Assembly (NCBI GenBank): GCA_021848365.1 | Contig: JAJZUS010000002.1 | Span: 310,001 to 374,000 of the forward strand | Length of the DNA stretch: 64,000 nucleotides | Source of the DNA: Actinomycetes bacterium | Lineage (GTDB): Bacteria > Actinomycetota > Acidimicrobiia > Acidimicrobiales > RAAP-2 | Reading direction: 5' to 3' | In this document: piece by piece, positions 1 to 64,000 of the stretch | Layout: each line of letters begins with the position of its first letter | Numbering within the stretch: the stretch's first letter is position 1 | Translations under genes and position numbers: made by a program | Notes under the pieces: generated by a model | Seen by the model: only the letters and a program-made list of their open reading frames with translations | Database searches by the model: none | Told to the model about the DNA's origin: nothing

Positions 1-1554
1 GGAGCGACGAAGGCCCACGAGGAATCGCGCGGCCGGGTACCGTCGGGCGAGTCGCAGGGCGGCGGCCTCGACGACGGCCGGGTCCTCGGCGAGGTTCGAG
101 CGGCCGAGCACCACGACGACGCCCTCGCCCTCGCCGAGCAGCGAGCGCGCCTCGGCGAGGTCGAACTCGCCCAGGGTCAGGGTGTGGTCGACCGCGTCAC
201 CGCAGAGCGCGGCCGCGACGCGGTCCGCCTCGCCGGGGCGGGTCGGCAGGTTCACGCGGGCGAGCGGGGCGAGCGAGCTCGTCCCGGCGCCCATCTCGAT
301 GAGGGCGCTGCGTCCGGACGCGAGCGGGGCGCGCAGGCGCAGGAAGAGGACCGGCAACGTCTCGCGCAGGTCCCCGGCGAGGTTGACGATCACGCGCGCC
401 GCCGCCGTCTCGTCGATCGTCGCACTGGGCAGCGCCTGGACCAGGACGGGGTCGAGCCCGTCCCCGTACTGGGCGTCGAGGTGGTCGCTGCCGAGCGCCT
501 CGCGGACCAGTCGGCCCCAGGCGTAAGCGCCCTCGTTCGTCAGCGCGGCGCCACCGATGGCGCCCACGCCCCCCTCCGTCGCGGCGGCAGCGCCCAGCAG
601 GCGCGCGGCCTCGGCCAGGGCCTCGCCCCAGGTCGCGGGTTCGAGGGAACCGTCGCGGCGCACGAGTGGCGTGGTGATGCGGGTCGCCGGTGAGAGCGGG
701 TCGGTCGACTCGTCGTTGCCGTCGACGCTGTCGAGGGTGAAGCGGCCCTTGTCGCACAGCCAGCCGTGGTTCACCGGGTCAGAGTCGACGCCGAGCACGC
801 GCGTCAGGCGATTCCCCGACGACTGGACCGCGACGCGGCACCCCACGGCGCAGGTCGTGCAGGTGCTCTCCACCTGCTCGAGGTCCCACGGACGCGCGGT
901 GAAGCGGTAGGGCTTCGCCGTGAGCGCCCCGACCGGACAGATCTGGACGGTGTTGCCCGAGAAGACGGAGTCGAAGGGGTGCTGGGGGGAAGGGGCGACC
1001 TCGATCAGGTCGCCGCGCCCGGCGAAGTCGATCTGGGCGTCGCCCGCGACCTCGGCGGCGAAGCGGGTGCAGCGCGAGCACTGGATGCAGCGCTCGCGGT
1101 CGAGCAGGACGAGTGGCCCGATGCTGATCGGCTTCTCGAAGTGGCGCTTCTCCTCGATGAAGCGGGTCTCGCCCGAGCCGTGGGCCAGCGCCTGGTCCTG
1201 GAGTGGGCACTCGCCGCCCTTGTCGCAGACCGGGCAGTCGAGGGGGTGGTTGGCGAGGAGGAACTCGAGGACACCGTCCTGGGCCTTCTTCACCCGGTCG
1301 CTACCGGTGTCGACGACCATGCCGTCGTTCACCCGGATGTAGCAGGCCGGCTGCAGGGTCGCCCCGCGGGGTCCCTCCACCTCGACCAGGCACATGCGGC
1401 AGACGCCGACGGGCTCCATGCGCGGGTGGTAGCAGAAGCGGGGGATGTAGTCCCCGGCCCGGGCCGCGGCCTCGATGAGGAGCTCGCCCGGCTGGGCCGC
1501 GACGGGTCGCCCGTTGAGGGTGATCGTGACGGAGGTCGTGGTCTGGTCAGTCAT
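1..1554 (-). CDS. nuoG: NADH-quinone oxidoreductase subunit G, C-terminus outside window
   Basis: This is the large iron-sulfur subunit of complex I, which carries electrons from NADH-FMN (NuoF) towards NuoI/NuoB. The first 518 codons are present and the reading frame runs off the left edge. An N-terminal [2Fe-2S] ferredoxin region is visible (CYHPRMEPVGVCRMC), followed by HPLDCPVCDKGGECPLQD, a cluster set RCIQCSRC and a molybdopterin-oxidoreductase-type CTTCAVGC site. The start ATG overlaps the nuoF stop by 8 bases, so the two are translationally coupled. It is the last nuo gene visible; nuoH-nuoN presumably continue outside the window. Confidence 0.95.
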   Translation of the reverse strand, partial: MTDQTTTSVTITLNGRPVAAQPGELLIEAAARAGDYIPRFCYHPRMEPVGVCRMCLVEVEGPRGATLQPACYIRVNDGMVVDTGSDRVKKAQDGVLEFLLANHPLDCPVCDKGGECPLQDQALAHGSGETRFIEEKRHFEKPISIGPLVLLDRERCIQCSRCTRFAAEVAGDAQIDFAGRGDLIEVAPSPQHPFDSVFSGNTVQICPVGALTAKPYRFTARPWDLEQVESTCTTCAVGCRVAVQSSGNRLTRVLGVDSDPVNHGWLCDKGRFTLDSVDGNDESTDPLSPATRITTPLVRRDGSLEPATWGEALAEAARLLGAAAATEGGVGAIGGAALTNEGAYAWGRLVREALGSDHLDAQYGDGLDPVLVQALPSATIDETAAARVIVNLAGDLRETLPVLFLRLRAPLASGRSALIEMGAGTSSLAPLARVNLPTRPGEADRVAAALCGDAVDHTLTLGEFDLAEARSLLGEGEGVVVVLGRSNLAEDPAVVEAAALRLARRYPAARFLVGLRRS

Positions 1555-2851
1555 GCGGGCAGCCCCCGTGGTGCGCGTGCGCGAGGAAGTCGTCGCGGAA
1601 CATGGTGATGGCCGACTTGATCGACGAGGGGATCGAGGGGCCGAGAACGCAGATCGTCGTCTGCGCGGGCGGCCACGTGAGCCCGGGGGCGATGTTGTCG
1701 CAGAGGTCGAGGAGGAGGTCGACGTCCTCGACGCGACCGCCACCGTGCTCGAGGCGGTACATGATCCGCTCGAGCCAGCCCGACCCCTCCCGACAGGGCG
1801 TGCACTGGCCGCACGACTCGCGGGAGAAGAACTTGGTGATGCGCCACGCCGCCCGCACCGGGCAGGTGGTGTCGTCCATGACGACGACCGACCCCGAGCC
1901 GAGCATCGAGCCCTGGGCTCCCACCTCGTCCTGACCGAGCGGCAGGTCGAGCAGTTCCGGGCCGAACCAGGGCGCCGAGACGCCTCCGGGAATGAAGGCC
2001 CGCACCGGGCGGTCGCCGATGACGCCACCCCCGAGGGCGGGGTCGTAGACGAGGTCACGGAAGGTGTTCTTCACCATCTCGATCTCGTAGACGCCCGGTC
2101 GGTTGACCCGCCCCGACAGCGCGAAGAGGCGCGTGCCGGCCGAGCGGCCGGCCCCCAGGGCGGCGAAGGCCGCTCCGCCGTGGGTCACGATCCACGGCAG
2201 GTTCGACATGGTCTCGACGTTGTTCACCACCGTGGGCTCGCCGTAGAGGCCGGTCACCGCGGGGAAGAACGGGGGCTTGATCCGCGGGAAGCCCCGCTTG
2301 CCCTCGAGCGCCTCGATGAGCGAGGTCTCCTCGCCGCAGATGTAGGCGCCCGCGCCGGGGTGCACGACGATGTCGAGGGAGAAGTCCGACCCGAAGATCT
2401 TGCGGCCCAGCGCACCGTGGTCGTAGGCGTCGTTGACCGCCTGCTGCACCCGCTCGAGCCCGAGGGCGAACTCGCCGCGCAGGAAGATGAACGCCTGGGT
2501 CACCTGGAGCGCGTAGGCGGCGATGATCACGCCCTCGACGAGCTGGTGAGGATCACGCTCGACGAGGTAGTGGTCCTTGAAGGTCGCCGGCTCCGACTCG
2601 TCGCCGTTGACGACCAGGTAGGAGACGGGCGACTTGCGCAGCATCGACCACTTGCGCCCGGCGGGGAACCCGGCGCCGCCGCGGCCCAGCAGCGAGGCCG
2701 CGTCGACCTCGGCCGCGACCGCCTCGGGGAACATGGTGAGGGCCTTGCGTAGGCCCTCGTAGCCGCCCGTCGCGAGGTAGCGGGTCAGGGTGAAGGAGTC
2801 CGTGAACTCGGAGCGCGACGAGACGATGCGGGGGGCGTCGAGACTGGCCAC
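1547..2851 (-). CDS. nuoF: NADH-quinone oxidoreductase subunit F
   Basis: This 434-residue subunit binds NADH and FMN and starts electron transfer in complex I. The glycine-rich GRGGAGFP (56-63) and ICGEETSLIE (171-180) are the nucleotide/FMN signatures, and SCGQCTPC (346-353) supplies three of the four ligands of cluster N3, with a fourth Cys near 393. The length is normal for the family. The start is GTG, directly abutting the TAA of nuoE with no spacer; no ATG lies nearby that would keep the full N-terminus. Confidence 0.96.
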   Translation of the reverse strand: MASLDAPRIVSSRSEFTDSFTLTRYLATGGYEGLRKALTMFPEAVAAEVDAASLLGRGGAGFPAGRKWSMLRKSPVSYLVVNGDESEPATFKDHYLVERDPHQLVEGVIIAAYALQVTQAFIFLRGEFALGLERVQQAVNDAYDHGALGRKIFGSDFSLDIVVHPGAGAYICGEETSLIEALEGKRGFPRIKPPFFPAVTGLYGEPTVVNNVETMSNLPWIVTHGGAAFAALGAGRSAGTRLFALSGRVNRPGVYEIEMVKNTFRDLVYDPALGGGVIGDRPVRAFIPGGVSAPWFGPELLDLPLGQDEVGAQGSMLGSGSVVVMDDTTCPVRAAWRITKFFSRESCGQCTPCREGSGWLERIMYRLEHGGGRVEDVDLLLDLCDNIAPGLTWPPAQTTICVLGPSIPSSIKSAITMFRDDFLAHAHHGGCPHD

Positions 2852-3472
2852 TTACTTCGCCTCCGTCGCCGCCCGGGCCTCGCGCGCAGCGCGCGCGGCG
2901 GCCCGCTCGGCACTCAACTCGTCCCGCTCCACGCGCAGGCCGCCGTTGCGTCGCACGCGGATCAGGGTCCCGTGCGGCGGCACGTCGCCGTCGAGCCGGC
3001 CGGCCCGCAGGTCGGTGACCAGCTGGTCGAAGGCGTCGGGGGTCGTCGTGCGGACGTAGCGGTGATTGACCTGGACGACCGGTGCGATGTTGCAGTCGGC
3101 CAGGCACTCGGTCTCCTCGAGTGTGAACAGCCCGTCGTCGCTCGTGCCGCCCACCGCGCAGCCGAGGGTGCGGCTGGCGTGCTCGAGGAGGTCGTCGCCT
3201 CCCGCGAGCAGGCAGGCGACGTTGGTGCAGACGCCCACGACGTAGCGGCCGACCGGTTCGAGGTGGAACATGTCGTAGAAGGCGGCGGTCCCGCGGACCT
3301 CGGCCGGGGTCGTGCCGGTCAGTTCGGCGATCTCCTCGATCGCCCCGTCGGTCACGTACCCGTCCTGCTCCTGGGCCAGGTGCAGCATCGGCAGCATGGC
3401 GGAGCGCCGTCGCGGGTAGACCGCCACCAGCTCCTCGGCCCGCTGGCGCACGTCAGCACGGAAATGGCTCAT
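2852..3472 (-). CDS. nuoE: NADH-quinone oxidoreductase subunit E
   Basis: This 206-residue thioredoxin-fold subunit carries the [2Fe-2S] cluster N1a beside NuoF. All four ligands are present: Cys82 and Cys87 (VCTNVAC) and Cys123 and Cys127 (ECLADC). A charged Ala/Arg/Glu-rich tail of about 35 residues follows the conserved domain. The ATG start overlaps the nuoD stop by 4 bases (ATGA); longer upstream frames belong to nuoD. Confidence 0.96.
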   Translation of the reverse strand: MSHFRADVRQRAEELVAVYPRRRSAMLPMLHLAQEQDGYVTDGAIEEIAELTGTTPAEVRGTAAFYDMFHLEPVGRYVVGVCTNVACLLAGGDDLLEHASRTLGCAVGGTSDDGLFTLEETECLADCNIAPVVQVNHRYVRTTTPDAFDQLVTDLRAGRLDGDVPPHGTLIRVRRNGGLRVERDELSAERAAARAAREARAATEAK

Positions 3473-4821
3473 CGGTCTACCTCTCCCATGATCGGGTCCA
3501 CCGTCGAGATCACGGTGATGGCGTCGGCCATCGAGGCGCCGCGCATGAGCAGCGGGATGGCCTGCAGGTTCACGAAGCTCGGGGCGCGCACGTGCAGCCG
3601 GTAGGGCTTGGGCCCCCCGTCGCTCACGATGTAGCAGCCGTGCTCGCCGCGGGGCGACTCGACGGCCGAGTACACCTCGCCCGCGGGCACGTGGAATCCC
3701 TCGGTGAACAGCTTGAAGTGGTGGATCAGCGCCTCCATCGACTCGCCGATGCGCGCGCGCGGCGGCGGCGTCACCTTGGGGTCCTGGCTGCGGTAGTCGC
3801 CCGCGGGCATGCGCTCGAGGCACTGGCGGATGATCCGGACCGACTCGCGGATCTCGTTCAGGCGGATCGCGTAGCGGTCGAAGTTGTCGCCGTAGGTCCC
3901 GACGATCACGTCGAAGTCGACCTGGTCGTAGGCGAGGTACGGCATCGTCCGGCGCAGGTCCCACGGCACCCCCGTCGATCGCAGGAGCGGACCCGTGACG
4001 CCGAGTGCCAGGGCCTCCTCGGCCGAGATCGGCGCCACGCCCACCATGCGCTGACGGAAGATGGGCTGGCCAGTGAGCAACTCGTCGTACTCGAAGGTGC
4101 GCTCGTAGATCGTGTCGCAGATGACCTCGACGTCGTCCTCCCAGCCATCGGGCAGGTCGGCGGCGACGCCGCCGGGGCGCACGTAGTTGAGGTTGAGGCG
4201 CAGGCCCGCCGTCTTCTCGAAGAAGGCGAGGATCAGCTCGCGCTCGCGGAAGCCGTAGATCATCATCGACGTGGACCCGAGGTCCATGCCGTTGGTGGCC
4301 ATCCAGACGAGGTGCGAGCTGATGCGGTTGAGCTCGCTCATCATCATCCGGATCCACACGGCCCGCTCCGGGACCTCGATCCCGAGCAGGGCCTCGACGG
4401 CCATCGAGTACGAGAGCTCGTTGATGATCGGGCTCAGGTAGTCCATGCGGGTGACGTTCGTCGCCCCCTGGACGTAGCTCAGCATCTCGCCGGTCTTCTC
4501 CATGCCGGTGTGCAGGTAGCCGATGACCGGCTTCGCGCGCAGCACGATCTCGCCGTCGAGCTCGAGCATGATCCGCAGCACGCCGTGGGTCGACGGGTGC
4601 GACGGACCCATGTTGATGATCATCGTCTCGTCGTCGGCCCGCTCGTAGTCGACGTCGTCGGGGTTGAACGGGGTGTCGTCGATGCGGACGACCGAGCCCA
4701 CCTCGCGGCCGAGCTCGCTCGCGGGCGTGGCCTCGCGGCGCTGGAGCTCCTGGGGTCCCTCGCTCGTCTCGGCGGTGAGCGCCTCGAGGCGCTCGGCGGT
4801 GCGTACCGTGGGCTCGCTCAT
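3469..4821 (-). CDS. nuoD: NADH-quinone oxidoreductase subunit D
   Basis: This is the 49-kDa-type subunit (450 residues) that forms the quinone-reaction cavity together with NuoB. Family signatures include NMGPSHPSTHGVLR near residue 70 and the C-terminal LRVHAPSFVNLQAIP-type segment. About 60 residues precede the conserved core and are rich in Glu/Thr; this N-terminal extension is longer than in E. coli-type homologues. The start ATG shares an ATGA overlap with the nuoC stop. Confidence 0.96.
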   Translation of the reverse strand: MSEPTVRTAERLEALTAETSEGPQELQRREATPASELGREVGSVVRIDDTPFNPDDVDYERADDETMIINMGPSHPSTHGVLRIMLELDGEIVLRAKPVIGYLHTGMEKTGEMLSYVQGATNVTRMDYLSPIINELSYSMAVEALLGIEVPERAVWIRMMMSELNRISSHLVWMATNGMDLGSTSMMIYGFRERELILAFFEKTAGLRLNLNYVRPGGVAADLPDGWEDDVEVICDTIYERTFEYDELLTGQPIFRQRMVGVAPISAEEALALGVTGPLLRSTGVPWDLRRTMPYLAYDQVDFDVIVGTYGDNFDRYAIRLNEIRESVRIIRQCLERMPAGDYRSQDPKVTPPPRARIGESMEALIHHFKLFTEGFHVPAGEVYSAVESPRGEHGCYIVSDGGPKPYRLHVRAPSFVNLQAIPLLMRGASMADAITVISTVDPIMGEVDR

Positions 4822-5306
4822 CGGGGACCTGGCGCTTCCTTGAATTGCACGGGAACCCGACCGGTCCCGTAGTCCTTGCGCAGCGGGTGCCCCTCCCAGT
4901 CCTCGGGCATGAGGATGCGCGTGAGGTCGGGGTGGCTCCGGAAGATCACGCCCAGGAGGTCGAAGGCCTCGCGCTCCATGGCCTCGCTCCCGGGATAGAG
5001 GTCGAACAGCGAGTCGACCTCGGGCTCCACGTCGCCGGCCTGGACGCGAATGCGCACGCGCTCGCGACGCGACATCGACAGAAGGTTGACGACGACCTCG
5101 AACCGGGTCGGCGTGACGCCCTCGGGCAGCGCGCGATCGGCGTGCTCGAGGTAGTCCACCGCGCAGAGGTCGGCGCAGACCTCGAAGCCGTCGGCCTTGA
5201 ACGCCGCGACGAGGTCGTGGTACTGCTCACGGGTCGGGAAGCACCCGAGGTCGGCGCGCAGGGCGTCGGCGGTGATGACGGCGGGAGCGTCGGCGGGCAG
5301 CTCCAT
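4818..5306 (-). CDS. nuoC: NADH-quinone oxidoreductase subunit C
   Basis: This is the 30-kDa-type peripheral-arm subunit of complex I (162 residues). The family segment FDLYPGSEAMEREAFDLLG and the downstream HPDLTRILMPEDWEGHPLRKDY are visible. A longer frame exists upstream, but the ATG at 5306 overlaps the nuoB TGA by one base (TGATG), the usual coupling in this operon, and gives the normal family length. Confidence 0.95.
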   Translation of the reverse strand: MELPADAPAVITADALRADLGCFPTREQYHDLVAAFKADGFEVCADLCAVDYLEHADRALPEGVTPTRFEVVVNLLSMSRRERVRIRVQAGDVEPEVDSLFDLYPGSEAMEREAFDLLGVIFRSHPDLTRILMPEDWEGHPLRKDYGTGRVPVQFKEAPGPR

Positions 5307-5869
5307 CACTTGGGCGTCCCCAGTCGTACGGCCACCGGGACCTCGGGCGTCCAGGGGCTCTCCGCGTGGTCGAGGTGGACCGGGTTGCCGGTCGCGCGAC
5401 GCTTCATGATCTCGCCGGTGCGGATCTGCTCGTGCAGCGTCAGGATCGCGTGCATCAGCGTCTCGGGGCTCGGCGGGCACCCCGGCGCGTAGACGTCGAC
5501 CGGGACGATCTGGTCGACGCCCTGGACGATCGCGTAGTTGTTGAACAACCCGCCGGTCGAGGCGCAGACGCCCATCGAGAGGACCCACTTGGGCTCCATC
5601 ATCTGGTCGTAGACCTGACGCAGGACGGGGGCCATCTTCTGGCTCACGCGCCCGGCCACGATCATGAGGTCGGCCTGGCGCGGGGAGTTGCGGAACACCT
5701 CCATCCCGAAGCGGGCGAGGTCGAAGTCGGCGGCGCCGCTCGCCATCATCTCGATGGCGCAGCAGGCCAGACCGAAGGTGGCCGGCCACACGGAGGCCCG
5801 ACGCGCCCAGCGCACCAGGTCCTCGAGACGGCCGGTCAGGAAGTTGTGCTGGAGGTCTTCGAGCGCCAC
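5306..5869 (-). CDS. nuoB: NADH-quinone oxidoreductase subunit B
   Basis: This 187-residue subunit holds cluster N2, the last iron-sulfur centre before quinone. The tandem cysteines Cys36-Cys37 ([10 protein letters not shown]), Cys102 (GVCASTGG) and Cys131 (APGCPPSPE) are all in place. The start is GTG, overlapping the nuoA TAG by one base. The C-terminal 35 residues are less conserved. Confidence 0.96.
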
Positions 5870-6318
5870 TACGCCGCCCGCCCCGCGTCGACGCCGATGC
5901 GCACGATGGTCGACGAGCTGGTCCGCGCCGGCATGCCCTTCGCCAGGTGCTTCGCCGGCCCCCAGGAGAGGGCACCCTCACTGACGAGGAAGATCAGCGC
6001 CGCGAACACCGTGAGCGAGAAGGCCAGCACCTCGATCAGGCCGAAGAGGCCCAGCTGGCGGAACACGACGGCGAAGGGGTACATGAAGACCACTTCGATG
6101 TCGAAGATCACGAAGATCATCGCCACGAGATAGAAGCGCACGGGGAAGCGCTGGGGCGGCTCGTACTCGGGGACGATCCCGCACTCGTACGGTGCGGTCT
6201 TCGCGTCCGTGGGCCGCTTGCGCGGGGCCAACAGGGCCGACGCGACAAACGAGCCGGACGCGAACAGCACGCCGAGCACAAGAAGTCCCAGTATGGGGAG
6301 GTACTGGTCCACGTCCAT
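5869..6318 (-). CDS. nuoA: NADH-quinone oxidoreductase subunit A
   Basis: This is the small membrane subunit of complex I (149 residues, three transmembrane helices at about 5-30, 62-85 and 93-113). The family motif YECGIVP followed by [18 protein letters not shown] is clear. About 30 extra hydrophilic residues follow the last helix. It is the first gene of the nuoA-G run; a weak purine-rich AGAAAG lies just before the ATG. The 71 bp to the divergent flavoprotein gene at 6390 must hold both promoters. Confidence 0.95.
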
Positions 6319-6376
6319 ACTTTCTACCAGACCGCGATGGGCCGATTGTTCGTGATCGAGTGAATCGTCACCGGCC

Positions 6377-6389
6377 TAGGCTGCGTCCC
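6377..6389 (+). promoter_or_regulatory. Probable leaderless promoter -10 element
   Basis: TAGGCT (6377-6382) matches the actinobacterial TANNNT -10 pattern and lies 7 nt before the GTG at 6390. No Shine-Dalgarno sequence is present, so the transcript probably begins at or beside the start codon. No good -35 element was found. Confidence 0.4.
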
Positions 6390-7718
6390 GTGTCGAACCC
6401 CGCGGACTCCATCTCGACCACCGACGTCGTCATCGTGGGGGGTGGTCCCTCGGGGGCCTCGTGCGCCTACTGGCTCGCCGCGGCGGGCTGGTCCGTGACG
6501 CTCGTCGAGCGCAAGACCTACCCGCGCGAGAAGACGTGCGGCGACGGCCTCACCCCTCGCTCGGTCCACCAGCTCGCGGCCATGGGCCTCGAGCCGGCGG
6601 TCGCCGCGAAGGGGCACCGCTACGAGGGGCTGCGCGCCTTCGGCTTCGGCGCCTCGCTCGAGATGCAGTGGCCCGAGCACCCCGTCTTCCCCCACTACGG
6701 CTACACGATCACCCGCTTCGACCTCGACGGCCTCGTCGCCGATCACGCCGTCGCGCACGGTGCCACGGTCCTCACCGGGACCGAGGCGATCGCCCTCCTC
6801 GAGCCCTCGGCGCCCAGCGCGGGGGGCCTGCGCGGCGCGGCCGGCGTCGTCGTGAAGGACAAGGCGACCGGGACGACGCGCGAGCTGCGCGCCCGCGTCG
6901 TCGTCGTCGCCGACGGGCAGAACTCACGCCTCGGCCGCGAGCTCGGGGTCACGCGCAACCGACAGTGGCCGATGGGCATGGCCCTGCGCGGCTACTACCG
7001 CAGCGAGCGCAGCCTCGAGCCCTGGATCGAGTCGCACCTCGACATCCGCGATCCCTCGGGCACGGTGGTGCCGGGCTACGGCTGGATCTTCCCCCTGGGC
7101 GACGGCCGCGTCAACGTCGGGGTCGGCCTCCTCTCGACCGACGGTGCCTGGAAGGGCGTCAACACCACCAAGTTGCAGGACTACTTCGTCGCCCAGGTCG
7201 GCGAGGCCTGGGGACTCACCCCGGAGACCTCGCTCGGCGCGCCGACGGGGGGTCGGCTGCCCATGGGACTCGCCCGCGGCCCGCACGTCGGCCCCAACAC
7301 CCTCGTCGTCGGCGACGCGGCGGCCGCCATCAACCCCTTCAACGGTGAGGGCATCGCCTACGGCTACGAGACCGGTCGCCTCGCCGCGGGCGCCATCGGC
7401 GAGGCCCTCGCCGCGAGCGACCTCGCCCGGCTCTCCCTCTACGAGCAGCGTCTCGACGACGCCTACGGCGAGTACTACCGCGTGGCGCGGGCCTTCGTCC
7501 GCCTGATCTCGGAGCCGCGAATCCTGGCCACCTGCGTCGGACTGGGCATGCGGGTCGAGCCCGTCATGCGCGAGGTGCTCGTGGTGATGGCCAACCTCAT
7601 GAGCCCGTCGGGTCGCGGACCGGGCGAGGCCGCCTACCGCGGACTCGCCCGCCTCAGCGAGATCGTGCCCGAGCGGGCCCTCCGTCGGCTCCTCGGGGCC
7701 GACCGCGACGACGACTGA
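6390..7718 (+). CDS. Geranylgeranyl reductase family FAD-dependent oxidoreductase
   Basis: This 442-residue flavoprotein has an N-terminal dinucleotide site (VVIVGGGPSGASCAYWL, about 13-29), the family signature YPREKTCGDGLTPRSV and the second FAD motif VVGDAAAAINPFNGEGI. Members reduce isoprenoid double bonds; in mycobacteria the relative MenJ partly saturates the menaquinone tail. Its position divergent from nuoA suggests a quinone-related role, which is inference; a role in chlorophyll or archaeal lipids is unlikely here. The frame is open further upstream, but GTG 6390 sits directly before the FAD fold and behind a TANNNT element. It overlaps the next gene by one base (TGATG). Confidence 0.85.
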   Translation: MSNPADSISTTDVVIVGGGPSGASCAYWLAAAGWSVTLVERKTYPREKTCGDGLTPRSVHQLAAMGLEPAVAAKGHRYEGLRAFGFGASLEMQWPEHPVFPHYGYTITRFDLDGLVADHAVAHGATVLTGTEAIALLEPSAPSAGGLRGAAGVVVKDKATGTTRELRARVVVVADGQNSRLGRELGVTRNRQWPMGMALRGYYRSERSLEPWIESHLDIRDPSGTVVPGYGWIFPLGDGRVNVGVGLLSTDGAWKGVNTTKLQDYFVAQVGEAWGLTPETSLGAPTGGRLPMGLARGPHVGPNTLVVGDAAAAINPFNGEGIAYGYETGRLAAGAIGEALAASDLARLSLYEQRLDDAYGEYYRVARAFVRLISEPRILATCVGLGMRVEPVMREVLVVMANLMSPSGRGPGEAAYRGLARLSEIVPERALRRLLGADRDDD

Positions 7719-8500
7719 TGTCCCTCGCGCGCACGCTCGTCCTCGGCTTCATCGCCGGTGCGACCATCGTGCTCGGTCTGCCGGTGGGCCGGCTGCGACA
7801 CCCGGCCGAACGGCTGCGGGCCCTGCTGAGCGCCCTCGCCGTCGGCGTGCTCATCTTCCTCGTGGTCGACGTCTTCGCCAACGCCCTCGCCCCGGTCCAG
7901 GACGCCCTCGCCGCCGTCCACCGCGGGGCGGGCCACCCGGCCCGCGCCATCCTCTACGTCGCCCTGCTCCTCGCGGGGACGGCCGTCGGGCTGCTCGCCC
8001 TGGTGCTCGTCGGGCGTCGGCCGCGACGCGGTGGCGCCGCCCCGAGCGCGCGCGAGCTGAGCCTGATGATCGCCTCAGGCATCGGCCTGCACAACTTCGG
8101 CGAGGGCCTCGCCATCGGGGCCTCGGCGCGCAGCGGCGCCCTCGGGCTCTCCACGGTGCTGGTCGTCGGCTTCGCGCTGCACAACGCCACCGAGGGCTTC
8201 GGGATCGTGAGCCCCCTCGCCGGGGCCGAGCGCCGTCCCGGCTGGGGGTTCCTCGCGCTGGCGGCCCTCATCGGGGGCGGGCCCACCACGATCGGGACCC
8301 TGGTCGGATGGGTGGCTACGTCGACCGCGCTGCGGATCCTCTTCCTGTCGCTCGCCGGAGGGTCGATCGTCTACGTCGTCGGTCAGATCCTCTTCGTCCT
8401 GGGCCGCTCGCGCCACGCGACGACGGTCTACGTGGGGATCACGGCCGGCCTCCTCGCCGGCTTCGCGACCGACCTCGTCGTCTCGCTGGCCGGCGGCTGA
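7718..8500 (+). CDS. ZIP family metal transporter
   Basis: This is a 260-residue integral membrane protein with about eight helices. The paired ZIP signatures HNFGEGLAIG (125-134) and HNATEGFGI (155-163) supply the metal-binding His/Glu residues of TM4 and TM5. A basic loop (about 99-112) separates TM3 from TM4. It probably imports Zn(II), Fe(II) or Mn(II); specificity cannot be read from sequence. Translation is coupled to the upstream flavoprotein through TGATG. It ends directly against the convergent gene at 8501. Confidence 0.85.
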   Translation: MSLARTLVLGFIAGATIVLGLPVGRLRHPAERLRALLSALAVGVLIFLVVDVFANALAPVQDALAAVHRGAGHPARAILYVALLLAGTAVGLLALVLVGRRPRRGGAAPSARELSLMIASGIGLHNFGEGLAIGASARSGALGLSTVLVVGFALHNATEGFGIVSPLAGAERRPGWGFLALAALIGGGPTTIGTLVGWVATSTALRILFLSLAGGSIVYVVGQILFVLGRSRHATTVYVGITAGLLAGFATDLVVSLAGG

Positions 8501-9586
8501 TCAGGCGGCCGCGCCGCCGGCGAGCCGGGACTTGAGCGTTCCCACCAGACGGGTGAGCAGGGGCTGCGCGGCGGGCCACGACGGCACGAGCGCGGTGAGC
8601 GTGACCTCGTAGTGGCCACTCGCGACGACGGCGACGGCGAGCGAGTAGGCGCCCTCGACGCCGGGGAGGTCGACCGGCACGACGCCCCCGCGCGCCCACC
8701 CGCGGGCGTAGGTGGCGGGCGTCCAGGACTGGGCCCCCGTCGGCGGCGTGGTGTCGCTCGCGTAGTTGTAGAGCAGGGCGGTCGCGTTGGCCTGCGCGAA
8801 GCAGGCCCCGAAGCCGGGGCGGGACATCTCGGCGACGTCACGGGTCACCATCGAGGTCGACCGGTAGTACTGCGAGGTCGTCGCGACCTCGGTCTCGTAG
8901 GGCGTCGCCACGTGGAAGACGGCCGAGCTCACCTGGTAGTCGGGCAGCTGTCCGGCCTCGCCGAAGACGCGGTCGGCGGCGTTGCTCACGCCGAGGCAGC
9001 GCTGGAAGAGGGCGGCCACCGCCTCACCGACCACGTCGGTCCCCGCGATGGTCGACGGGGTCGAGGTGACCACCTCGCCGGCCGGGGGCACCAGGTAGGC
9101 GAGGTAGCCCCCCACCGTCGTCCCCCACCCCGCCGGCAGGTCGGCCAGGGTCAGGTTGGCGTTCGTCGCGTCGCGTCGCTCGACCGTCGGGTTGACCCGC
9201 CCGCCGAGCACGGTGGCGAGCACCCCTCCGAGGGAGGCGAGGATCACGGCCGCCGCGACCGCGACGACCCCGACGCGCGGCGGTCGACGCCGCACCAGGC
9301 CCCCACGGGCGAGGACGATCTCGCGCCACTCCTCGAAGTCGTCGAGATCGTGACGTCGCCAGCGGACGTCGCGATCCCCCACGTGGGCCTCGAGGGTGAG
9401 CCGCCGCCCCCGGCGCGTGAGTCGCAGGTCGGAGACGACCGCCCAGGGCGTCTCGAAGGTCTCCGGGTGGATCCCGACGATCTGGGTGAGCCCCTCGTCG
9501 TCGACGACGAGGGTGACGGGCGACGTCGGCCCCGCGGGCGTCACGCTCGGGCGAACCGTCCACCCCTCACTGTGCAGGGGAGTCAT
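8501..9586 (-). CDS. Hypothetical single-pass membrane protein after hemL
   Basis: I do not recognise this 361-residue protein. Residues 1-95 form a soluble, beta-rich N-terminal domain, followed by a basic stretch (RRRPPRVG) and one transmembrane helix at about 103-125. The remaining roughly 230 residues are predicted extracytoplasmic, with a few cysteines and a Thr/Ser-rich composition resembling actinobacterial secreted sensor-type domains. The ATG overlaps the hemL TGA by 4 bases, so it is the last gene of the heme operon and is translated with it. No enzymatic motif was found. Confidence 0.7.
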   Translation of the reverse strand: MTPLHSEGWTVRPSVTPAGPTSPVTLVVDDEGLTQIVGIHPETFETPWAVVSDLRLTRRGRRLTLEAHVGDRDVRWRRHDLDDFEEWREIVLARGGLVRRRPPRVGVVAVAAAVILASLGGVLATVLGGRVNPTVERRDATNANLTLADLPAGWGTTVGGYLAYLVPPAGEVVTSTPSTIAGTDVVGEAVAALFQRCLGVSNAADRVFGEAGQLPDYQVSSAVFHVATPYETEVATTSQYYRSTSMVTRDVAEMSRPGFGACFAQANATALLYNYASDTTPPTGAQSWTPATYARGWARGGVVPVDLPGVEGAYSLAVAVVASGHYEVTLTALVPSWPAAQPLLTRLVGTLKSRLAGGAAA

Positions 9587-10857
9587 CCCCGCGCCACCTC
9601 CGCGGCCGCCTCCGCGGCCGCCTCCACGGTACGCGCGTACTCGGCCTCGTGGTGGGCCAGGGAGGGGAAGAGGATCTCGTAGGCCCCGGGGGCGAACGCG
9701 ACCCCGCGCCGCAAGAGGGCGTGGAAGAAGGCCGGGTAGACGTCGGACTCGACGACGGCGCGCACCTCGACGACGTTGCGGGGGGTCGAGAAGGGCTCCC
9801 GCGCGACGTAGAGGCCGGCCAGTGGGCCGACGGTCGGGACCCGAGCCGCGAGACCGGCGGACGTCACGGCCGCCTCGAGCTCCGCGGCGAACCTCCCGAC
9901 GCGCGCGCCGAGCTCCTCGTAGTCCGCGGGACCGACGAGCGAGAGGACGGTGGCTCCGGCCGCCGTCGCCAGCGGGTTCCCGGAGAGCGTCCCGGCCTGG
10001 TACACGGGGCCGAGCGGCGCCAGGTGCGCCATGACTTCGCGAGACCCTCCGAAGGCGCCGACCGGCAGTCCCCCGCCGATCACCTTGCCGAAGGTCCAGA
10101 GGTCGGGTCGCACGCCGAAGTGGTTCGAGGCCCCGGCCGGCCCCAGGCGGAAGCCGGTGATCACTTCGTCGAAGACGAGCAGCGCCCCGACTCGAACGCA
10201 CGCCGCACGCAGTCCCTCGAGGAAGCCGGGCTCGGGCGCGACGAGGTTCATGTTGGCGGCGACCGGCTCGACCACGACCGCGGCCACGGTCTCGTCGATC
10301 TCGGGGACGACGTTGTAGGGCGCGACCACGGTGTCGCCGACGGCCCCGTCGGTGACCCCCGCCGAGCCGGGCAGGCCCAGCTGGGCGACGCCCGAACCGC
10401 CCGCGACCAGGAGCCCGTCGGAGTGGCCGTGGTAGCAGCCGTCGAACTTCACGATGCGACGTCGTCCCGTCGCCCCGCGCGCCAGGCGCACGGCGCTCAT
10501 CACGGCCTCGGTGCCCGAGGAGACGAGGCGCACCTGCTCGAGCCCGGGGACGCGCTCGGTCATCGCCTCGGCGAGGAGGACCTCGCCGGGCGTCGGGGCG
10601 CCGAAGGTCGTCCCCCGGTCGAGGGCTTCGTGCAGCGCCGCTCGCACCGCGGGGTGCGCGTGCCCGAGCAGGGAGGCCCCGTAGGACTGGACGAAGTCGA
10701 TGTAGCGCCGCCCCTCCACGTCGGTGACGTAGGCCCCCTCGCCCGAGACGACCGTGTACGGGGTCCCGCCGACCGAGCGGAACGACCGCACTGGGGAGTC
10801 GACGCCGCCGGGGATGACTCGTCGAGCCCGCTCGAACCAGTCCGCGTTGGTGCTCAC
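9583..10857 (-). CDS. hemL: Glutamate-1-semialdehyde 2,1-aminomutase
   Basis: This PLP enzyme converts glutamate-1-semialdehyde into 5-aminolevulinate in the C5 heme pathway. It has 424 residues, the normal length. The N-terminal PGGVDSPVRSF signature, VFDEVITGFR, and the PLP-lysine segment FGKVIGGGLPVGAFGG (Lys258) are present. The start GTG overlaps the hemB TGA (GTGA). A much longer open frame upstream is antisense shadow of hemB coding. Confidence 0.95.
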   Translation of the reverse strand: MSTNADWFERARRVIPGGVDSPVRSFRSVGGTPYTVVSGEGAYVTDVEGRRYIDFVQSYGASLLGHAHPAVRAALHEALDRGTTFGAPTPGEVLLAEAMTERVPGLEQVRLVSSGTEAVMSAVRLARGATGRRRIVKFDGCYHGHSDGLLVAGGSGVAQLGLPGSAGVTDGAVGDTVVAPYNVVPEIDETVAAVVVEPVAANMNLVAPEPGFLEGLRAACVRVGALLVFDEVITGFRLGPAGASNHFGVRPDLWTFGKVIGGGLPVGAFGGSREVMAHLAPLGPVYQAGTLSGNPLATAAGATVLSLVGPADYEELGARVGRFAAELEAAVTSAGLAARVPTVGPLAGLYVAREPFSTPRNVVEVRAVVESDVYPAFFHALLRRGVAFAPGAYEILFPSLAHHEAEYARTVEAAAEAAAEVARG

Positions 10858-11834
10858 GAGCCCAGCACCTCCGCGAGCTCCCGGGCGAAGTACGTGAGGA
10901 CGAGGTCGGCCCCCGCCCGTCGGACGGCCGTGATCTGCTCGAGCGCGACGGCCGGGCCGTCGATCCAGCCCCGCTCGGCCGCCGCCTTCACCATCGCGTA
11001 CTCCCCGCTCACGTGGTAGGCGGCGAGGGGCACGTCGACCTCGCGGCGCAGGTCGGCGAGCACGTCGAGGTAGGTCATGGCCGGCTTCACCATTACGATG
11101 TCGGCCCCCTCGGCGACGTCCAGCCGGGCCTCGCGGGTGCCCTCGCGACGGTTGCGGTAGTCCTGTTGGTATCCCCGGCGGTCGCCGCCTCCGGCGATCT
11201 CGACGTCGACGGCCTCCCGGAACGGGCCGTAGAGGCCGCTCGCGTACTTGGTGCTGTAGGACATGATCACCGTGTCGGGGAATCCCGCCTCGTCGAGGCC
11301 CGAGCGGATCGCGCCGACCTGACCGTCCATCATCCCGCTCGGGGCGACGACGGCCGCCCCGGCGCGGGCCTGGGCGACGGCCGCCCGAGCGTAGAGGGGC
11401 AGGGTCGCGTCGTTGTCGACGGATCCGTCCGTCGCGAGCACGCCGCAGTGTCCGTGGTCCGTGTACTCGTCGAGGCAGAGGTCCGCCATCACCACGACGT
11501 CGTCGCCGTGGTCGTCGCGTAGGGCCCGCAGCGCCACCTGGACGATCCCGTCGGGGTCGTAGGCCCCCGAGCCGACGGCGTCCTTCTGCGCGGGCACGCC
11601 GAAGAGGATCACGCCGCCGACGCCGCGCCGGGCGAGCTCGGCGACCTCGGTGCGCAGCGAGTCGAGCGTGTGCTGGACCTGACCGGGCAGCGAGCTGATG
11701 GCGCGCGGCGCGTCGAGGCCCTCGGCGACGAAGAGGGGGGCGATCAGGTCGCCGGGATCGAGGGTGGCCTCCGCGACGAGACGCCGCAGCGCGGCCGTGC
11801 GCCGCAGGCGCCGCGGGCGATCGATGGGGAACAC
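10854..11834 (-). CDS. hemB: Delta-aminolevulinic acid dehydratase (porphobilinogen synthase)
   Basis: The enzyme condenses two 5-aminolevulinate molecules into porphobilinogen (326 residues). The two Schiff-base lysines are Lys196 (SYSTKYASGLYGPFREA) and Lys250 (VMVKPAMTYLD). The metal-site segment reads DLCLDEYTDHGHCG: Cys120 and Cys130 are kept but the middle position (122) is Asp instead of the third zinc Cys, an intermediate between zinc-type and magnesium-type enzymes. The start is GTG, 12 nt after the hemD stop. Confidence 0.95.
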   Translation of the reverse strand: MFPIDRPRRLRRTAALRRLVAEATLDPGDLIAPLFVAEGLDAPRAISSLPGQVQHTLDSLRTEVAELARRGVGGVILFGVPAQKDAVGSGAYDPDGIVQVALRALRDDHGDDVVVMADLCLDEYTDHGHCGVLATDGSVDNDATLPLYARAAVAQARAGAAVVAPSGMMDGQVGAIRSGLDEAGFPDTVIMSYSTKYASGLYGPFREAVDVEIAGGGDRRGYQQDYRNRREGTREARLDVAEGADIVMVKPAMTYLDVLADLRREVDVPLAAYHVSGEYAMVKAAAERGWIDGPAVALEQITAVRRAGADLVLTYFARELAEVLGS

Positions 11835-11846
11835 GTCCCGAGCCTA

Positions 11847-12542
11847 TTACCGCTGGTCGCGAATGCCCCCATGCTCCAGGGCCTCGAGGCGGCCGGCGAG
11901 GTCCCCGTCCCAGCCCTCGAGGACGCGCTCGTGGCTCCGGCGCACCTCGGCGCCCGTCGTCGCTCCCGGCACGAGGACCCACGCCGTCGCGGCGACCAGC
12001 GGGCGGGCGACCGCCCACGCCGACGGCGCCCCGATCACCACCACGTCGGCACTCCGGAGGGCGCGCCGGCCCGCCTCGTCGGGGACGAGCGGCTCGGTGG
12101 CGTAGCAGGCGACCGTCGCGGCGGCGAGTCCCCGACGCTCAAGCTCGGCGACGAGCTCGGGTCGCGTCGTCGCGGCGGCGAGGACGAGGACGGGGCCCTC
12201 CGACACCGCGCGGCCGAGGGCGCCCGCCCCCTCCCGACCGACCACCGAGGCGCCCCAGCCGAGCCCGTCCAGGGCGTGGGCCGTGGCGGGGCCGACCGCG
12301 TAGGTGCGCCATCCCGGACGCAGGCTGGCGACGACGTCGTCCACGTAGGGGGCGCCGCGCGCGCTCGTCACCACGAGGGAGGCGAAGGGGGCGCGCGGAT
12401 CGCGGGTCGCCTCCTCGGCGACCGCCGCGTGGTCCCGCGACACCGTGCGCGTCAGGGGCACCTCGATCGCCTCGGCACCCCGCGGCAGCCGCGCGCGCAG
12501 GGCGTCGTTGTGACCCTCCTCGCGCGTCAGCACGACCCTCAC
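11847..12542 (-). CDS. hemD: Uroporphyrinogen-III synthase
   Basis: This 231-residue, two-lobed protein closes and isomerises hydroxymethylbilane to uroporphyrinogen III. The family is poorly conserved, but VVTSARGAPYV, YAVGPATAHAL and VVIGAPSAWAV match the usual sequence islands, and its position between hemC and hemB is classic. I chose the GTG at 12542 because it makes the GTGA overlap seen throughout this operon; a GTG at 12554 would add four residues. Confidence 0.85.
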   Translation of the reverse strand: MRVVLTREEGHNDALRARLPRGAEAIEVPLTRTVSRDHAAVAEEATRDPRAPFASLVVTSARGAPYVDDVVASLRPGWRTYAVGPATAHALDGLGWGASVVGREGAGALGRAVSEGPVLVLAAATTRPELVAELERRGLAAATVACYATEPLVPDEAGRRALRSADVVVIGAPSAWAVARPLVAATAWVLVPGATTGAEVRRSHERVLEGWDGDLAGRLEALEHGGIRDQR

Positions 12543-13441
12543 GAGTCGGTCCACCCCGCCAGCCCCGCGCCGCCGCGCTCGTCACGCAGCTCCCTCGCCA
12601 GGCGACGTCCGAGGTCCACGGCGTCGGCGCCGACCACCCTCGCTCGCAGCACCGTCGAGCCGTCGGCGGCCGCCATCACGCCGATCATTCGCAGCTCTCC
12701 GTCGACGACGGTGGCGTGCGCCCCGACCGGCACCGTGCAGCCCGCCCCGAGCTCGGCGAGGAAGGCCCGCTCCGCCCGCACGGCCCGCGAGGCGTCCGGG
12801 TCGTCGAGCTCGGCGAGGACCGCCCGGGTCACGTCGTCGTCGGCGCGGCACTCCAGGGCGATCGCGCCCTGGGCCACCTGCGGGACGAACCACTCGGGAT
12901 CGAGACGTTCGGCGATGCGGGCGCTCTCTCCGAGCCGAGCGAGGGCCGCCACGGCCGCCACCACCGCCCTCACGCCGTCACGGCCCACGGCGGCGAAGCG
13001 GGTGGCCATGTTGCCCCGCAGCTCCACGACGCGCAGGTCGGGTCGCCGTTCGAGGAGGAGGGCCCGTCGGCGGGGCGAGCCGGTCGCCACGACGTCGCCG
13101 GGAGCGAGGCCCTCGAGGGTCGCGCCGAGCAGGGCGTCGGCCGGGTCCTCCCGCTCGGGCACGGCGGCGATGACGAGGCCCTCGGGCGTCACGCTGGGCA
13201 GGTCCTTCGCACTGTGGACGGCGACGTCGGCGTGGCCCGAGAGCAGGTCGTCCTGGATGGCGCGCGCGAAGACGCCCTGGCCGCCCATCGACGAGAGCGG
13301 ACGCGCCCGGTCGAGGTCTCCGTGCGTCTCGACGCCGATCACCTCGACCTCGACGCCGTGTGCCGCCAGGGCGACCCGCACCCGCTCGGCCTGGGCTCGA
13401 GCGAGCGGCGAGCGCCGCGTGGCGAGACGCAGGGCGCTCAC
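12539..13441 (-). CDS. hemC: Porphobilinogen deaminase (hydroxymethylbilane synthase)
   Basis: The enzyme joins four porphobilinogen units on a dipyrromethane cofactor (300 residues). Key features are ATRRSPLARAQAE at the N-terminus, HSAKDLPS, GSPRRRALL and the cofactor-attachment Cys235 in LGAGCTVPVGAH. The GTG start shares a GTGA with the hemA stop. The frame continues open upstream but only as hemA shadow. Confidence 0.95.
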   Translation of the reverse strand: MSALRLATRRSPLARAQAERVRVALAAHGVEVEVIGVETHGDLDRARPLSSMGGQGVFARAIQDDLLSGHADVAVHSAKDLPSVTPEGLVIAAVPEREDPADALLGATLEGLAPGDVVATGSPRRRALLLERRPDLRVVELRGNMATRFAAVGRDGVRAVVAAVAALARLGESARIAERLDPEWFVPQVAQGAIALECRADDDVTRAVLAELDDPDASRAVRAERAFLAELGAGCTVPVGAHATVVDGELRMIGVMAAADGSTVLRARVVGADAVDLGRRLARELRDERGGAGLAGWTDS

Positions 13442-14697
13442 AGTCCGAAGAGCGCCCGCGTGGCGTCCGCGAGGCGCACCCCCTGGTCGCTGCCGGCCGC
13501 CTCCTTGAGCGCGACCGTCGGGCGATGGGCGATCTTCGCCACCGTCGAGCGCACGAGGGAGATCGCGACGTCCCGGGCGTCCGGCTCGAGGGTCGCCAGC
13601 TCGCTCGCCCGACGCTCCAACTCGGCCGCGATGACGTCGTCGAGGTGCGCGCGCAGGTCGCGCACGATGCCGGCGGCTCCACGGCTTCGCCGCTCGGCGA
13701 GGTAGTGCTCCACGTCGCCCTCGACGATGGTCCGCGCCGCCTCGAGGGCGTCGCGACGCTCGTCGAGGGCGTTGGCCACTCGCGCACGCAGGTCGTCGAT
13801 GTCGATCCGCCGCACTCCCGACAAGTCCCCCACCGCCGGCTCGACGGCCCGCGGCATCCCGAGATCCACGACGAGCACGTCCGAGGACGACGCGAGGTCC
13901 TCCACCCCGAGCACGGGGTCGGGCGCCTCGACGGCGACGACGACGAGTCGCGACGCGCGGCTCGTGGCCGCGCGATCGACCCAGTCGACCACCCGAACGC
14001 GATCGTCGTCGAGCGCGGCGGCGAGGGTGGTCGCCCGCGTCGGCGTTCGGTTGGTCAGACGCAGGGACGAGATCGCGCGCCCGGGGTCGAGCAGGGTGCG
14101 CGCGACGCCCTCGGCGAGCTGACCCGCGCCGAGCACGGTCACCTGGGCCCCGGCGAGATCGGACCCGAGCAGTTCCTCGGCGAGGGTCACGGCGGCCGAC
14201 GCGAAGCTCGTGGTCCCGCGGGCGATGGACGTCTCGGCCCGCACGCGTCGACCCGAGGCGATGGCCCGGTGGAAGAGGTCGGACATCTCCTCGCCGGCGG
14301 TCTGCTCGTCGAGAGCGACCTCCAGGGCGCGCCGGAGTTGACCGAGCACCTCGAACTCGCCGGGGACGACGGATCGCAGCCCTCCCGCGACGCTGAAGAG
14401 GTGGCGGGCGACGCCGCGGTCGAAGGCGATGCGGATGACCGGCTCGAGCTCCTCGACGGTGACCCCGGACGCCTCGGCCAGCGTGCGCGCGATGTCCTCG
14501 AGGGCCCCGTGGAAGAAGTCGATGCGGGCCACGACCTCGGTACGCAGACACGTCGAGACGAGGACGGCCTCGTGGACGTTGCGGTGGGCGACGAGCGTCC
14601 GCAGGACCTTGGGCCACTCGTGCTCGGGGATGCTCGCTCGCTCGAGGAGGTCGAGCGGGGCGCGCTCGTGATCGAGGCCCACCGCGATCAGCGCCAT
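13438..14697 (-). CDS. hemA: Glutamyl-tRNA reductase
   Basis: It reduces glutamyl-tRNA to glutamate-1-semialdehyde, the committed step of C5 heme synthesis. It has 419 residues with an N-terminal catalytic domain, an NADPH-binding domain (VTVLGAGQLAEGVART, about 186-201) and a C-terminal helical dimerisation domain. The catalytic Cys50 is present, but the usually invariant STCNRTE motif reads STCLRTE (Asn51 to Leu), and the tRNA-recognition segment reads SVVPGEFEVLGQLR instead of the usual S-V-L-GE-x-I-LGQ-V. It lies 27 nt after rex. Confidence 0.92.
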   Translation of the reverse strand: MALIAVGLDHERAPLDLLERASIPEHEWPKVLRTLVAHRNVHEAVLVSTCLRTEVVARIDFFHGALEDIARTLAEASGVTVEELEPVIRIAFDRGVARHLFSVAGGLRSVVPGEFEVLGQLRRALEVALDEQTAGEEMSDLFHRAIASGRRVRAETSIARGTTSFASAAVTLAEELLGSDLAGAQVTVLGAGQLAEGVARTLLDPGRAISSLRLTNRTPTRATTLAAALDDDRVRVVDWVDRAATSRASRLVVVAVEAPDPVLGVEDLASSSDVLVVDLGMPRAVEPAVGDLSGVRRIDIDDLRARVANALDERRDALEAARTIVEGDVEHYLAERRSRGAAGIVRDLRAHLDDVIAAELERRASELATLEPDARDVAISLVRSTVAKIAHRPTVALKEAAGSDQGVRLADATRALFGL

Positions 14698-14724
14698 CGT
14701 CTCCCCTTCATCACCCCCGCCATG

Positions 14725-15414
14725 CTACGACAGGGCGTCGCTCGCGCCGGGGGCCAGGTCGCGCCACAGCCCCCCGGCCAGGGGGCCGGTGCCGTGGTGC
14801 AGGTGGTAGAGGAGGATCTGGAGCTCCGTGGAGAGGTCGACGTCCTGAACGGCGACCCCGGGAGGCACGCGCAGGACGGTGGGCGAGAAGTTGAGCAGGG
14901 CGCGGATCCCCGCGCGCACGCAGCGCTCGGCCACGTCCTGGGCGGCGCCGGCGGGCACCGCGAGCACGGCGACCGAGGCCGCCTCGACGCCGTCGGCGAG
15001 GTCGTGCACGACGAGCCCCCCGACCGTGGTCCCCACCACCTCGGGATCGACGTCGTAGAGGGCGCTCAAGCGAGCCCCGGGGGCGAGGAAGGTTCGCGAC
15101 GTGGCGAGCGCGTGGCCCAGGTGGCCGAGTCCCACGAGCACGACGTCGCAGCGGCGATCGTGGCCGAGGGCCTCGGCCAGGCGCTGGCCCAGGAGGTCGA
15201 CCTCGTAGCCGGTCCCGCGGGTCCCCAGGGTCCCGAGCCCGGCGAGGTCGCGCCGGACGGTCGCCGGGGTGACGCCGGCGCGCGTCCCGAGCACCGTCGA
15301 GTCGACGACCGACTCCCCCCGCAGGGCCGCGTCGGCCACCACGCGCTGGTAGAGGGGCAGGCGCGCCACCGTCGCGGCCGAGAGCCGCCGCTGACGCGCG
15401 CGAGGGGTCGACAT
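14725..15414 (-). CDS. rex: Redox-sensing transcriptional repressor Rex
   Basis: Rex senses the NADH/NAD+ ratio and releases DNA when NADH is high. This 229-residue protein has an N-terminal winged helix (about 10-75, including RAGVTPATVRRDLA and LGTRGTGYEVDLL) and a Rossmann domain (VVLVGLGHLGHAL), then a C-terminal domain-swap helix. In actinobacteria rex commonly precedes hemACD, as here. ATG 15414 is preferred; GTG 15423 would add three residues. I found no clear Rex operator near this operon or nuoA. Confidence 0.93.
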   Translation of the reverse strand: MSTPRARQRRLSAATVARLPLYQRVVADAALRGESVVDSTVLGTRAGVTPATVRRDLAGLGTLGTRGTGYEVDLLGQRLAEALGHDRRCDVVLVGLGHLGHALATSRTFLAPGARLSALYDVDPEVVGTTVGGLVVHDLADGVEAASVAVLAVPAGAAQDVAERCVRAGIRALLNFSPTVLRVPPGVAVQDVDLSTELQILLYHLHHGTGPLAGGLWRDLAPGASDALS

Positions 15415-15434
15415 CGCCCTCACGCTACCCAGGC

Positions 15435-16241
15435 TCAGCGGCCGAGCTGTCGGCTCCGCTCGGCGGCGGCCGCCACGGCGTCGAGGAAGGCCGCCCGCAC
15501 GGCGTGGGTCTCGAGGGCCCGCAGGCCCGCGGCGGTCGTGCCGCCGGGCGAGGTCACCTGGGCGCGGAGCTCCTCCGGGGAAGCCCCGGTCGACTGGAGC
15601 AGCTCAGCCGAGCCCGCGAAGGTGTCGACGACGAGTCGGCGCGACACCTCGCGCGTGAGCCCCTGGTGCACGCCGGCCTCGATGAGGGCCTCGATCACCA
15701 GGTAGAGGTAGGCGGGCATCGGACCCGAGAGTCCCGTGACCGCGTCGATGTTGCGCTCGGTCACCCGAACGACCGAGCCGACCGCACCGAGGATCGACTC
15801 GGCCCACTCGAGGTCCTCCGCCCGCACGTGCGCCCCTCCGGCGATGGCGCTCGCCCCGCGCCCGACGAGGACCGGGGTGTTGGGCATCGACCGAACCACC
15901 GGGATGGGCCGGGGCAGGGCGGCCTCGAGGCGCGCCGTTGACAGTCCCGCGACGACCGAGAGGACCCGCCCGATCCCGAGGGCCCCGATCGTGCGGGCGA
16001 CCGACTCGGCCTGGTCGGGCTTGACGCAGAGCACGACCCCGGTCCCCTCGTCGACGTCGCCGAGCTCGGCCTGGGCCAGGACCGCGACGCCGGGCAGGCG
16101 CGCGGCGAGTGACTCGCGCGTCTCGCGCGAGGGCTCGATCACGCCGAGCTCGCTCGACGGGCACCAGGCGGCGCGCGCGAGGCCTTCGGCGAGCGCCGAG
16201 CCCATCTTGCCGCCGCCGACGATCAGGAGTCGCAGGGCCAT
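15435..16241 (-). CDS. proC: Pyrroline-5-carboxylate reductase
   Basis: It catalyses the last step of proline synthesis (268 residues). The N-terminal Rossmann motif LLIVGGGKMGSALAEGL and the C-terminal family signature from SGPMPAYLYL to LRAQVTSPGGTTAAGLRALE are present. It is 20 nt upstream of rex and 16 nt after the YbjN-like gene. In mycobacteria proC lies in the same broad neighbourhood between mshA and hemA, so the order is ancestral. Confidence 0.94.
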   Translation of the reverse strand: MALRLLIVGGGKMGSALAEGLARAAWCPSSELGVIEPSRETRESLAARLPGVAVLAQAELGDVDEGTGVVLCVKPDQAESVARTIGALGIGRVLSVVAGLSTARLEAALPRPIPVVRSMPNTPVLVGRGASAIAGGAHVRAEDLEWAESILGAVGSVVRVTERNIDAVTGLSGPMPAYLYLVIEALIEAGVHQGLTREVSRRLVVDTFAGSAELLQSTGASPEELRAQVTSPGGTTAAGLRALETHAVRAAFLDAVAAAAERSRQLGR

Positions 16242-16257
16242 GCGCCAGGGTACCCAA

Positions 16258-16737
16258 TCACCGCCCGGGGCGGCGGCGGAACCACGGCATGCCGAGCGAC
16301 ATGGCCGTCGGGTAGATCTCGTCCACGATGACGAGGAACTCGGCGACCAACTCCTCCAGGCGGGCGTGGTGGAACTCCTCGAGCGCGACGACGCTCACCA
16401 GGTAGAGGCCGTCCTCGGGGCCGAGGGCCAGCCAGGCGCTGCGCGCCTCGCGATTGCGCGCGAGCGCGTAGCGGTAGACGGCCTCGGACCGCTCCGGCGC
16501 GGGGGTGACCTCGGCCTCGACGCGCACGCTGCGCTGGCGCAGGGCGAACCAGAGGGTGATGACGTCGCGCTCCTCCCCGCGTAGGCGCAGCAGCCAGTGG
16601 TGCTGGCCGTGCTCGTCCGGGCCGCTCGGGCCCTCGAGCTCGGCGGGGTGGCCCACGGCCTCGGCCTGGTCCCGCCAGTTCCGCAGGGCGTCGTCGACGC
16701 GGCGCGACGCGTCATCGCCGCCGACGGCGAAGCGCAC
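16258..16737 (-). CDS. YbjN-like protein following mshA
   Basis: This 159-residue soluble protein resembles the YbjN / bacterial sensory-transduction regulator fold (alpha-beta, type III chaperone-like), with an N-terminal helix, a central sheet including the HWLLRLRGEE and ITLWFALRQR segments, and a C-terminal helix pair. M. tuberculosis has a comparable protein next to mshA (Rv0487 by memory), which supports the assignment by context. The molecular role is unknown. The GTG start lies 2 nt after the mshA stop. Confidence 0.7.
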   Translation of the reverse strand: MRFAVGGDDASRRVDDALRNWRDQAEAVGHPAELEGPSGPDEHGQHHWLLRLRGEERDVITLWFALRQRSVRVEAEVTPAPERSEAVYRYALARNREARSAWLALGPEDGLYLVSVVALEEFHHARLEELVAEFLVIVDEIYPTAMSLGMPWFRRRPGR

Positions 16738-16739
16738 GG

Positions 16740-17957
16740 CTAGCAGCGCACCAGCCCGTCGTCGACGAGCGAGCGGGTCAGTCCGGCCAGGGCGTCGGCC
16801 GCGGCGCGCCAGGTGTAGCGACGCGCCAGGCGCACCGCACCCGCCGACAGCCCGGGGGCGCGATCGACCGCGAGCACGCCCTCGACGGCCTCCGCCCAGT
16901 CCGCCGGAGCGCGCGAGGGCAGGAGGACCCCGTTCACCCCCGGCTCGACCAGGGTGGCGAGACCCCCGACGTCGCTCGCGACGACCGGAGTGCCGCAGGC
17001 GGAGGACTCGAGGGCCACGAGGCCGAAGCTCTCGCTGCGGCTCGGCACGAGGGTGACGTCGGCCGCGCGCATCCACGTGGAGAGGAGCTGGTGAGCCTGG
17101 GGCGCGACGAAGGCGACGTGATCGATCACCCCGGCCTCGGCGACGCGGTGGTGGAGGTGCGAGAGCATGGCCCGTCCGTCGGGGCCCGAGGGGCCACCCA
17201 CGATGGCGAGATCGGCGTCGCGGCCCCGCGCGCGCAGCTCGATCAGGGTCTCGAGGGCGAGGTCGACCCCCTTCAGCGCCTGGATGCGGCCGACGAAGAG
17301 GAGCTGGGTCGCCTCGGCCCGCAGCCCGAGGGCGCGGCGAGCCTGGGGTCGGTGCCCCGGGGCGAAAAAGGCGTGCTGGACGCCGAGGGGCACCACGTGG
17401 ACCCGGGAGGGAGGGGCGTCGTAGAGGTGGAGGAACTGCTCGACCTCGACGTCGCAGCTCGCGAGGACGGCGTCGGCGCAGCCGATGATGGCTTCCTCCT
17501 GCGTCCCCCGTTCGTCGGACTCGGGCTCGTAGTCGACCGCCTTCACGCGCTCCAGGGTGTGGAAGGTGACGACGAGCGGGATGCCGAATTCGTGCTTCAG
17601 CGGATGGCCCGCCAGCCCGCTCAGCCAGTAGTTGGCGTGGATCGCGTCGGGAGCCCCGGTGCAGCGGAACGAGGCCGCGACGCCGCGCGTGAACTCCTCG
17701 ACGTAGTGGGGCAGGTGGGCCCGCTCGACCGGCGCGACCGGCCCGGCCGTGACGTGGTGGATGCGAAAGCCGGGCTCGACCGCGACGACGTCGCGGGCCG
17801 AGGGGTGGTCGCGTCGCGTGTAGACGTCGACCTCGTGACCGAGGCGCGCCAGCGCGCTCGCGAGCTCGCGAACGTAGACGTTCATCCCGCCTCCGTCACC
17901 CGTGCCCGGCTGGCTGAGGGGGCAGGTGTGGTAGGAGAGGATCGCCAGGCGCGTCAC
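16740..17957 (-). CDS. mshA: D-inositol-3-phosphate glycosyltransferase (mycothiol biosynthesis)
   Basis: MshA transfers GlcNAc from UDP-GlcNAc to inositol-3-phosphate, the first step of mycothiol synthesis. The 405-residue GT4 enzyme carries the highly specific N-terminal segment HTCPLSQPGTGDGGGMNVYV, LLFVGRIQALKGVDLA, and the nucleotide-sugar site PSRSESFGLVALESSACGTPVVA. It indicates a mycothiol-producing actinobacterium. The GTG start lies 9 nt after sodX, so mycothiol synthesis and NiSOD maturation are probably co-transcribed. Confidence 0.94.
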   Translation of the reverse strand: MTRLAILSYHTCPLSQPGTGDGGGMNVYVRELASALARLGHEVDVYTRRDHPSARDVVAVEPGFRIHHVTAGPVAPVERAHLPHYVEEFTRGVAASFRCTGAPDAIHANYWLSGLAGHPLKHEFGIPLVVTFHTLERVKAVDYEPESDERGTQEEAIIGCADAVLASCDVEVEQFLHLYDAPPSRVHVVPLGVQHAFFAPGHRPQARRALGLRAEATQLLFVGRIQALKGVDLALETLIELRARGRDADLAIVGGPSGPDGRAMLSHLHHRVAEAGVIDHVAFVAPQAHQLLSTWMRAADVTLVPSRSESFGLVALESSACGTPVVASDVGGLATLVEPGVNGVLLPSRAPADWAEAVEGVLAVDRAPGLSAGAVRLARRYTWRAAADALAGLTRSLVDDGLVRC

Positions 17958-17966
17958 GGCCGCAGC

Positions 17967-18293
17967 CTACCGGCGCTCCCCGCGCGCGAGCCCGTTGAGT
18001 CGCGCGGGCACGAGGTAGCGGACGTCGCGGGCGGCGACGGGGCCGAAGTCCCGCGAGTCGGTCGAACGATCGGGGTTGTCCCCGCGCAGCTCGAGTCGAC
18101 CCCCGCGACGCTCCCCCACGCGCTTGACGAGCCACCGACGCGGCTCCCGGGGATCGGCGAGCACGACGAGGTCACCGCGGCGCACCCGCCGCCACGGTCG
18201 CACGGCGATCACCTCGTCGCCGTCGCTCAGCGTGGGCCGCATCGACTCGCCGACGATCGCGACGCGCCGCGCGACGAGGTCGACCAGGGTCAC
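17967..18293 (-). CDS. sodX: Nickel-type superoxide dismutase maturation protease
   Basis: This S26-type serine protease (108 residues) removes the N-terminal extension of NiSOD so that His1 is freed for nickel binding. The Ser-Lys dyad is Ser17 (GESMRPTL) and Lys57 (LVKRV), followed by the GDNPDRSTDSRDFG box typical of signal-peptidase folds. No transmembrane helix is present, so it acts in the cytoplasm. It faces sodN across 85 bp. The GTG at 18293 lies 6 nt behind a TATCGT -10 element; the frame is open further upstream but only into the intergenic region. Confidence 0.9.
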   Translation of the reverse strand: MTLVDLVARRVAIVGESMRPTLSDGDEVIAVRPWRRVRRGDLVVLADPREPRRWLVKRVGERRGGRLELRGDNPDRSTDSRDFGPVAARDVRYLVPARLNGLARGERR

Positions 18294-18305
18294 GGGCGAA
18301 CGATA
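18294..18305 (-). promoter_or_regulatory. Probable leaderless promoter of sodX operon
   Basis: On the minus strand TATCGT (18305-18300) precedes the sodX GTG by 6 nt with no ribosome-binding site between them. This is the likely main promoter for the sodX-mshA-proC-rex-hem run. Confidence 0.4.
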
Positions 18306-18320
18306 CCGGGCGCCGCTCGG

Positions 18321-18378
18321 TAACCTGCGTGCTGGTACCCATACCGCACCGCCCGGTGCGCGACTCGAAAGGCCCGAC
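18321..18378 (+). promoter_or_regulatory. sodN promoter and leader with inverted repeat
   Basis: TAACCT (18321-18326) is a candidate -10 element. Downstream, at 18345-18360, is a perfect inverted repeat CGCACCG-CC-CGGTGCG, which could be an operator or a leader hairpin. A GAAAGG ribosome-binding site (18367-18372) lies 6 nt before the sodN ATG. No Streptomyces-type Nur box (TTGCAA repeats) was seen. Confidence 0.4.
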
Positions 18379-18795
18379 ATGACGATCCGCACCCGCCTCA
18401 GCGCCCTGCTCACGGCGCACGGCACCCCCCTGACCGCCCACGCCCACTGCGACCTGCCCTGCGGCGTCTACGACCCCGCCCAGGCCCGCATCGAGGCCCA
18501 GTCGGTCAAGGCGATCATGGAGAAGCACAACGCCTCGAGCGACGAGGACTTCCGCGTCCGCGCGAACCTCATCAAGGAGGAGCGCTGCGAGTTGGTGAAG
18601 CACCACCTGTGGGTGCTGTGGACCGACTACTTCAAGCCCGAGCACCTGGCCACCTACGGCAACCTCCACGACCTCTTCTGGAAGGCGACCAAGTCGGCCG
18701 GCGAGGCGAAGAAGACGAACGACGTCGCGGTGGCCGACCGGCTGCTCGAGGAGATCGACGGCATCGCCGACGTCTTCTGGGCGACCAAGAAGTAG
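18379..18795 (+). CDS. sodN: Nickel superoxide dismutase
   Basis: NiSOD dismutates superoxide in the cytoplasm. The precursor has 138 residues; cleavage before His23 exposes the nickel hook HCDLPCGVYDP, with ligands His1, Cys2 and Cys6 of the mature enzyme all present (His23, Cys24, Cys28). The four-helix body from KAIMEKHN to the final DVFWATKK matches the family. It is divergent from its maturation protease sodX. Dependence on NiSOD implies a need for nickel uptake, not encoded in this window. Confidence 0.97.
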   Translation: MTIRTRLSALLTAHGTPLTAHAHCDLPCGVYDPAQARIEAQSVKAIMEKHNASSDEDFRVRANLIKEERCELVKHHLWVLWTDYFKPEHLATYGNLHDLFWKATKSAGEAKKTNDVAVADRLLEEIDGIADVFWATKK

Positions 18796-18799
18796 TCGC

Positions 18800-18985
18800 T
18801 CAGGCGATCTCGAGGTGGGCCCGGCAACGGGTCCGCAGCGGGTCGGCGGCGAGTTGGGCCTCCTCGATGGGGGCCCCGCACGTCTCGCAGGTCCGGTAAC
18901 TGCCGTCCCGGAGCCGTTCGAGCGCCCGGTCGACGGCGTCAAGGGTCGCGGACAGGGATCCGATCAGCGGGGCGTCATCGCTCAC
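18800..18985 (-). CDS. Small TraR/DksA-type zinc finger protein
   Basis: This 61-residue protein has a short N-terminal helix (LSATLDAVDRALERLRDGSY) and a C4-type zinc finger spaced as in DksA, C-x2-C-x17-C-x2-X, where the last ligand position is His (CRAH) instead of Cys. The long coiled coil of true DksA is missing, so it is unlikely to reach through the RNA polymerase secondary channel in the same way. The GTG start has TAGTTT 7 nt upstream and no Shine-Dalgarno, so it is probably a separate leaderless unit. It converges on sodN. Confidence 0.75.
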   Translation of the reverse strand: MSDDAPLIGSLSATLDAVDRALERLRDGSYRTCETCGAPIEEAQLAADPLRTRCRAHLEIA

Positions 18986-18998
18986 GGCGACGAAACTA
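18986..18998 (-). promoter_or_regulatory. Probable leaderless promoter of the zinc-finger gene
   Basis: Minus-strand TAGTTT (18998-18993) lies 7 nt before the GTG at 18985, matching the TANNNT pattern seen before other start codons here. Confidence 0.35.
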
Positions 18999-19000
18999 CT

Positions 19001-19032
19001 CGGCCCGGTGGCCCCTCGGGGACGCCGGGCCG
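19001..19032 (-). terminator. Candidate terminator after the acyl-CoA synthetase gene
   Basis: CGGCCCGG (19001-19008) pairs with CCGGGCCG (19025-19032), and an inner CCCC/GGGG pair extends the stem. It begins 6 nt beyond the stop codon of the minus-strand gene ending at 19039. No run of U follows, as is usual in high-GC actinobacteria. Confidence 0.4.
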
Positions 19033-19038
19033 CGTCGT

Positions 19039-21045
19039 TCAGCGGTCCTCGCCGAGCTCGCTCTCGAGCTGGGCGAGGACCTCGGGATCCTCGAGGCCGC
19101 TCACGTCACCGCGGGCCGTGCCGTCGACCACGAGCTCGCGCAGGAGGCGCCGGACGATCTTGCCGCTGCGGGTGCGGGGCATCGTCGAGAGGACGTGCAC
19201 GCGCCGCGGCCGCGCGATCGCGCCGATCGACTCGACCAGTCGCTCGCTCAGGTCCGCCTCGCTCACCCGCCCCGCCGCCCCGGCGGCGAGCGTGACGAAG
19301 GCCTCGGGAACCTGACCCTTCACCGGGTCGGCCACGCCGATGACCGCGGCCTCGGCCACGCCCGGCACCGTCAGCAGCGCGCTCTCCATCTCCATGGTCG
19401 AGAGGCGGTGCGCCGCCACGTTGATGACGTCGTCGACGCGCCCGATCACCCAGACGTGGCCGTCGCCGTCCTCGATCGCGGCGTCGGCGCTGTCGTAGCG
19501 CGAGGGCCCGAACCGCGTGAAGTACTGGGCGCGGTAGCGCTCGGGGTCGCGCCACACCCCTCGAAAGAGCGTCGGGAAGGGCTGGGTCAGCGTCAGGTAT
19601 CCCGTCTCCCCCGCGCCGACCGGCGCGCCGTCGACGTCGACGATCGCGTAGTCGTGACCCGGCAGGGCCGGTCCGCACGACCCCGGCTTCGCCCACGTGA
19701 CGCCCACCGCCGACGAGGTCCAGGCGCTCCCCGTCTCACTCTGCCCGTAGGTGTTGTTGATCTCGACGCTCCCGTCGCCCACGTGCTCGCGCACCCACCA
19801 CCACGTCGTCGCGTCGAGGGGTTCCCCGACGAGGGCGATGAGCCGCAGCGCCGAGAGGTCGAACGGGCGTGCGAGCTCGGCCCCCTGGCGTGCCAGCATG
19901 CGTAGGACCGTCGGGGCGGTGAAGACCTTCGTCACGCCGTACTCCTGGAGGATCGAGTAGAGGCGGTCGGGACTCGGGAAGTCGAGGGCGCCCTCGGTCG
20001 CGATCATCGTGGCGCCGTGGGCCGTCGCGCCGATGAGCTCGAAGATGGGGAAGGTCAGCCAGCCACAGTCCGCGGTGCACCAGTAGACGTCCTCGGGTCC
20101 GAGGTCGAGCGCGTAGCGGACGTTGTGGTAGGCGCCGATCATGAAGCCGATCCCGCTGTGCACGAGGCCCTTGGGCTTGGCGCTGGTGCCGCTCGTGTAG
20201 ATGATGAAGCCGGGGTCGTTGGCCTCGAGGGCGACGGGGGCGGCCCGCGTCGCGGTCGCGGCCATGAGCTCGTCGTAGTAGACGTCGCGGGGGGCCGACA
20301 TCGGCACCGCCGGGTTGGCGCTGCGGCGCACCACGACGACGTGCTCGACGCTGGGCAACCCGTCGAGGACCCGGTCGAGCGTGGCCTTCAGCGCGATGGC
20401 GCGACCGCGACGAAAGGTCTCGTCGGCCGTGACGACGACCTTGGCCCCGGTGTCGATGATGCGGTCGGCGAGGGCCGACGGTGAGAACCCCGAGAAGACG
20501 ATGTTGTAGATGGCCCCGATGCGCAGGCAGGCGTGGACGACGGCGAAGGTCTCCAGCAGATTGGGCAGGTAGACGGCCACCACGTCGCCGGTCCCGACGC
20601 CGAGGTCGCGCATCGCCTGCGCCAGTCGCGCCGTCTCGTCGGCGAACTCGGCGTAGGTCCACGAGCGACGGGTCCCGTCCTCGCCGATCCAGTGGACGGC
20701 GACCTTGTCCGGGGTCGTGCGAGCGTGCCGATCCACGCAGTTGACGCTGACGTTGCCTCGCGACCCGGGGAAGAACGAGAAGCCGTCGGCCAGGCTTCCC
20801 ACGAGGTTCTCGCTCGACGGCCACCCCCCCATCCACTCGAACTCCCCGGCGACCCCCGCCCAGTAGGCGCCGACGTCGTCGATCGATCGCGCGTAGAGCT
20901 CGACGTACTCCGCCGGGGTCGCGACCGGCAGTCGCCCACTGCGCGGATAGGTCGGAGCGACGAGGGCGCTCTCGCGCACCATCGCCGGAATCTCGCCGGG
21001 GGCCGTTCCGCCGTCCGCGGTCGTCCTCGTCGTCTCATCGGTCAT
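19039..21045 (-). CDS. Acetyl/acyl-CoA synthetase, AMP-forming
   Basis: This 668-residue ANL-superfamily ligase activates a carboxylic acid to acyl-AMP and then acyl-CoA. It has the ACS N-terminal domain, the adenylation motif IIYTSGTSAKPKG, the A5-type motif NNTYGQSETG, and the C-terminal lysine in RTRSGKIVRRLLR. Overall length and layout resemble acetoacetyl/acetyl-CoA synthetases, but the WWQTETG motif that limits true Acs to acetate reads TYGQSETG, so the pocket-blocking Trp is Gly and a larger acid is likely. A GAGGGGGG ribosome-binding site precedes the ATG, and minus-strand TAGGGT (21080-21075) may be its -10 element. Confidence 0.85.
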   Translation of the reverse strand: MTDETTRTTADGGTAPGEIPAMVRESALVAPTYPRSGRLPVATPAEYVELYARSIDDVGAYWAGVAGEFEWMGGWPSSENLVGSLADGFSFFPGSRGNVSVNCVDRHARTTPDKVAVHWIGEDGTRRSWTYAEFADETARLAQAMRDLGVGTGDVVAVYLPNLLETFAVVHACLRIGAIYNIVFSGFSPSALADRIIDTGAKVVVTADETFRRGRAIALKATLDRVLDGLPSVEHVVVVRRSANPAVPMSAPRDVYYDELMAATATRAAPVALEANDPGFIIYTSGTSAKPKGLVHSGIGFMIGAYHNVRYALDLGPEDVYWCTADCGWLTFPIFELIGATAHGATMIATEGALDFPSPDRLYSILQEYGVTKVFTAPTVLRMLARQGAELARPFDLSALRLIALVGEPLDATTWWWVREHVGDGSVEINNTYGQSETGSAWTSSAVGVTWAKPGSCGPALPGHDYAIVDVDGAPVGAGETGYLTLTQPFPTLFRGVWRDPERYRAQYFTRFGPSRYDSADAAIEDGDGHVWVIGRVDDVINVAAHRLSTMEMESALLTVPGVAEAAVIGVADPVKGQVPEAFVTLAAGAAGRVSEADLSERLVESIGAIARPRRVHVLSTMPRTRSGKIVRRLLRELVVDGTARGDVSGLEDPEVLAQLESELGEDR

Positions 21046-21081
21046 GATCCCCCCTCGGGTCGCGACTCGTCGTCACCCTAT

Positions 21082-21100
21082 CCCCGGGTCTTCCCCGGGG
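21082..21100 (-). terminator. Candidate terminator after the TauE/SafE gene
   Basis: CCCCGGG (21082-21088) and CCCGGGG (21094-21100) form a 7-bp stem with a 5-nt loop, 10 nt downstream of the stop codon of the minus-strand exporter gene. It lies just upstream of the probable acyl-CoA synthetase promoter. Confidence 0.4.
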
Positions 21101-21110
21101 GCGAGGCGCG

Positions 21111-21950
21111 TCAGGCGAGGGCGAGGCCGCTGCGAATCGCCACGTAGCAGGCGACCACGATGACCAGGACGACGAAGCCCTGATTGAGGCGCCGGGCCGA
21201 GACTCGACCCGCGACCTGGTTGCCGACGAGAGCCGCGACCATGGCGCTCACCGAGAAGGACGCGAGAACGCTCCCGGGAACGCCGCTCACGCCGTGGCGC
21301 TCGAGGATGGCCAGCGCGCTGCTCATCGCGATGATGAGCAGTGACGTGCCGACCGCCTCGGCGAGGTCGAAGTCCAGGGCGAGGACGAGGCTCGGGACGA
21401 TGACGAATCCGCCGCCCACACCGAGGAACCCGGTGAGGAAGCCGACCACGACGCCCACCGCGACGACGAGCGCCGGCCGCGTACGGGTCCCCGCGGGCCG
21501 GGTGCGCGTGGCGAGCGCGAGGCCACCCCCCGCCGGCGCCGTCGGGGGCTCGAGCCCCGGCGCCTCGCCTCTCGGCGCCATCGCGCGGCGGTCGCGTCGG
21601 ATCATGAGGGCGGCGACGACGAACATGAGGGCGGCGAAGAGCGCGAGGAGGAGGTTCGGATCGATCCGCCGATTGAGGGCCGTGCCGACGAGCGAGCCGA
21701 GGACGCTCACGACGCCGACGCTCGTCCCGACGCCCCACCGCACGCGCCCGGCGCGGTGGTGACCCCACATCCCGATCAGGGCACTCAGGCCGACGATGAG
21801 GAGGGAGGCGTCGGTCGCGTGACGGGGGCTCACGCCGAGGACGTAGACGAGGGCCGGAACCGTGAGGATCGACCCTCCGCCACCGAGCGCGCCGAGGGAC
21901 AGCCCGATGGCGACTCCGAGGACGGCGGCCAGTGACGCGGTCGCGATCAT
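21111..21950 (-). CDS. TauE/SafE family anion exporter
   Basis: This 279-residue membrane protein has about eight helices in two repeats, each beginning with the family glycine motif (LSLGALGGGGSILTVPAL near 17-34 and FLTGFLGVGGGFVIVPSL in the second half). Members export sulfite, sulfoacetate and other organic sulfur anions; the substrate is not predictable here. A GAGGACGGCG-ATG ribosome-binding site defines the start. It is divergent from the GntR regulator, whose operator candidate lies between them. Confidence 0.85.
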   Translation of the reverse strand: MIATASLAAVLGVAIGLSLGALGGGGSILTVPALVYVLGVSPRHATDASLLIVGLSALIGMWGHHRAGRVRWGVGTSVGVVSVLGSLVGTALNRRIDPNLLLALFAALMFVVAALMIRRDRRAMAPRGEAPGLEPPTAPAGGGLALATRTRPAGTRTRPALVVAVGVVVGFLTGFLGVGGGFVIVPSLVLALDFDLAEAVGTSLLIIAMSSALAILERHGVSGVPGSVLASFSVSAMVAALVGNQVAGRVSARRLNQGFVVLVIVVACYVAIRSGLALA

Positions 21951-22007
21951 CGCCGTCCTCCCCGAATCGACACGCCCCGCTCAGTCATCGTCGGCGACTC
22001 CCTCCGT

Positions 22008-22030
22008 GAATGTCCGAATGTTGGTACATT
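22008..22030. promoter_or_regulatory. Candidate GntR/HutC operator between divergent genes
   Basis: Two direct GAATGT half-sites (22008-22013 and 22016-22021) are followed by an inverted ACATT (22026-22030), so that AATGT-TGGT-ACATT (22017-22030) is a perfect inverted repeat. The less GC-rich block sits between tauE/safE and gntR and could control both. Confidence 0.45.
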
Positions 22031-22089
22031 AGCACTCCCGCGGACCCTCCTTCCTAGACTGCGAACGATCCCGTGGGAAGGTGAGCCCG

Positions 22090-22878
22090 ATGACCCGAGC
22101 TAGCGAGCTGGATCGAGATAGCCCCCTCCCCCTCTGGGCCCAGCTCTACGACCGGCTGGTGGCGCGCCTCGTCGCCGGAGAGTTCCGCGACGACTTCCCG
22201 GGCGAACTCGACCTCGCCGATGAGTACGGCGTCAGCCGCAACACCGTTCGAGAGGCGATGCGACGCCTGCGCGACGAGGGCACGATCATCGCCGAGCGCG
22301 GGCGCCGACCACGCGTCGCGCCGACGCCCCTCATCGAGCAGCCACTCGGCGCCATCTACACCCTCTACGACGCCGTCGAGGCGGCCGGGCTCGATCAGCA
22401 GAGTGTGGTGCGTGTCCGCGACACCCGCCGGGACCCCGAGGCGGCAAGGGAGCTCGGCCTCGACGCCGCCGCCCCTCTCTTCTTCCTCGAGCGACTCCGA
22501 CTCGCCGAAGGCGAGCCGCTCGCCCTCGACCGGGTCTGGCTGCCGGCCGACGTCGGGACGGCGCTGCACGGCGCCGACTTCTCCCACACCGCCCTCTACA
22601 CCGAGCTCCAGCGGCGGGCCGGGGTGCGACTCGTCACGGGCCGCGAGCAGATTCGCGCCGTCGTGCCCACCCCCGACGACCGCGCTCTCCTCGAGCTGCC
22701 CGCGGACGTCGCGGCGCTCGCCATCTCTCGCCACACCCGTGACGCCGAGCGGATCGTCGAATGGCGCGTGACCCTCATCCGCGGGGACCGCTTCGCGCTC
22801 ATCGCCGACTTCTCCCCCCTCACGGGCTACCCGCTCGACGCCCGGGCGGTCGTCGCCCCGAGCAACCCGGCGTCCTGA
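22090..22878 (+). CDS. GntR family transcriptional regulator, HutC subfamily
   Basis: This 262-residue repressor has an N-terminal winged helix (about 10-80, with DEYGVSRNTVREAMRRLRDEG as the recognition segment) and a C-terminal UTRA ligand-binding domain (about 90-258). Ligands of this group are small metabolites such as sugars, fatty acids or histidine derivatives; none can be named here. ATG 22090 is preferred over GTG 22081 because the AAGGTGAG ribosome-binding site fits it. It is 40 bp upstream of the peroxiredoxin gene. Confidence 0.88.
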   Translation: MTRASELDRDSPLPLWAQLYDRLVARLVAGEFRDDFPGELDLADEYGVSRNTVREAMRRLRDEGTIIAERGRRPRVAPTPLIEQPLGAIYTLYDAVEAAGLDQQSVVRVRDTRRDPEAARELGLDAAAPLFFLERLRLAEGEPLALDRVWLPADVGTALHGADFSHTALYTELQRRAGVRLVTGREQIRAVVPTPDDRALLELPADVAALAISRHTRDAERIVEWRVTLIRGDRFALIADFSPLTGYPLDARAVVAPSNPAS

Positions 22879-22918
22879 CGAGATCTCACTCCTACACTGG
22901 GCCCGCGAAGGAGGCCGG

Positions 22919-23566
22919 ATGGAGAGTCTGGGACGGCAGTTGAACGAGCGGCGAGAGGCCTCGCGCGCTCGGATGGACGACGCGACGCGGGACGTCGTCG
23001 ACGGCGCGACCGCCGAGGTGGCGGCGCTCCGGATCGTCGAGCGGTCCCTCGCCGTCGGCGGGCGCATTCCCCGCTTCGAGCTCCCGGGAGCCACCGGCGA
23101 GACGGTGCGGGCCGACGACCTGCTCGAACGAGGCCCCCTGATCGTCACCTTCTACCGCGGGGGCTGGTGCCCCTACTGCAACCTCCAGCTGCGCGCCTAC
23201 GCGGCCGCTCTCGACGAGTTCCGCGCCCTCTCGGCGACCATCGTGGCCGTCTCACCGGAGACCCCCGACATGTCGCTCACCACGACCGAGAAGAACGACC
23301 TGCCCTTCCCCGTCCTCTCCGACGTGGGCAATCGGGTCGCCCGCGAGTTCGGCCTCGTCTTCACCATGCCGGCCGGCCTGTGGCCTCTCTACGAGTCCTG
23401 GGGCATCGACGTCCCCGCGCACAACGGTGACGACACCCACGAGTTGCCGGTGCCGGCGACGTACGTCGTAGGTACCGACGGACTCGTCGCCTGGCGTTTC
23501 GTCGACCCCGACTACACCCGGCGCGCCGAGGTGAGCGACCTCCTCGACGCGCTGCGCTCCCTCTAG
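22919..23566 (+). CDS. AhpC/TSA-type peroxiredoxin-like protein
   Basis: This 215-residue thioredoxin-fold protein carries the motif FYRGGWCPYCNLQL, so the peroxidatic Cys84 is followed by a second cysteine (Cys87) in a C-x2-C pair, as in the PrxQ-like/alkyl hydroperoxide reductase-like group. A hydrophilic helical extension of about 45 residues precedes the fold. It probably reduces peroxides or acts as a thiol oxidoreductase. A strong AAGGAGG ribosome-binding site lies about 6 nt before the ATG. Confidence 0.85.
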   Translation: MESLGRQLNERREASRARMDDATRDVVDGATAEVAALRIVERSLAVGGRIPRFELPGATGETVRADDLLERGPLIVTFYRGGWCPYCNLQLRAYAAALDEFRALSATIVAVSPETPDMSLTTTEKNDLPFPVLSDVGNRVAREFGLVFTMPAGLWPLYESWGIDVPAHNGDDTHELPVPATYVVGTDGLVAWRFVDPDYTRRAEVSDLLDALRSL

Positions 23567-23883
23567 CCGCAGGACCTCCGGCGCGCCCCGCGGACGACGC
23601 TCGGCCGCTTCCGACCGGTGTCGGACACCGTCGGGCTGCTGTCGAATAGAGGACGGGTTGCTCGATGGGCCCCTCGAGACCGTCCCGGGGCCCACCTCCG
23701 AATCGGGAGACCACGGAGCCCGCAGGGGTCCTCACGCCCGTGCGGGTGACGTGGCCGATCGGCAGCGGTGACTCGATGCGTCGCCGCCGTCAGCCCGCCG
23801 GTGCGCGGACGACGACGGGCGACGCCGTCACGCATCTCCGTCCCCGACCCACCGCGGTCGACGGCGGCGTGTCACAGTGAGCC
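23567..23883. other. 317-bp intergenic region with two inverted repeats
   Basis: No convincing gene is seen. It holds a 15-bp palindrome CGGTGTC-G-GACACCG (23616-23630), which could be an operator, and a stem TGGGCCCC (23666-23673) / GGGGCCCA (23687-23694) with a 13-nt loop that may terminate peroxiredoxin transcription. Short frames here are arginine-rich shadows. Confidence 0.5.
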
Positions 23884-25134
23884 GTGGTCGCCTTCCGTCG
23901 CATCGCTCTCGCCATCGCCCTGGTGGGGGCGAGCGCCACTATTGCGACCCCGTCGATCGCTCTGTCGAGTGGTCGTTCGGTTCCGTGGGCGTCCCTCGGC
24001 CGCATCCGACCCCTGCTCGTCCAGCCTTCCGGTTGGGGGAGTCCGATCGCCGCCCAGCCCAGGAGCGCCACCGCCGGGTGGTGCACCGCGAAGGGCGTGG
24101 ACATCGCCTCGGGCGCGGGTCGACCCACTCTCGTCTCGGACCGGTCGGTAGGGCCGATGCTGAGGAGCTCCCACCTGGCGCTCTCGTCCTCGCCCGGGAG
24201 TACGACGGCGGTCGTCGCGTGCGAGGACGTCGCGCTAGACCCGAGTCACCCAACGACCATCTACGCCGCGTTCCAGGCGGCTCACGGTGGGTTGATACCG
24301 CCTTCCTACGCGGTGGCCCTGGTGACGACAAACATGGGCAGGAGTTGGCGGTTCGTGCCCCCGCCGAAGGGCTACACGCTGACGGATTTCGCCGGATTCG
24401 TCGAGCGTCCCCGCGGCGTTGAGATGCTCTACTCAGCGAGGTACTTCTTCCCGCCGAAGCCCGGACAATCGGCGGCCTTCGTCACCGTGACGTCGTCGAG
24501 GGGTGGGCGCTCCTGGACCGACGCGGGCCTGACCTGTCCGGCTGGTGCGCCCTGCGTGATCTTTGGCCCCGAGGCTCCCCAGGGTGCGTGCGGGATGTCG
24601 GAGTGGACGCAGTCCGTACTCGTCGGTGCGGTCGATGTCGCCGGAGGGCCGACCCGGTGGCGCGCGGCCGGTCCCGTCAACTCGATCAGCGAATGCGGTA
24701 GCCAGCAACTCATCGACACGGCGTCCGGCGACGAATTCCTCGTCGATCGCAGCCGATCCACCGCCCTGCTCTTCACCCACGACGGTGTTCACTGGACGCC
24801 GGTGTCTCTCCCGAAGATTGGTGGGGCACCGGTCGGAGGGAGATTCGCTCCGTTCGGAGAGATCATGACTCTCGCGGCGAACGGTTCCCTCGTGGCGGTC
24901 TCGGGCACGCCCCTCGCGACGACGGAGCACCTGGACATGCTGAAAGCGGGAGCCTCGGCATGGTGTACCACAAGTGCCGTCCTGCCCTCGGCGACGCGAC
25001 AGGATCCCGTGACGGCCCTTCAGTCGAGCGAGTCGGCGCTGGTGGTGTCGTTCTTCGCGCCGATGTCGATGGACGGCAGGACGAGGGATATGGGTGTAGC
25101 CCTTCCGCTCTCTTCACTGCGCTGTCGAACGTGA
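23884..25134 (+). CDS. Secreted protein with Asp-box-like (sialidase/BNR) repeats
   Basis: I do not recognise a named family for this 416-residue protein. A Sec signal peptide spans about 1-27 (hydrophobic core LALAIALVGASATIA-type, Ala-rich end). At least three Asp-box-like turns are visible: TTNMGRSW (148-155), TSSRGGRSW (203-211) and THDGVHW (298-304), suggesting a beta-propeller of the sialidase/BNR type. Several Cys residues could form disulfides. Codon use is less GC-biased than in its neighbours, and it lies just before a tRNA gene, so recent acquisition is possible. The start is GTG and the ribosome-binding site is weak. Confidence 0.65.
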   Translation: MVAFRRIALAIALVGASATIATPSIALSSGRSVPWASLGRIRPLLVQPSGWGSPIAAQPRSATAGWCTAKGVDIASGAGRPTLVSDRSVGPMLRSSHLALSSSPGSTTAVVACEDVALDPSHPTTIYAAFQAAHGGLIPPSYAVALVTTNMGRSWRFVPPPKGYTLTDFAGFVERPRGVEMLYSARYFFPPKPGQSAAFVTVTSSRGGRSWTDAGLTCPAGAPCVIFGPEAPQGACGMSEWTQSVLVGAVDVAGGPTRWRAAGPVNSISECGSQQLIDTASGDEFLVDRSRSTALLFTHDGVHWTPVSLPKIGGAPVGGRFAPFGEIMTLAANGSLVAVSGTPLATTEHLDMLKAGASAWCTTSAVLPSATRQDPVTALQSSESALVVSFFAPMSMDGRTRDMGVALPLSSLRCRT

Positions 25135-25291
25135 CGTGTGCCGGGGCGACCGACCGACCCGATTTCCCGTCTACGACGTGGACCAGCGTTTGACAACCGG
25201 ATCCCCGCGAGATTGAGAGAGCCGCAAATAGCCTCGGCTAACCTGGGTGGTCCGGGGGTCGAGCAATTCTCCATGCATTTCGCCATCCGCC

Positions 25292-25367
25292 GGGCCGCTA
25301 GCTCATCGGGTAGAGCAGGAGACTTTTAATCTCAAGGTGCCGGGATCGAGACCCGGGCGGCCCACCA
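25292..25367 (+). tRNA. tRNA-Lys (anticodon TTT)
   Basis: The 76-nt gene folds as a full cloverleaf with encoded CCA: acceptor GGGCCGC/GCGGCCC, D arm GCTC/GAGC, anticodon loop CTTTTAA with TTT at 25325-25327, and T arm CCGGG/CCCGG. Two departures are noted: the first anticodon-stem pair is a G-A mismatch, and the T loop reads ATCGAGA, so the normally invariant T54 is A. It precedes an amino-acid permease gene. Confidence 0.9.
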
Positions 25368-25525
25368 CTCGAACGTGAACGAGGTCGCAGCGAGACGTTC
25401 TCGGGGGGTCGAGGAAGCCCCGCGGCGCGGCGACTCCGATCGCCACCAGGACATCGCCGTGAACCCGCCCGGACCGTGGTAGGTTTCCTCAGTTTTTCCT
25501 TGGTTACCACCGCGAGGGAGTGGGT

Positions 25526-26989
25526 ATGGCAGACGTCGCACGACAGGGGGGCGAGCGGGAGCACTCGCTCCGGTCGGGGGCCCTCGGGCTCTTCGACTCG
25601 GCGGTCATGGGGGTCGCCGGCTCGGCTCCCGCGTACTCGATCGCCGCGACGACGACCGCCCTCTTCGGGGCCGTCCTCTACGGCGGCGCCGCGGCCCTCC
25701 TCTACTGCGGCATCTTCATGTTCGGGATCGTCTTCGCGTTCAACTACCTGAACAAGACCGACCAGCACGCCGGCGCCGCCTACTCCTGGGTACGCCGAGC
25801 CCTCCACCCGATCCTCGGCTACCTCTCGGGCTGGGCCCTCGTGGTCTCGGCCCTGATCTTCATGGTGATCGCGACCTTCCCCGCGGGCTCGTCGGTGATC
25901 AGCCTCTTCTCGACCCGACTGGCCTCGAACACGACACTGGTCACGATCTTCGGGGCCGTCTTCTTCCTCCTCATGATCGGCGCCGTCGCGGCGGGCGTCA
26001 CCGTCACCGTGAAGGTGCAGATCATCATGTCGAGCATCGAGGTGACGCTGCTGCTGCTCTTCGCCCTCCTCGCGATCTTCCACGCCCACCACGCCGTCCA
26101 CTTCTCGTGGCACTGGTTCGCCCCCTCGATCTTCAACGCCAAGGGATCGTCGGGATTCGTCGCCGGAGCCCTCCTCGCCGCCTTCTACTACTGGGGCTGG
26201 GACGTCACCGCCAACCTCTCGGAGGAGACGAAGGAGTCCCATAAGACCTCCGGCGCCGGCGGCCTCATCGGGGCCTTCGTCGTCTTCTGCCTCTACGAGG
26301 TCTTCACCATCGCGTCGGCCACGGTCCTGACGCCCGCCCAGTTGAACAACCCCAACAACGCCGCCGACATCCTCCAGGTCCTCGGTCAGTCAGTCTGGCG
26401 CGGGACCGGCGGCAAGCTGATCGTGGTGGCGGTCCTCCTCTCCACCGTCGCGACCCTCGAGACCACCATCATCCAGGTGACGCGCACCCTCTACACGATG
26501 GGCCGGGATCGCACGCTCCCGGCGTCACTCGGCCGCACGCACGCCACTCGCCAGACCCCGGTGGTGGCGACCGTCGCGGTGGCCGCCATCTCGCTGCTGC
26601 TCTTCGTCGCCAGCCAGTACATCGGCTCGGTCTCCAGCATCCTGACCGACGGCTACAACGCGATCGGTCTGCAGATCGCCATCTACTACAGCCTCGCCGG
26701 CTTCTCCGTGGTGATCCTCTACCGGCGCCAGATCTTCCGCTCGGCGAAGAACTTCGTCTTCATGGGACTCTGGCCGCTGGCTGGCGCCATCTTCATGGCG
26801 TGGATCTTCACCAAGGTCATCCCCGGTCTCAACGGAACGACCCTCGTGGTGGGGCTCGGTGCCATGGCCATCGGCCTCCTCCCCATGGTCTGGTACTGGG
26901 TGAAGGGCGCGCCGTACTTCAAGATGCCGGCCCCCGGCGACCGCCACGCGGCCGACCTCGAGGTCGCGGAGTTCGAGCAGAACCTCTAG
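25526..26989 (+). CDS. APC superfamily amino-acid permease
   Basis: This 487-residue protein has about 12 transmembrane helices beginning at residue 20. The segment MGVAGSAPAYSIAAT in TM1 is the typical unwound glycine-rich substrate site of APC transporters, and FYYWGWDVTANLSEETKE matches the conserved TM6-loop region. It probably imports amino acids or polyamines. ATG 25526 is chosen because the GAGGGAG ribosome-binding site (25514-25520) fits it; the GTG at 25520 lies inside that site. The methyltransferase follows after 26 bp. Confidence 0.87.
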   Translation: MADVARQGGEREHSLRSGALGLFDSAVMGVAGSAPAYSIAATTTALFGAVLYGGAAALLYCGIFMFGIVFAFNYLNKTDQHAGAAYSWVRRALHPILGYLSGWALVVSALIFMVIATFPAGSSVISLFSTRLASNTTLVTIFGAVFFLLMIGAVAAGVTVTVKVQIIMSSIEVTLLLLFALLAIFHAHHAVHFSWHWFAPSIFNAKGSSGFVAGALLAAFYYWGWDVTANLSEETKESHKTSGAGGLIGAFVVFCLYEVFTIASATVLTPAQLNNPNNAADILQVLGQSVWRGTGGKLIVVAVLLSTVATLETTIIQVTRTLYTMGRDRTLPASLGRTHATRQTPVVATVAVAAISLLLFVASQYIGSVSSILTDGYNAIGLQIAIYYSLAGFSVVILYRRQIFRSAKNFVFMGLWPLAGAIFMAWIFTKVIPGLNGTTLVVGLGAMAIGLLPMVWYWVKGAPYFKMPAPGDRHAADLEVAEFEQNL

Positions 26990-27015
26990 ACGGCTCGACC
27001 GTCCCGCGGAGAGCT

Positions 27016-27606
27016 GTGGCCGACCAGTTCCACTTCCACCCCGACCGCTACCTCGAGCTGGTGCGGGCCGAGGTGTCGGACTACGACCTCCTCCAGGACC
27101 TGATCGCCCGGGAGGCGAGCGATCCCCTCCCCGCGTCGATCCTCGACCTCGGGACGGGGACCGGCGAGACGCTCGAGCGCCTGGCCCGGCTCGCCCCCGA
27201 CGCGACCCTCACCGGCGTCGACCTCAGCCCCGAGATGCTCGAGCGGGCGCGGGCCCTGCTACCACGGGCGACGCTGCACGTGCAGGACCTCACCGCGGAG
27301 CTCCCGGCCGGCCCCGTCGACGTCGTGGTGAGCGCCCTCGCGGTGCACCACCTCACCGACGACGAGAAGGGCGACCTCCTGACCCGCGTCGCCGCCCGGC
27401 TCGCCCCGGGGGGGTGCTTCGTCCTCGGTGACGTCATCGTGCCCGACGACCCGCGCGAGGCCGTCATCCCCCTCGACGACGGCTACGACCGACCCTGCTC
27501 CCTCGCGACCACGTTGGAACTCCTGACGCGCGCCGGCTTCGTCGACGTGCGCGTCGTCTGGACCCGGCGCGACCTCGCGGTCGTTCGCGCGTCGACTCGC
27601 CCGTAG
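27016..27606 (+). CDS. Class I SAM-dependent methyltransferase
   Basis: This 196-residue Rossmann-fold enzyme has motif I ILDLGTGTGETLERL (about 37-51), motif II acidic residue in LTGVDLSPEMLERAR, and post-motifs VVVSALAVHHLTDDEK. The substrate is not predictable; the family covers small-molecule methylation. The GTG start is preceded by a purine-rich GCGGAGAG. It is probably co-transcribed with the permease and converges on the GH130 gene. Confidence 0.82.
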   Translation: MADQFHFHPDRYLELVRAEVSDYDLLQDLIAREASDPLPASILDLGTGTGETLERLARLAPDATLTGVDLSPEMLERARALLPRATLHVQDLTAELPAGPVDVVVSALAVHHLTDDEKGDLLTRVAARLAPGGCFVLGDVIVPDDPREAVIPLDDGYDRPCSLATTLELLTRAGFVDVRVVWTRRDLAVVRASTRP

Positions 27607-27617
27607 GCGGCGTCGCG

Positions 27618-28604
27618 TCAGAGCGGCCAGCGACCGAGCGCCCCCATGCCGGCCTCCGACTCCGTGTGCACCGGGTGGCGACTCACGTGGTCGAGGAGCT
27701 CGGCGAGGCTGGCCTCGGCGACGCAGACCGTGCTGTCCGCCGCCCCGTAGTACAGGTGGATCGTGTCGCCGTCGTCACGCAGGACCCACCCGCAGGGGAA
27801 GATGACGTCGTCCACGTCGCCGCTGCGCTCGTAGGGGGTGGACGGCCCGAGGATCCACTCGTTTCCCCGGGCGATGAGGCGACGAGGATCCTCGGCGTCG
27901 AGCAGCGCGAGGCCCAGTCGGTAGATGGCGCCGGCGGCCGTCACGCGCACCCCGTGGTAGCAGATCAGCCAACCGGCCTCGGTGAGCAGGGGCGGTGGGC
28001 CGATCCCGACCTTGTTGGCGTCCCACCAGCCGCCGCGGCGCGCGGGCAGCAGGATTCGTGAGCTGCCCCAGTGGCGCAGGTCGGGGCTGAAGGAGAGCCA
28101 GACGTGGGCGCCGAGACCCCGCGACGTCGGTGAGGGGCGGTGGATGAGGGCCCAGCGCCCGTCGAAGAGGGTCGGGAAGATCGTGGCGTCCTTGTCGTCG
28201 GGCGTCATCAGCACCCCGCGGCGGACCCAGGTGATGAAGTCCTTCGTCGTCGCGAGCAGGACGAGGGGCCCGGCCGGGGAGTAGCCCACGTAGACGACGA
28301 AGTACTCGTCCCCGATCTTCGTGATCCGCGGGTCCTCGATCCCCCAGTGCTCCTCGAAGGAGTCGAGCTCGGGCTCGAGCCCGCGGACCGGGTCGATGCG
28401 CCAGTCGGTGAGGCCGTCCGCGCTGAGCGCGACGGCGAAGGACGAGAGCCCGGAGCGGTGCTCGACGCGGATGAGGAGGAGGGTCTCGCCCTCGAAGACG
28501 GTGGCTCCGGGGTTGAAGACCGCGTTCACCGTCACCGGCAGGTCGCGAGCGGTGATGATGGGGTTGCCCTCGAAGCGGTGCAGCAGTTCGCCGTCGATCG
28601 TCAT
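27618..28604 (-). CDS. GH130 family glycoside phosphorylase/hydrolase
   Basis: This 328-residue five-bladed propeller protein matches the GH130 family of beta-mannoside phosphorylases and beta-1,2-mannosidases: NPIITARD at the start, VFNPGATVFEGETLLLIRVE, the catalytic-region GIEDPRITKIGDEYFVVY, DATIFPTLFDGRWALIHRP and WWDANKVGIGPPPL. Whether it is a phosphorylase or hydrolase depends on phosphate-site residues that I cannot settle by eye. A strong AAGGAGGAG ribosome-binding site precedes the ATG, which also overlaps the upstream gene stop by 4 bases. Last gene of a three-gene glycan operon. Confidence 0.85.
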   Translation of the reverse strand: MTIDGELLHRFEGNPIITARDLPVTVNAVFNPGATVFEGETLLLIRVEHRSGLSSFAVALSADGLTDWRIDPVRGLEPELDSFEEHWGIEDPRITKIGDEYFVVYVGYSPAGPLVLLATTKDFITWVRRGVLMTPDDKDATIFPTLFDGRWALIHRPSPTSRGLGAHVWLSFSPDLRHWGSSRILLPARRGGWWDANKVGIGPPPLLTEAGWLICYHGVRVTAAGAIYRLGLALLDAEDPRRLIARGNEWILGPSTPYERSGDVDDVIFPCGWVLRDDGDTIHLYYGAADSTVCVAEASLAELLDHVSRHPVHTESEAGMGALGRWPL

Positions 28605-29623
28605 GCGACTCCTCCTTCCACGGGTACGCGCGGCTCCGCACGACCCGACACCTGGGCGTCGCGCCAGCACGTGGCGACGAAGGCCAGCGTGGACTCGGCG
28701 CCCTGATTGCGATTGACGCCGTCGCGGCGCAGACCATCGAATCCCGCCCCGGTCACGACGTCGCCCACCGTGATCCCCGCGTCGTTGCGGCCCGCGAACC
28801 AGGCCCGGGCCCTCCGTACGGTCGCCGCCCAGTGGGGATCGCCGGTGAGGAACCACGCCCGGGTCGCCGCGTCGGCCGTGGCCCCGGCTTCGATGGGCTG
28901 TTGATCGAAGGCGGGGCCGTGCTCGAGCGGACCGCGACCGGCGGTCGGGACGAAGCTGAAATGATCACCCCGCGTCTCCTCGGCGACGAGCCACGCGAGC
29001 AGGCGAAGGGCCCGCTCCACCCCGCCGGTGTCGCCGCGGGCGTGGGCCAGGGCGAGCAGGGCCTCCGGGAGGAGGGCGTTCGCGTAGGTGAGGCGCGGCT
29101 CGGGCCACGGCCATCGTGTGTCGGGGCCGGCGTCGGGGAGGCCGGACGCCCCGTCGTCGAGCAGGCGCCGCCCGATCGGGTCCGTCGGATCGTTCTCGAG
29201 GAGCGTCACCGCCGCGAGGACGACGTGGGCGCTGGAGCGAGCGAAGGGTGAGGAGAAGGAGCCCACCGACTCGAGGAGGGCCCGCGAGCGACGTCGGACG
29301 TCGGGCCAGGACGCGCGGGTGCCCCCCGCGAGGCCCTGGAGCGCGCGCCCGGTGGCGTCGTCGCTCGGCGGGTCGTCGGTCCACGTGTCGCCGATGCGGC
29401 GCAGGTGGAAGACCTCGGCCTCCGAGCGCGCCTGCTCCAAGAAGCCGAGCGCGGCGAGGGCGAGGCGTCGGGTGGCGAGGTTCGGGGGGAGCGCCGCGGC
29501 GAGTCCGAGCAGCCGTCCGTTGTCGTCGGTGCAGGAGCCGGAGCGTAGGGCCGGGCGGGCCCCGTCGGCGTGCTCCACGATGCCCCGGGCGTCGGTGAGC
29601 CGGGCGAGGTGGTCGAGGATCAT
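28601..29623 (-). CDS. Predicted (alpha/alpha)-barrel protein of a GT4-GH130 operon
   Basis: This 340-residue soluble protein is almost entirely helical and looks like an (alpha/alpha)6 toroid. Motifs DDNGRLLGLA near the N-terminus, FHLRRIGDTWTDDPPSDDATGRAL and a late DGVNRNQGAESTLA recall a conserved protein that accompanies GT4 glycosyltransferases and GH130 enzymes in many bacteria, but I cannot name a reaction. The acidic/His positions could be glycosidase-like. It overlaps both neighbours by 4 bases (ATGA), so its product is likely made in fixed ratio with them. Confidence 0.7.
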   Translation of the reverse strand: MILDHLARLTDARGIVEHADGARPALRSGSCTDDNGRLLGLAAALPPNLATRRLALAALGFLEQARSEAEVFHLRRIGDTWTDDPPSDDATGRALQGLAGGTRASWPDVRRRSRALLESVGSFSSPFARSSAHVVLAAVTLLENDPTDPIGRRLLDDGASGLPDAGPDTRWPWPEPRLTYANALLPEALLALAHARGDTGGVERALRLLAWLVAEETRGDHFSFVPTAGRGPLEHGPAFDQQPIEAGATADAATRAWFLTGDPHWAATVRRARAWFAGRNDAGITVGDVVTGAGFDGLRRDGVNRNQGAESTLAFVATCWRDAQVSGRAEPRVPVEGGVA

Positions 29624-30837
29624 CGCCGCTCCCCCTCGCGGCGACGGGCCGTCGCCGCGACGGCCGCGAGGTGGCGAGCGAACTGCTCGCCGACGCGGGG
29701 CCAGACGAGGGTCTCCCCCACGTCGCGGGCCGCGCTCGAGAGCGACCCGGCGACGCCCGGCGTGCGCAGGACGCGACGGAGGGCCGCGCTCATGGCGTCG
29801 ACGTCGCCGTGGGGGACGAGGATGCCGGCGCCACTCGAGAGCAGCTCGATGGCGTGAGGGAAGCGCGTGGCGACGACCGGACGGGCCGACGCCAGCGCCT
29901 CGACGAGGACTCCGGAGCAGACCTGGTCGCGCGACTCGTAGGGCAGGAGGACGACGTCGGCCGAGCGGACGAGCGCGTTGAGCGACGCGCGGTCCCGGTA
30001 CTGGTCGTCGAAGCGGACCCGGTCCGCGATCCCGAGACGGGCCGCCCGGTCGACGAGCGACTGGCGGTAGTCGTCGCCGTGGGCGCGCACGTGGGGGTGG
30101 GTGTGACCGGCGATCACGTAGGTCACGGGGGGCCAGAGGTCCCCGAGTCGCGACACCGCCTCGATGGCCGACTCGAGCCCCTTGCCCGGGCCGAGCAGCC
30201 CCCAGGTGAGGATGGTGCCACCGGTCCGCCGCTCACCCGGGGAGGCCGCGAAGTTGTCGGCGGCGCCGTGGGGAATCAGCGCGGAGCGCGGCGCCCAGTA
30301 GGTCGCGCGCAGGCGGTTGAGGGCCGAGGCGCTCGGGGTGACCGCGAGCGACGCCCGACGTAGCAGCGCCGTCATGACGCGCCGCTGGCGGCGACTCGGT
30401 GAGGTGAGGATCGTGTGGAAGACGACGACGAGTGGCACGCGCAGGCCGTCGACGAGGTCGATCACCGCGTCGCCGTCGGGTCCGTCGAAGATGCCGAACT
30501 CGTGCTGGACGACCGCCACGTCGCACTCGGCGAGGGTGCGACGGGCCCCCTCCAGCGTGCGCGGACGACCCCGCACCCACGAGCTGGCCACCTCCGCGAG
30601 GGCCGGGGTGTCCTCGTCCTCGAGGAGACGGACGACGGGCAGCTGCCACTCGGGGCGCTGCTCGGCGATCGCCGCCCGCAGGTTGCGCGTGAAGGTCGCG
30701 ATCCCGCACTCGGTCGGGGGATAGGTCCCGACCATCCCGACGCGCAGGGCCGGCGCTGCCGGGGGACGTCCCGGTGGTCGACCCCCGTCGCGCCACAACG
30801 CGGGCCCAACGTGGCTGGGGGCTACGTGGTTGGCCAT
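29620..30837 (-). CDS. GT4 family glycosyltransferase
   Basis: This 405-residue GT-B glycosyltransferase has the N-terminal GTYPPTECGIATFTRNL segment, VVQHEFGIF, VVFHTILTSPS, the hinge-region LTWGLLGPGKGLESAIEA and the donor-site LPYESRDQVCSGVLVEALAS. The C-G-I-A-T-F motif is typical of the glycosyltransferases coupled to GH130 enzymes. About 30 Pro/Gly-rich residues precede the fold. First gene of the operon; GGAGGTGG serves as ribosome-binding site. Donor and acceptor are unknown; a mannose-containing glycan is a reasonable guess from GH130. Confidence 0.85.
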   Translation of the reverse strand: MANHVAPSHVGPALWRDGGRPPGRPPAAPALRVGMVGTYPPTECGIATFTRNLRAAIAEQRPEWQLPVVRLLEDEDTPALAEVASSWVRGRPRTLEGARRTLAECDVAVVQHEFGIFDGPDGDAVIDLVDGLRVPLVVVFHTILTSPSRRQRRVMTALLRRASLAVTPSASALNRLRATYWAPRSALIPHGAADNFAASPGERRTGGTILTWGLLGPGKGLESAIEAVSRLGDLWPPVTYVIAGHTHPHVRAHGDDYRQSLVDRAARLGIADRVRFDDQYRDRASLNALVRSADVVLLPYESRDQVCSGVLVEALASARPVVATRFPHAIELLSSGAGILVPHGDVDAMSAALRRVLRTPGVAGSLSSAARDVGETLVWPRVGEQFARHLAAVAATARRREGERR

Positions 30838-31060
30838 TCACCACCTCCGCTACTGCCCTCATCCTCACGGCGCCGTCTCCGCAACGCAAAAGCGTCCGTC
30901 GGGACTCGACCCTCTGCGTCCCGGACGCGACCCACGGAATCAGGATGGATAGCGGGACGCTATGAGGACCTTCGCGAGAAGTGATGCGACCGCGCGCTCG
31001 CGGGACCGTCGGCCGGCCCGTGACGACCCCGACCTCCGCGTCCCGCGACGGCGGTGACGT
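30838..31060 (-). promoter_or_regulatory. Upstream region of the GT4-GH130 operon
   Basis: No gene is seen. Two inverted repeats stand out: ATAGCG-GGA-CGCTAT (30949-30963, perfect) and ACGC-AAAA-GCGT (30884-30895). Either could be an operator. A clear -35/-10 pair was not found. Confidence 0.4.
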
Positions 31061-31103
31061 CGCGTCCCGTCCCCCGCGCCGTCGCGGCGGGGGACGGGAC
31101 GCG
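31061..31103 (-). terminator. Strong hairpin terminator
   Basis: Perfect 17-bp arms (31061-31077 and 31087-31103) flank a 9-nt loop, beginning 6 nt downstream of the stop of the minus-strand membrane-protein gene. It is the most stable hairpin found in the window. No U tract follows. Confidence 0.6.
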
Positions 31104-31109
31104 TGACGA

Positions 31110-31898
31110 TCAGGCGCGCCGCGCCACCGTGGAACGAGCGAGGAGGACGCCCACCACGAGGCCGAACATGAGGTGCGCCGCGAAGAAGGCCCACTGGGGG
31201 ACGAAGGCCATCATCGAGTTCGTGGGGGGTAGCAGGATCCAGCGCATCACGACGTAGACGACGGCCCCGCCGACGACCCCCGCGCCGATCACGCCACCCG
31301 CTCCCCGCACGGCTCCGAGGCCGCGACGTCGCAGGGCAGCGATCACGAGGAAGAAGGCGACACCGAGGACGGCCGACATCATCATGTGCAGCATCAGGCC
31401 GACAAGGACGCGCCCTCCGCTCACCGGCATCGCCGCCATCACGGTGTCGCGGGCCCCCGGGCTCATCATCGAGAGCAAGGTGCTCACCGTCTTATTCGTC
31501 GCGTGACCCGTCATGAGCTGCCCCATCGGGGCGATCGCGCTCGCCGGCGCGTGCATCGACGCGAGCTGGGCTCCGAACTGCTGGGCCATCGCCGGGCTGA
31601 GATGACCACTCGCGATCGCGGATCCCAACTGGCTCATCGTCGAGGCCGGGAGGGCGATGCCCATGGCGCGGATCAGGGCCGGGAGCATCGTGAGCGGAGG
31701 GGTGACCGTGGTGACGACGGCCGGGATGCCGAGGTTGACCGGGCTCCAGAAGCCCTGCCCCGCGACGCCCATCACGATCATCATGATCATGGCCAGCACC
31801 ACTCCCCCGAGGAGGCCCGCGCCCGCGCCCCGCACCGCCCATCGGCCCATCCCGCTGCTCTCGTACGCGACCTCGTCGCGCGGGACCGTCGTCGTCAT
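31110..31898 (-). CDS. Methionine-rich multi-pass membrane protein, unknown
   Basis: I do not recognise this 262-residue protein. About four to five transmembrane segments are visible: near 26-47 (VVLAMIMMIVMGVAG), 55-78, 165-190 (GLMLHMMMSAVLGVAFFLVIAAL), 199-218 and 233-253. Met is frequent in and around the helices, and a soluble loop at about 85-160 is rich in Ala, Ser, Met and His. No enzymatic motif was seen. The gene stands alone and is bracketed by two strong perfect hairpins. ATG 31898 has GAGAGGGG as ribosome-binding site, partly inside the upstream hairpin arm. Confidence 0.65.
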   Translation of the reverse strand: MTTTVPRDEVAYESSGMGRWAVRGAGAGLLGGVVLAMIMMIVMGVAGQGFWSPVNLGIPAVVTTVTPPLTMLPALIRAMGIALPASTMSQLGSAIASGHLSPAMAQQFGAQLASMHAPASAIAPMGQLMTGHATNKTVSTLLSMMSPGARDTVMAAMPVSGGRVLVGLMLHMMMSAVLGVAFFLVIAALRRRGLGAVRGAGGVIGAGVVGGAVVYVVMRWILLPPTNSMMAFVPQWAFFAAHLMFGLVVGVLLARSTVARRA

Positions 31899-31910
31899 GG
31901 GGCATCCCCT

Positions 31911-31944
31911 CTCGTCACGCGCGGACCAGCCCGCGCGTGACGAG
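31911..31944 (-). terminator. Perfect hairpin between two membrane-protein genes
   Basis: Arms of 14 bp (31911-31924 and 31931-31944) with a 6-nt loop ACCAGC. It lies 45 nt past the stop of the gene at 31990 and its last arm touches the ribosome-binding site of the gene starting at 31898, so it may terminate the upstream unit or control translation of the downstream one. Confidence 0.5.
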
Positions 31945-31989
31945 GAAACCGAACGCGGTGCGTCTATTCCGTCACCGCGCGCCCGCGCG

Positions 31990-32421
31990 TCAGCGGGAAC
32001 TCGCCGACCCGTGGCGGCTCGGTCGATAGGCCCGCGCGGCGCGACCGAGCCAGGTGCCGCACGCGCCGAGCGCCCCACCCACGACGAGGGTCACGAGGAG
32101 CGCCACGCCGGCGACGGAGTAGCCCATCAGCGAGGAGATGTCCCGCGCGGCGCCGCCCACCGGCGCGCCGAGGGCGCGCCAGGCGAGCGGGAGGCCCCAG
32201 CCGAGCAGTCCGGCCCCGACACCGACCACCCAGGCCCGTCGCGTCCGCCGCACCGTGAACCCGACGACGACCCCGACGACGAGCGTCACCCACCACGCGC
32301 CCCACCCGAGGGCGATCCACACCACGGCCGTCGCGCCGACGAGCTCGAGGGCCGCGCGCGCCAGGTAGCGGGGGCCCCGCCCGTGGGTCACCACGGCCGT
32401 CCGGGGTGCGTGGACGGTCAC
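31990..32421 (-). CDS. Hypothetical small membrane protein
   Basis: I do not recognise this 143-residue protein. Four hydrophobic segments are visible at about 24-40, 42-57, 65-83 and 100-125, separated by short basic loops (VRRTRRAW), with an Arg/Ser-rich tail. The GTG start overlaps the stop of the penicillin-acylase-family gene by 4 bases (GTGA), so the two are translated together and may act together at the membrane. Confidence 0.6.
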   Translation of the reverse strand: MTVHAPRTAVVTHGRGPRYLARAALELVGATAVVWIALGWGAWWVTLVVGVVVGFTVRRTRRAWVVGVGAGLLGWGLPLAWRALGAPVGGAARDISSLMGYSVAGVALLVTLVVGGALGACGTWLGRAARAYRPSRHGSASSR

Positions 32422-35045
32422 GGCCGCAGCTCCCAGGTGGCGATCGGACGCGCCGGACGGGCGGGGTTCGGCAGGGGGTGACTACGGCCGTCCCACCAGG
32501 TGGTCACCCACGTCTCGTACCAGGGAGAGAGCGGATTCTCGCTCTGCCCGCCGGGGTAGACCCCGGTGCTCGTCGCGGGCGTCGTGCCGGGGCGCGCGCG
32601 ACCGAGGGCGATGATCTCGCGCCAGCTGGGACCGGTCCCGGCGATCGGGAAGCCGTCGGCCGCGTCGGGGGTGAAGGCGTCGCCCCCCGAGCCGCGCGGC
32701 CCGTAGCCGAGGGCCGGCGCGTTGGTCAACGAGGCGAACTGGCGGCTCTGGAGGTGGTCCCACCGCCAGGCGACCGGCGGCCCCTCCTGACGCGTGAGGT
32801 GGGCCACGGCCTGAGTGAAGGCCTGGGCCATCACGGCGGCGGCCGAACGCGAGCGGCCGTCGGGCAGCGTGAGGGCCGTCCCCGGGGTGGGCCGCGTCGA
32901 CCAGGTCTCGAGGTCCATCACGAGGGCGGCGTCGGTCGCCGGGGAGATCGCCAGGTTGGCGTCGGTCGCGACCGGCACGTGCGTCGCGCTCCACCACGGA
33001 CCGAACACGTCACGCGCGTAGTCGCCGAGCCACGTCCAGTAGAGGGCGGCCGCTCCCGACGAGGAGCTCATCGTGCCGTTCCAGTGGGTGAGGAGGGCGA
33101 GGGCCGCGCGTCCGCTCGCGCTCGACGCCGCGCCACTCGCCCGGACCGCGGCGACGAGAGGGCCGGTGAGCGTGACGGCCAGTCGGTCGCCGAGGTCGGT
33201 CTCGATGGAGGCCATCGTCGCGGTCGTCGCCGCTGTGGTCGCGGCCAGTCGCGACGAGATGGTGAGGGCGCGGTAGCCGGGGTCGAAGAAGTCGTAGACC
33301 GTGCCGATGTAGTACGGGTAGGCGGCGGTGACCGGTCGCTGGTTCGCCGAGACGGCGTAGCCGACGGCGGGGTCCGCCACCTGGGGCACGGCGCGGGGCG
33401 GGATCGTCCCGACGACGTCGTCGGCCCCGGTGCCCGAGAGCGGCAGCCACGGGACGCCGTGGGCCGTCTCGGGGTAGACGCCCGGCGCGATGATGCCGAC
33501 GTGGCCGGCCGAGTCGGCGTAGGCGATGTTCTGGGTGGGGGCGGTCCAGTGCTGGAGGGCCGCGCGGACCTGGACCGCGTCCCTCGCGTGCCACAGCCCG
33601 ACGAGGGCGAGCAGGTCCTGGTTGGGGAGGTCGCCCGCCCACCACAGGGCGTAGGTGCCCCCGGGCAGGTGGACGAGCGGCCCGTGGACCGAGATCCGCA
33701 CCGGGTAGTTCACGCTCGCCCCGCCGGCGACGGCGATGTGGTAGCTCACGGTGCGCAGCGCGTGCCACCGCCCCCGCCAGCGGTAGTAGGAGGGGTTGGA
33801 GGCGCTCAGGGTCTCGCGGTAGAGCAGGGTCGCCTGGTTCTGGGTGTCGGTGAACCCCCACGCCACCCGGTCGTTGCGTCCGAGGAGGATCCCGGGCAGT
33901 CCGGGCGCCTCGACGCCCGCGAGGCGCAGGTCCGGGGTGTCGATCGCCACCTCGTACCAGACGCTCGGCAGGGTCTGGGGCAGGTGGGGGTCGTTCGCCA
34001 GGAGGGCCTGGCCGTTGGCGCTGCGCGACGGGGCGACGACCCAGTTGTTGGAGGCCCCGTAGTGGCGCACGGTCGTGGTGAGTCGCCCGATCCACCCCAT
34101 CAGCGAGGCGGCCTCGGCGCGCTGCGCGCCCGAGAGCGGACCGGAGCCGAGGGCGGACGAGCGGACGCTCGAGCGCCCCGGCGCGGGCGGGACGGCGACC
34201 CCGGGCGTCGGGGTGGTGCCGGGGATGACCGCGCGGATCGGGACGAGCGGGGCCGCGACGTAGGGGCCCGGGTCGTAGGGGGCCTGCGGCGTGGTCGGCG
34301 TCACCGGGAACCACGCGGCCGTGCGCGTCGGGCCGAGGCTGCGCTCGAGGAGGGCCATGTCGGCCGGCGAGGTCGTGTAGTCGAGCTCCTCGGTGAGGTC
34401 GCCCTGGACGACGAGCGTGTCGACCGGGGTCCAGGGGGCCGGTCGGTAGTCGAGCAGCGTCATCGCGGCGGGCAGCTGGTGGCCCGCCTCCATCTGGCTC
34501 ATCGCCAGATTGACGCCCTTCGAGTAGGCGACGAGCAGCTGGCGCTGCGGACTCGAGGGCCCGAGCGAGTCCCACTCCGCCTGCGCCGTGCGCGTCAGCC
34601 CGAGGCTCAGCTGGAGCTCGTCGGAGGCCAGGGCGCTCGGGCCGAGGACCGCCGACAGGGTTCCCTCGCCGAGTCGTCGCTCGAGGTCCATCTCGAGCAG
34701 TCGGTAGCGCGCCGTCACGTAGCCCTCGGCGTACATCGCGTCGGCGTCGGTGGCCGCGGTGATCGTGGGAACTCCCCCCGCGTCGAAGGAGACGGTGACG
34801 TCGTGGCTCACGCCCGCCGTGAGCGTCATCGAGTGAGCGACCGACGCGCCCGCCGTCATCTGCCACACTCCGGTGAGGGGATCGAAGGCGGCGCCGAGCG
34901 GCGGCACCGTCGGTACCGACCCCACGAGGGCGGCTCCGACGACGAGGCCGCTCGTGATCAGGGCGAGAGCGGCGTTGAGGTGGCGTCGCCACCCGCCGCG
35001 TCGCCCTCCGTCACTCCCCCGACCCACGGGGCCCGACGGTAGCAC
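32418..35045 (-). CDS. Penicillin acylase family (Ntn-hydrolase) exported protein
   Basis: This 875-residue precursor belongs to the Ntn-hydrolase penicillin/acyl-homoserine-lactone acylase family, which hydrolyses amide-linked acyl groups. An N-terminal signal or anchor helix (about 24-44) directs export. The alpha-chain region spans about 50-310. Self-cleavage before Ser332 in GASNNWVVAPS would free the catalytic N-terminal serine; LLANDPHLP follows as usual. The beta chain ends with the W-R-W-D-H and GPSWRE segments. The substrate is unknown; a beta-lactam, lactone signal or peptide amide is possible. The start is GTG at 35045, with a GTG at 35027 as an alternative. Confidence 0.85.
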   Translation of the reverse strand: MLPSGPVGRGSDGGRRGGWRRHLNAALALITSGLVVGAALVGSVPTVPPLGAAFDPLTGVWQMTAGASVAHSMTLTAGVSHDVTVSFDAGGVPTITAATDADAMYAEGYVTARYRLLEMDLERRLGEGTLSAVLGPSALASDELQLSLGLTRTAQAEWDSLGPSSPQRQLLVAYSKGVNLAMSQMEAGHQLPAAMTLLDYRPAPWTPVDTLVVQGDLTEELDYTTSPADMALLERSLGPTRTAAWFPVTPTTPQAPYDPGPYVAAPLVPIRAVIPGTTPTPGVAVPPAPGRSSVRSSALGSGPLSGAQRAEAASLMGWIGRLTTTVRHYGASNNWVVAPSRSANGQALLANDPHLPQTLPSVWYEVAIDTPDLRLAGVEAPGLPGILLGRNDRVAWGFTDTQNQATLLYRETLSASNPSYYRWRGRWHALRTVSYHIAVAGGASVNYPVRISVHGPLVHLPGGTYALWWAGDLPNQDLLALVGLWHARDAVQVRAALQHWTAPTQNIAYADSAGHVGIIAPGVYPETAHGVPWLPLSGTGADDVVGTIPPRAVPQVADPAVGYAVSANQRPVTAAYPYYIGTVYDFFDPGYRALTISSRLAATTAATTATMASIETDLGDRLAVTLTGPLVAAVRASGAASSASGRAALALLTHWNGTMSSSSGAAALYWTWLGDYARDVFGPWWSATHVPVATDANLAISPATDAALVMDLETWSTRPTPGTALTLPDGRSRSAAAVMAQAFTQAVAHLTRQEGPPVAWRWDHLQSRQFASLTNAPALGYGPRGSGGDAFTPDAADGFPIAGTGPSWREIIALGRARPGTTPATSTGVYPGGQSENPLSPWYETWVTTWWDGRSHPLPNPARPARPIATWELRP

Positions 35046-35074
35046 CCGGCCCGGTCACGGCCGCGACGCTCGGA

Positions 35075-36211
35075 TCAGTGGAGGTAGGCCGGACTCCCCG
35101 TCCAGACGAGGTGCGAGCCCGCCGTGGTGCGCGCGACGCGGACCCCGAGGCGCACCTGTCGGGCGATCCCGAGGGCCAGGGTGCCGGAGCGGACGATCGC
35201 GTTGGGCCCGACGACGCCGAGCACCACGACGTACGCGCGGTACGAGAGGGCCCCGACCACGAAGTTGACGGCCATGACGTCGCACCCGCCGGCGACGTTC
35301 GTGTAGCCCGACTTCACGCCGACGACGCCCCCCTGTCCGACGTAGGGGGTGTAGGAGGAGACGATCCCCGCGACCGGCAGGCGTACCCAGGGCAGCGTGA
35401 CGATCGGCGCGACGACCGGCTCCTGCGACATCAAGACGTCGGCGAGGTGGACCTGGTCGAGCGCGGTCGACCGGTCGCCCGGGCCGATGCCCGTGACGTC
35501 CACGTAGTGGGTCGAGCGAAGTCCGAGGACCGCGGCGTCGCGGTTCATGACGGCGACGAACCGCGCGTCGCTGAGCCCCGTCATCTCGACGAGGATCTCC
35601 GCGAAGTCCCCGGCCGAGTGGACGAGCAGCCCGCGCAGCAGGGTCGACTCGCAGATCCGCTCGCCCACCGCGACGGCGGCGTTCGACTGGTCGGTGGCGA
35701 GGTCGTTGTGGAAGATGGCGAGGTCGTGCGGGGTGACGACGTGACAGGGACCGGTCGCCCCGCGAGCGAGGGGCAGGCGGTGCAGGACGACCCAGGTGGT
35801 CATCATCTTCGTGATGCTGGCGATCGGCACGCGCGGCTGCGGGGACGAGGAGGCGACGAGCGCGAGGTCGGGGACGTAGATCGCGGCACTCACCCCGGTC
35901 GGCCACGAGATGGTGAGCGGCGGGATCGTCGTGGTCGTCGTCGGGGGCAGGGTGCTCGTCGTCGTGGAGGACGGCGTCGTGGTCGTCGTCGTCTCACCCG
36001 GGGTGGTCGTCGTGGTCGTGCCCGGGATCGTCGTGGTCGTCGTGCCGACGATCGTCGTCGTCGGACTGGTCGTGGTCGTCGGCGACGTCGTCGTCGGACC
36101 CGAGGCCCCGCCCGCCGTCGCCCGCCCCTCGAGGACGGCGCCGGTGAGGGGGACGAGGGTGAGGGCCACGGCGACCGCCACTCCCACCCCGACGTGACGC
36201 GTACCCCTCAT
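35075..36211 (-). CDS. D-alanyl-D-alanine carboxypeptidase-like protein (S11 family)
   Basis: This 378-residue exported protein resembles low-molecular-weight PBPs that trim the peptidoglycan stem peptide. A signal peptide (about 1-33) is followed by a Thr/Pro-rich wall-spanning linker (about 39-98). The S-x-x-K motif is SITK (132-135) and the K-T-G triad is KSG (300-302). The S-x-N motif, however, reads SAG (199-201), so the catalytic Asn is replaced by Gly, and activity may be altered. It is divergent from an L,D-transpeptidase with a very similar linker. Minus-strand TACTGT lies 9 nt before the ATG. Confidence 0.83.
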   Translation of the reverse strand: MRGTRHVGVGVAVAVALTLVPLTGAVLEGRATAGGASGPTTTSPTTTTSPTTTIVGTTTTTIPGTTTTTTPGETTTTTTPSSTTTSTLPPTTTTTIPPLTISWPTGVSAAIYVPDLALVASSSPQPRVPIASITKMMTTWVVLHRLPLARGATGPCHVVTPHDLAIFHNDLATDQSNAAVAVGERICESTLLRGLLVHSAGDFAEILVEMTGLSDARFVAVMNRDAAVLGLRSTHYVDVTGIGPGDRSTALDQVHLADVLMSQEPVVAPIVTLPWVRLPVAGIVSSYTPYVGQGGVVGVKSGYTNVAGGCDVMAVNFVVGALSYRAYVVVLGVVGPNAIVRSGTLALGIARQVRLGVRVARTTAGSHLVWTGSPAYLH

Positions 36212-36296
36212 TGCCGACGAACAGTACCCGCTCCCCGAGCCCTCACCCGACCGCAGGAATCGTCGGGGTGGTGTTCCGTCGTTAGCCACCTCTCGA

Positions 36297-36308
36297 TAGG
36301 GTTTACCT
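36297..36308 (+). promoter_or_regulatory. Probable leaderless promoter of the L,D-transpeptidase
   Basis: TAGGGT (36297-36302) lies 6 nt before the GTG at 36309; no ribosome-binding site is present. A TTCCGT at 36274-36279, 17 nt upstream, is a possible -35 element. Confidence 0.4.
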
Positions 36309-37271
36309 GTGCGAACGACCCGTGGACGAGGACTTCTAGCCGCGGTCGCCGTGGTCGCCGCCCTGCCGACCCTCGCCGCCTCCCCGGCCCTCGCGCAGGG
36401 GAAGCGAACGACGACGGCGATCAACCCCAACCGCGTGGTCTACAGCGTGGCTCTCGCGGACCAGATCTTCGCCTACCTGCGCTACCTGCCCGTCGCCTTC
36501 GTCGCGGCCCGGCCCCCCGTGCGACCCGTACCCACCACCACGACGACCTCGACGAGCACCACCACGACGACGGTCCCGTCGAGCACGTCCACCACACCCG
36601 CGACGTCCACGACGACGTCCACCTCCACCTCGACCTCGACGACCACGACGAGGCCACCCGCGCCACGTCGCGCGCCCGCGGTCAGCTACGTGACGCCCCA
36701 GAAGGGCCACTACGCGTGGCGCTTCGCCAACCTGCCCGCGTCGCTCAAGAGCCAGTGGCAGGTGGGGGGCATCACCCCGATCTTCCGCGGGGCCGTCATG
36801 CGCTTCCAGGCCCAGCACAACCTGCCGGTGACGGGCGGCATGGACACCCCGACGTGGGTCGCCCTCGTCACCGCGGGGATCAAGCACCAGTTCTCGAACG
36901 AGACCTACAACTGGGTCCTGGTGAGCCAGACCCAGCCCGAGCGCCTCTGGCTGTACCGCAACGGCGTGATGTCGATGACGACGCTCGTGAACACGGGCAT
37001 CACCGCCTCGCCCACCGAGAACGGCACCTTCGTCGTCTACCTTCGCTACAAGGTCACGACGATGTCGGGCATCCTGCCCAACGGCAAGCCCTACCACGAC
37101 ACCGGGATCCCCTGGACCTCCTACTTCAACGGCGGCGACGCCCTCCACGGCTTCATCCGCTCCACCTACGGCTGGCCCCAGAGCCTCGGCTGCGTGGAGA
37201 TGCCCTTCGTCGAGGCCGGGGCCCTCTGGCCCTACACCCCCCTCGGGACCCTGGTGACCGTCGAGCCGTGA
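36309..37271 (+). CDS. L,D-transpeptidase with peptidoglycan-binding domain
   Basis: This 320-residue exported enzyme probably makes 3-3 cross-links in peptidoglycan or attaches proteins to it. It has a signal peptide (1-30), a Thr/Ser-rich linker (about 75-118), a peptidoglycan-binding domain (about 128-190, with FQAQHNLPVTGGMDTPTW) and a YkuD catalytic domain (about 200-318). The catalytic His280 and Cys295 lie in HGFIRSTYGWPQSLGCVEMP. It converges on the MFS gene with a 4-bp gap. Confidence 0.9.
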   Translation: MRTTRGRGLLAAVAVVAALPTLAASPALAQGKRTTTAINPNRVVYSVALADQIFAYLRYLPVAFVAARPPVRPVPTTTTTSTSTTTTTVPSSTSTTPATSTTTSTSTSTSTTTTRPPAPRRAPAVSYVTPQKGHYAWRFANLPASLKSQWQVGGITPIFRGAVMRFQAQHNLPVTGGMDTPTWVALVTAGIKHQFSNETYNWVLVSQTQPERLWLYRNGVMSMTTLVNTGITASPTENGTFVVYLRYKVTTMSGILPNGKPYHDTGIPWTSYFNGGDALHGFIRSTYGWPQSLGCVEMPFVEAGALWPYTPLGTLVTVEP

Positions 37272-37275
37272 CGGC

Positions 37276-38928
37276 CTAGCGGCCGTCGGGCTCGCGCAGC
37301 GCCGAGGCGAGCGCGGCGAGCGCCGTGAGGCCGATCGCCACCCACAGGACCGGGCTCAGTCCGTCCCCGAAGGGGGCGACCAGCATCCGTGCGAAGAAGG
37401 CCGGGCTCGTGACGACGTCCGAGACGCCGGCGCGCGCCGCGCCGAGGAGGTGGGCGACGGGGTTCACCCCGAGCAGCGTGGCGAAGAGCGACGCGACCGG
37501 CGGCAGCGCGGCCACGTGGGCCGCGGCGGCCGGGGCCACGCCGTGGCGGGTGAGTCCCGAGACGAGCGCCCGCGGCAGGTGGCGCGCCAGCCCGGCGATC
37601 ATGATCGAGAAGAAGACGCCGATGGAGAGCGCGGTGCCGGAGTTGAGGAAGGTCGCGCGCATCCCGGAGGCCTCCCCGCGCTGGTTCGCCGGCACGGCCC
37701 CCATGATCGACGAGGTGTTCGGCGCGGCGAACATCCCCCCGCCGATGCCGTTCGCCACGATGAGCAGGGCGAAGGGCGTGTAGGAGAAGTCGACCGGCAG
37801 CAGGAGCAGTCCCACCAGGCTCGCCCCGAAGACGGCGAGCCCCGAGGTCGCGAGACGCCGCGAGCCGAAGCGGTCCGAGAGGTAGCCCGAGACGGGGCCG
37901 GCGAGGAGCATCCCCAGCGTCATCGGCAGGAGGAAGACGCCCGACCAGAGGGGCGTCTGGCTGAAGTGGTACCCGTGCAGGGGCAGCCAGATCCCCTGGA
38001 GCCAGATGACGAGGATGAACTGGAGTCCTCCGCGCACCAGCGAGACCGCGAGGCCCGCGGCGTTGCCCGCGCTGAAGGAGCGGATGGCGAAGAGGCGCAG
38101 GTCGAACATCGGGTCGGGCGTGCGTCGCTCGACGACGACGAAAGCGACGAGGGCGACGAGCCCCCCCACCAGCTCGACGATGACGGCCGGGTTGGTCCAG
38201 CCCATCGCGTGACCGTGGTAGGGCTGGACGCCCTCGGTCACCCCGAGCAGCAGGGCTCCGAGCCCGAGTGCGAAGAGGAGGTTGCCCGCGACGTCGATCC
38301 GACCGGGCTTGCGGTCCCCCGTCTCGCGCAGCTTGCGGTAGGCCCAGACCGTCCCGAAGAGACCGATCGGGACGTTGATCCAGAAGACGGCCCGCCAGTC
38401 GAGGCTCGCGAGCAGGCCCCCGGCGACGAGTCCGACGAACTGCCCGGCGAGCGCGGCCACCTGGTTGATCCCGAGGGCGAAGCCCCGTCGCGAGGCCGGG
38501 AAGGCGTCGGTGAGGATGGCCGCCGAGTTGGCCATCAGCATCGAGCCGCCGACAGCCTGCAGGACGCGCCAGCCGATCAGCCAGGTCGCGCCACCGCCAC
38601 GGGTGAAGGGGTCGAACGAGAGCAGGATGGAGGCCAGGGTGAAGACGACGAAGCCCGCGTTGTAGATCTTCACCCGTCCGTACATGTCGCCGAGGCGCCC
38701 CACGCTCACCACGAGCACGGCCTGGACGAGCCGGTAGCCCATGATCATCCACAGCAGGTACCCGATCGAGCCCGGGGCCAGGGGGTCGAGGTGGATCCCC
38801 CGGAAGATCGGCGGCAGGGCGATGAGGACGATCGAGCCGTCGAGGGCCGACATGAAGACGGCGGCCGTCGTGTTGGCGAGCGCCACCCAGCGGTAACGGT
38901 CGTCGACGAGTTCCGCCGCGTCGCTCAC
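37276..38928 (-). CDS. MFS drug-efflux-type transporter (DHA2, 14 TM)
   Basis: This 550-residue transporter has 14 predicted helices, as in EmrB/QacA pumps. TM1 carries AVFMSALDGSIVLIALPPI (motif D1-like acidic residue), loop 2-3 has GRLGDMYGRVKIY (motif A), and TM5 has the antiporter motif C-like GINQVAALAGQFVGLVAGG. The C-terminal region has a long external loop (about 440-500). The GTG start overlaps the marR stop by 4 bases, so the pump is almost certainly controlled by that regulator. The substrate is unknown. Confidence 0.88.
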   Translation of the reverse strand: MSDAAELVDDRYRWVALANTTAAVFMSALDGSIVLIALPPIFRGIHLDPLAPGSIGYLLWMIMGYRLVQAVLVVSVGRLGDMYGRVKIYNAGFVVFTLASILLSFDPFTRGGGATWLIGWRVLQAVGGSMLMANSAAILTDAFPASRRGFALGINQVAALAGQFVGLVAGGLLASLDWRAVFWINVPIGLFGTVWAYRKLRETGDRKPGRIDVAGNLLFALGLGALLLGVTEGVQPYHGHAMGWTNPAVIVELVGGLVALVAFVVVERRTPDPMFDLRLFAIRSFSAGNAAGLAVSLVRGGLQFILVIWLQGIWLPLHGYHFSQTPLWSGVFLLPMTLGMLLAGPVSGYLSDRFGSRRLATSGLAVFGASLVGLLLLPVDFSYTPFALLIVANGIGGGMFAAPNTSSIMGAVPANQRGEASGMRATFLNSGTALSIGVFFSIMIAGLARHLPRALVSGLTRHGVAPAAAAHVAALPPVASLFATLLGVNPVAHLLGAARAGVSDVVTSPAFFARMLVAPFGDGLSPVLWVAIGLTALAALASALREPDGR

Positions 38929-39359
38929 AGCCGCTCCGCGAGGCGCTCGATCAGGGGCACCGCGGCGAGCAGCTGGCGCCGCTCCGCCGCGCTGAACCCC
39001 TCGGCGAGGGCGGCCGCGAGTTGGGCCGCGCGACGGGTGCGCCGACGTCGCAGGGCCGCCAGCCCGGCCGGCGTGAGCGCGACGACCCGCCGACGCCCGT
39101 CCTCGGGATCGGGGCGCCGGCGCACCAGCCCGCGCGCCGCGAGGGCCGCGATCGTCACGCCGACCGACTGGGCGCTGATCCCCTCGAGGCGAGCGAGGGT
39201 CGCCGCGTCCCGGGGTCCGAGGTGATCGAGGCGCGCGAGCAGCGACGCCTCGGACAGCGAGACGTCGCCGTCCTGGGGCACGTCGCGCAGCCGGTGGGTC
39301 AGCAGGCGCACGCTGGCCTGGACCGCGCGGGCGACCTCGTCGGGCGACGTTCCCTCCAC
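38925..39359 (-). CDS. MarR family transcriptional regulator
   Basis: This 144-residue winged-helix dimer regulates the MFS pump with which it overlaps. The wing and recognition region is LARLEGISAQSVGVTIAAL and LVRRRPDPEDGRRRVVALT, typical of MarR; the ends are helical dimerisation segments. The GTG at 39359 has minus-strand TAAGTT 7 nt upstream without a ribosome-binding site. Autoregulation is likely but a palindromic operator was not evident; TAAGT repeats occur at about 39367-39388. Confidence 0.88.
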   Translation of the reverse strand: MEGTSPDEVARAVQASVRLLTHRLRDVPQDGDVSLSEASLLARLDHLGPRDAATLARLEGISAQSVGVTIAALAARGLVRRRPDPEDGRRRVVALTPAGLAALRRRRTRRAAQLAAALAEGFSAAERRQLLAAVPLIERLAERL

Positions 39360-39372
39360 GACGCCTAACTTA
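39360..39372 (-). promoter_or_regulatory. Probable leaderless promoter of marR-MFS
   Basis: Minus-strand TAAGTT (39372-39367) precedes the marR GTG by 7 nt in an unusually AT-rich patch (39366-39391) that also repeats TAAGT, a possible regulator site. Confidence 0.4.
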
Positions 39373-39407
39373 TCAGTCTGGACTTACTATCTCCGTCGAC
39401 CCCGCCG

Positions 39408-40574
39408 CTACGCCGAGCCCTCCACGACGGGCGAGCCGCCCGGGTGGGTCGCGGTCCAGATCTCGGCCACCCCGACGTGGATCGCCGCCGCGAGCGGCAC
39501 GGCGAGCAGGACCCCGACGAAGCCGCCGAAGAGGCCCCCGACCCAGGCCCCCATCTCGGCGCCCACGAGGATCGAGAGGAAGATCAGGAGCGGATTCACG
39601 TTCACCGTCTTCGCCATGACGATGGGGTTCAGCACGTGGTTCTGGATGAGGGTGTAGGCGAGGAAGACGATCAGGGTGACGAGGCCGGACGAGGGCGAGT
39701 GGATGACGGCCATCAGCACCACCGGCACCCCCGCGAGCGCCCCGCCGATCTGGGGCAGGAAGTCGACGAGCAGGACCCAGAGGGAGAAGAGCAGCGGGTA
39801 GGGGACGCCCAGGGCGGCCAGGGTGACGAAGACGATGACCGCCCCGATGAAGGAGGTGAGGAGCCCCCCCATCATGTAGCCGAACGAGGCCCGCGCGACC
39901 GCGCGACCGAAGCGCTCCACCGCCGGGCGATGGCGGGCGGCGATGAGCGCCATGAAGCCCTGGTGGAGCTTCGGAGCCTCGACGAGCACGAGGACCACGT
40001 AGAAGAACATCGTGACCAGCGTGAAGGTCGTCGAGACGGCTCCCTTGCCCAGGGCGAGCGCCGGCTTCGAGAGGCCCTGGGCGAGGTTGGTGAGCTTCGC
40101 CGCGTTGTGGGAGAGCCACGTCTGGACGTGGTAGCGCTGGATGAGGTGTCCGACCCAGCCGTGGCCGGTCTGGGCCTGGTGGATGTAGCCGGGCAGGGAG
40201 TTCGCGAGGTTGGTGAGCCCGTTCACCAGCGGGTAGCCGAAGGCGACGGCGAGGCCCGCGAAGACGATCGCCGCGACAACCATCACCACGCTCACCGCGT
40301 AGCCCCGTCGACGCAGCCCGTGACGCTGCAGCCACCGAACGGGCGGGTTGAGCAGCACCGCGACGAAACTGCCCACGACGAGCGTGAGGAGCATGCCCTT
40401 CAGCCGGAAGAGGGCCTGGCCGAGCCCGTAGACGCCGACGATGATGCCGACCGTCGCGAGGATCGAGGCGAGCGGCACCCGGGCGGTGCGGGCCGAGGCG
40501 AAGAGGCGCTCGCGCCGCGTCGCGGCGTCGGCCGACTCGGCGTCCGTCGTCGGATCCTCGCCCTCGGCGCTCAC
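39408..40574 (-). CDS. AI-2E family transporter (PerM/YhhT type)
   Basis: This 388-residue membrane protein has about eight helices with the family segments FVAVLLNPPVRWLQRHGLRR near 70-90, LPQIGGALAGVPVVLMA, and QNHVLNPIVMAKTVNVNPL. Members have been linked to autoinducer-2 export or Na+/H+ antiport; function in actinobacteria is not established. Of two close GTG codons I chose 40574, because minus-strand TACGGT (40587-40582) lies 7 nt upstream; 40583 falls inside that element. It lies 40 bp downstream of the QmoC-like gene. Confidence 0.85.
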   Translation of the reverse strand: MSAEGEDPTTDAESADAATRRERLFASARTARVPLASILATVGIIVGVYGLGQALFRLKGMLLTLVVGSFVAVLLNPPVRWLQRHGLRRRGYAVSVVMVVAAIVFAGLAVAFGYPLVNGLTNLANSLPGYIHQAQTGHGWVGHLIQRYHVQTWLSHNAAKLTNLAQGLSKPALALGKGAVSTTFTLVTMFFYVVLVLVEAPKLHQGFMALIAARHRPAVERFGRAVARASFGYMMGGLLTSFIGAVIVFVTLAALGVPYPLLFSLWVLLVDFLPQIGGALAGVPVVLMAVIHSPSSGLVTLIVFLAYTLIQNHVLNPIVMAKTVNVNPLLIFLSILVGAEMGAWVGGLFGGFVGVLLAVPLAAAIHVGVAEIWTATHPGGSPVVEGSA

Positions 40575-40587
40575 GCGGCCCACCGTA
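40575..40587 (-). promoter_or_regulatory. Probable leaderless promoter of the AI-2E family gene
   Basis: Minus-strand TACGGT (40587-40582) followed by 7 nt and GTG 40574 fits the TANNNT pattern of other leaderless starts here, and it decides the start codon. Confidence 0.35.
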
Positions 40588-40614
40588 TCCGACGGGCGCG
40601 CGCGAGCGCGGCTC

Positions 40615-41793
40615 TCACGCGCCGGGCGTCGCGCGCACCAGGGAGTGGAAGAAGAGCGCGACCGGCCGGTAGAGCACGTGGGCGAACTTCATCACCGGCA
40701 GCAGCACCAGCAGCTCGAGCGCCAGCGCCACGTGGGCGAGGAAGATCCCGTAGCCCCAGGCCGGTCCCCCGCCGACGTAGAGGGCGACCTCGGTCGCGAG
40801 CCCGCTCGCCCCGACCAGCCAGAGCATCCCGAGCAGGAGCCAGTCGCCGGGCTCGGAGTGCTCGACCGAGGTCGTCGCGCGCCGGACGCGATTGACGAGG
40901 AGCGTCGTGACGCCGACGAGGAGCGCCAGCCCGGCGACCGTGCCGAGCAGGCGCACGGGATACCACACCGGCTCGGGCGTGCCGGTCGCGCGCACGTGGA
41001 GGAGCGCCAGGCCGTAGTCGAGCACCGTCGCGGCGAGCAGGCCGAGGAACCCCCACATCGTGAGGGCGTGGGCGATCCAGCGGCGCCGGTACCAGGGCTC
41101 GGGGGTGCCCGTCGTGCAGTCCTCCCGGTAGCGGCGCTGGCCGAGCGACTCGACGATCGCCGCGTCCCAGGCGGCCCGCCACCCGTGGGCCCAGCCGGCC
41201 CGACCGGCGAGGAGGTGACGCGCGCCGAGCCCCTCGCGACGGGCGACGCCCCGGATCATGGAGGCGAGCCCGCCGAGGGCGACGAGCACGACGACGACCA
41301 TCACGGCGATGCCCGTCCAGTGGATCGTGGCGTCGGGCACGAAGCGGAAGAGGTCGAGTCGGTCGGTCGGGGCCGGGCCGTGATCGAGGGTGAGCAGGGC
41401 GGCGAAGAGGGCCGCCAGCGTCGCGAGGACCCCGAGCGAGGCGAAGGGCCGCGTCGCGAGGAGGCGGGCGACGCCCGTCGGGTCGTAGCGGGTGATCGCG
41501 TAGCGCCGGGCGGCCGCCATGTAGGCGCCGGGGTCGGCCTCCATCGGGCAGCTCTCCGAGCAGGCGGCGCAGTGGTAGCAGGTCCACAGCTCCTTCGAGG
41601 CGAGCAACTCGTCGCGCAGCCCGACGACGCCGTAACGCACCAGGCGTCGCGGGAAGGTCCCGTCGTTGTCGGCGAGGGGGCAGACGGCCGTGCAGTTGCC
41701 GCAGCTCACGCAGGCGCTCACGTCGGGGGCGCCGAGGCGCTGGAGCTCGACGAGCAGGTGGGGGTCGACCACGCGGGGGGCCAGGGTCGTCAT
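40615..41793 (-). CDS. QmoC-like protein: HdrC ferredoxin domain fused to membrane cytochrome b
   Basis: This 392-residue protein joins a cytoplasmic HdrC-type domain with two [4Fe-4S] sites (Cys28/31/34/38 in CVSCGNCTAVC and Cys72/75/78/82 in CYHCAACSESC) to a membrane domain of about six helices resembling NarI/HdrE cytochrome b. Histidines in HWTGIAVM, HALTMWGF, HVALALELLV and FAHVLYRP are candidate heme ligands. This is the architecture of QmoC, which links a soluble Hdr-like complex to menaquinone. It overlaps the upstream 79-residue gene by 4 bases and is the last gene of the tusA-dsrE-hdrA operon. Confidence 0.85.
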   Translation of the reverse strand: MTTLAPRVVDPHLLVELQRLGAPDVSACVSCGNCTAVCPLADNDGTFPRRLVRYGVVGLRDELLASKELWTCYHCAACSESCPMEADPGAYMAAARRYAITRYDPTGVARLLATRPFASLGVLATLAALFAALLTLDHGPAPTDRLDLFRFVPDATIHWTGIAVMVVVVLVALGGLASMIRGVARREGLGARHLLAGRAGWAHGWRAAWDAAIVESLGQRRYREDCTTGTPEPWYRRRWIAHALTMWGFLGLLAATVLDYGLALLHVRATGTPEPVWYPVRLLGTVAGLALLVGVTTLLVNRVRRATTSVEHSEPGDWLLLGMLWLVGASGLATEVALYVGGGPAWGYGIFLAHVALALELLVLLPVMKFAHVLYRPVALFFHSLVRATPGA

Positions 41794-42029
41794 CGCGCGT
41801 CCTTTCGTCCGTAGTGGAAGAACCCCTCGTCGTCGGCCTCGGGGCTCTCGACGACGAACCCGTAGCGGCGCATGCCCATCACCCAGTAGACGACCTCGTG
41901 GGCGGGACGCCCCAGGGCCTCGGCGATCTCGGGGATGGTCCGCGGCCCCGCGGCGAGGGCCTCGAGGATCGGTCGGTGCATCAGGGGCTCGTCGCGGATG
42001 ATCTCGCGGGTGTCACGCAGGGCCGTCAT
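41790..42029 (-). CDS. 79-residue predicted helix-turn-helix protein in the hdr operon
   Basis: This small acidic/basic protein looks like a compact winged helix: MHRPILEALAAGPRTIPEIA, then a recognition-type helix ALGRPAHEVVYWVMGMRRYG, and a C-terminal strand GFVVES. It contains no cysteine. It is locked between the second HdrA and the QmoC-like gene by two ATGA overlaps, so it is made together with the complex; it may be a regulator, an assembly factor or a structural subunit. A similar-sized uncharacterised protein sits in some hdr-type operons, but I cannot claim homology. Confidence 0.7.
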   Translation of the reverse strand: MTALRDTREIIRDEPLMHRPILEALAAGPRTIPEIAEALGRPAHEVVYWVMGMRRYGFVVESPEADDEGFFHYGRKDAR

Positions 42030-43741
42030 GCCGGTACCTCCACCATGCTCTCGATGAGCGCCCGGACCTGGGCGTCGGTGTTGCCGAGCAGGTCGATGGC
42101 GTCGCTCTCGCAGTACGAGACGCACCCGCCGCACCCCTTGCAGCCCGTGGGGTCGACGACGGCGACCGGGCGACCGGAGAGCTCCTGGCGCGAGATCGCC
42201 TCGTAGGGGCAGACCGCGGCGCAGGCGCCGCACCAGGTGCAGGCGTCGGGGTCGACGACGGCGACCTGGGGGTCGAGCTCGGCGACCCCGCGCATGAGCA
42301 TCGCGCCACTCTGGGTGACGGCCGCCATCCCCGAGGCCACGCTCTCGCCGATCGTCTTGGGCGACTGACAGGTCCCGGCGATGAGGACGCCGTCGACCAC
42401 CGTCTCGACCGGCCGCAACTTGGGGTGGATCTCGTTGTAGAAGCCGTCGCTGCCGACCGGCAGGTGGAGCAGCGAGGTGAGCTCGGCGTTCTCGCGCGGG
42501 ACGAGCCCGGTGACGAGGACGACCACGTCGGCCTCGATCGCGAGCTCGGTGGACTCCGTGAGGAGGTCGGTCACCGTCACGCGCAGCCGACCGTCCTCGG
42601 TCGGGACGACCCGCGGCGGGTCGTCGTCGGGGTAGCGCAGGTAGGTCGATCCGCGCCGGCGCGACTCCTCGTAGCTCAGCTCGAATCGCCCGTAGGTCCG
42701 CACGTCGCGGTAGAGGTGGTACTGGCGGACCCGGGGGTCGAGGTCGGCCGCCTCCACCGAGGCGTGCACCGCGGCGGAGCAGCAGTACTTCGAGCAGTAC
42801 TCGTTCCCGTCCGCCTGGCGGCTCCCCACGCAGTAGACGTAGGCGACCGTGCGCACCGGGCGTCCGCGGAAGTGGAGCCGGCCGTGGCGGCTCTCGAGGT
42901 CCCGGGTGAACTCCTCCAGGGTGACGACGCCGGTCAGGCCGAAGCCGAACTCCCCCGGCGACGGCTCGTAGGTCGCCGCCCCGGTCGCCACGACGATCGA
43001 GCCCACCCGGGCGGTGGTGCTCGTCCCGTCCGCCGAGGCGAGCGTCACGTCGTAGTTCCCGAAGCTGCCCGACTTCGCGGCGAGCTCGGTCGAGGTGTGG
43101 ACGGTGACGCGGGGTCGCTCGCCGATCTCGGCGATCAGCTCGTCGACCATCGAGCGTCCGTAGCGCTCGTCCGGGAAGGTGCGCCCGAGACGGGCGACCT
43201 CGCCCCCCAGCTCCTCGCCGCGCTCGACGAGGTGGACGTCGAGGCCGAGGTCGGCGAGGCCGATGGCGGCCCGCAGCCCGGTGACCCCGCCGCCCACGAC
43301 CAGCGAGGCGGCCGTCGTGTCCACCGAGCGCGGCACCAGCGCGTCGCTCTCGGCGGTGCGGGCGATCGCCCCGCGCACGAGGCCGGTCGCCTTCTCGGTG
43401 GCGGCCGCCCGGTCGTCGGTGTGGGCCCACGAGCACTGCTCGCGGATGTTCACCTGCGTGTACTGGAAGGGGTTGAGCCCGGCGCGGCGCGAGACGCCGC
43501 GGAACGTCGTCAGGTGGAGCTTCGGGGAGCAGGAGGCCACGACGAGCCCGTCGAGCCCCTCCTCCTCGATGCGCTGGACCATCTCCTGCTGGGTCCCGTC
43601 CGAGCAGGCGAACATCGCCGTCTCGGCGTAGGCGACCCCGGGCAGTTCGGCGACGGCGTCGCGCACCGCGGCGACGTCGACGTAGTCCGAGATGTTGCCA
43701 CCGCAGTGGCAGATGAAGACGCCGATGCGTCGCTCGGTCAT
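42026..43741 (-). CDS. hdrA: Heterodisulfide reductase subunit A-like / QmoB-like flavoprotein
   Basis: This 571-residue iron-sulfur flavoprotein has the canonical HdrA N-terminal domain (GVFICHCGGNI with Cys11 and Cys13; ACS-type VASCSPKLHLTTFR; NIREQCSWAH), an FAD-binding Rossmann site (LVVGGGVTGLRAA, about 147-159), the HdrA segment CSKYCCSAAVHA, and two C-terminal [4Fe-4S] ferredoxin motifs (Cys501/504/507/511 and Cys534/537/540/544). It likely relays electrons between its flavin and the partner subunits. The C-terminal MvhD domain that QmoB carries is absent and is encoded separately at 46978-47391. ATGA overlaps on both sides. Confidence 0.9.
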   Translation of the reverse strand: MTERRIGVFICHCGGNISDYVDVAAVRDAVAELPGVAYAETAMFACSDGTQQEMVQRIEEEGLDGLVVASCSPKLHLTTFRGVSRRAGLNPFQYTQVNIREQCSWAHTDDRAAATEKATGLVRGAIARTAESDALVPRSVDTTAASLVVGGGVTGLRAAIGLADLGLDVHLVERGEELGGEVARLGRTFPDERYGRSMVDELIAEIGERPRVTVHTSTELAAKSGSFGNYDVTLASADGTSTTARVGSIVVATGAATYEPSPGEFGFGLTGVVTLEEFTRDLESRHGRLHFRGRPVRTVAYVYCVGSRQADGNEYCSKYCCSAAVHASVEAADLDPRVRQYHLYRDVRTYGRFELSYEESRRRGSTYLRYPDDDPPRVVPTEDGRLRVTVTDLLTESTELAIEADVVVLVTGLVPRENAELTSLLHLPVGSDGFYNEIHPKLRPVETVVDGVLIAGTCQSPKTIGESVASGMAAVTQSGAMLMRGVAELDPQVAVVDPDACTWCGACAAVCPYEAISRQELSGRPVAVVDPTGCKGCGGCVSYCESDAIDLLGNTDAQVRALIESMVEVPA

Positions 43742-46467
43742 CGTCCCACCTCCTCCAGCACCGGCGCCGCGACGGCGTGGTGCGCCTCGAGGTACGCCGC
43801 GACACCCGAGACCGCGGCCCCGGCGTGGGCGATCGAGTCCACGATGTCCTTCGGCCCGGAGGCCGCCCCGGCGACGTAGACGCCCGGGATGTTGGTGCGA
43901 CCCGGTTGGAGGTCGCCGTGGGGCTCGAGGACGAAGGCCGCCTCGTCGAGCTCGAGGACGTGGTCCGGGAAGAGGTGGGCCGCGGCCGGGTTGGGCATCA
44001 CGCCGACGGCGAGGACGACGAGGTCGTACTCGGCCTCGGTGATCGCGCCGCCGTGCTCGATGTCCTCGTAGCGCACCACCAGGTTGTGCTCGGGCGTCTC
44101 GGTGATCGAGGCGACCCGACCCTTGATGTACTGGGCGCCCATGTCGCGCGACTGCTGGTAGAACTCCTCGTAGCGCTTGCCCGCCGCGCGGATGTCGATG
44201 TAGTGCATCGTCACGTCGGCGAGGGGCAGGGTCCCCATGATCAGCTGGTTCTGCTTGATCGAGTACATGCAGCAGATCTTCGAGCAGCGCGGGTTGCCGA
44301 CCGTGTGGTCGCGCGAGCCGGTGCACGAGACGTACCCGATCCGCTCGGGCACCCTCCCGTCGCTCGGGCGCAGGATGGTGTTGAACGGTCGCGTGGGGGC
44401 GATCAGGCGGTCCATCTGCATGCCGGTGATCACGTTGGGGAAGACGCCCCACCCGTACTCCGGCTTGAGGTCGGCCGGGAAGAGGGTGAAGCCCGTCGAG
44501 AGGACGACGGCCCCGACCCGCACCTCCTCGACCCGGTCGCGCTGAGTGAAGTCGATCGCGTCGGCCGGACAGGCCCGCGCGCACGACCCGCACTCGGAGC
44601 AGACGCCGCAGTCGAGGCAGGCCGACGCGCCCGCGCGCACCTCGTCCTCGCTGAGCGTGCGCTCGACCTCGCGAAAGCCCGCGGCCTCCTCCGCGCGGCC
44701 CCGCTCGACGCGGGGGTGCTCGGTGAGGCTCTTCTGGCGGGCGAGCACGGCCGCGGGCTCGACGCTCGGGAGCCGCCCGTCGAGGGCGTCGACGCCCCCG
44801 AGCTCCTCGCCGTTCAGGTAGCGGTCGAGGTTGAGGGCGGCCCGGCGGCCCGCGCCGGCGGCGCGCGTGATGTCCGAGGCGCCGGCGACGACGTCACCGG
44901 CGGCGAAGACCGTCGGGAACGAGGTCTGCAGGGTGAGCGGGTCGGCGACGAGTCGGCCCCGCGCGGTGGCGAGGGCGCCCGCCAGGGCGTCGGCGTCGGG
45001 CGAGAGCCCGATCGCCGCGATGACCCGGTCGGCCGCGACGACCTCCTCGGCCCCGAGCACCGGCTCCGGGCGACGACGGCCGCTGGCGTCGGGCTCGCCG
45101 AGGCGCATCGCGACGCAGCGCAGCCCCCGCACCCGTCCCTCGTCGTCGACGAGGACCTCGGAGGGGGCGAGCAGGTGCCGCAGCTCGACGCCGTCGGCCT
45201 CGGCTCCCTCGATCTCGTCGACGTGGGCCGGCATCTCCTCGCGGCCGCGACGGTAGACGACGGTCACGTGGCTCGCCCCGAGGCGCGCCGCGCTGCGCGC
45301 GGCGTCCATGGCGACGTTGCCCCCGCCGACGACGACGACGCGCTCGCCCGCGAGGGCGTCGGCCCGTCCGAGACGGATGTCGCGCAGGAAGGCGAGACCG
45401 CTCGCGACGCCCGCGGCCTCCTCGCCGGGGATCGCCATCGGGGTCGCGACGGGGGTGCCGGTCGCGACGACGACGCCGTCGAAGCCGCGACCGGTGAGCT
45501 CGACCGGGTCCTCGACCCGTGCGCCGGTGAGGATCGTCACGCCGAGGTCGCGCACGTTCTGGATGTCGCGCTCGACGACCTCGCGCGGCAGCCGGTAGGT
45601 CGGCAGGGCGTAGCGCAAGAAGCCGCCCGGCTCGTCGTCGGCCTCGAAGATGGTGACGGCGTAGCCGCGCCGGGCCAGCTGCCAGGCGGCGGTGAGCCCG
45701 GCCGGCCCGGAGCCGACCACGGCGACGCTACGACCGTTGGGCTCGGGCACGACGACCCCCGCGGTGTCGTGCTCGGCGTAGTGGCGATCGGCGAGGAATC
45801 GCTTGATCGCCCGGATCGGAACGGACCCCTCGACCGAGGAGCGGGTGCAGCCGTCCTCGCAGGGGGCGTAGCAGGCCCGGCCCAGCGTGCCGACGAGCGG
45901 GGTCGCCTCGAGGACCAGTTGGAAGCCCTCCTCGTAGCGGCCCTCGCGGGCGAGGGCCACGTAGCCGTGGGCCTTGATGCCGGCGGGGCACTCGCCGCTG
46001 CACGGCGACGTGCCGGCCCGCTCGATGACGACCTTCTTCGGCACCGCCTGGGGGAAGGACAGGTAGACGGCCCGGCGGGGGACGAGGTCGGCGTTGAACT
46101 GGTCGGGGACGGCGACCGGGCAGACCGGCTCGCACTCCTGACACCCCGTGCAGGCCGCCCAGTCCACGTAGGTGGCGTGGTGGTTGACGGTCGCGGCGAA
46201 GCCGCCGTCGGGCCGGGGATGGATCGCGAGGACCTCCGAGGACGAGGCCACCGTCACGTTGGGGTGGTTCATCGTCGAGGACATCTTCGGACCGGAGATG
46301 CAACTCGCGCAGTCGAGCGTCGGGAAGACCTTCGAGAGCAGGATCATCCGCCCGCCGACGCTCGGCTCCTTCTCGACGAGCAGGACCTTGTAGCCCATGT
46401 CACCGAGCTTGAGCGACGACTCCATCCCTCCGATGCCCCCGCCGACGACCATCACGTCGTAGTTCAT
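43738..46467 (-). CDS. HdrA/QmoA-like flavoprotein with inserted GltD-type NAD(P)H oxidoreductase domain
   Basis: This 909-residue protein lacks the HdrA N-terminal domain and starts at the flavin site (VMVVGGGIGGMESSLKLG). The HdrA core continues with LDCASCISGPKM (51-62), a [4Fe-4S] motif at Cys106/109/112/116 and SFPQAVP. A block of about 470 residues (roughly 150-620) is then inserted that looks like the small subunit of glutamate synthase/NfnB: CSGECP, GRACYAPCEDGCTR, a second FAD site (VAVVGSGPAGLTAAW) and an NAD(P)H site (VVVVGGGNVAMDAAR). The HdrA core resumes with cysteine-rich CLDCGVCSECGSCARAC (617-633) and GNPRCSKICCMYSIKQ (724-739). A GGAGGACAC ribosome-binding site precedes the ATG. 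Confidence 0.88.
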   Translation of the reverse strand: MNYDVMVVGGGIGGMESSLKLGDMGYKVLLVEKEPSVGGRMILLSKVFPTLDCASCISGPKMSSTMNHPNVTVASSSEVLAIHPRPDGGFAATVNHHATYVDWAACTGCQECEPVCPVAVPDQFNADLVPRRAVYLSFPQAVPKKVVIERAGTSPCSGECPAGIKAHGYVALAREGRYEEGFQLVLEATPLVGTLGRACYAPCEDGCTRSSVEGSVPIRAIKRFLADRHYAEHDTAGVVVPEPNGRSVAVVGSGPAGLTAAWQLARRGYAVTIFEADDEPGGFLRYALPTYRLPREVVERDIQNVRDLGVTILTGARVEDPVELTGRGFDGVVVATGTPVATPMAIPGEEAAGVASGLAFLRDIRLGRADALAGERVVVVGGGNVAMDAARSAARLGASHVTVVYRRGREEMPAHVDEIEGAEADGVELRHLLAPSEVLVDDEGRVRGLRCVAMRLGEPDASGRRRPEPVLGAEEVVAADRVIAAIGLSPDADALAGALATARGRLVADPLTLQTSFPTVFAAGDVVAGASDITRAAGAGRRAALNLDRYLNGEELGGVDALDGRLPSVEPAAVLARQKSLTEHPRVERGRAEEAAGFREVERTLSEDEVRAGASACLDCGVCSECGSCARACPADAIDFTQRDRVEEVRVGAVVLSTGFTLFPADLKPEYGWGVFPNVITGMQMDRLIAPTRPFNTILRPSDGRVPERIGYVSCTGSRDHTVGNPRCSKICCMYSIKQNQLIMGTLPLADVTMHYIDIRAAGKRYEEFYQQSRDMGAQYIKGRVASITETPEHNLVVRYEDIEHGGAITEAEYDLVVLAVGVMPNPAAAHLFPDHVLELDEAAFVLEPHGDLQPGRTNIPGVYVAGAASGPKDIVDSIAHAGAAVSGVAAYLEAHHAVAAPVLEEVGR

Positions 46468-46482
46468 GTGTCCTCCGCCCGG

Positions 46483-46968
46483 CTAGATGAAGAGGTTGAC
46501 GTTGGCCTCGTCGGCCTCGCCCAGGTAGGTGGCGACCCCGGCGTACTCGAGCCCGTCGATGAGCTCCTCGCGGTGGATGCCCATGACGTCCATCGACATG
46601 GTGCAGGCGATCATCTTGATCCCCTGCTCGCGCGCCGTCTCGATCATCGAGTGGATCGGGTCGACGTGGTGGCGCTTCATCATGTGGCCCATGAGGTGGG
46701 GTCCGGCGCCGGCCAGGTTGAAGTGGGACGTGCGCAGGTGGTCGGCACCGCGCGGCATCATCCATCCGAAGGCCCGCTCGAGGGGGGTCTTCGCGACGTG
46801 GGCCGACGCGTCGACGCGCAGCACGTTGAGGCCCCAGAACGTGAAGAACATCGTCACGTCGTCGCCCATGGCGGCCGCCCCGTTCGCGATGACGAACGCG
46901 GCGAGGATCTTGTCCATCTCGCCGCTGAACACGACGATGGTCTTCTTGGTGGTCGTTGTCTCGGCCAT
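46483..46968 (-). CDS. DsrE/DsrF/DrsH-like sulfur carrier (DsrE2/3 type)
   Basis: This 161-residue protein matches the DrsE_2 family: TIVVFSGEMDKILAAFVIANG, FFTFWGLNVLR, a Met-rich middle section and the signature IACTMSMDVMG with the sulfur-binding candidate Cys122, ending in VNLFI. Family members pass sulfane sulfur to and from TusA. A strong AGGAGG ribosome-binding site overlaps the stop of the upstream gene. Its place between the TusA/MvhD-like genes and two HdrA genes points to sulfur delivery to the complex. Confidence 0.88.
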   Translation of the reverse strand: MAETTTTKKTIVVFSGEMDKILAAFVIANGAAAMGDDVTMFFTFWGLNVLRVDASAHVAKTPLERAFGWMMPRGADHLRTSHFNLAGAGPHLMGHMMKRHHVDPIHSMIETAREQGIKMIACTMSMDVMGIHREELIDGLEYAGVATYLGEADEANVNLFI

Positions 46969-46977
46969 GGTTGCCTC

Positions 46978-47391
46978 CTAGGCGGCGTGGGCACTCGGCC
47001 CGAGGGGCGCGAGCTTCTCGGCGAACTCGCGCATGTGGTTGACGAAGGGCTCCGCGCACACCGAGCAGATGGCGGCCATGGTGACCCGTTGGGGCTCGAG
47101 GCCCTCCTCGGTCAGTCGAGACTGGGCGAGGGAGACGGCACGGGCGGTGCGCTGGTTGCAGTCGGGCAGCAGCGCGCACTCGTCGCCGTCGGCCGCGACG
47201 AAGACGCCGTCGAAGCCGTGACGCAGGGCGTCCACGATCCACCCGGGACGGATCGCGCTGGAGCACGGCACGCTCAGGGTGAAGACGCTCGCCGGGTAGT
47301 GCAGGTGGCGACTCCCCGCGAGGTCGATCCCCGGATCGGAGATGTTGGTCGTGGAGAAGACCAGGATGCGGGGGTGGGCCGGCCCGTCCAC
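46978..47391 (-). CDS. MvhD/FlpD-like (hydrogenase delta / Hdr-associated) protein
   Basis: This 137-residue protein aligns with the electron-transfer subunit MvhD: DLAGSRHLHYPASV, TLSVPCSSAIRPG (Cys43), FDGVFVAADGDEC (Cys72), Cys78 and LEPQRVTMAAI. In normal MvhD a CNWC-type pair near the N-terminus binds the [2Fe-2S] cluster; here that stretch reads STTNISDPG and has no Cys. A different C-x2-C pair (Cys109/Cys112) occurs near the C-terminus. Cluster binding may therefore be altered or lost. It matches the C-terminal domain missing from the second HdrA. The GTG start abuts the tusA stop. Confidence 0.75.
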   Translation of the reverse strand: MDGPAHPRILVFSTTNISDPGIDLAGSRHLHYPASVFTLSVPCSSAIRPGWIVDALRHGFDGVFVAADGDECALLPDCNQRTARAVSLAQSRLTEEGLEPQRVTMAAICSVCAEPFVNHMREFAEKLAPLGPSAHAA

Positions 47392-47652
47392 TCAGGCGGC
47401 CTTGCGCAGGAAGAGCCGGAGGTAACCCGGCTCCTCGACGTACCCGAGGAAGTCGTGGCCCATCTTCTTGCACCACGCGGGCAGGTCCTTCAGGGTGCCC
47501 GAGTCGGTCGCCATGACCTCCATCAGCCCGCCCGCCGGGACGGCCGGGATGCCCTTCTTCGCCGCCAGGATGGGCCCGGGGCAGGACGTGCCGCGCGCGT
47601 CGACCACGGCGTCGGCCTTCAGGTCCCGTAGTTCGTCGATGCTGATCGTCAC
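47392..47652 (-). CDS. tusA: TusA-family sulfurtransferase / sulfur carrier
   Basis: This 86-residue protein has the TusA motif C-P-x-P in GTSCPGPIL (Cys24) followed by the alpha-helix and strand LMEVMATDSGTLKDLPAWCKKMGH; a second Cys61 is present. TusA carries sulfane sulfur as a persulfide. It is the first gene of the seven-gene operon. The GTG start at 47652 is supported by GAGAGGAG (47665-47658) 5 nt upstream; the open frame further upstream crosses the promoter. Confidence 0.9.
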   Translation of the reverse strand: MTISIDELRDLKADAVVDARGTSCPGPILAAKKGIPAVPAGGLMEVMATDSGTLKDLPAWCKKMGHDFLGYVEEPGYLRLFLRKAA

Positions 47653-47667
47653 GGTGACTCCTCTCGG

Positions 47668-47686
47668 GGCCCGCCGACGGCGGGCC
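47668..47686 (-). promoter_or_regulatory. Leader hairpin before tusA
   Basis: GGCCCGCC/GGCGGGCC arms of 8 bp (47668-47675 and 47679-47686) with a 3-nt loop lie 2 nt upstream of the tusA ribosome-binding site, just after the predicted transcription start. It could affect translation or mRNA stability. Confidence 0.4.
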
Positions 47687-47696
47687 TGAACACCGT

Positions 47697-47725
47697 GATA
47701 TACCCTTTGATCAGGCAATGTCCAA
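47697..47725 (-). promoter_or_regulatory. Promoter of the tusA-hdr operon
   Basis: On the minus strand TTGGAC (47725-47720), a 17-bp spacer and TATATC (47702-47697) form a good housekeeping-type promoter inside an AT-rich patch (about 47690-47790) unlike the rest of the window. The predicted start lies near 47690, giving a leader of about 38 nt. Confidence 0.6.
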
Positions 47726-47760
47726 GTGACGCGTCCGATTGTTTAGATAGTTATCACTTA

Positions 47761-47785
47761 TGGACAGTCCAAATACCATTTGTCC
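47761..47785. promoter_or_regulatory. Candidate operator upstream of tusA promoter
   Basis: TGGAC-A-GTCCA (47761-47771) is a perfect palindrome; TTGGAC within it repeats the sequence of the -35 box, and a further TGTCC lies at 47781-47785. A regulator recognising TTGGAC half-sites could bind both here and over the -35 element. Confidence 0.45.
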
Positions 47786-47793
47786 TGGTGATG

Positions 47794-48681
47794 CTAGGCG
47801 CCGACCACGGCGGCCAGGTCCTCGACGCTCGGCGCGACGTACCACGCGCCGCTCACCGGGTGCGAGAAGCGGGTGAGGGCGTCGCGCACGCCGTCCACCG
47901 CCCCCGACATGCGCGCCAGCATCCGCTCGAGTCGCGCCACGTCGGCGGCGAAGGCGACGAAGTAGAGGCCGTGGGCCCCGAGCCCGCCGAAGGAGCTCGA
48001 GCGACGGAAGATCTCGAGCTCCTCGCCGTCCTCCTCGATGACGACCCGCCCGACGTGGCTGTCGGGGGGCAGGGGGTCGAGCTCGACGCTGTGGTCACGG
48101 GTGCGTCCGATGACGGCCTCCTGGCGGGCCGGGTCGAGCGACTCGAAGGCGGCGAGGTCGTGGATCCAGCGCTGCACCAGCACGACGCTCCCCCCGGCGC
48201 CCGGGTGCCCCGGCGCGACGACGGCGACCCGGCGCGCCGCCTCGACCGGCGGGTTCTGCGTCCCGTCCTCGAAGCCCGTGAGGTCCTGGCTGCGGTGGTA
48301 GACGAAGGCCGGCTGTTCGTCGGCGAGCTCGGCCACCCCCTCGAGGGACCGGCCGACCGTGCGGGCGACGTCGAGGAGGTCGTCGGGGCCCGCGCCGTGG
48401 AGCCAGACCCAGAGGTCGCGCTGGGTCGCCGGCGCGTAGAAGCCGTCGACCCCCTCGATCGAGCGGAAGCGCCCGAGGCCCTCGGGCCCGACGCCCCCGG
48501 CGCGCGTCCACGCGTCGGCCGAGCAGCCGATCACGACGTTCACCCCGCTCACCCCGCCCGCCGACCGTCGCACCTCCTCGAGGGCGTTGATCGCGTCGCG
48601 AGCCTCGCCGGTGAGGGCGAACTCGAGGTGGTGGTGGGCGCGGGTGCCGAGCGCCCAGATGCCGGGTTGGGGGGTCGTCAT
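47794..48681 (-). CDS. DyP-type heme peroxidase
   Basis: This 295-residue dye-decolorising peroxidase resembles the cytoplasmic B class. The GFEDGTQNP motif holds the distal Asp139, His209 in PPDSHVGR is the likely proximal heme ligand, and EIFRRSSSFG supplies the distal Arg. There is no Tat signal. The ATG overlaps the recD stop by 4 bases, an unusual coupling to DNA-repair genes. It probably uses peroxide to oxidise an unknown reductant; no encapsulin gene is adjacent. Confidence 0.9.
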   Translation of the reverse strand: MTTPQPGIWALGTRAHHHLEFALTGEARDAINALEEVRRSAGGVSGVNVVIGCSADAWTRAGGVGPEGLGRFRSIEGVDGFYAPATQRDLWVWLHGAGPDDLLDVARTVGRSLEGVAELADEQPAFVYHRSQDLTGFEDGTQNPPVEAARRVAVVAPGHPGAGGSVVLVQRWIHDLAAFESLDPARQEAVIGRTRDHSVELDPLPPDSHVGRVVIEEDGEELEIFRRSSSFGGLGAHGLYFVAFAADVARLERMLARMSGAVDGVRDALTRFSHPVSGAWYVAPSVEDLAAVVGA

Positions 48682-50396
48682 GGCCCGATGGTACGTCGCG
48701 GGGTCGAGGACCACCTCGCGACGGCCGCCGTCAGTCCGGTGAGCCGCCGAACGGGCCGGGCGACCGCGTCGAGCACGTCCTCGGGGCGAGCGACGACGCT
48801 CACGCGCGACCGGGCGCGGGTGAGGGCCGTGTAGAGCAGCTCGCGCGAGACGAGTCGCGACCCCGGCGGGATCACGACGACCACGTGGTCGAACTCCGAG
48901 CCCTGGGACTTGTGGATCGTCATCGCCCACCAGGGCTGCCAGTGGGTGAGGGTCGCGACGGGCACGTCCTCGAGGTCCCGGTCGGGCCGGTGCAGGACGG
49001 CCCCGCGGCGACTCTCGCGCACGAGGCCGGTGTCGCCGTTCACCACCCCGTTCGCCCGGTCGGTCCGCGTGACGAGGACCGGGACCCCGACGCCCGGCAC
49101 CGGGCCGAGCCGCTGGCCGGCCCGCTCGGCGATCCGGTCGCTCCACCACCGTCGCCCGAGCGGCCCCTCGTGCTGGGCGCAGAGCACCATCACTGACTCG
49201 AGGACCTCGAGAAGGGAGGCCGTCTCCTCGCCCCGCGCGATCCGCGCGAGCGACTGGGCTCGCTCGACGGCCTCGTCGAGGACGGTCGCGAGCGCCCCCG
49301 TCGTCGGAGACTCCCCGATCGGGAGGAAGGCGGTCCCGGGAGAGTCGGCGCGCAGTCGCTCGAGGACGCGCGGTCCGTTCCCCTCGCGCACGTCGGCGAA
49401 GAGCTCGAGGAGGGACGCGCGGGCCGCGGCGCTCGCCCCCTCGACGCGCCGCACCTCGCGCAGGGTGGTGCGCGAGAGGGACGGGGCGGCGACGAGGTCG
49501 CCCATCACCGACCCGAGGTCGACGCTCTGGAGCTGGTCGGGATCGCCGACGAGCAGGAGGCGGCACTCGGGGGCGAGAGCGCCGAGGAGCTCGTCGAGGG
49601 TCGCGACGTCGACCATGGAGGTCTCGTCGCAGACGACCAGGCGGGCGGCGAGTGGGGAGCGACCCCGACGGTGGCGGTGGTCGGGACCGATGCCGAGCAG
49701 GGCGTGCAGGGTCGTCGGCGCGAGGGCTCCTCCGCCCGGCGCCCCGGAGGCGAGTGAGCGCGCGAGGCGTTCCGCGGCCTTCCCCGTCGGGGCGGCGACG
49801 GCCACCTCGGCGAGCGCCGAGGACCCGTGCGCCCGGGCGATCGCCGCGAGCAGGCGCGCGACCAACGTCGTCTTCCCGGTGCCCGGTCCCCCGCTCAGGA
49901 GGTGCACGCGCTGATCGGCGAGGGCGAGGGCCACCGCGCGGACCGCGTCGTCGTCCGCCGCCTCGGCGACCCGGCGCCAGTGGTCGGCGCCCGAGGTCGG
50001 CGCCGGTGCGGTGAGCGCCGCGGCGATTCGGTCCTCGAGACGCGCGTAGCGGTCGAAGTAGAGGCGGTCCCCGACGAGGGCGAGGGGGCGCACCGGCTCG
50101 TCGGGCCCGTCGCCGACCAGCTCGCCCGTGAGTCGCGCCCGCCATCCCTCGGCGTCGAGGTCCGCCAGGTCGCTCGGCAGGACGCGCGCCTCGGGCATCG
50201 CCGCGACGTCGTCGAGCGGCAGGCACGTGCCACCCCGCTCGAGGGTGAGGACGAGCAGCCCCGTCGCCCACGCGACGGCGGGCGCGAGCGGACCGGCCAC
50301 GCGCTCGAGCGCGCCGAGCAGGCTCGCGAGCGCGCTCGGCTCGCCGTCGTCGGCACCGGCGAGTCGACTGGCGACGAGGTCGATCAGCTCAGACAT
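48678..50396 (-). CDS. recD: Exodeoxyribonuclease V alpha subunit
   Basis: RecD is the 5'-3' helicase of RecBCD (572 residues). Motifs in order are Walker A GGPGTGKTTLVARLL, AAPTGKAAERL, DEAD-like VVCDETSMVD, GDPDQLQSV and the C-terminal motif V/VI region TIHKSQGSEFDHVVVV with LLYTALTRAR. The start ATG lies inside the recB C-terminus (8-base overlap) and its stop overlaps the DyP gene. Confidence 0.94.
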   Translation of the reverse strand: MSELIDLVASRLAGADDGEPSALASLLGALERVAGPLAPAVAWATGLLVLTLERGGTCLPLDDVAAMPEARVLPSDLADLDAEGWRARLTGELVGDGPDEPVRPLALVGDRLYFDRYARLEDRIAAALTAPAPTSGADHWRRVAEAADDDAVRAVALALADQRVHLLSGGPGTGKTTLVARLLAAIARAHGSSALAEVAVAAPTGKAAERLARSLASGAPGGGALAPTTLHALLGIGPDHRHRRGRSPLAARLVVCDETSMVDVATLDELLGALAPECRLLLVGDPDQLQSVDLGSVMGDLVAAPSLSRTTLREVRRVEGASAAARASLLELFADVREGNGPRVLERLRADSPGTAFLPIGESPTTGALATVLDEAVERAQSLARIARGEETASLLEVLESVMVLCAQHEGPLGRRWWSDRIAERAGQRLGPVPGVGVPVLVTRTDRANGVVNGDTGLVRESRRGAVLHRPDRDLEDVPVATLTHWQPWWAMTIHKSQGSEFDHVVVVIPPGSRLVSRELLYTALTRARSRVSVVARPEDVLDAVARPVRRLTGLTAAVARWSSTPRRTIGP

Positions 50397-53300
50397 CGCG
50401 CCTCCCGTCGAGCTCGTCGCTCACCCGCTCGACGAACGCCCGCGACGGGCGCATCGAGATGACGCCCGAGCCCGGGCGCGCCGGGTCCATGTACTGCACG
50501 AAGAGGTAGGCGGCCCCCGCCACGTGGCGCTCGTAGTCGTAGTCCTCGAGGCGCTGGCGGAGGAAGCGGTGCAGCGCCACGAGGTAGAGGATCGCCTGCA
50601 GGGGGTAGTGGTGAGCGATCATCGTGGTGAGGAGCCCCGCGTCCGAGCCGTCCTCGACGCCGCCGACCCGGCTCTGGTTCGTCTTGTAGTCGACGACGAG
50701 GAAGCGGTCCCGGGCGGGCGCGAGGGCGAGGACGGCGTCGATCGATCCCGTGAGGACGCCCGCGAGGGGGAGGTCGGACGGCGCCGCCGCGGCGGCCCAC
50801 GCCGCGACGACCGGGTCGTCGGCCGCCTCGCGCACCACCGCCAGCAGTCGTCCGACGTCCCCACCGACGAGGGGGAGGTCGAAGCCCATCTCGACGAGAC
50901 GCTCGGCGCGACCGTGGTCGCCGAGGCGAGCGTGGTCGCCGAGTGGGCCGACGGAGGACCGCCACGCCCGGCCCACGAAGCCGGTGACGCCCTCGGAGTC
51001 CTCGAGGACCAGCCCCTCGCGCGCCGCCGCGTGCGCGATCGCCGTCGCGAGGTACTCCGACGCAGGATCGGGGTCGTCGAGCTCCTCGAGCACCCGGTGC
51101 ACCACCCGACCGAGCCGGGCCGAGGTGCGCACCGTCGAGCGGACCTCGCCGGGGACGTCGGGCCACGGGGCCTCGACGCCCTCGGAGTCGGCCGGCTCGG
51201 GCTCGGGGGCGAGGGCCGCGTCGGTCGGCCCGTGCAGGTGGGCGGCCATCGCGGTGTACGAGAGTCGGGCCGGGACCGGCGTCGAGCGCGGGATCGCGAC
51301 CGCCCGTTCGAGTCGTCGCGGGTGAACCGGGGCGACGGGCCGCGGTGCGCCGCCCGTCGCCGTGATCTCCTCGAAGAGGAGCGAGTCCTCCTCGGCCCAC
51401 CGGCGCAGGTCGGCGGCGGCGAGGAAGGGGGCACTCCCGCCCCCCCGGCTCCCGGTCTCCCAGGTCCAGACGACGTTGCGCACGCGGGCGCGGGTGAGGG
51501 CGACGTAGGTGCGCCGCGCGACCTCGCCGCGGAGCTTCTCCCCCTTCGCCTGAGCGCCGAAGGTGCCGTGCGACGCCGTCGGGTCGATGAGCGTGACCAT
51601 CGCGTCGCCGCGGCGGACCCGATACGCGCTCACGGGCGAGGAGAGCCCGGGGGCCCGTTGGAGCGAGAGATACGGCAGCAGGACGATCGGGAACTCCAGG
51701 CCCTTCGCGGAGTGGACGGTCATGACCCGCACCGCGCCCTCGTCACCGGCGACGCGCCGCGCGGCGGGCCCCTCGCTCGTCGACGACGCGTCGACGTCCT
51801 CGCTCCCGACTCGGCTCGCTCCGAGGAACGCGCGCAGCGCGCCGAGGTCCTCGAACTCTCGCGCGGCGATGAGCTCGGCGAGGTGGGTGAGGTCGGTGAG
51901 GTGCCGCGTCGCGAGGGGTCGGCGCGCGATCCGCGCCAGCACGCCCGACTCCTCGAGCACTCGGGCGACGAACTCGGCCCGGCTCGACGAGACGAACGCG
52001 TCGTGCCACGCGAGCAGGCGCTCGCGGTACGGCGCGAGCCACCGGGCCGCGGCGTCGGGATCGGAACCCGACTCGTCACGGTGCTCGCGGGCGACGCGCG
52101 CCGGCTCGTCGCCGCCGAACCACGAGAGGGCGAGGTCCCGGGCGCTGCCGGGGTGGGCCGGCTCCTCGAGGGCGCGCAGCAGTCGTCGCCACTGGCCCGC
52201 CGCGTCCGAGGTCGTGACGGCCGCTCCCCCGATGACGCTGACCGGAAGGGGGCGCTCGCGCGCCTGCAGGCCGCGCGCCGCCTGGGCCGCGTGGGCGTTG
52301 GTCGCCACGATCACGCACAGGTCGTCGTAGCGGACGAGCCGGGGTCCGGTGGCCTCGACGATCGTCTCGCGGCCGACGACCCGCTCGACGTAGTCGGGCA
52401 GGAGCGTGCCGAAGACCTCGGTTCGCACCTCCTCGGCCGACGTGGCCGTCGCCACCTGAAACCGCCACGGAGCTCCGGGGCTCGGCGGTGGTGGCGGGTC
52501 CGGAACGCTCACGGGCACGTAGCGGATCGGGGCTCCGGGGATGACGAGACGCCCCTCGGGATCGGCCTGCTCGGGGATCCCAAACCCGATCCCGTCCGCG
52601 AAGGCGGCGAAGGCTCGATTGGCGCCCGCGACGAGAGGTGCCGTCGAACGGCGGTTGACGACGAGGTGCGCGCCGACGCCCTCGGGCACGGCTTCGCGGT
52701 AGACCTGGACGTCGCCCCCGCGGAATCCGTAGATCGCCTGCTTGGGGTCGCCGACGACGACGAAGGCCCGCAGTCGGCCCACCCCGGCGATCGACCGGAA
52801 GATCTCCCATTGCAGGGAGTCGGTGTCCTGGAACTCGTCGATGACGATCGCCCCGATCGTCGCGGCGACCCGCTCCCTATCGGCGGGGTCGGCCAGTCGC
52901 TCGGCGAGTCGCACCAGGAGATCGCCGTAACTCGCGATGCCCCGCCGCGCCCGACGCGTCGCGAGGAGTGAGCGAGCCTGCTCCACGACGTCCGCGAGCG
53001 CCTCGGTGGCCTCCGACGGAGCCGACGCGGCGACCTCGCCGTCGGGGTGGTGCATCACGTTGGTGAGGATCAGGCGAATCCGCTCGACCAGCCATCCGTC
53101 GCCCGCGTCCTCGCCTCCCGCGGCCCGCACGACCCGGCGTCGTGCGCTCCCCGTCTGGGCGAGGGCGTCGCGGATCGCACTCTCGAGGACGTCGGGACTC
53201 TCTGCGTTGTCGTCGAGGGTCCCCACCGGCTCGCCGAGCTGGGCGAGGGTTCGCTGAGCGAAGCCGTGAATGGTGCTCACCCGTACCTGAGAGAAGCGGG

Positions 53301-53622
53301 CGAGGGCCTCGCGCAACCGCTCGAGGCGGCCCGCGTCGAGCGGGCGGTCCTCGTTCACGAGTCGGCGACCCTCGACGGCTTCGCGCAGCGCCGCGCGGAG
53401 GCGACTCTGCATCTCTGCGGTGGCGGCACGCGTGAAGGTGACGATCACGAGTTCATCAGGGGCGATCGGGTCGTGGAGCTCGTCACCGGCGAGGTAGGCG
53501 AGGGCGAGCCGCTCGATCGTCCAGGTCTTGCCGGTCCCGGCACTCGCCTCGAGCGCCCACAACCGCGCCCCCCACGGGACCGCACCCGGCGCGTCGATCC
53601 GGAAGACGGGACGGTCGCTCAC
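50389..53622 (-). CDS. recB: Exodeoxyribonuclease V beta subunit
   Basis: RecB is the 3'-5' helicase and nuclease of RecBCD (1077 residues). The UvrD-type motifs are EASAGTGKTWTIERLA (about 25-40), VTFTRAATAEM, VIDEFQDTDSLQWE, GDPKQAIYGFRGGDV and TVHSAKGLEFPIVLLP. The C-terminal nuclease domain keeps its metal site GSIDAVLAL and DYKTNQ plus HYPLQAILYLVA. GTG 53622 shares GTGA with the recC stop; the longer open frame upstream lies in recC. Confidence 0.94.
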   Translation of the reverse strand: MSDRPVFRIDAPGAVPWGARLWALEASAGTGKTWTIERLALAYLAGDELHDPIAPDELVIVTFTRAATAEMQSRLRAALREAVEGRRLVNEDRPLDAGRLERLREALARFSQVRVSTIHGFAQRTLAQLGEPVGTLDDNAESPDVLESAIRDALAQTGSARRRVVRAAGGEDAGDGWLVERIRLILTNVMHHPDGEVAASAPSEATEALADVVEQARSLLATRRARRGIASYGDLLVRLAERLADPADRERVAATIGAIVIDEFQDTDSLQWEIFRSIAGVGRLRAFVVVGDPKQAIYGFRGGDVQVYREAVPEGVGAHLVVNRRSTAPLVAGANRAFAAFADGIGFGIPEQADPEGRLVIPGAPIRYVPVSVPDPPPPPSPGAPWRFQVATATSAEEVRTEVFGTLLPDYVERVVGRETIVEATGPRLVRYDDLCVIVATNAHAAQAARGLQARERPLPVSVIGGAAVTTSDAAGQWRRLLRALEEPAHPGSARDLALSWFGGDEPARVAREHRDESGSDPDAAARWLAPYRERLLAWHDAFVSSSRAEFVARVLEESGVLARIARRPLATRHLTDLTHLAELIAAREFEDLGALRAFLGASRVGSEDVDASSTSEGPAARRVAGDEGAVRVMTVHSAKGLEFPIVLLPYLSLQRAPGLSSPVSAYRVRRGDAMVTLIDPTASHGTFGAQAKGEKLRGEVARRTYVALTRARVRNVVWTWETGSRGGGSAPFLAAADLRRWAEEDSLLFEEITATGGAPRPVAPVHPRRLERAVAIPRSTPVPARLSYTAMAAHLHGPTDAALAPEPEPADSEGVEAPWPDVPGEVRSTVRTSARLGRVVHRVLEELDDPDPASEYLATAIAHAAAREGLVLEDSEGVTGFVGRAWRSSVGPLGDHARLGDHGRAERLVEMGFDLPLVGGDVGRLLAVVREAADDPVVAAWAAAAAPSDLPLAGVLTGSIDAVLALAPARDRFLVVDYKTNQSRVGGVEDGSDAGLLTTMIAHHYPLQAILYLVALHRFLRQRLEDYDYERHVAGAAYLFVQYMDPARPGSGVISMRPSRAFVERVSDELDGRRDV

Positions 53623-56600
53623 CGGCGTCTCCGCGGAGCGGGCGCGATCTCCGCCAGGAGAACGTCGAGGGACACGTGGCGGTCGAGCAGGGCCGCGAGT
53701 CGGGCGCGACCGTCGGTCCAGTGCGCGAGCGTCGTGGACAGGTCGAGAGCCCCGAGATGGGCGAAGCGGAGATCCCAGCGAGGCTCCGCGAGGAAACCCA
53801 CGACGCCCCGGCGCGAGTGGCCCCGCCACTCGTCCTCGCTGGGGAGCGCCGTCGGCTGCAACGGCGTCGACTCCCACTCCCACTCGATGGGCCAGGGCGT
53901 CGTCAGGTTGTCGACGAAGATCCGGCGGATCTCGTCGAGGGTCGCCCGGGCCTCGTCCGGCGTGCCCTCGACGGTCCGCTCGAGGACGGCGATGGCGGCC
54001 CCCGGACCACCCTTGCGGCGACCCGCCACGCGCAGCGACAGCGGTTCCTCCGTCACCGCCCGGACCGCCACCGCCCGGAGCCACGGACCGATGAGGCGCG
54101 TGCGACGAACGAGGGAGCTCTCGACCGACACGACAGCGAGCCCCGCCGCGTCCTCCACCACCTCGACCTCGTCGATCAGCGTCGGGAGGTCGGCACTCGG
54201 CGGTCGACTCACGTCCACGCGTCGGGTGGGCCCGTGACGCCACTCCCGGTCGAGATCGGCGAGCGCGACCAGTTCGGCCCGGAGGGCCTCGCGCTCGTCC
54301 CGGTCGCCGTCGGGGAGGTCCCCTCCCGCGACGAGCGCGTCGAGAGCCTCCTCGAGCCACTCGGGTCGCTCGCGGGCCACGTCCCACAGGGCCGCGACGT
54401 GCCGGCGCAGTGCGCGCGGGACCCACTCGACCGCCAGGTCGTCCTCCACCTCGTCCACCACGCGCCCGAGCCGCGGGGCGAAGGCGCGGTCGACGTGGAC
54501 GTCGACCGGACGGGTGAGGACGGCTTCCAGATCGGAGAGGCTCACCTCCACGGGCGACGCGACGTCACTCGGTGCGAGGGCGAAGCGGGCCTCTTCCGCC
54601 TCGCTTCCCAGCGACGAGTCCGCCGCCGCGAGGGCGGTCGCCACCTCGAGGTCGCGCGCGCTCGTCGCGAAGGCCCGCCCGGCCCCCAGGACGCCGCGCT
54701 CGCGCCAGGCGGCGTAGCGCTCCTCCTCGGGATCGAGGCTCGCCACGTCGAAGCCGTGGCGGGGGTGGGCGACGGCCTGGTCCCGCTCGAACCGGTCGCC
54801 GACGAGCGCGGCGCAGGCGTCGCGCAGCTCGCTGTAGGCGACGCCCTCGGGCACCGGCTGGCCGGTCGTCGCATCGCGGTCGTCGCGCAGGATCGTGAGG
54901 CGCTCACCGGCCGCGAGCACGACCTCGGCGAGGCGCCGCCGGGCGTCGTCGTCGGGCCGCACGTCACCCGGTCGGGGGTCGAGTCGACGCAGGTCGTCGC
55001 GCTCCCAGTCCGGCGCCTCGAAGGCGCCGGCGTCGAGGCCGAGGACGTACACGGCCCGGAACGGGACGCCGCGCAGGGTGTCGGGCGAGGTCACCGTGAT
55101 CCCGCCCGTGAGGACCGGTCCCGGACTTCCCGCGGCGCGCAGCGCGTCGAGGACGAGGGCGACGTAGTCCTCGAACGCCACGACGACCGACGACGCGGGC
55201 CCGAGCGTCCCCATCTCGGCGAGCGCCCGCCGGAGGGCGAGGGCGTCGCCCTCCTCCGACGCGGGCACCTCGACGAGGCCGTCGAGCAGTCGGACGAACC
55301 ACGTCGCCCACGCGACGAGGGGCCGCGCGGCGAGGTCGCTCGTCGCGACGTCGAGCAGCTCGACGACCCGCGTGATCGCGGCGAGCAGGACGAACTCTCC
55401 CGCCGCGACCTCGACCGGCACCGCGCCGGCAACGCTGCGCAGACCCGTCTCGTCGACCATCGCCCCGAGGGCGAGACGATCGAGGCCCCGGCGCCAGGTG
55501 TGGCGGTCGCCGGGCTGGGTCACCCCGAAACGCTCGCGGTGCGCGGCCGAGAGCCCCCAGCGCACGCCCGCTCGCTGGCTCCACTCGGCGAGGCGCTCGA
55601 GGTCGCCGTCGACGAGGCCCGTGCGCCGGGCGACGGCGGGCTCGGCGAGGAAGGCGAGCAGGTCACTGCGCGTGACCCGCCCGCGCAGGAGGACGAGGAG
55701 GTGGCGGACGGCGCGCCGGTAGAGGCCGTCGCCGTCGACGGCCGGATCGACGACGCGGTAGGCGAGGCCCGGCTCCCCGGGACGTCGTCGCGGAGGGCCG
55801 AAGGCCGCCCGCAGGGCCGGGGCGGCTCGCTCCACGTCGGGACAGACGACCAGCAGGTCCGACTCCTCCCACTCGGGATGTGCGGCGAGGTCGTGGACGA
55901 TCGCGTCGCGCAGGACCTCGGCCTGGCGAGCGAGACCGACGCACCGGTGCTCGAGCACGCTCGCGTCGTGGGCCCCCGACGCGGGGACGACCATCTCGTC
56001 GTGACGCAGCGCGTGCTGGAGCGAGTCGAGGAGCGTCGCCGGCGCGGTGACGCGAGGTGGCTCCTCGTCGAGCTCGTCGGCGCTCGCGCGCAGGTGAGCG
56101 ACGACGGGCGCCCGCGACGCGGCGACGCCGCCCCAGAAGCGTCGCAGCTCCGTGGCGGGCCCCTCGGATCCCGGGGTGGCGAGGTCCTCGGCGAGGTAGA
56201 CGCCGACGTCGAGACGGGTGGCGAGGCGCTCGAGGGCCTCGACGAAGCGGAGTCCGCCGGGGAAGGTGGTGAGGCCGACGACGCTCACCCGCGACGAGGA
56301 GGGCAGGTGATCGACGACCTCGTCGAGGTGGGCCCAGGCCTCGTCCCAGCGCTCGGGCGGGCTCGGCACGTCGAGGTGACGTCGAAAGGCCCGCCAGAGG
56401 GCTCCCTGGGCGAGGAGGGTCTCGCCCCCCGGTCCCTCGGCGGCGCCCCCGGGCTGTCCCGCGCTCCACTCGAGGACCATCTCGGGGCGCCAAAGCGCGT
56501 AGCGGTCGAAGAGGTCGGCGAGGTGGCGGGCCCGGCCGAGGGTCGGACGTCCGCCGACGAGGAGGGGCGCGACGACCGGGTCGTCGGGGTGGGACTGGGC

Positions 56601-56942
56601 CCACTCGTGCAGCAGCAGCCCCGACGCCGGGAGGCGCCACGGATCGGGCGTCGCGGGCCCGAGGCGGCGCGCCAGGTCGGCGGTGAGGACGGTGTCGAGG
56701 ACGGCCGCGGGGAAGGTGTGGCGCCAGTTGGCGACGACGCCGTCGGTCCGTCCCGCCGCCGCGCCGAGACGGCGAGAGGCCTCGCGCACCACCCACCGCC
56801 GGGTCCCGAGCGACGGGGTCACCACCCACTCCACGTGACGCACGCGCGCGAGGGCGCTCGCGAGGGCGGGGGGACGGGCGAGGTCCTCGGCGAGCGCCGC
56901 GACGGCGCCGGCGAGGTGCGACCGCACGACCACTCTCAGCAC
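53619..56942 (-). CDS. recC: Exodeoxyribonuclease V gamma subunit
   Basis: RecC (1107 residues) splits the DNA strands and, in E. coli, recognises Chi. N-terminal helicase-like segments are degenerate, as normal for RecC (WVVTPSLGTRRWVVREASR near 39-57). Family segments include VVGLTTFPGGLRFVEAL, LLVVCPDVERAAPALRAAF and the VYVLGLDAGAFEAPDWERDD region. A GAAGGAGG ribosome-binding site precedes the GTG start, and minus-strand TATCGT about 22 nt upstream is a possible -10 element. First gene of the recC-recB-recD-DyP operon. Confidence 0.92.
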   Translation of the reverse strand: MLRVVVRSHLAGAVAALAEDLARPPALASALARVRHVEWVVTPSLGTRRWVVREASRRLGAAAGRTDGVVANWRHTFPAAVLDTVLTADLARRLGPATPDPWRLPASGLLLHEWAQSHPDDPVVAPLLVGGRPTLGRARHLADLFDRYALWRPEMVLEWSAGQPGGAAEGPGGETLLAQGALWRAFRRHLDVPSPPERWDEAWAHLDEVVDHLPSSSRVSVVGLTTFPGGLRFVEALERLATRLDVGVYLAEDLATPGSEGPATELRRFWGGVAASRAPVVAHLRASADELDEEPPRVTAPATLLDSLQHALRHDEMVVPASGAHDASVLEHRCVGLARQAEVLRDAIVHDLAAHPEWEESDLLVVCPDVERAAPALRAAFGPPRRRPGEPGLAYRVVDPAVDGDGLYRRAVRHLLVLLRGRVTRSDLLAFLAEPAVARRTGLVDGDLERLAEWSQRAGVRWGLSAAHRERFGVTQPGDRHTWRRGLDRLALGAMVDETGLRSVAGAVPVEVAAGEFVLLAAITRVVELLDVATSDLAARPLVAWATWFVRLLDGLVEVPASEEGDALALRRALAEMGTLGPASSVVVAFEDYVALVLDALRAAGSPGPVLTGGITVTSPDTLRGVPFRAVYVLGLDAGAFEAPDWERDDLRRLDPRPGDVRPDDDARRRLAEVVLAAGERLTILRDDRDATTGQPVPEGVAYSELRDACAALVGDRFERDQAVAHPRHGFDVASLDPEEERYAAWRERGVLGAGRAFATSARDLEVATALAAADSSLGSEAEEARFALAPSDVASPVEVSLSDLEAVLTRPVDVHVDRAFAPRLGRVVDEVEDDLAVEWVPRALRRHVAALWDVARERPEWLEEALDALVAGGDLPDGDRDEREALRAELVALADLDREWRHGPTRRVDVSRPPSADLPTLIDEVEVVEDAAGLAVVSVESSLVRRTRLIGPWLRAVAVRAVTEEPLSLRVAGRRKGGPGAAIAVLERTVEGTPDEARATLDEIRRIFVDNLTTPWPIEWEWESTPLQPTALPSEDEWRGHSRRGVVGFLAEPRWDLRFAHLGALDLSTTLAHWTDGRARLAALLDRHVSLDVLLAEIAPAPRRRR

Positions 56943-57064
56943 GTCGCCTCCTTCGCGGCGACGATACCAACGGCCCGTGACGCCCGGGCCGAAGGTCCCC
57001 CGCCCACCCCGACGCGGACGCGGGGGCCCGTTGTACGGTGGGCCCAGCGACTGAGGAGGTGCCC

Positions 57065-59080
57065 ATGGCCACCCACCCGAAGGCTCGGACCGTCGCCCTG
57101 ATCGGGCGTAACGGGGTCGGCAAGACGACGCTGCTCGACGCGCTCGTCGTGGCGACCGGCGGCCTGGAACGCCCGGGGCGCGTCGAGGACGGCACGACCC
57201 TCGGCGGGACCGACCCCGAGGAGCGTCGCCACGGGACCTCGCTCGGCCTCGCGTCGGCGCCGATCTGGATCGGCGAGGACAAGCTGACCCTGCTCGACGC
57301 CCCCGGAGCCCCGGACCTCGTGGGCGAGGTGGAGCGCGCCCTCGACGTCGCCGACGTCGCCCTGCTCGTGGTGGACGCCGTCACGCCGGTGACCGCCGAG
57401 ACCCGCGTGCTCTGGCGCCTCGCGCGCGAGGCCGCCGTCCCGGTCGTCGTCTTCGTCAACGCGCTCGACGCCGATCACGCCGACTTCGACGCGACCCTGA
57501 CCGCCCTCGAGGACCTGGTCGGGCCGACCCTCGCCCCGCTCGAGCTGCCGCTCGGCGCCGGCGTCGAGATCCGGGGCGTGCTCGACCTCCTCGCCGACGA
57601 GGCGCTGGTCGACGCGGCCGGCGGGGCGCGGCACGAGCGCGTCCCCGACGAGCTCGCCGAGCGCGAGGCCCGCGTGCGCGCGAGCCTCCTCGAGGCGATC
57701 GTCGTGGGCGACGACCGGCTCACCGAGCGCTACCTCGAGGGCGAGACGCCCGACGTCGAGGCCCTCGAGGAGACCCTCGGCCACCTCATGAGCGCCGGCT
57801 CCATCGTCCCCCTCGTCTGCGGCTCGGCGCTGCGGGCGGTCGGCGTGGCGCGCCTCGCGAGCCTCCTCGACGAGATCGCCGAGAGCCGACCGATCCCGGC
57901 CCTGGAGAACGGCGAGAGCGTCCTCCTCGCCCGCGACCCCCAGGCCGACCCGGTGCTGCGGGCCTTCAAGGTCATCGTCGACCCCTACGTCGGACGGATC
58001 GTCGTCGCCGAGGTCGTCGCCGGGACCCTGGCGGGGGACCTCACTCTCGTGAACAGCCGGACCGGCGGCGAGGAGCGACTGCACGGGCTCAGCTACCTCC
58101 TCGGCGCGAAGCTGGTCCCGATGGACCGGGCCGTGACGGGCGACGTCGTCGCCCTCACCAAGCTGGCCCACGTCCAGATCGGCGACTACCTCACCCGCCG
58201 GGGCCGAACCCTCGCCGCCCCGCCCCGGCCGGTCGCCGCCCCCGCGATGACGGTCGCCGTCGTCGCCGACGCGAAGGACGACGAGAAGGTGGCGACGGGA
58301 CTCGCCCGGCTCGCCGAGGAGGACCCGGCGCTGCGGGTGCGCCACGACGCCCTCTCGCGGCGGCTCGTCATCGAGACGGCCGGCGAGATGCACCTCCAAG
58401 TGACCCTCGAGCGACTGAAGCGCCGCTTCAACGTCACCGTCGGGACCGAGCCCCCGCCCGTCCCCCTCTACGAGACCCTGACGTCCGCCCGCGACGTCGA
58501 GGGGCGGCTCAAGAAGCAGACCGGGGGGCACGGCCAGTTCGCCGTCGTCAACGTGCGCTTCGAGCCCCTCGACCCGTCGACCCCGCTCGAGTTCGTCGAC
58601 GAGATCGTGGGCGGGGTCGTCCCGCGTCAGTACGTCGGGGCGGTGAAGAGCGGCATCGAGAAGGCCATGGCCCACGGCGGGCCCCAGGGATTTCCCGTCG
58701 TCGGGGTCCGCGCCACGCTCTACGACGGCAAGACCCACAGCGTCGACTCCTCCGAGGCCGCCTTCGAGGTCGCCGGGTCGATGGCCCTGAAGAGCGCCCT
58801 CGAGCAGTCCGGGACGGTCGTCCTCGAGCGGGTGATGGAGGTCGAGGCCGAGGTCCCGGCCGAGCACCTCGGCGAGGTCCTCACCGACCTCGCGGGGCGC
58901 CGGGGCCGGGTCCTCGGGACGGACCAGGACGACACGGACCTCGCCGTCGTGCGGGCCCACGTCCCCGAGGCCGAGCTCCTGCGCTACGGGCTCGACCTGC
59001 GCCGACTCACGGGCGGCCTTGGCCGAGCCCGGGTGAGCCCGCACCACCTCACCGAGGCGCCCCGCTCGATGGTCAAGTAG
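57065..59080 (+). CDS. Elongation factor G-like protein (FusA2 type) with degenerate GTPase centre
   Basis: This 671-residue protein has the five-domain layout of EF-G and closely resembles the second EF-G of actinobacteria (FusA2). The P-loop GRNGVGKT (14-21) and switch-I Thr (HGTSL, 56-60) are kept. The D-T-P-G-H motif reads DAPGA (78-82), so the catalytic His is Ala, and the N-K-x-D guanine-specificity motif reads NALD (132-135). The C-terminal segment GHGQFAVVNVRFEPL and VVGGVVPRQYVGAV are conserved. It may bind ribosomes without normal GTP turnover. GAGGAGGTG is the ribosome-binding site; a short upstream extension from 57038 is rejected. Confidence 0.88.
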   Translation: MATHPKARTVALIGRNGVGKTTLLDALVVATGGLERPGRVEDGTTLGGTDPEERRHGTSLGLASAPIWIGEDKLTLLDAPGAPDLVGEVERALDVADVALLVVDAVTPVTAETRVLWRLAREAAVPVVVFVNALDADHADFDATLTALEDLVGPTLAPLELPLGAGVEIRGVLDLLADEALVDAAGGARHERVPDELAEREARVRASLLEAIVVGDDRLTERYLEGETPDVEALEETLGHLMSAGSIVPLVCGSALRAVGVARLASLLDEIAESRPIPALENGESVLLARDPQADPVLRAFKVIVDPYVGRIVVAEVVAGTLAGDLTLVNSRTGGEERLHGLSYLLGAKLVPMDRAVTGDVVALTKLAHVQIGDYLTRRGRTLAAPPRPVAAPAMTVAVVADAKDDEKVATGLARLAEEDPALRVRHDALSRRLVIETAGEMHLQVTLERLKRRFNVTVGTEPPPVPLYETLTSARDVEGRLKKQTGGHGQFAVVNVRFEPLDPSTPLEFVDEIVGGVVPRQYVGAVKSGIEKAMAHGGPQGFPVVGVRATLYDGKTHSVDSSEAAFEVAGSMALKSALEQSGTVVLERVMEVEAEVPAEHLGEVLTDLAGRRGRVLGTDQDDTDLAVVRAHVPEAELLRYGLDLRRLTGGLGRARVSPHHLTEAPRSMVK

Positions 59081-59504
59081 CCGACGTCGAGAGGTCGGTC
59101 GCGCAGTACTTGCACTTGGTCGCGGCGACGGGGAGGTCGGCCGACAGGCACGCGGGGCACGTCTTCGTCGGCGGCGCCGCCTTCGGCGCGGCGAAGACCT
59201 CCTTGCCGATACGCGACATGTACGCCCGGTACGGCACGACGAGGACGACGTAGATCACCGCCATGAAGATGACGAAGTAGACGATCGCGCTGATGAAGGC
59301 GCCGACGTTGATGAACTGGCCGTTGACCGTCCAGCCGAGGCCCGGGGTCCCCCCGGCGCGACTCTCGACCGCCGAGACGAGCGGCGTCACGATCGAGTCA
59401 GTGAAGGACTTGATCAGCGTCGAGAAGGCCGTCGCCACGACCAAGCCGACGGCGATGACGATCAGGTCTCCCTGCATGAGGAAGTTCTTGAATCCCTTGA
59501 GCAC
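59073..59504 (-). CDS. mscL: Large-conductance mechanosensitive channel with C-terminal zinc ribbon
   Basis: MscL opens under membrane tension to release solutes during osmotic downshock. This 143-residue protein has TM1 with the family signature GDLIVIAVGLVVATAFSTLI (12-31), a periplasmic loop (about 50-67) and TM2 (about 68-92). After the normal C-terminal region it carries an added zinc-ribbon-like module, Cys116/Cys119 (CPAC) and Cys131/Cys134 (CKYC). The start GTG at 59504 has AGGGGAGG upstream. The tail overlaps the convergent EF-G-like gene by 8 bases. Confidence 0.88.
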   Translation of the reverse strand: MLKGFKNFLMQGDLIVIAVGLVVATAFSTLIKSFTDSIVTPLVSAVESRAGGTPGLGWTVNGQFINVGAFISAIVYFVIFMAVIYVVLVVPYRAYMSRIGKEVFAAPKAAPPTKTCPACLSADLPVAATKCKYCATDLSTSAT

Positions 59505-59597
59505 GTGTCCTCCCCTCGCCGACCGCTCTCGGTCGACGGGCCGATGGTACCCGGGGTGCCACGAGCGCCGCCGGGTCGAGTGGAAGACTTCCCGGTG

Positions 59598-60716
59598 ATG
59601 ACGCGCACCCTTCGCACCCTGTCCGTGCTCGCCAGCCTCGCCGTGTCGGGGCTCGGACTGAGCGCCTGCGGCTCCTCGCACTCGAGCGCCGCGAGCCCGA
59701 CCTCCTCGACCACGACGACCGCGGTGTCCGGCGCCTCGGCCCTGTGCCCCCTCACGGGGACCCCCGCCCCCGGCGGCGTCGTCCCCCAGCGACCGGCGAT
59801 CGCCATGAAGGTCGACAACTACTCGCTCGGCCCGGCCCCGGCCGAGGCCCGCCCCCAGAGCGGCCTCGACGCCGCCGACGTCATCTTCGAAGAGCAGGTC
59901 GAGGGCTCCATCACCCGCTACGCCGCCGTCTTCCAGTGCCACGAGTCGGCCGGGCTCGTCGGCCCGATCCGCTCGGCCCGCTGGACCGACGTGCAGATGC
60001 TCTCCGAGCTCGGTCACCCGCTCTTCGTCCACGTCGGCGGCATCACCCCCGTCCTCGACTACGTCAACAGCTCGTCGCTCGTGAACGTGGACCTCGGCTA
60101 CCACGGGTCCCTCGAGACCAACCCGCCCGGCCGCTACGCCCCCTACGACACCTACACGACGACCCAGCAGGTCTGGTCGGCGATCAGCGCCCCGGCGAAG
60201 GCACCCGCGCCCATCTTCACCTACTCGACGACGGTGCCCGCGGGTGAGAAGGTGAGCCAGGTCCACCTCGACTGGTCGGCGACCTCCGACATCTACTGGC
60301 GCTGGAACCCCGCGACCGGGACCTGGCTGCGCTTCTACAACGTCGGCTCGCCGAGCAGCCCCAACGTCCAGCCCGACCTACTGGCCGACGGGGTCCAGAA
60401 CCAGGCCCAGAACGTGATCATCCAGGACGTCACCATCACCTACGGACCCTGGGTCGAGAACAGCCAGGGGGGCCTCGAGGCCGAGTCCCACATCCTCGAC
60501 AACTCCGGGAGGGCCTACATCCTGCGCAACGGCGTCATGGTGACGGGCACCTGGACGGCCGGTCCGGCCGGGACGCCGACGACCTTCACCGACGCCTCCG
60601 GGCACCCCATCGCCCTCCAGCCGGGTCGCACCTGGGTCGAGATCTACCCCTCGGGCGCCCCGATGGTCGCGACGCCGGTGACCCCCACCACGACCTCGAC
60701 GGCTACTCCTGGATGA
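59598..60716 (+). CDS. DUF3048 domain-containing lipoprotein
   Basis: This 372-residue protein has a lipoprotein signal peptide with lipobox LSAC (Cys24), then a Ser/Thr-rich linker (about 27-45) and a two-part DUF3048 (YerB-like) region: RPAIAMKVDNYSLGPAPAEA, RPQSGLDAADVIFEEQVEG, FQCHESAGLVGPIRSAR and DVTITYGPW. The family is exported and of unknown function. ATG 59598 is preceded by GTG 59595; a longer frame to 59505 would destroy the signal peptide. Its tail overlaps the convergent carboxyltransferase gene by 14 bases. Confidence 0.85.
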   Translation: MTRTLRTLSVLASLAVSGLGLSACGSSHSSAASPTSSTTTTAVSGASALCPLTGTPAPGGVVPQRPAIAMKVDNYSLGPAPAEARPQSGLDAADVIFEEQVEGSITRYAAVFQCHESAGLVGPIRSARWTDVQMLSELGHPLFVHVGGITPVLDYVNSSSLVNVDLGYHGSLETNPPGRYAPYDTYTTTQQVWSAISAPAKAPAPIFTYSTTVPAGEKVSQVHLDWSATSDIYWRWNPATGTWLRFYNVGSPSSPNVQPDLLADGVQNQAQNVIIQDVTITYGPWVENSQGGLEAESHILDNSGRAYILRNGVMVTGTWTAGPAGTPTTFTDASGHPIALQPGRTWVEIYPSGAPMVATPVTPTTTSTATPG

Positions 60717-62544
60717 TGTCGAAGGCGCGCAGGGCCCGGATGCGCTCCTGACGGCGGGCGCGCAGCTTGCGCTCGCTCAGCCCCGCGAGCTCGACGTAGG
60801 CGGCGATCAGTGAGCGGTGCACCCGCTCGACGGTGACGAACGAGTTGTCGTCCTCCGCGATCACCTCGTCGATGAGGCCGAGGTCCAGCTGGTCCTTCGC
60901 CGTCGAGCGCATGGTCGCGAGCGTCGTGCGCACCTGCTCGCGCGACGGGTTCGGGGTGCGGTAGAGGATCGAGGCGGCCGAGCGGGGCTCGGCGACGTAG
61001 GCCATGGCCTGCTCGAGCATGACGACGTGGTCGGCCATCGGGGTGGTCGCGAGGCCCCCGCCGCTGCCGAGGGCCCCCGCCACGAGCGAGATGACCGGGC
61101 GGGGGTAGTCGATCCCGCGCAGGATGGAGCGGGCGATCAGCCGGGACTGGCCACGCCGCTCGCTCTCGAGGGTCGGCTTGGCGCCCAGGGTGTCGGTGAC
61201 GAAGAGGGCCGGCAGGCCGAGGCGCGCGCCCACGTCGAGGACGCGGTGCAGGTGGGCGAAGTCCTCCGGTCCGGGATTCGCCGGACGCTTGATCACGGTC
61301 TCGCCGATCCGGGCGTAGGAGGGCTGGGTGCCCACGACGACGAAGGGCTGGCTGCCGAGCAGGGCGAAGGCGCCGACGATCGCCGGGTAGCGCAGCGCGT
61401 CGCTCTCCTGGATGTGGTTGTAGAGGGCGACGGCGTCGGTGAAGGCGTAGCGCGTGACGAACTCGAGGTCGAGCCGGTTGGCGTCGGCGATGAGGTCCTG
61501 GTACTGCTCGAGGAGGGCCTCGGCCGCGTCCGGGGAGCGGGGCGGCCGCGGCGCGGCCGGGAGCAGGGTGGCCGTCGCGGAGGTGTCGTCGAAGCGGGGC
61601 CCCTTGATCCCCGGCGACCCGAAGACGAAGATCCGGCGCTGGCCCGTCGCCGTGACGTTGCGGATGAGACTCGGGCTCTCCGCGCTGAGCGCGTGGTGCT
61701 TGTCGGGCGGGGTCGTCGCCGTGAGGACCTTCCCGAGGTACCAGACGACCTCCGCCACGTCGGGCAGCACGACGTCGATGTTGCGGTCGAGGAGGTTGGC
61801 CTCGGCACTCTGGGACTCGGCCGGCACCGCCGTCCCCTCGAAGGCCTCGATCACGTTGGGACCGGCGAAGCCGAAGTTCGTCCCCGAGGTCGCGATGATG
61901 AGGTCGGCGCTCGGCACGGCGCTCGCCGAGACCCCGCCCCAGACGTTCCCGAGCAGGACCGCCACGTGGGGCAGGTCGACGCGCTCCTTGTAGTTGCGGA
62001 TCGCCTCGACCATCCGGGTCATCTGGGTGAGGCCGGCGAAGTTCTCATGCTGGCGCACCCCGCTCGAGGCGTAGACGGCGACCAACGGGAGCGACTTCTG
62101 GACGGCGAGGTCGGCGGCCGCCTGGAAGGCCTCGCCCGAGACGACGCCGAGGGAGCCCGCGAAGAAGTCCCAGTTCATCGCGTAGAGCACCACGGCGCGG
62201 CCGTCGACGGTCGCCTGGCCGTAGGTCGAGGACTCGGTCTTGCCCCGCTTCTGCTCCCGCCGCAACTTGTCGTGGTAGGACTCGTCGGTCTCCTCGTCGT
62301 GCCCGCGGCGCACGAGGCCGATGAGGTCCTTGCCGATCCGCCAGCGCCCGTGGCTCGGGCGGAAGTGCATCAACTCCTGGAGGAGGCTCAGCTGCGAGGG
62401 GCTGTTCACCGTGCGGCGGTTGCGCAGGTGGGGCTCGACGGCCTTCTCGTGGGCCGGCAGGCCCATGGGGTACCCCTCACCGAAGGACGACAGGTCGAAC
62501 TCGTCGTCGGGGTGCGCGTCGTCGCGCGGATGGTCAACCGACAT
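60703..62544 (-). CDS. Fused acyl-CoA carboxylase carboxyltransferase (AccD-AccA-like)
   Basis: This 613-residue protein contains two crotonase-like carboxyltransferase halves: an AccD-like half (about 50-300; FFAGSLGVVSGEAF, PLVAVYASSGVRQHE) and an AccA-like half (about 370-590; RYPAIVGAFALLGSQPFVVVG, GLPALFVTDTLGAKPTLESE, GALGSGGGLA). It would transfer CO2 from carboxybiotin to an acyl-CoA, for example acetyl-CoA. The zinc-ribbon cysteines of bacterial AccD are missing. No biotin carboxylase or carrier gene is nearby. Start ATG 62544 is chosen because minus-strand CATAAT lies 8 nt upstream; a TTG at 62553 would overlap it. Confidence 0.83.
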   Translation of the reverse strand: MSVDHPRDDAHPDDEFDLSSFGEGYPMGLPAHEKAVEPHLRNRRTVNSPSQLSLLQELMHFRPSHGRWRIGKDLIGLVRRGHDEETDESYHDKLRREQKRGKTESSTYGQATVDGRAVVLYAMNWDFFAGSLGVVSGEAFQAAADLAVQKSLPLVAVYASSGVRQHENFAGLTQMTRMVEAIRNYKERVDLPHVAVLLGNVWGGVSASAVPSADLIIATSGTNFGFAGPNVIEAFEGTAVPAESQSAEANLLDRNIDVVLPDVAEVVWYLGKVLTATTPPDKHHALSAESPSLIRNVTATGQRRIFVFGSPGIKGPRFDDTSATATLLPAAPRPPRSPDAAEALLEQYQDLIADANRLDLEFVTRYAFTDAVALYNHIQESDALRYPAIVGAFALLGSQPFVVVGTQPSYARIGETVIKRPANPGPEDFAHLHRVLDVGARLGLPALFVTDTLGAKPTLESERRGQSRLIARSILRGIDYPRPVISLVAGALGSGGGLATTPMADHVVMLEQAMAYVAEPRSAASILYRTPNPSREQVRTTLATMRSTAKDQLDLGLIDEVIAEDDNSFVTVERVHRSLIAAYVELAGLSERKLRARRQERIRALRAFDIIQE

Positions 62545-62558
62545 GGGTGTCAATTATG
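62545..62558 (-). promoter_or_regulatory. Probable promoter of the carboxyltransferase gene
   Basis: Minus-strand CATAAT (62558-62553), close to the TATAAT consensus, lies 8 nt before ATG 62544 without a ribosome-binding site, suggesting a leaderless or nearly leaderless transcript. Confidence 0.4.
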
Positions 62559-62642
62559 GCACCAGAACGCCCTCAACCGACCGGGCGGCCCGATCGCCCC
62601 GAATACCGGCCCTACCCCCGGACGGCGGGACCCCCGACGGCC

Positions 62643-63434
62643 CTAGCCGATCTTGAAGTTGAAGCCGCCACCCCCGCCGTTGCCACCCTCGCCCGCGGGG
62701 AGGTAGGGGATCATGGCGTGGGCCATCCCCGGCAGCGTCAGGCTCTGCAGGTAGACGCGACCCGGGCCGGTGAGCTTCGCGAGGAAGAGGGTGTCGGCCC
62801 CGAAGAAGATGTTCTTGATGCCGCGCACCATCGTGATGTCGAGGTCGACGCTCGCCTCGAAGAGGCCGACGTGGCCCGGGTGGACCATGATCGACTCACC
62901 GGCCGCGAGGTCGTAGGTGACGAGCTCACCGGAGAGCTCGATCCAGGCGACGCCCGATCCGCCGACCCGCTGCATGATGAAGCCGTTGCCGGAGAAGATG
63001 CCGGCGCCGAGCTTCTGCTGGAAGCCGAGGGCCAGCTGGACCTCGGAGGTCGCCGCGAGGAAGCCGTGGCGCGACACCATGTAGTCGCGCCCGTCGGCGA
63101 CCGAGATCGGGAGGATGCGACCGGGCATCTTCGCCGCGAAGGCCACCGTCCCGTTCGCCCCCTGGGCGGTGAACTGGGACATGAAGATCGTCCCGCCGGC
63201 GACGGCGCGCTTGAGGACTCCGAGCACCCCAGAGCTCCCGGCTCCCGCCGTGGCGGTGGACATCACGATCGAGGAGGTCATCCAGGAGAGCTCGCCGCCC
63301 TGGGAGATGACCGTCTGACCGGGCGCGAGCTGGACCTCGAGCACCGGCATGGTCGTCCCGAGGATGCGGTGGGCGACACCGGCCCCCGCTGCGTCGGCGA
63401 ACTCGGGGAGTCCCCCGTCAGCGCTCTCGGTCAT
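62643..63434 (-). CDS. AIM24 / TIGR00266 family protein
   Basis: This 263-residue protein belongs to the AIM24 family, a beta-rich double-barrel fold of unknown role: PVLEVQLAPGQTVISQGGEL, SGVLGVLKRAVAGGTIFMSQ, GFIMQRVGGSGVAWIEL, and a C-terminal SLTLPGMAHAMIPYLP followed by a Gly/Asn-rich tail as in many family members. No signal peptide is seen. A GAGGGGG ribosome-binding site precedes the ATG. It is 9 nt downstream of the acyl-CoA synthetase gene, so the two are probably co-transcribed. Confidence 0.88.
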   Translation of the reverse strand: MTESADGGLPEFADAAGAGVAHRILGTTMPVLEVQLAPGQTVISQGGELSWMTSSIVMSTATAGAGSSGVLGVLKRAVAGGTIFMSQFTAQGANGTVAFAAKMPGRILPISVADGRDYMVSRHGFLAATSEVQLALGFQQKLGAGIFSGNGFIMQRVGGSGVAWIELSGELVTYDLAAGESIMVHPGHVGLFEASVDLDITMVRGIKNIFFGADTLFLAKLTGPGRVYLQSLTLPGMAHAMIPYLPAGEGGNGGGGGFNFKIG

Positions 63435-63443
63435 GGTGCCCCC

Positions 63444-64000
63444 TCAGGACGCGAAGTCCTCCTCACGGTACTCGCCGTCGGGGCGCTCGGCCGTCTCCTT
63501 CTCGCGGTTTCTCAGGTCGACGCGACGGATCTTGCCCGAGATGGTCTTGGGCAGCTCGGCGAACTCGAGGCGCCGGATCCGCTTGTAGCCGGCGAGGTGG
63601 TCGCGGGCGTAGGCGAGGATGTCCCGGGCGAGCTCGGCGCTCGGCTCGTAGCCCGCGACGAGGCTCACGTAGGCCTTGGGCACCGCGAGGCGCACCGGGT
63701 CGGGAGCGGGCACGACGGCCGCCTCGGCGACGGCCGGGTGCTCGATCAGCACGCTCTCCAGCTCGAAGGGGCTGATGCGGTAGTCGCTCGCCTTGAAGAC
63801 GTCGTCGGCCCGCCCCACGTAGGTGATGTAGCCGTCCTCGTCGCGGTGGGCGATGTCGCCCGTGTGGTAACGACCGCCGGCGAAGGCCGCCGCGTTGCGC
63901 TCGGGGTCGTCCCCGCTCGCCTGGCGGTACCCGGCCATGAGCCCGACGGGTCGGCCCTGGGCGAGGGCCACGCAGACCTCGCCGTCGTCGCCCACCTCGC
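63444..64000 (-). CDS. Acyl-CoA synthetase, C-terminal part only (runs off window)
   Basis: The C-terminal 185 codons of an ANL-superfamily acyl-CoA synthetase are present; the N-terminus lies beyond the right edge. Visible are the hinge region GRYHTGDIAHRDEDGYITYV, the following GRADDVFKASDYRISPFELE and the catalytic lysine in LPKTISGKIRRVDLR, after which a short charged tail ends the protein. The segment resembles acyl-CoA synthetases for short- or medium-chain acids, but the substrate pocket is not in view. Confidence 0.88.
   Translation of the reverse strand, partial: EVGDDGEVCVALAQGRPVGLMAGYRQASGDDPERNAAAFAGGRYHTGDIAHRDEDGYITYVGRADDVFKASDYRISPFELESVLIEHPAVAEAAVVPAPDPVRLAVPKAYVSLVAGYEPSAELARDILAYARDHLAGYKRIRRLEFAELPKTISGKIRRVDLRNREKETAERPDGEYREEDFAS

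Follow-up and report, generated by a model that had tools for sequence, protein, structure and literature searches.

A run of seven open reading frames (ORFs) on the minus strand of the 64,000-nt stretch of DNA analysed here (the window) probably encodes a membrane enzyme by which electrons pass among protein-bound sulfur, NADPH and the respiratory chain. Our preferred reading, to which we give a probability of about 0.45, is a membrane-anchored hub of the HdrA/Qmo type acting on the sulfane sulfur that DsrE and TusA carry, in which the persulfide would be oxidised and its electrons split between menaquinone and NADP+. HdrA proteins with a GltD insert, Qmo-like complexes and TusA/DsrE relays are each already known separately. 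A full-text literature search found no description of this combination, here called the cassette, or of the swap of its end module described below.

The ORF list of the window places the operon at 40615–47652, and the coordinates, short gaps or overlaps and domain assignments of the earlier note were all confirmed (Table 1). From tusA to the qmoC-like gene the products are 86, 137, 161, 909, 571, 79 and 392 aa long and the intergenic gaps are 0, 9, 15, −4, −4 and −4 nt. A gene caller based on codon position found the same seven stops and chose a different start only for dsrE. The start codon of tusA is GTG, with GAGGAG upstream. tRNA and Rfam scans of the region upstream of tusA yielded no RNA. 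A CsoR-type gene is present upstream of tusA.

Table 1. Genes of the operon, in order of transcription, with their positions in the window.
Gene and product	Position	Strand	Evidence
tusA, sulfur carrier with CPxP motif (CPGPI)	47392..47652	−	PF01206, E 1.5e-19
mvhD/flpD-like electron-transfer protein, counterpart of the C-terminal part of QmoB	46978..47391	−	PF02662, E 1.4e-28
dsrE (DrsE_2 family), conserved Cys in ACTMSMDVMG	46483..46968	−	PF13686, E 8e-61
hdrA1, HdrA/QmoA-like flavoprotein with inserted GltD/Fer4_20 NAD(P)H module	43738..46467	−	Pfam/NCBIfam
hdrA2, second HdrA-like flavoprotein, counterpart of the N-terminal part of QmoB	42026..43741	−	NF040770, E 9.7e-138
79-aa winged-helix protein, cassette marker	41790..42029	−	Predicted structure and alignment
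qmoC-like, HdrC-type two-cluster ferredoxin fused to cytochrome b	40615..41793	−	NF038018, 186 bits (cut-off 300)

HdrA models match HdrA1 outside the GltD/Fer4_20 insert, which spans about aa 150–600 and lies between two ferredoxin cluster motifs of the protein. The insert is seen in 48 of 48 cassette HdrA1 rows vs none of 10 reference Qmo or intermediate rows. Throughout the 48 rows the nucleotide motif reads GGGNV(A/S) (GGGNVA in the window copy), and YRR accompanies it in 22 of 22 window-type rows. Judged by its sequence the motif is of the NADPH type, which agrees with the NAD(P)H capability that had been suggested for the complex. HdrA2 has its HdrA domain in the N-terminal and two ferredoxin clusters in the C-terminal part, and five distinct HdrA sequences of the PDB match it at E about 1e-98 or lower. 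Cys122 of DsrE is invariant in the alignment (n = 20 sequences). The membrane protein proposed as a ferredoxin/cytochrome b fusion is indeed present: the qmoC-like product has a Fer4_8 match, a nitrate-reductase-gamma match below threshold (Pfam/NCBIfam), six hydrophobic segments in the hydropathy profile and four invariant histidines (His158, 242, 354 and 372; alignment, n = 16).

The 79-aa protein gave weak HTH matches only against Pfam (HTH_20, E 0.0018, under its cut-off). Its structure was confidently modelled as a winged helix (pLDDT 92.7) that resembles ArsR/SmtB DNA-binding domains in fold comparison, and the fold-match lists show the common winged-helix arrangement and nothing more specific. 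Extra dimerisation helices are a feature of ArsR proteins; judged by its secondary structure, the window protein is without them. The window copy has no cysteine and no cysteine is conserved across the family, in which 13 residues are invariant (n = 34 sequences, two phyla). The 79-aa protein may still be an ordinary regulator.

Using the 79-aa protein as a marker we fetched 41 loci, and the gene-order search that had been proposed showed that the core recurs among them. Because HdrA2 adjoins the marker in 40 of the 41, the cassette is real and not a chance arrangement; it recurs in Actinomycetota and Bacillota. The exception, L027, has winged-helix, HdrC, HdrB and DsrE genes, with no TusA or HdrA match within 8 kb upstream. 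TusA, MvhD, DsrE, GltD-inserted HdrA, HdrA2 and the winged-helix protein form a core common to two end forms: QmoC in 20 loci, and HdrC with a one-CCG HdrB in 21 (L027, without HdrA match, among them). Five further loci (L013, L017, L030, L045 and L078) stop before the last gene and were not typed. The earlier note had treated the lack of HdrB as a fixed trait of the system, and this did not hold, as HdrC and a CCG protein replace QmoC in those 21 loci. HdrB thus belongs to a fixed operon in relatives, an outcome that the earlier note had named as refuting its proposal, but is absent from the window operon; the sole CCG-domain protein that a PF02754 search found in the source genome (G000) is an unrelated fused membrane Fe-S protein of ~600 aa encoded elsewhere. 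The distribution is patchy: a close DsrE occurs in 3 of 37 genomes of the same genus, and of 396 genomes of the phylum 7 contain the marker. Scanning viral contigs with DsrE gave no match.

In a tree of the core, the window-type QmoC rows group as one clade of 22 rows (support 100/100), which is nested within the HdrCB rows. Left out of this tree were L019 (broken HdrA2 frame), L027, L070 (cut short), L068 (a 3-kb contig without marker or HdrA match) and L076, whose contig is as long as that of L139 and was taken as the same. A single clade of the window-type and a second QmoC form was rejected by the AU test, with p 2.8e-6 for the core tree and 1e-80 for the QmoC tree, and by these phylogenies the QmoC end module has two separate origins on the cassette core. 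Since the outgroups L140 and L144 carry QmoC, we do not firmly put HdrCB forward as the ancestral form; QmoC may be the older one and have been regained.

The assessment that the system is neither canonical sHdr nor canonical Qmo stands, given the NF038018 score, the split QmoB, the lack of AprA, the tree separation and the lack of an HdrB-like partner. All but the last of these rule out canonical QmoABC. Over 396 Actinomycetota genomes, 17 score 400–468 with NF038018, six of cassette type 163–198, and the next 92. The two halves of QmoB, as suggested earlier, are separate genes, HdrA2 and MvhD, vs eight reference QmoB ORFs of 712–755 aa; in reference QmoB loci the MvhD domain is adjacent to, or within, the QmoB ORF. 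The cassette lies apart from the canonical Qmo clade in a QmoC tree and in a tree of the HdrA pair (100/100 in both). Compared with canonical QmoABC (L145–L150), HdrA1 resembles QmoA at 33–38%, HdrA2 the N part of QmoB at 25–30%, MvhD its C part at 26–28%, and the QmoC proteins each other at 23–26%; however, the cassette has the GltD insert and TusA, DsrE and winged-helix genes, and its cysteine positions differ. Judged by the look of their sequences, the reference loci L146, L148 and L152 have the gene order AprB-AprA-QmoA. Type II Qmo (Vulcanisaeta, Ammonifex) is closer to HdrA and occurs with or without Apr/Dsr (partial text of PMC10504309). L144, a Qmo-like cluster in the order MvhD-HdrA1-HdrA2-winged helix-QmoC, with an AprA-like gene about 7 kb away and no TusA or DsrE match within 18 kb, falls on the cassette side of both trees on a long branch and may represent this type. 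The cassette adds TusA, DsrE and the GltD insert to such a cluster; the available part of PMC10504309 ties neither TusA nor a GltD insert to type II.

The source genome was searched for CCG, DsrE_2, AprA, DsrA, SQR, QmoC, PF04143 and the cassette's own DsrE and winged-helix protein. The window had been described as lacking AprAB and DsrAB, and this extends to the whole genome for AprA (TIGR02061, E 1e-30) and DsrA (E 1e-20). Both were likewise absent from all 23 QmoC-side genomes (the source genome, 20 with QmoC seen and two cut before that gene); the cassette is therefore not an APS-reductase partner there.

Cytoplasmic sulfane-sulfur oxidation is thought to run mainly via Dsr or sHdr, the latter containing HdrB-like subunits and being linked with TusA/DsrE. 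The cassette shares the linkage of TusA and DsrE to HdrA-like genes but is ruled out as sHdr by the lack of an HdrB-like CCG subunit in the window operon; it also has a quinone subunit, and GltD replaces the lipoate route. HdrA-like proteins of the Hyphomicrobium-type sHdr act in sulfur oxidation with proposed electron transfer to NAD+, and Group III (Actinobacteria, Firmicutes) carries EtfBA and lipoate-binding proteins (partial text of PMC6067878). Pfam found no LbpA among the cassette genes or the 32 of 50 other predicted window genes scanned. A GltD inserted beside the HdrA ferredoxin domain is also seen in HdrA type III of ANME-1 and Bathyarchaeota, described from nine sequences in an archaeal methane context with a GXGXXG (NAD) motif (partial text of PMC12054007), whereas the cassette has GGGNVA with YRR, plus sulfur carriers. 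The YTD cluster (a yedE-related gene with tusA and dsrE) was ruled out, PF04143 being absent from the source genome at E 1e-10.

Our model builds on the gene set, the conserved core, the GltD insert, the NADPH-type motif and the two origins of the QmoC module, all read from sequence. HdrA1, HdrA2 and MvhD would form a flavin/Fe-S core in which each subunit has its homologue in QmoA/QmoB, and this core would be connected with NADP(H) by the GltD module and with menaquinone by QmoC. DsrE/TusA would deliver persulfide sulfur for oxidation, with menaquinone and NADP+ sharing the electrons; other lineages would use this core to pass electrons to a disulfide instead, via HdrC and the one-CCG HdrB. 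The result would be a hub with three arms, one for sulfur (TusA/DsrE), one for NADPH (GltD) and a third that is exchangeable. That the subunits form a complex, which way the electrons flow, that they are bifurcated and that sulfite is the product are points we infer. No catalytic subunit for sulfite formation was identified, and Pfam and NCBIfam showed no recognisable sulfur oxidase or reductase subunit in the operon. As HdrB is absent from 20 of the 41 loci on the same core, the sulfur chemistry probably takes place elsewhere than on HdrB.

Oxidation is favoured over reduction, and some of the context favours the latter. Relatives of type III sulfide:quinone reductase (SQR) occur in 14 of 22 window-type vs 1 of 21 HdrCB genomes, and in 10 of 18 actinomycete window-type genomes vs 76 of 396 genomes of the phylum (Fisher background 74 and 314, approximating the latter minus cassette genomes); these comparisons, which take no account of relatedness, hint at oxidation. 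A strict SQR link was dropped, as no relative was found at E 1e-40 in 8 of the 22 window-type genomes, the source genome (best relative 108 bits, cut-off 525) included. At the same threshold, two of the three second-type genomes lack one as well. Directly upstream of its cassette, G245 carries a type III SQR scoring 616 bits (cut-off 525), along with two genes of ArsR type and a DsrE; ArsR- or CsoR-type regulators adjoin several other cassettes, and such neighbours are compatible with a sulfur response. Among 80 loci, the closest DsrE homologues outside the cassette come from 33 loci (59–65% identity), of which 26 encode a CoA-disulfide-reductase-like protein as NAD(P)H flavoprotein partner: at 19 it stands immediately upstream of TusA-DsrE, and at 7 it is fused with DsrE in one ORF. 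The family search named one single protein and one fusion, both below NCBIfam's cut-offs. Unlike the cassette, these CoA-disulfide-reductase-like/rhodanese loci have a single flavoprotein, with no HdrA and no quinone or CCG arm.

These 26 of 33 partners suggest sulfur reduction, and the cassette could be an NADPH-dependent sulfane-sulfur reductase, with GltD electrons passing via HdrA1/HdrA2 to the TusA/DsrE persulfide and H2S released for detoxification, sulfur respiration or redox balance, and QmoC adding a quinol link. Biochemical work has established an NAD(P)H sulfur reductase that is stimulated by CoA (partial text of PMC9431562), and DsrA exceeds its cut-off in 13 of 21 HdrCB genomes. 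We nevertheless hold this to be somewhat unlikely, since the enrichment of SQR relatives in genomes with the QmoC form points the opposite way and the menaquinone subunit is left unexplained, because on energetic grounds NADPH could suffice to reduce the persulfide. Biosynthetic relays also use TusA, and that role, with the operon's lack of a recognisable oxidase or reductase, would suit a sulfur-trafficking system that feeds thio-cofactor or Fe-S biosynthesis and whose redox complex only resets carrier thiols. We consider this improbable, as the patchy distribution argues for an accessory trait and several flavins, Fe-S clusters and a quinone subunit seem excessive for a thiol reset. Equally improbable to us is a Qmo-like quinone complex serving an unlinked partner enzyme, with TusA/DsrE and the winged-helix protein acting only as sensors of the sulfur state. 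The L144 and L027 gene sets, in which the winged-helix gene stands without TusA and DsrE or without HdrA matches, and the ArsR/SmtB resemblance would fit; against it, TusA and DsrE accompany both end forms, and the winged-helix protein is highly conserved in mid-operon, free of cysteine and of the extra ArsR helices.

Taken further, the preferred oxidative hub would amount to another cytoplasmic route of sulfane-sulfur oxidation beside reverse Dsr and sHdr. A TusA/DsrE-fed HdrA pair, working with neither CCG (HdrB) subunits nor lipoate-binding protein, would bifurcate persulfide electrons to menaquinone through QmoC and to NADP+ through GltD. Lithotrophs would thereby obtain NADPH with no need for reverse electron flow, and the end arm would have been exchanged at least two times between quinone (QmoC) and disulfide (HdrCB) types. 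This full version we regard as quite unlikely. The cassette is a candidate sulfur-metabolism marker for bearers such as those in Acidimicrobiaceae and Cellulomonadaceae, whose tested genomes are without DsrA and AprA; cultured bearers include Actinotalea lenta and Cellulomonas sp. SG140. It may also account for sulfur metabolism that is so far unexplained in sulfate reducers of the Gram-positive type. One bearer, Desulfofundulus thermobenzoicus (L043), appears in a list of thiosulfate disproportionators, and the complete YTD cluster, one proposed marker, turned up there in Desulfobacterota and Nitrospirota alone (both from partial text of PMC12998232). With a conserved TusA/DsrE-HdrA core that occurs with or without HdrB, the site of sulfur chemistry in this superfamily becomes testable.

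The seven-gene operon is real and has the gene order first noted (see table), with intergenic gaps of 0, 9, 15, -4, -4 and -4 bases in order; a codon-position gene caller predicted identical stops for all seven genes. The genome carrying it (G000) measures 1.96 Mb and is 96.7% complete, and its DsrE is 99% identical to a DsrE on an Acidimicrobiaceae contig. A Pfam scan of 32 of the 50 other predicted window genes found complex I genes, a RecBCD-like set and transporters, and no obvious sulfur genes among these 32.

A DsrE scan of genome contigs gave 532 relatives. From the best 80 of these 532 loci, which were retained, we assigned 47 to the cassette, some of them truncated, and 33 to non-cassette contexts. 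Among the matches listed, the 79-aa winged-helix protein that serves as marker was present in 41 loci, 20 with a QmoC end (cut by the contig end in L016 and L021) and 21 with a short HdrC (~100 aa) and a CCG protein, the HdrCB form; HdrA2 adjoins it in 40 of the 41. At locus L027 no HdrA or TusA match was found within 8 kb upstream of the marker, which may stem from rearrangement of the cassette or from faulty assembly. Among Actinomycetota the marker profile matched 7 of 396 genomes, and among Bacillota 5 of 348, centre genomes counted. The earlier note had proposed a search for conserved gene order across actinobacterial genomes, and the cassette was indeed found again there and also in Bacillota. 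Its occurrence in the genus of the window is patchy: a close DsrE was seen in 3 of 37 genomes, and in one more, G300, DsrE comes at the end of the cassette. The cassette on a contig labelled Actinobacteria (L020) pairs with a Peptococcaceae one (100/100), possibly due to a binning error or transfer. A genome of the window's order (L155) has the HdrCB form and, besides it, another tusA gene, one for a DrsE_2 protein and a freestanding GltD-like gene.

Positions of the operon and of associated features
Feature	Locus	Position	Strand	Content
Operon	window	40615-47652	-	TusA; FlpD/MvhD; DrsE_2; HdrA with GltD/Fer4_20 insert; second HdrA; 79-aa protein; QmoC-like
Ordinary-type complex I genes	window	1547-6318		nuoF to nuoA, near left end
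Cassette genes	L027	8323-10468		winged-helix, HdrC, HdrB and DsrE genes
HdrA2 of Desulfofundulus cassette	L019	6681-8389		HdrA2 spread over two frames
Genes directly upstream of cassette	L138	668-4678		two ArsR-type genes, type III sulfide:quinone reductase, DUF1641 protein, second DsrE
c-di-GMP-I riboswitch match	L029	10640-10766		~170 bases downstream of the cassette's DsrE
Single open reading frame	L071	7751-10483		CoA-disulfide-reductase-like, rhodanese, TusA and DsrE domains
Genes downstream of Apr and QmoAB	L152	15563-17884		two-CCG Fe-S protein; full QmoC-like protein
CsoR-type gene upstream of tusA	L020, L022, L023, L024, L029, L031, L034, L043, L059			
CsoR-type genes on both sides of cassette	L090			one copy each

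The operon had also been described as not canonical Qmo. Both the QmoC tree and a concatenated HdrA1/HdrA2 tree bear this out, setting cassette and canonical groups apart with 100/100 support. With the QmoC model NF038018, 17 of the 396 Actinomycetota genomes scored 400-468 bits and six 163-198, the next match being at 92; the 79-aa protein is encoded in all six. The one remaining marker-positive genome of the seven, G377, is of the HdrCB form. The 17 genomes with a canonical-score QmoC (L105-L121) all belong to families f51 and f54. Against canonical-score Actinomycetota Qmo loci, HdrA1 corresponds to QmoA, HdrA2 plus MvhD to QmoB and QmoC to QmoC, at 23-38% identity. The cysteine positions of HdrA1 and HdrA2 are unlike those of canonical Qmo and look like those of HdrA. 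Of six canonical-score loci retrieved, the two examined gene by gene (L146, L148) have, by start sequence, the order AprB-AprA-QmoA, and so does L152 of Desulfofundulus. Two loci differ from the cassette in lacking the GltD insert: L140 reads TusA-MvhD-HdrA1-HdrA2-HTH-QmoC, and L144 reads MvhD-HdrA1-HdrA2-HTH-QmoC with an AprA-like gene ~7 kb off. Two sulfate reducers (L151, L152) have a separate QmoAB pair in the stretch around AprA. The QmoC-like protein of L152 (Desulfofundulus thermosubterraneus) scored 198 bits and clusters with the second cassette QmoC type, in contrast to PMC3569383, which describes clostridial sulfate reducers as lacking QmoC.

All 48 cassette HdrA1 proteins carry the GltD insert, compared with none of 10 references. 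The 48 rows share the nucleotide motif GGGNV(A/S), followed by YRR in 22/22 window-type, 15/23 HdrCB and 0/3 second-type rows, the last having SLE instead. YRR in this place is typical for NADPH binding. In the 57-row core tree, the 22 rows with a window-type QmoC make up a single clade (100/100), nested within the HdrCB rows. On this tree the HdrCB state requires four changes and the second QmoC type (L136-138) two, with rooting limited, as in the QmoC tree, by the long branches of L140 and L144. Forcing both QmoC types together was rejected by the AU test (core tree, p 2.8e-6; QmoC tree, p 1.3e-80), and the second type as one clade was not rejected in the core tree (p 0.22). The HdrB of the HdrCB form has one CCG domain, by Pfam for L022 and by inspection for five others. 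The absence of HdrB claimed in the earlier note holds for the operon in the window, but not for the 21 of 41 marker loci among the matches listed that carry HdrC and a CCG protein. As the TusA/DsrE core is constant and HdrB dispensable, the sulfur site most likely resides in that core.

The commonest flanking family outside the core is a CsoR-type repressor (10 of 41 loci among the matches listed; the next families reach 7), and PF02583 was confirmed in 6/6 scanned flanking genes. In nine HdrCB loci the gene is divergent and lies a few hundred bases upstream of tusA. Some CsoR-type proteins sense copper and some persulfide; those flanking the cassette are possible persulfide sensors.

A full-text literature search of main texts found no description of the gene set as a whole. 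Among the papers compared (PMC10504309, PMC12142623, PMC12998232, PMC9751629, PMC3569383, PMC6067878, PMC12054007, PMC5736913, PMC9431562), two are prior art for parts of the cassette: PMC12054007 already describes a GltD-inserted HdrA, and PMC10504309 reports type II Qmo from organisms that lack Apr/Dsr.

AprA (E 1e-30) and DsrA (E 1e-20) were detected in 0/23 QmoC-side genomes (G000, 20 QmoC loci and two truncated loci). AprA occurs in 13 of 21 HdrCB genomes (12 above cut-off) and DsrA in 15 (13 above cut-off); PF04143 (YeeE) was found in 7/21 HdrCB and 0/25 QmoC genomes. Sulfide:quinone reductase (SQR) relatives (E 1e-40) were seen in 14/22 window-type, 1/3 second-type and 1/21 HdrCB genomes. 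At the same threshold 76 of 396 genomes of the phylum have one, compared with 10/18 actinomycete window-type genomes (Fisher p 0.0009, kinship ignored). Around the 33 non-cassette DsrE loci (of the best 80 of 532), a CoA-disulfide-reductase-like protein lies immediately upstream in 19 and shares one open frame with DsrE in seven (L055, L064, L071, L072, L073, L082, L088); six have a metallo-beta-lactamase/rhodanese-like protein and one neither partner. These names derive from one representative per kind, and the CoA-disulfide reductase matches fall under curated cut-offs.

The SQR enrichment and the quinone arm speak for oxidation. The CoA-disulfide-reductase-like partners of the nearest DsrE homologues do not, nor does the lack of a close SQR in G000, and neither side is decisive. 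Taken together, we favor a putative three-armed hub, in which sulfane sulfur bound to DsrE/TusA would be oxidized and the electrons would pass to menaquinone and NADP+.
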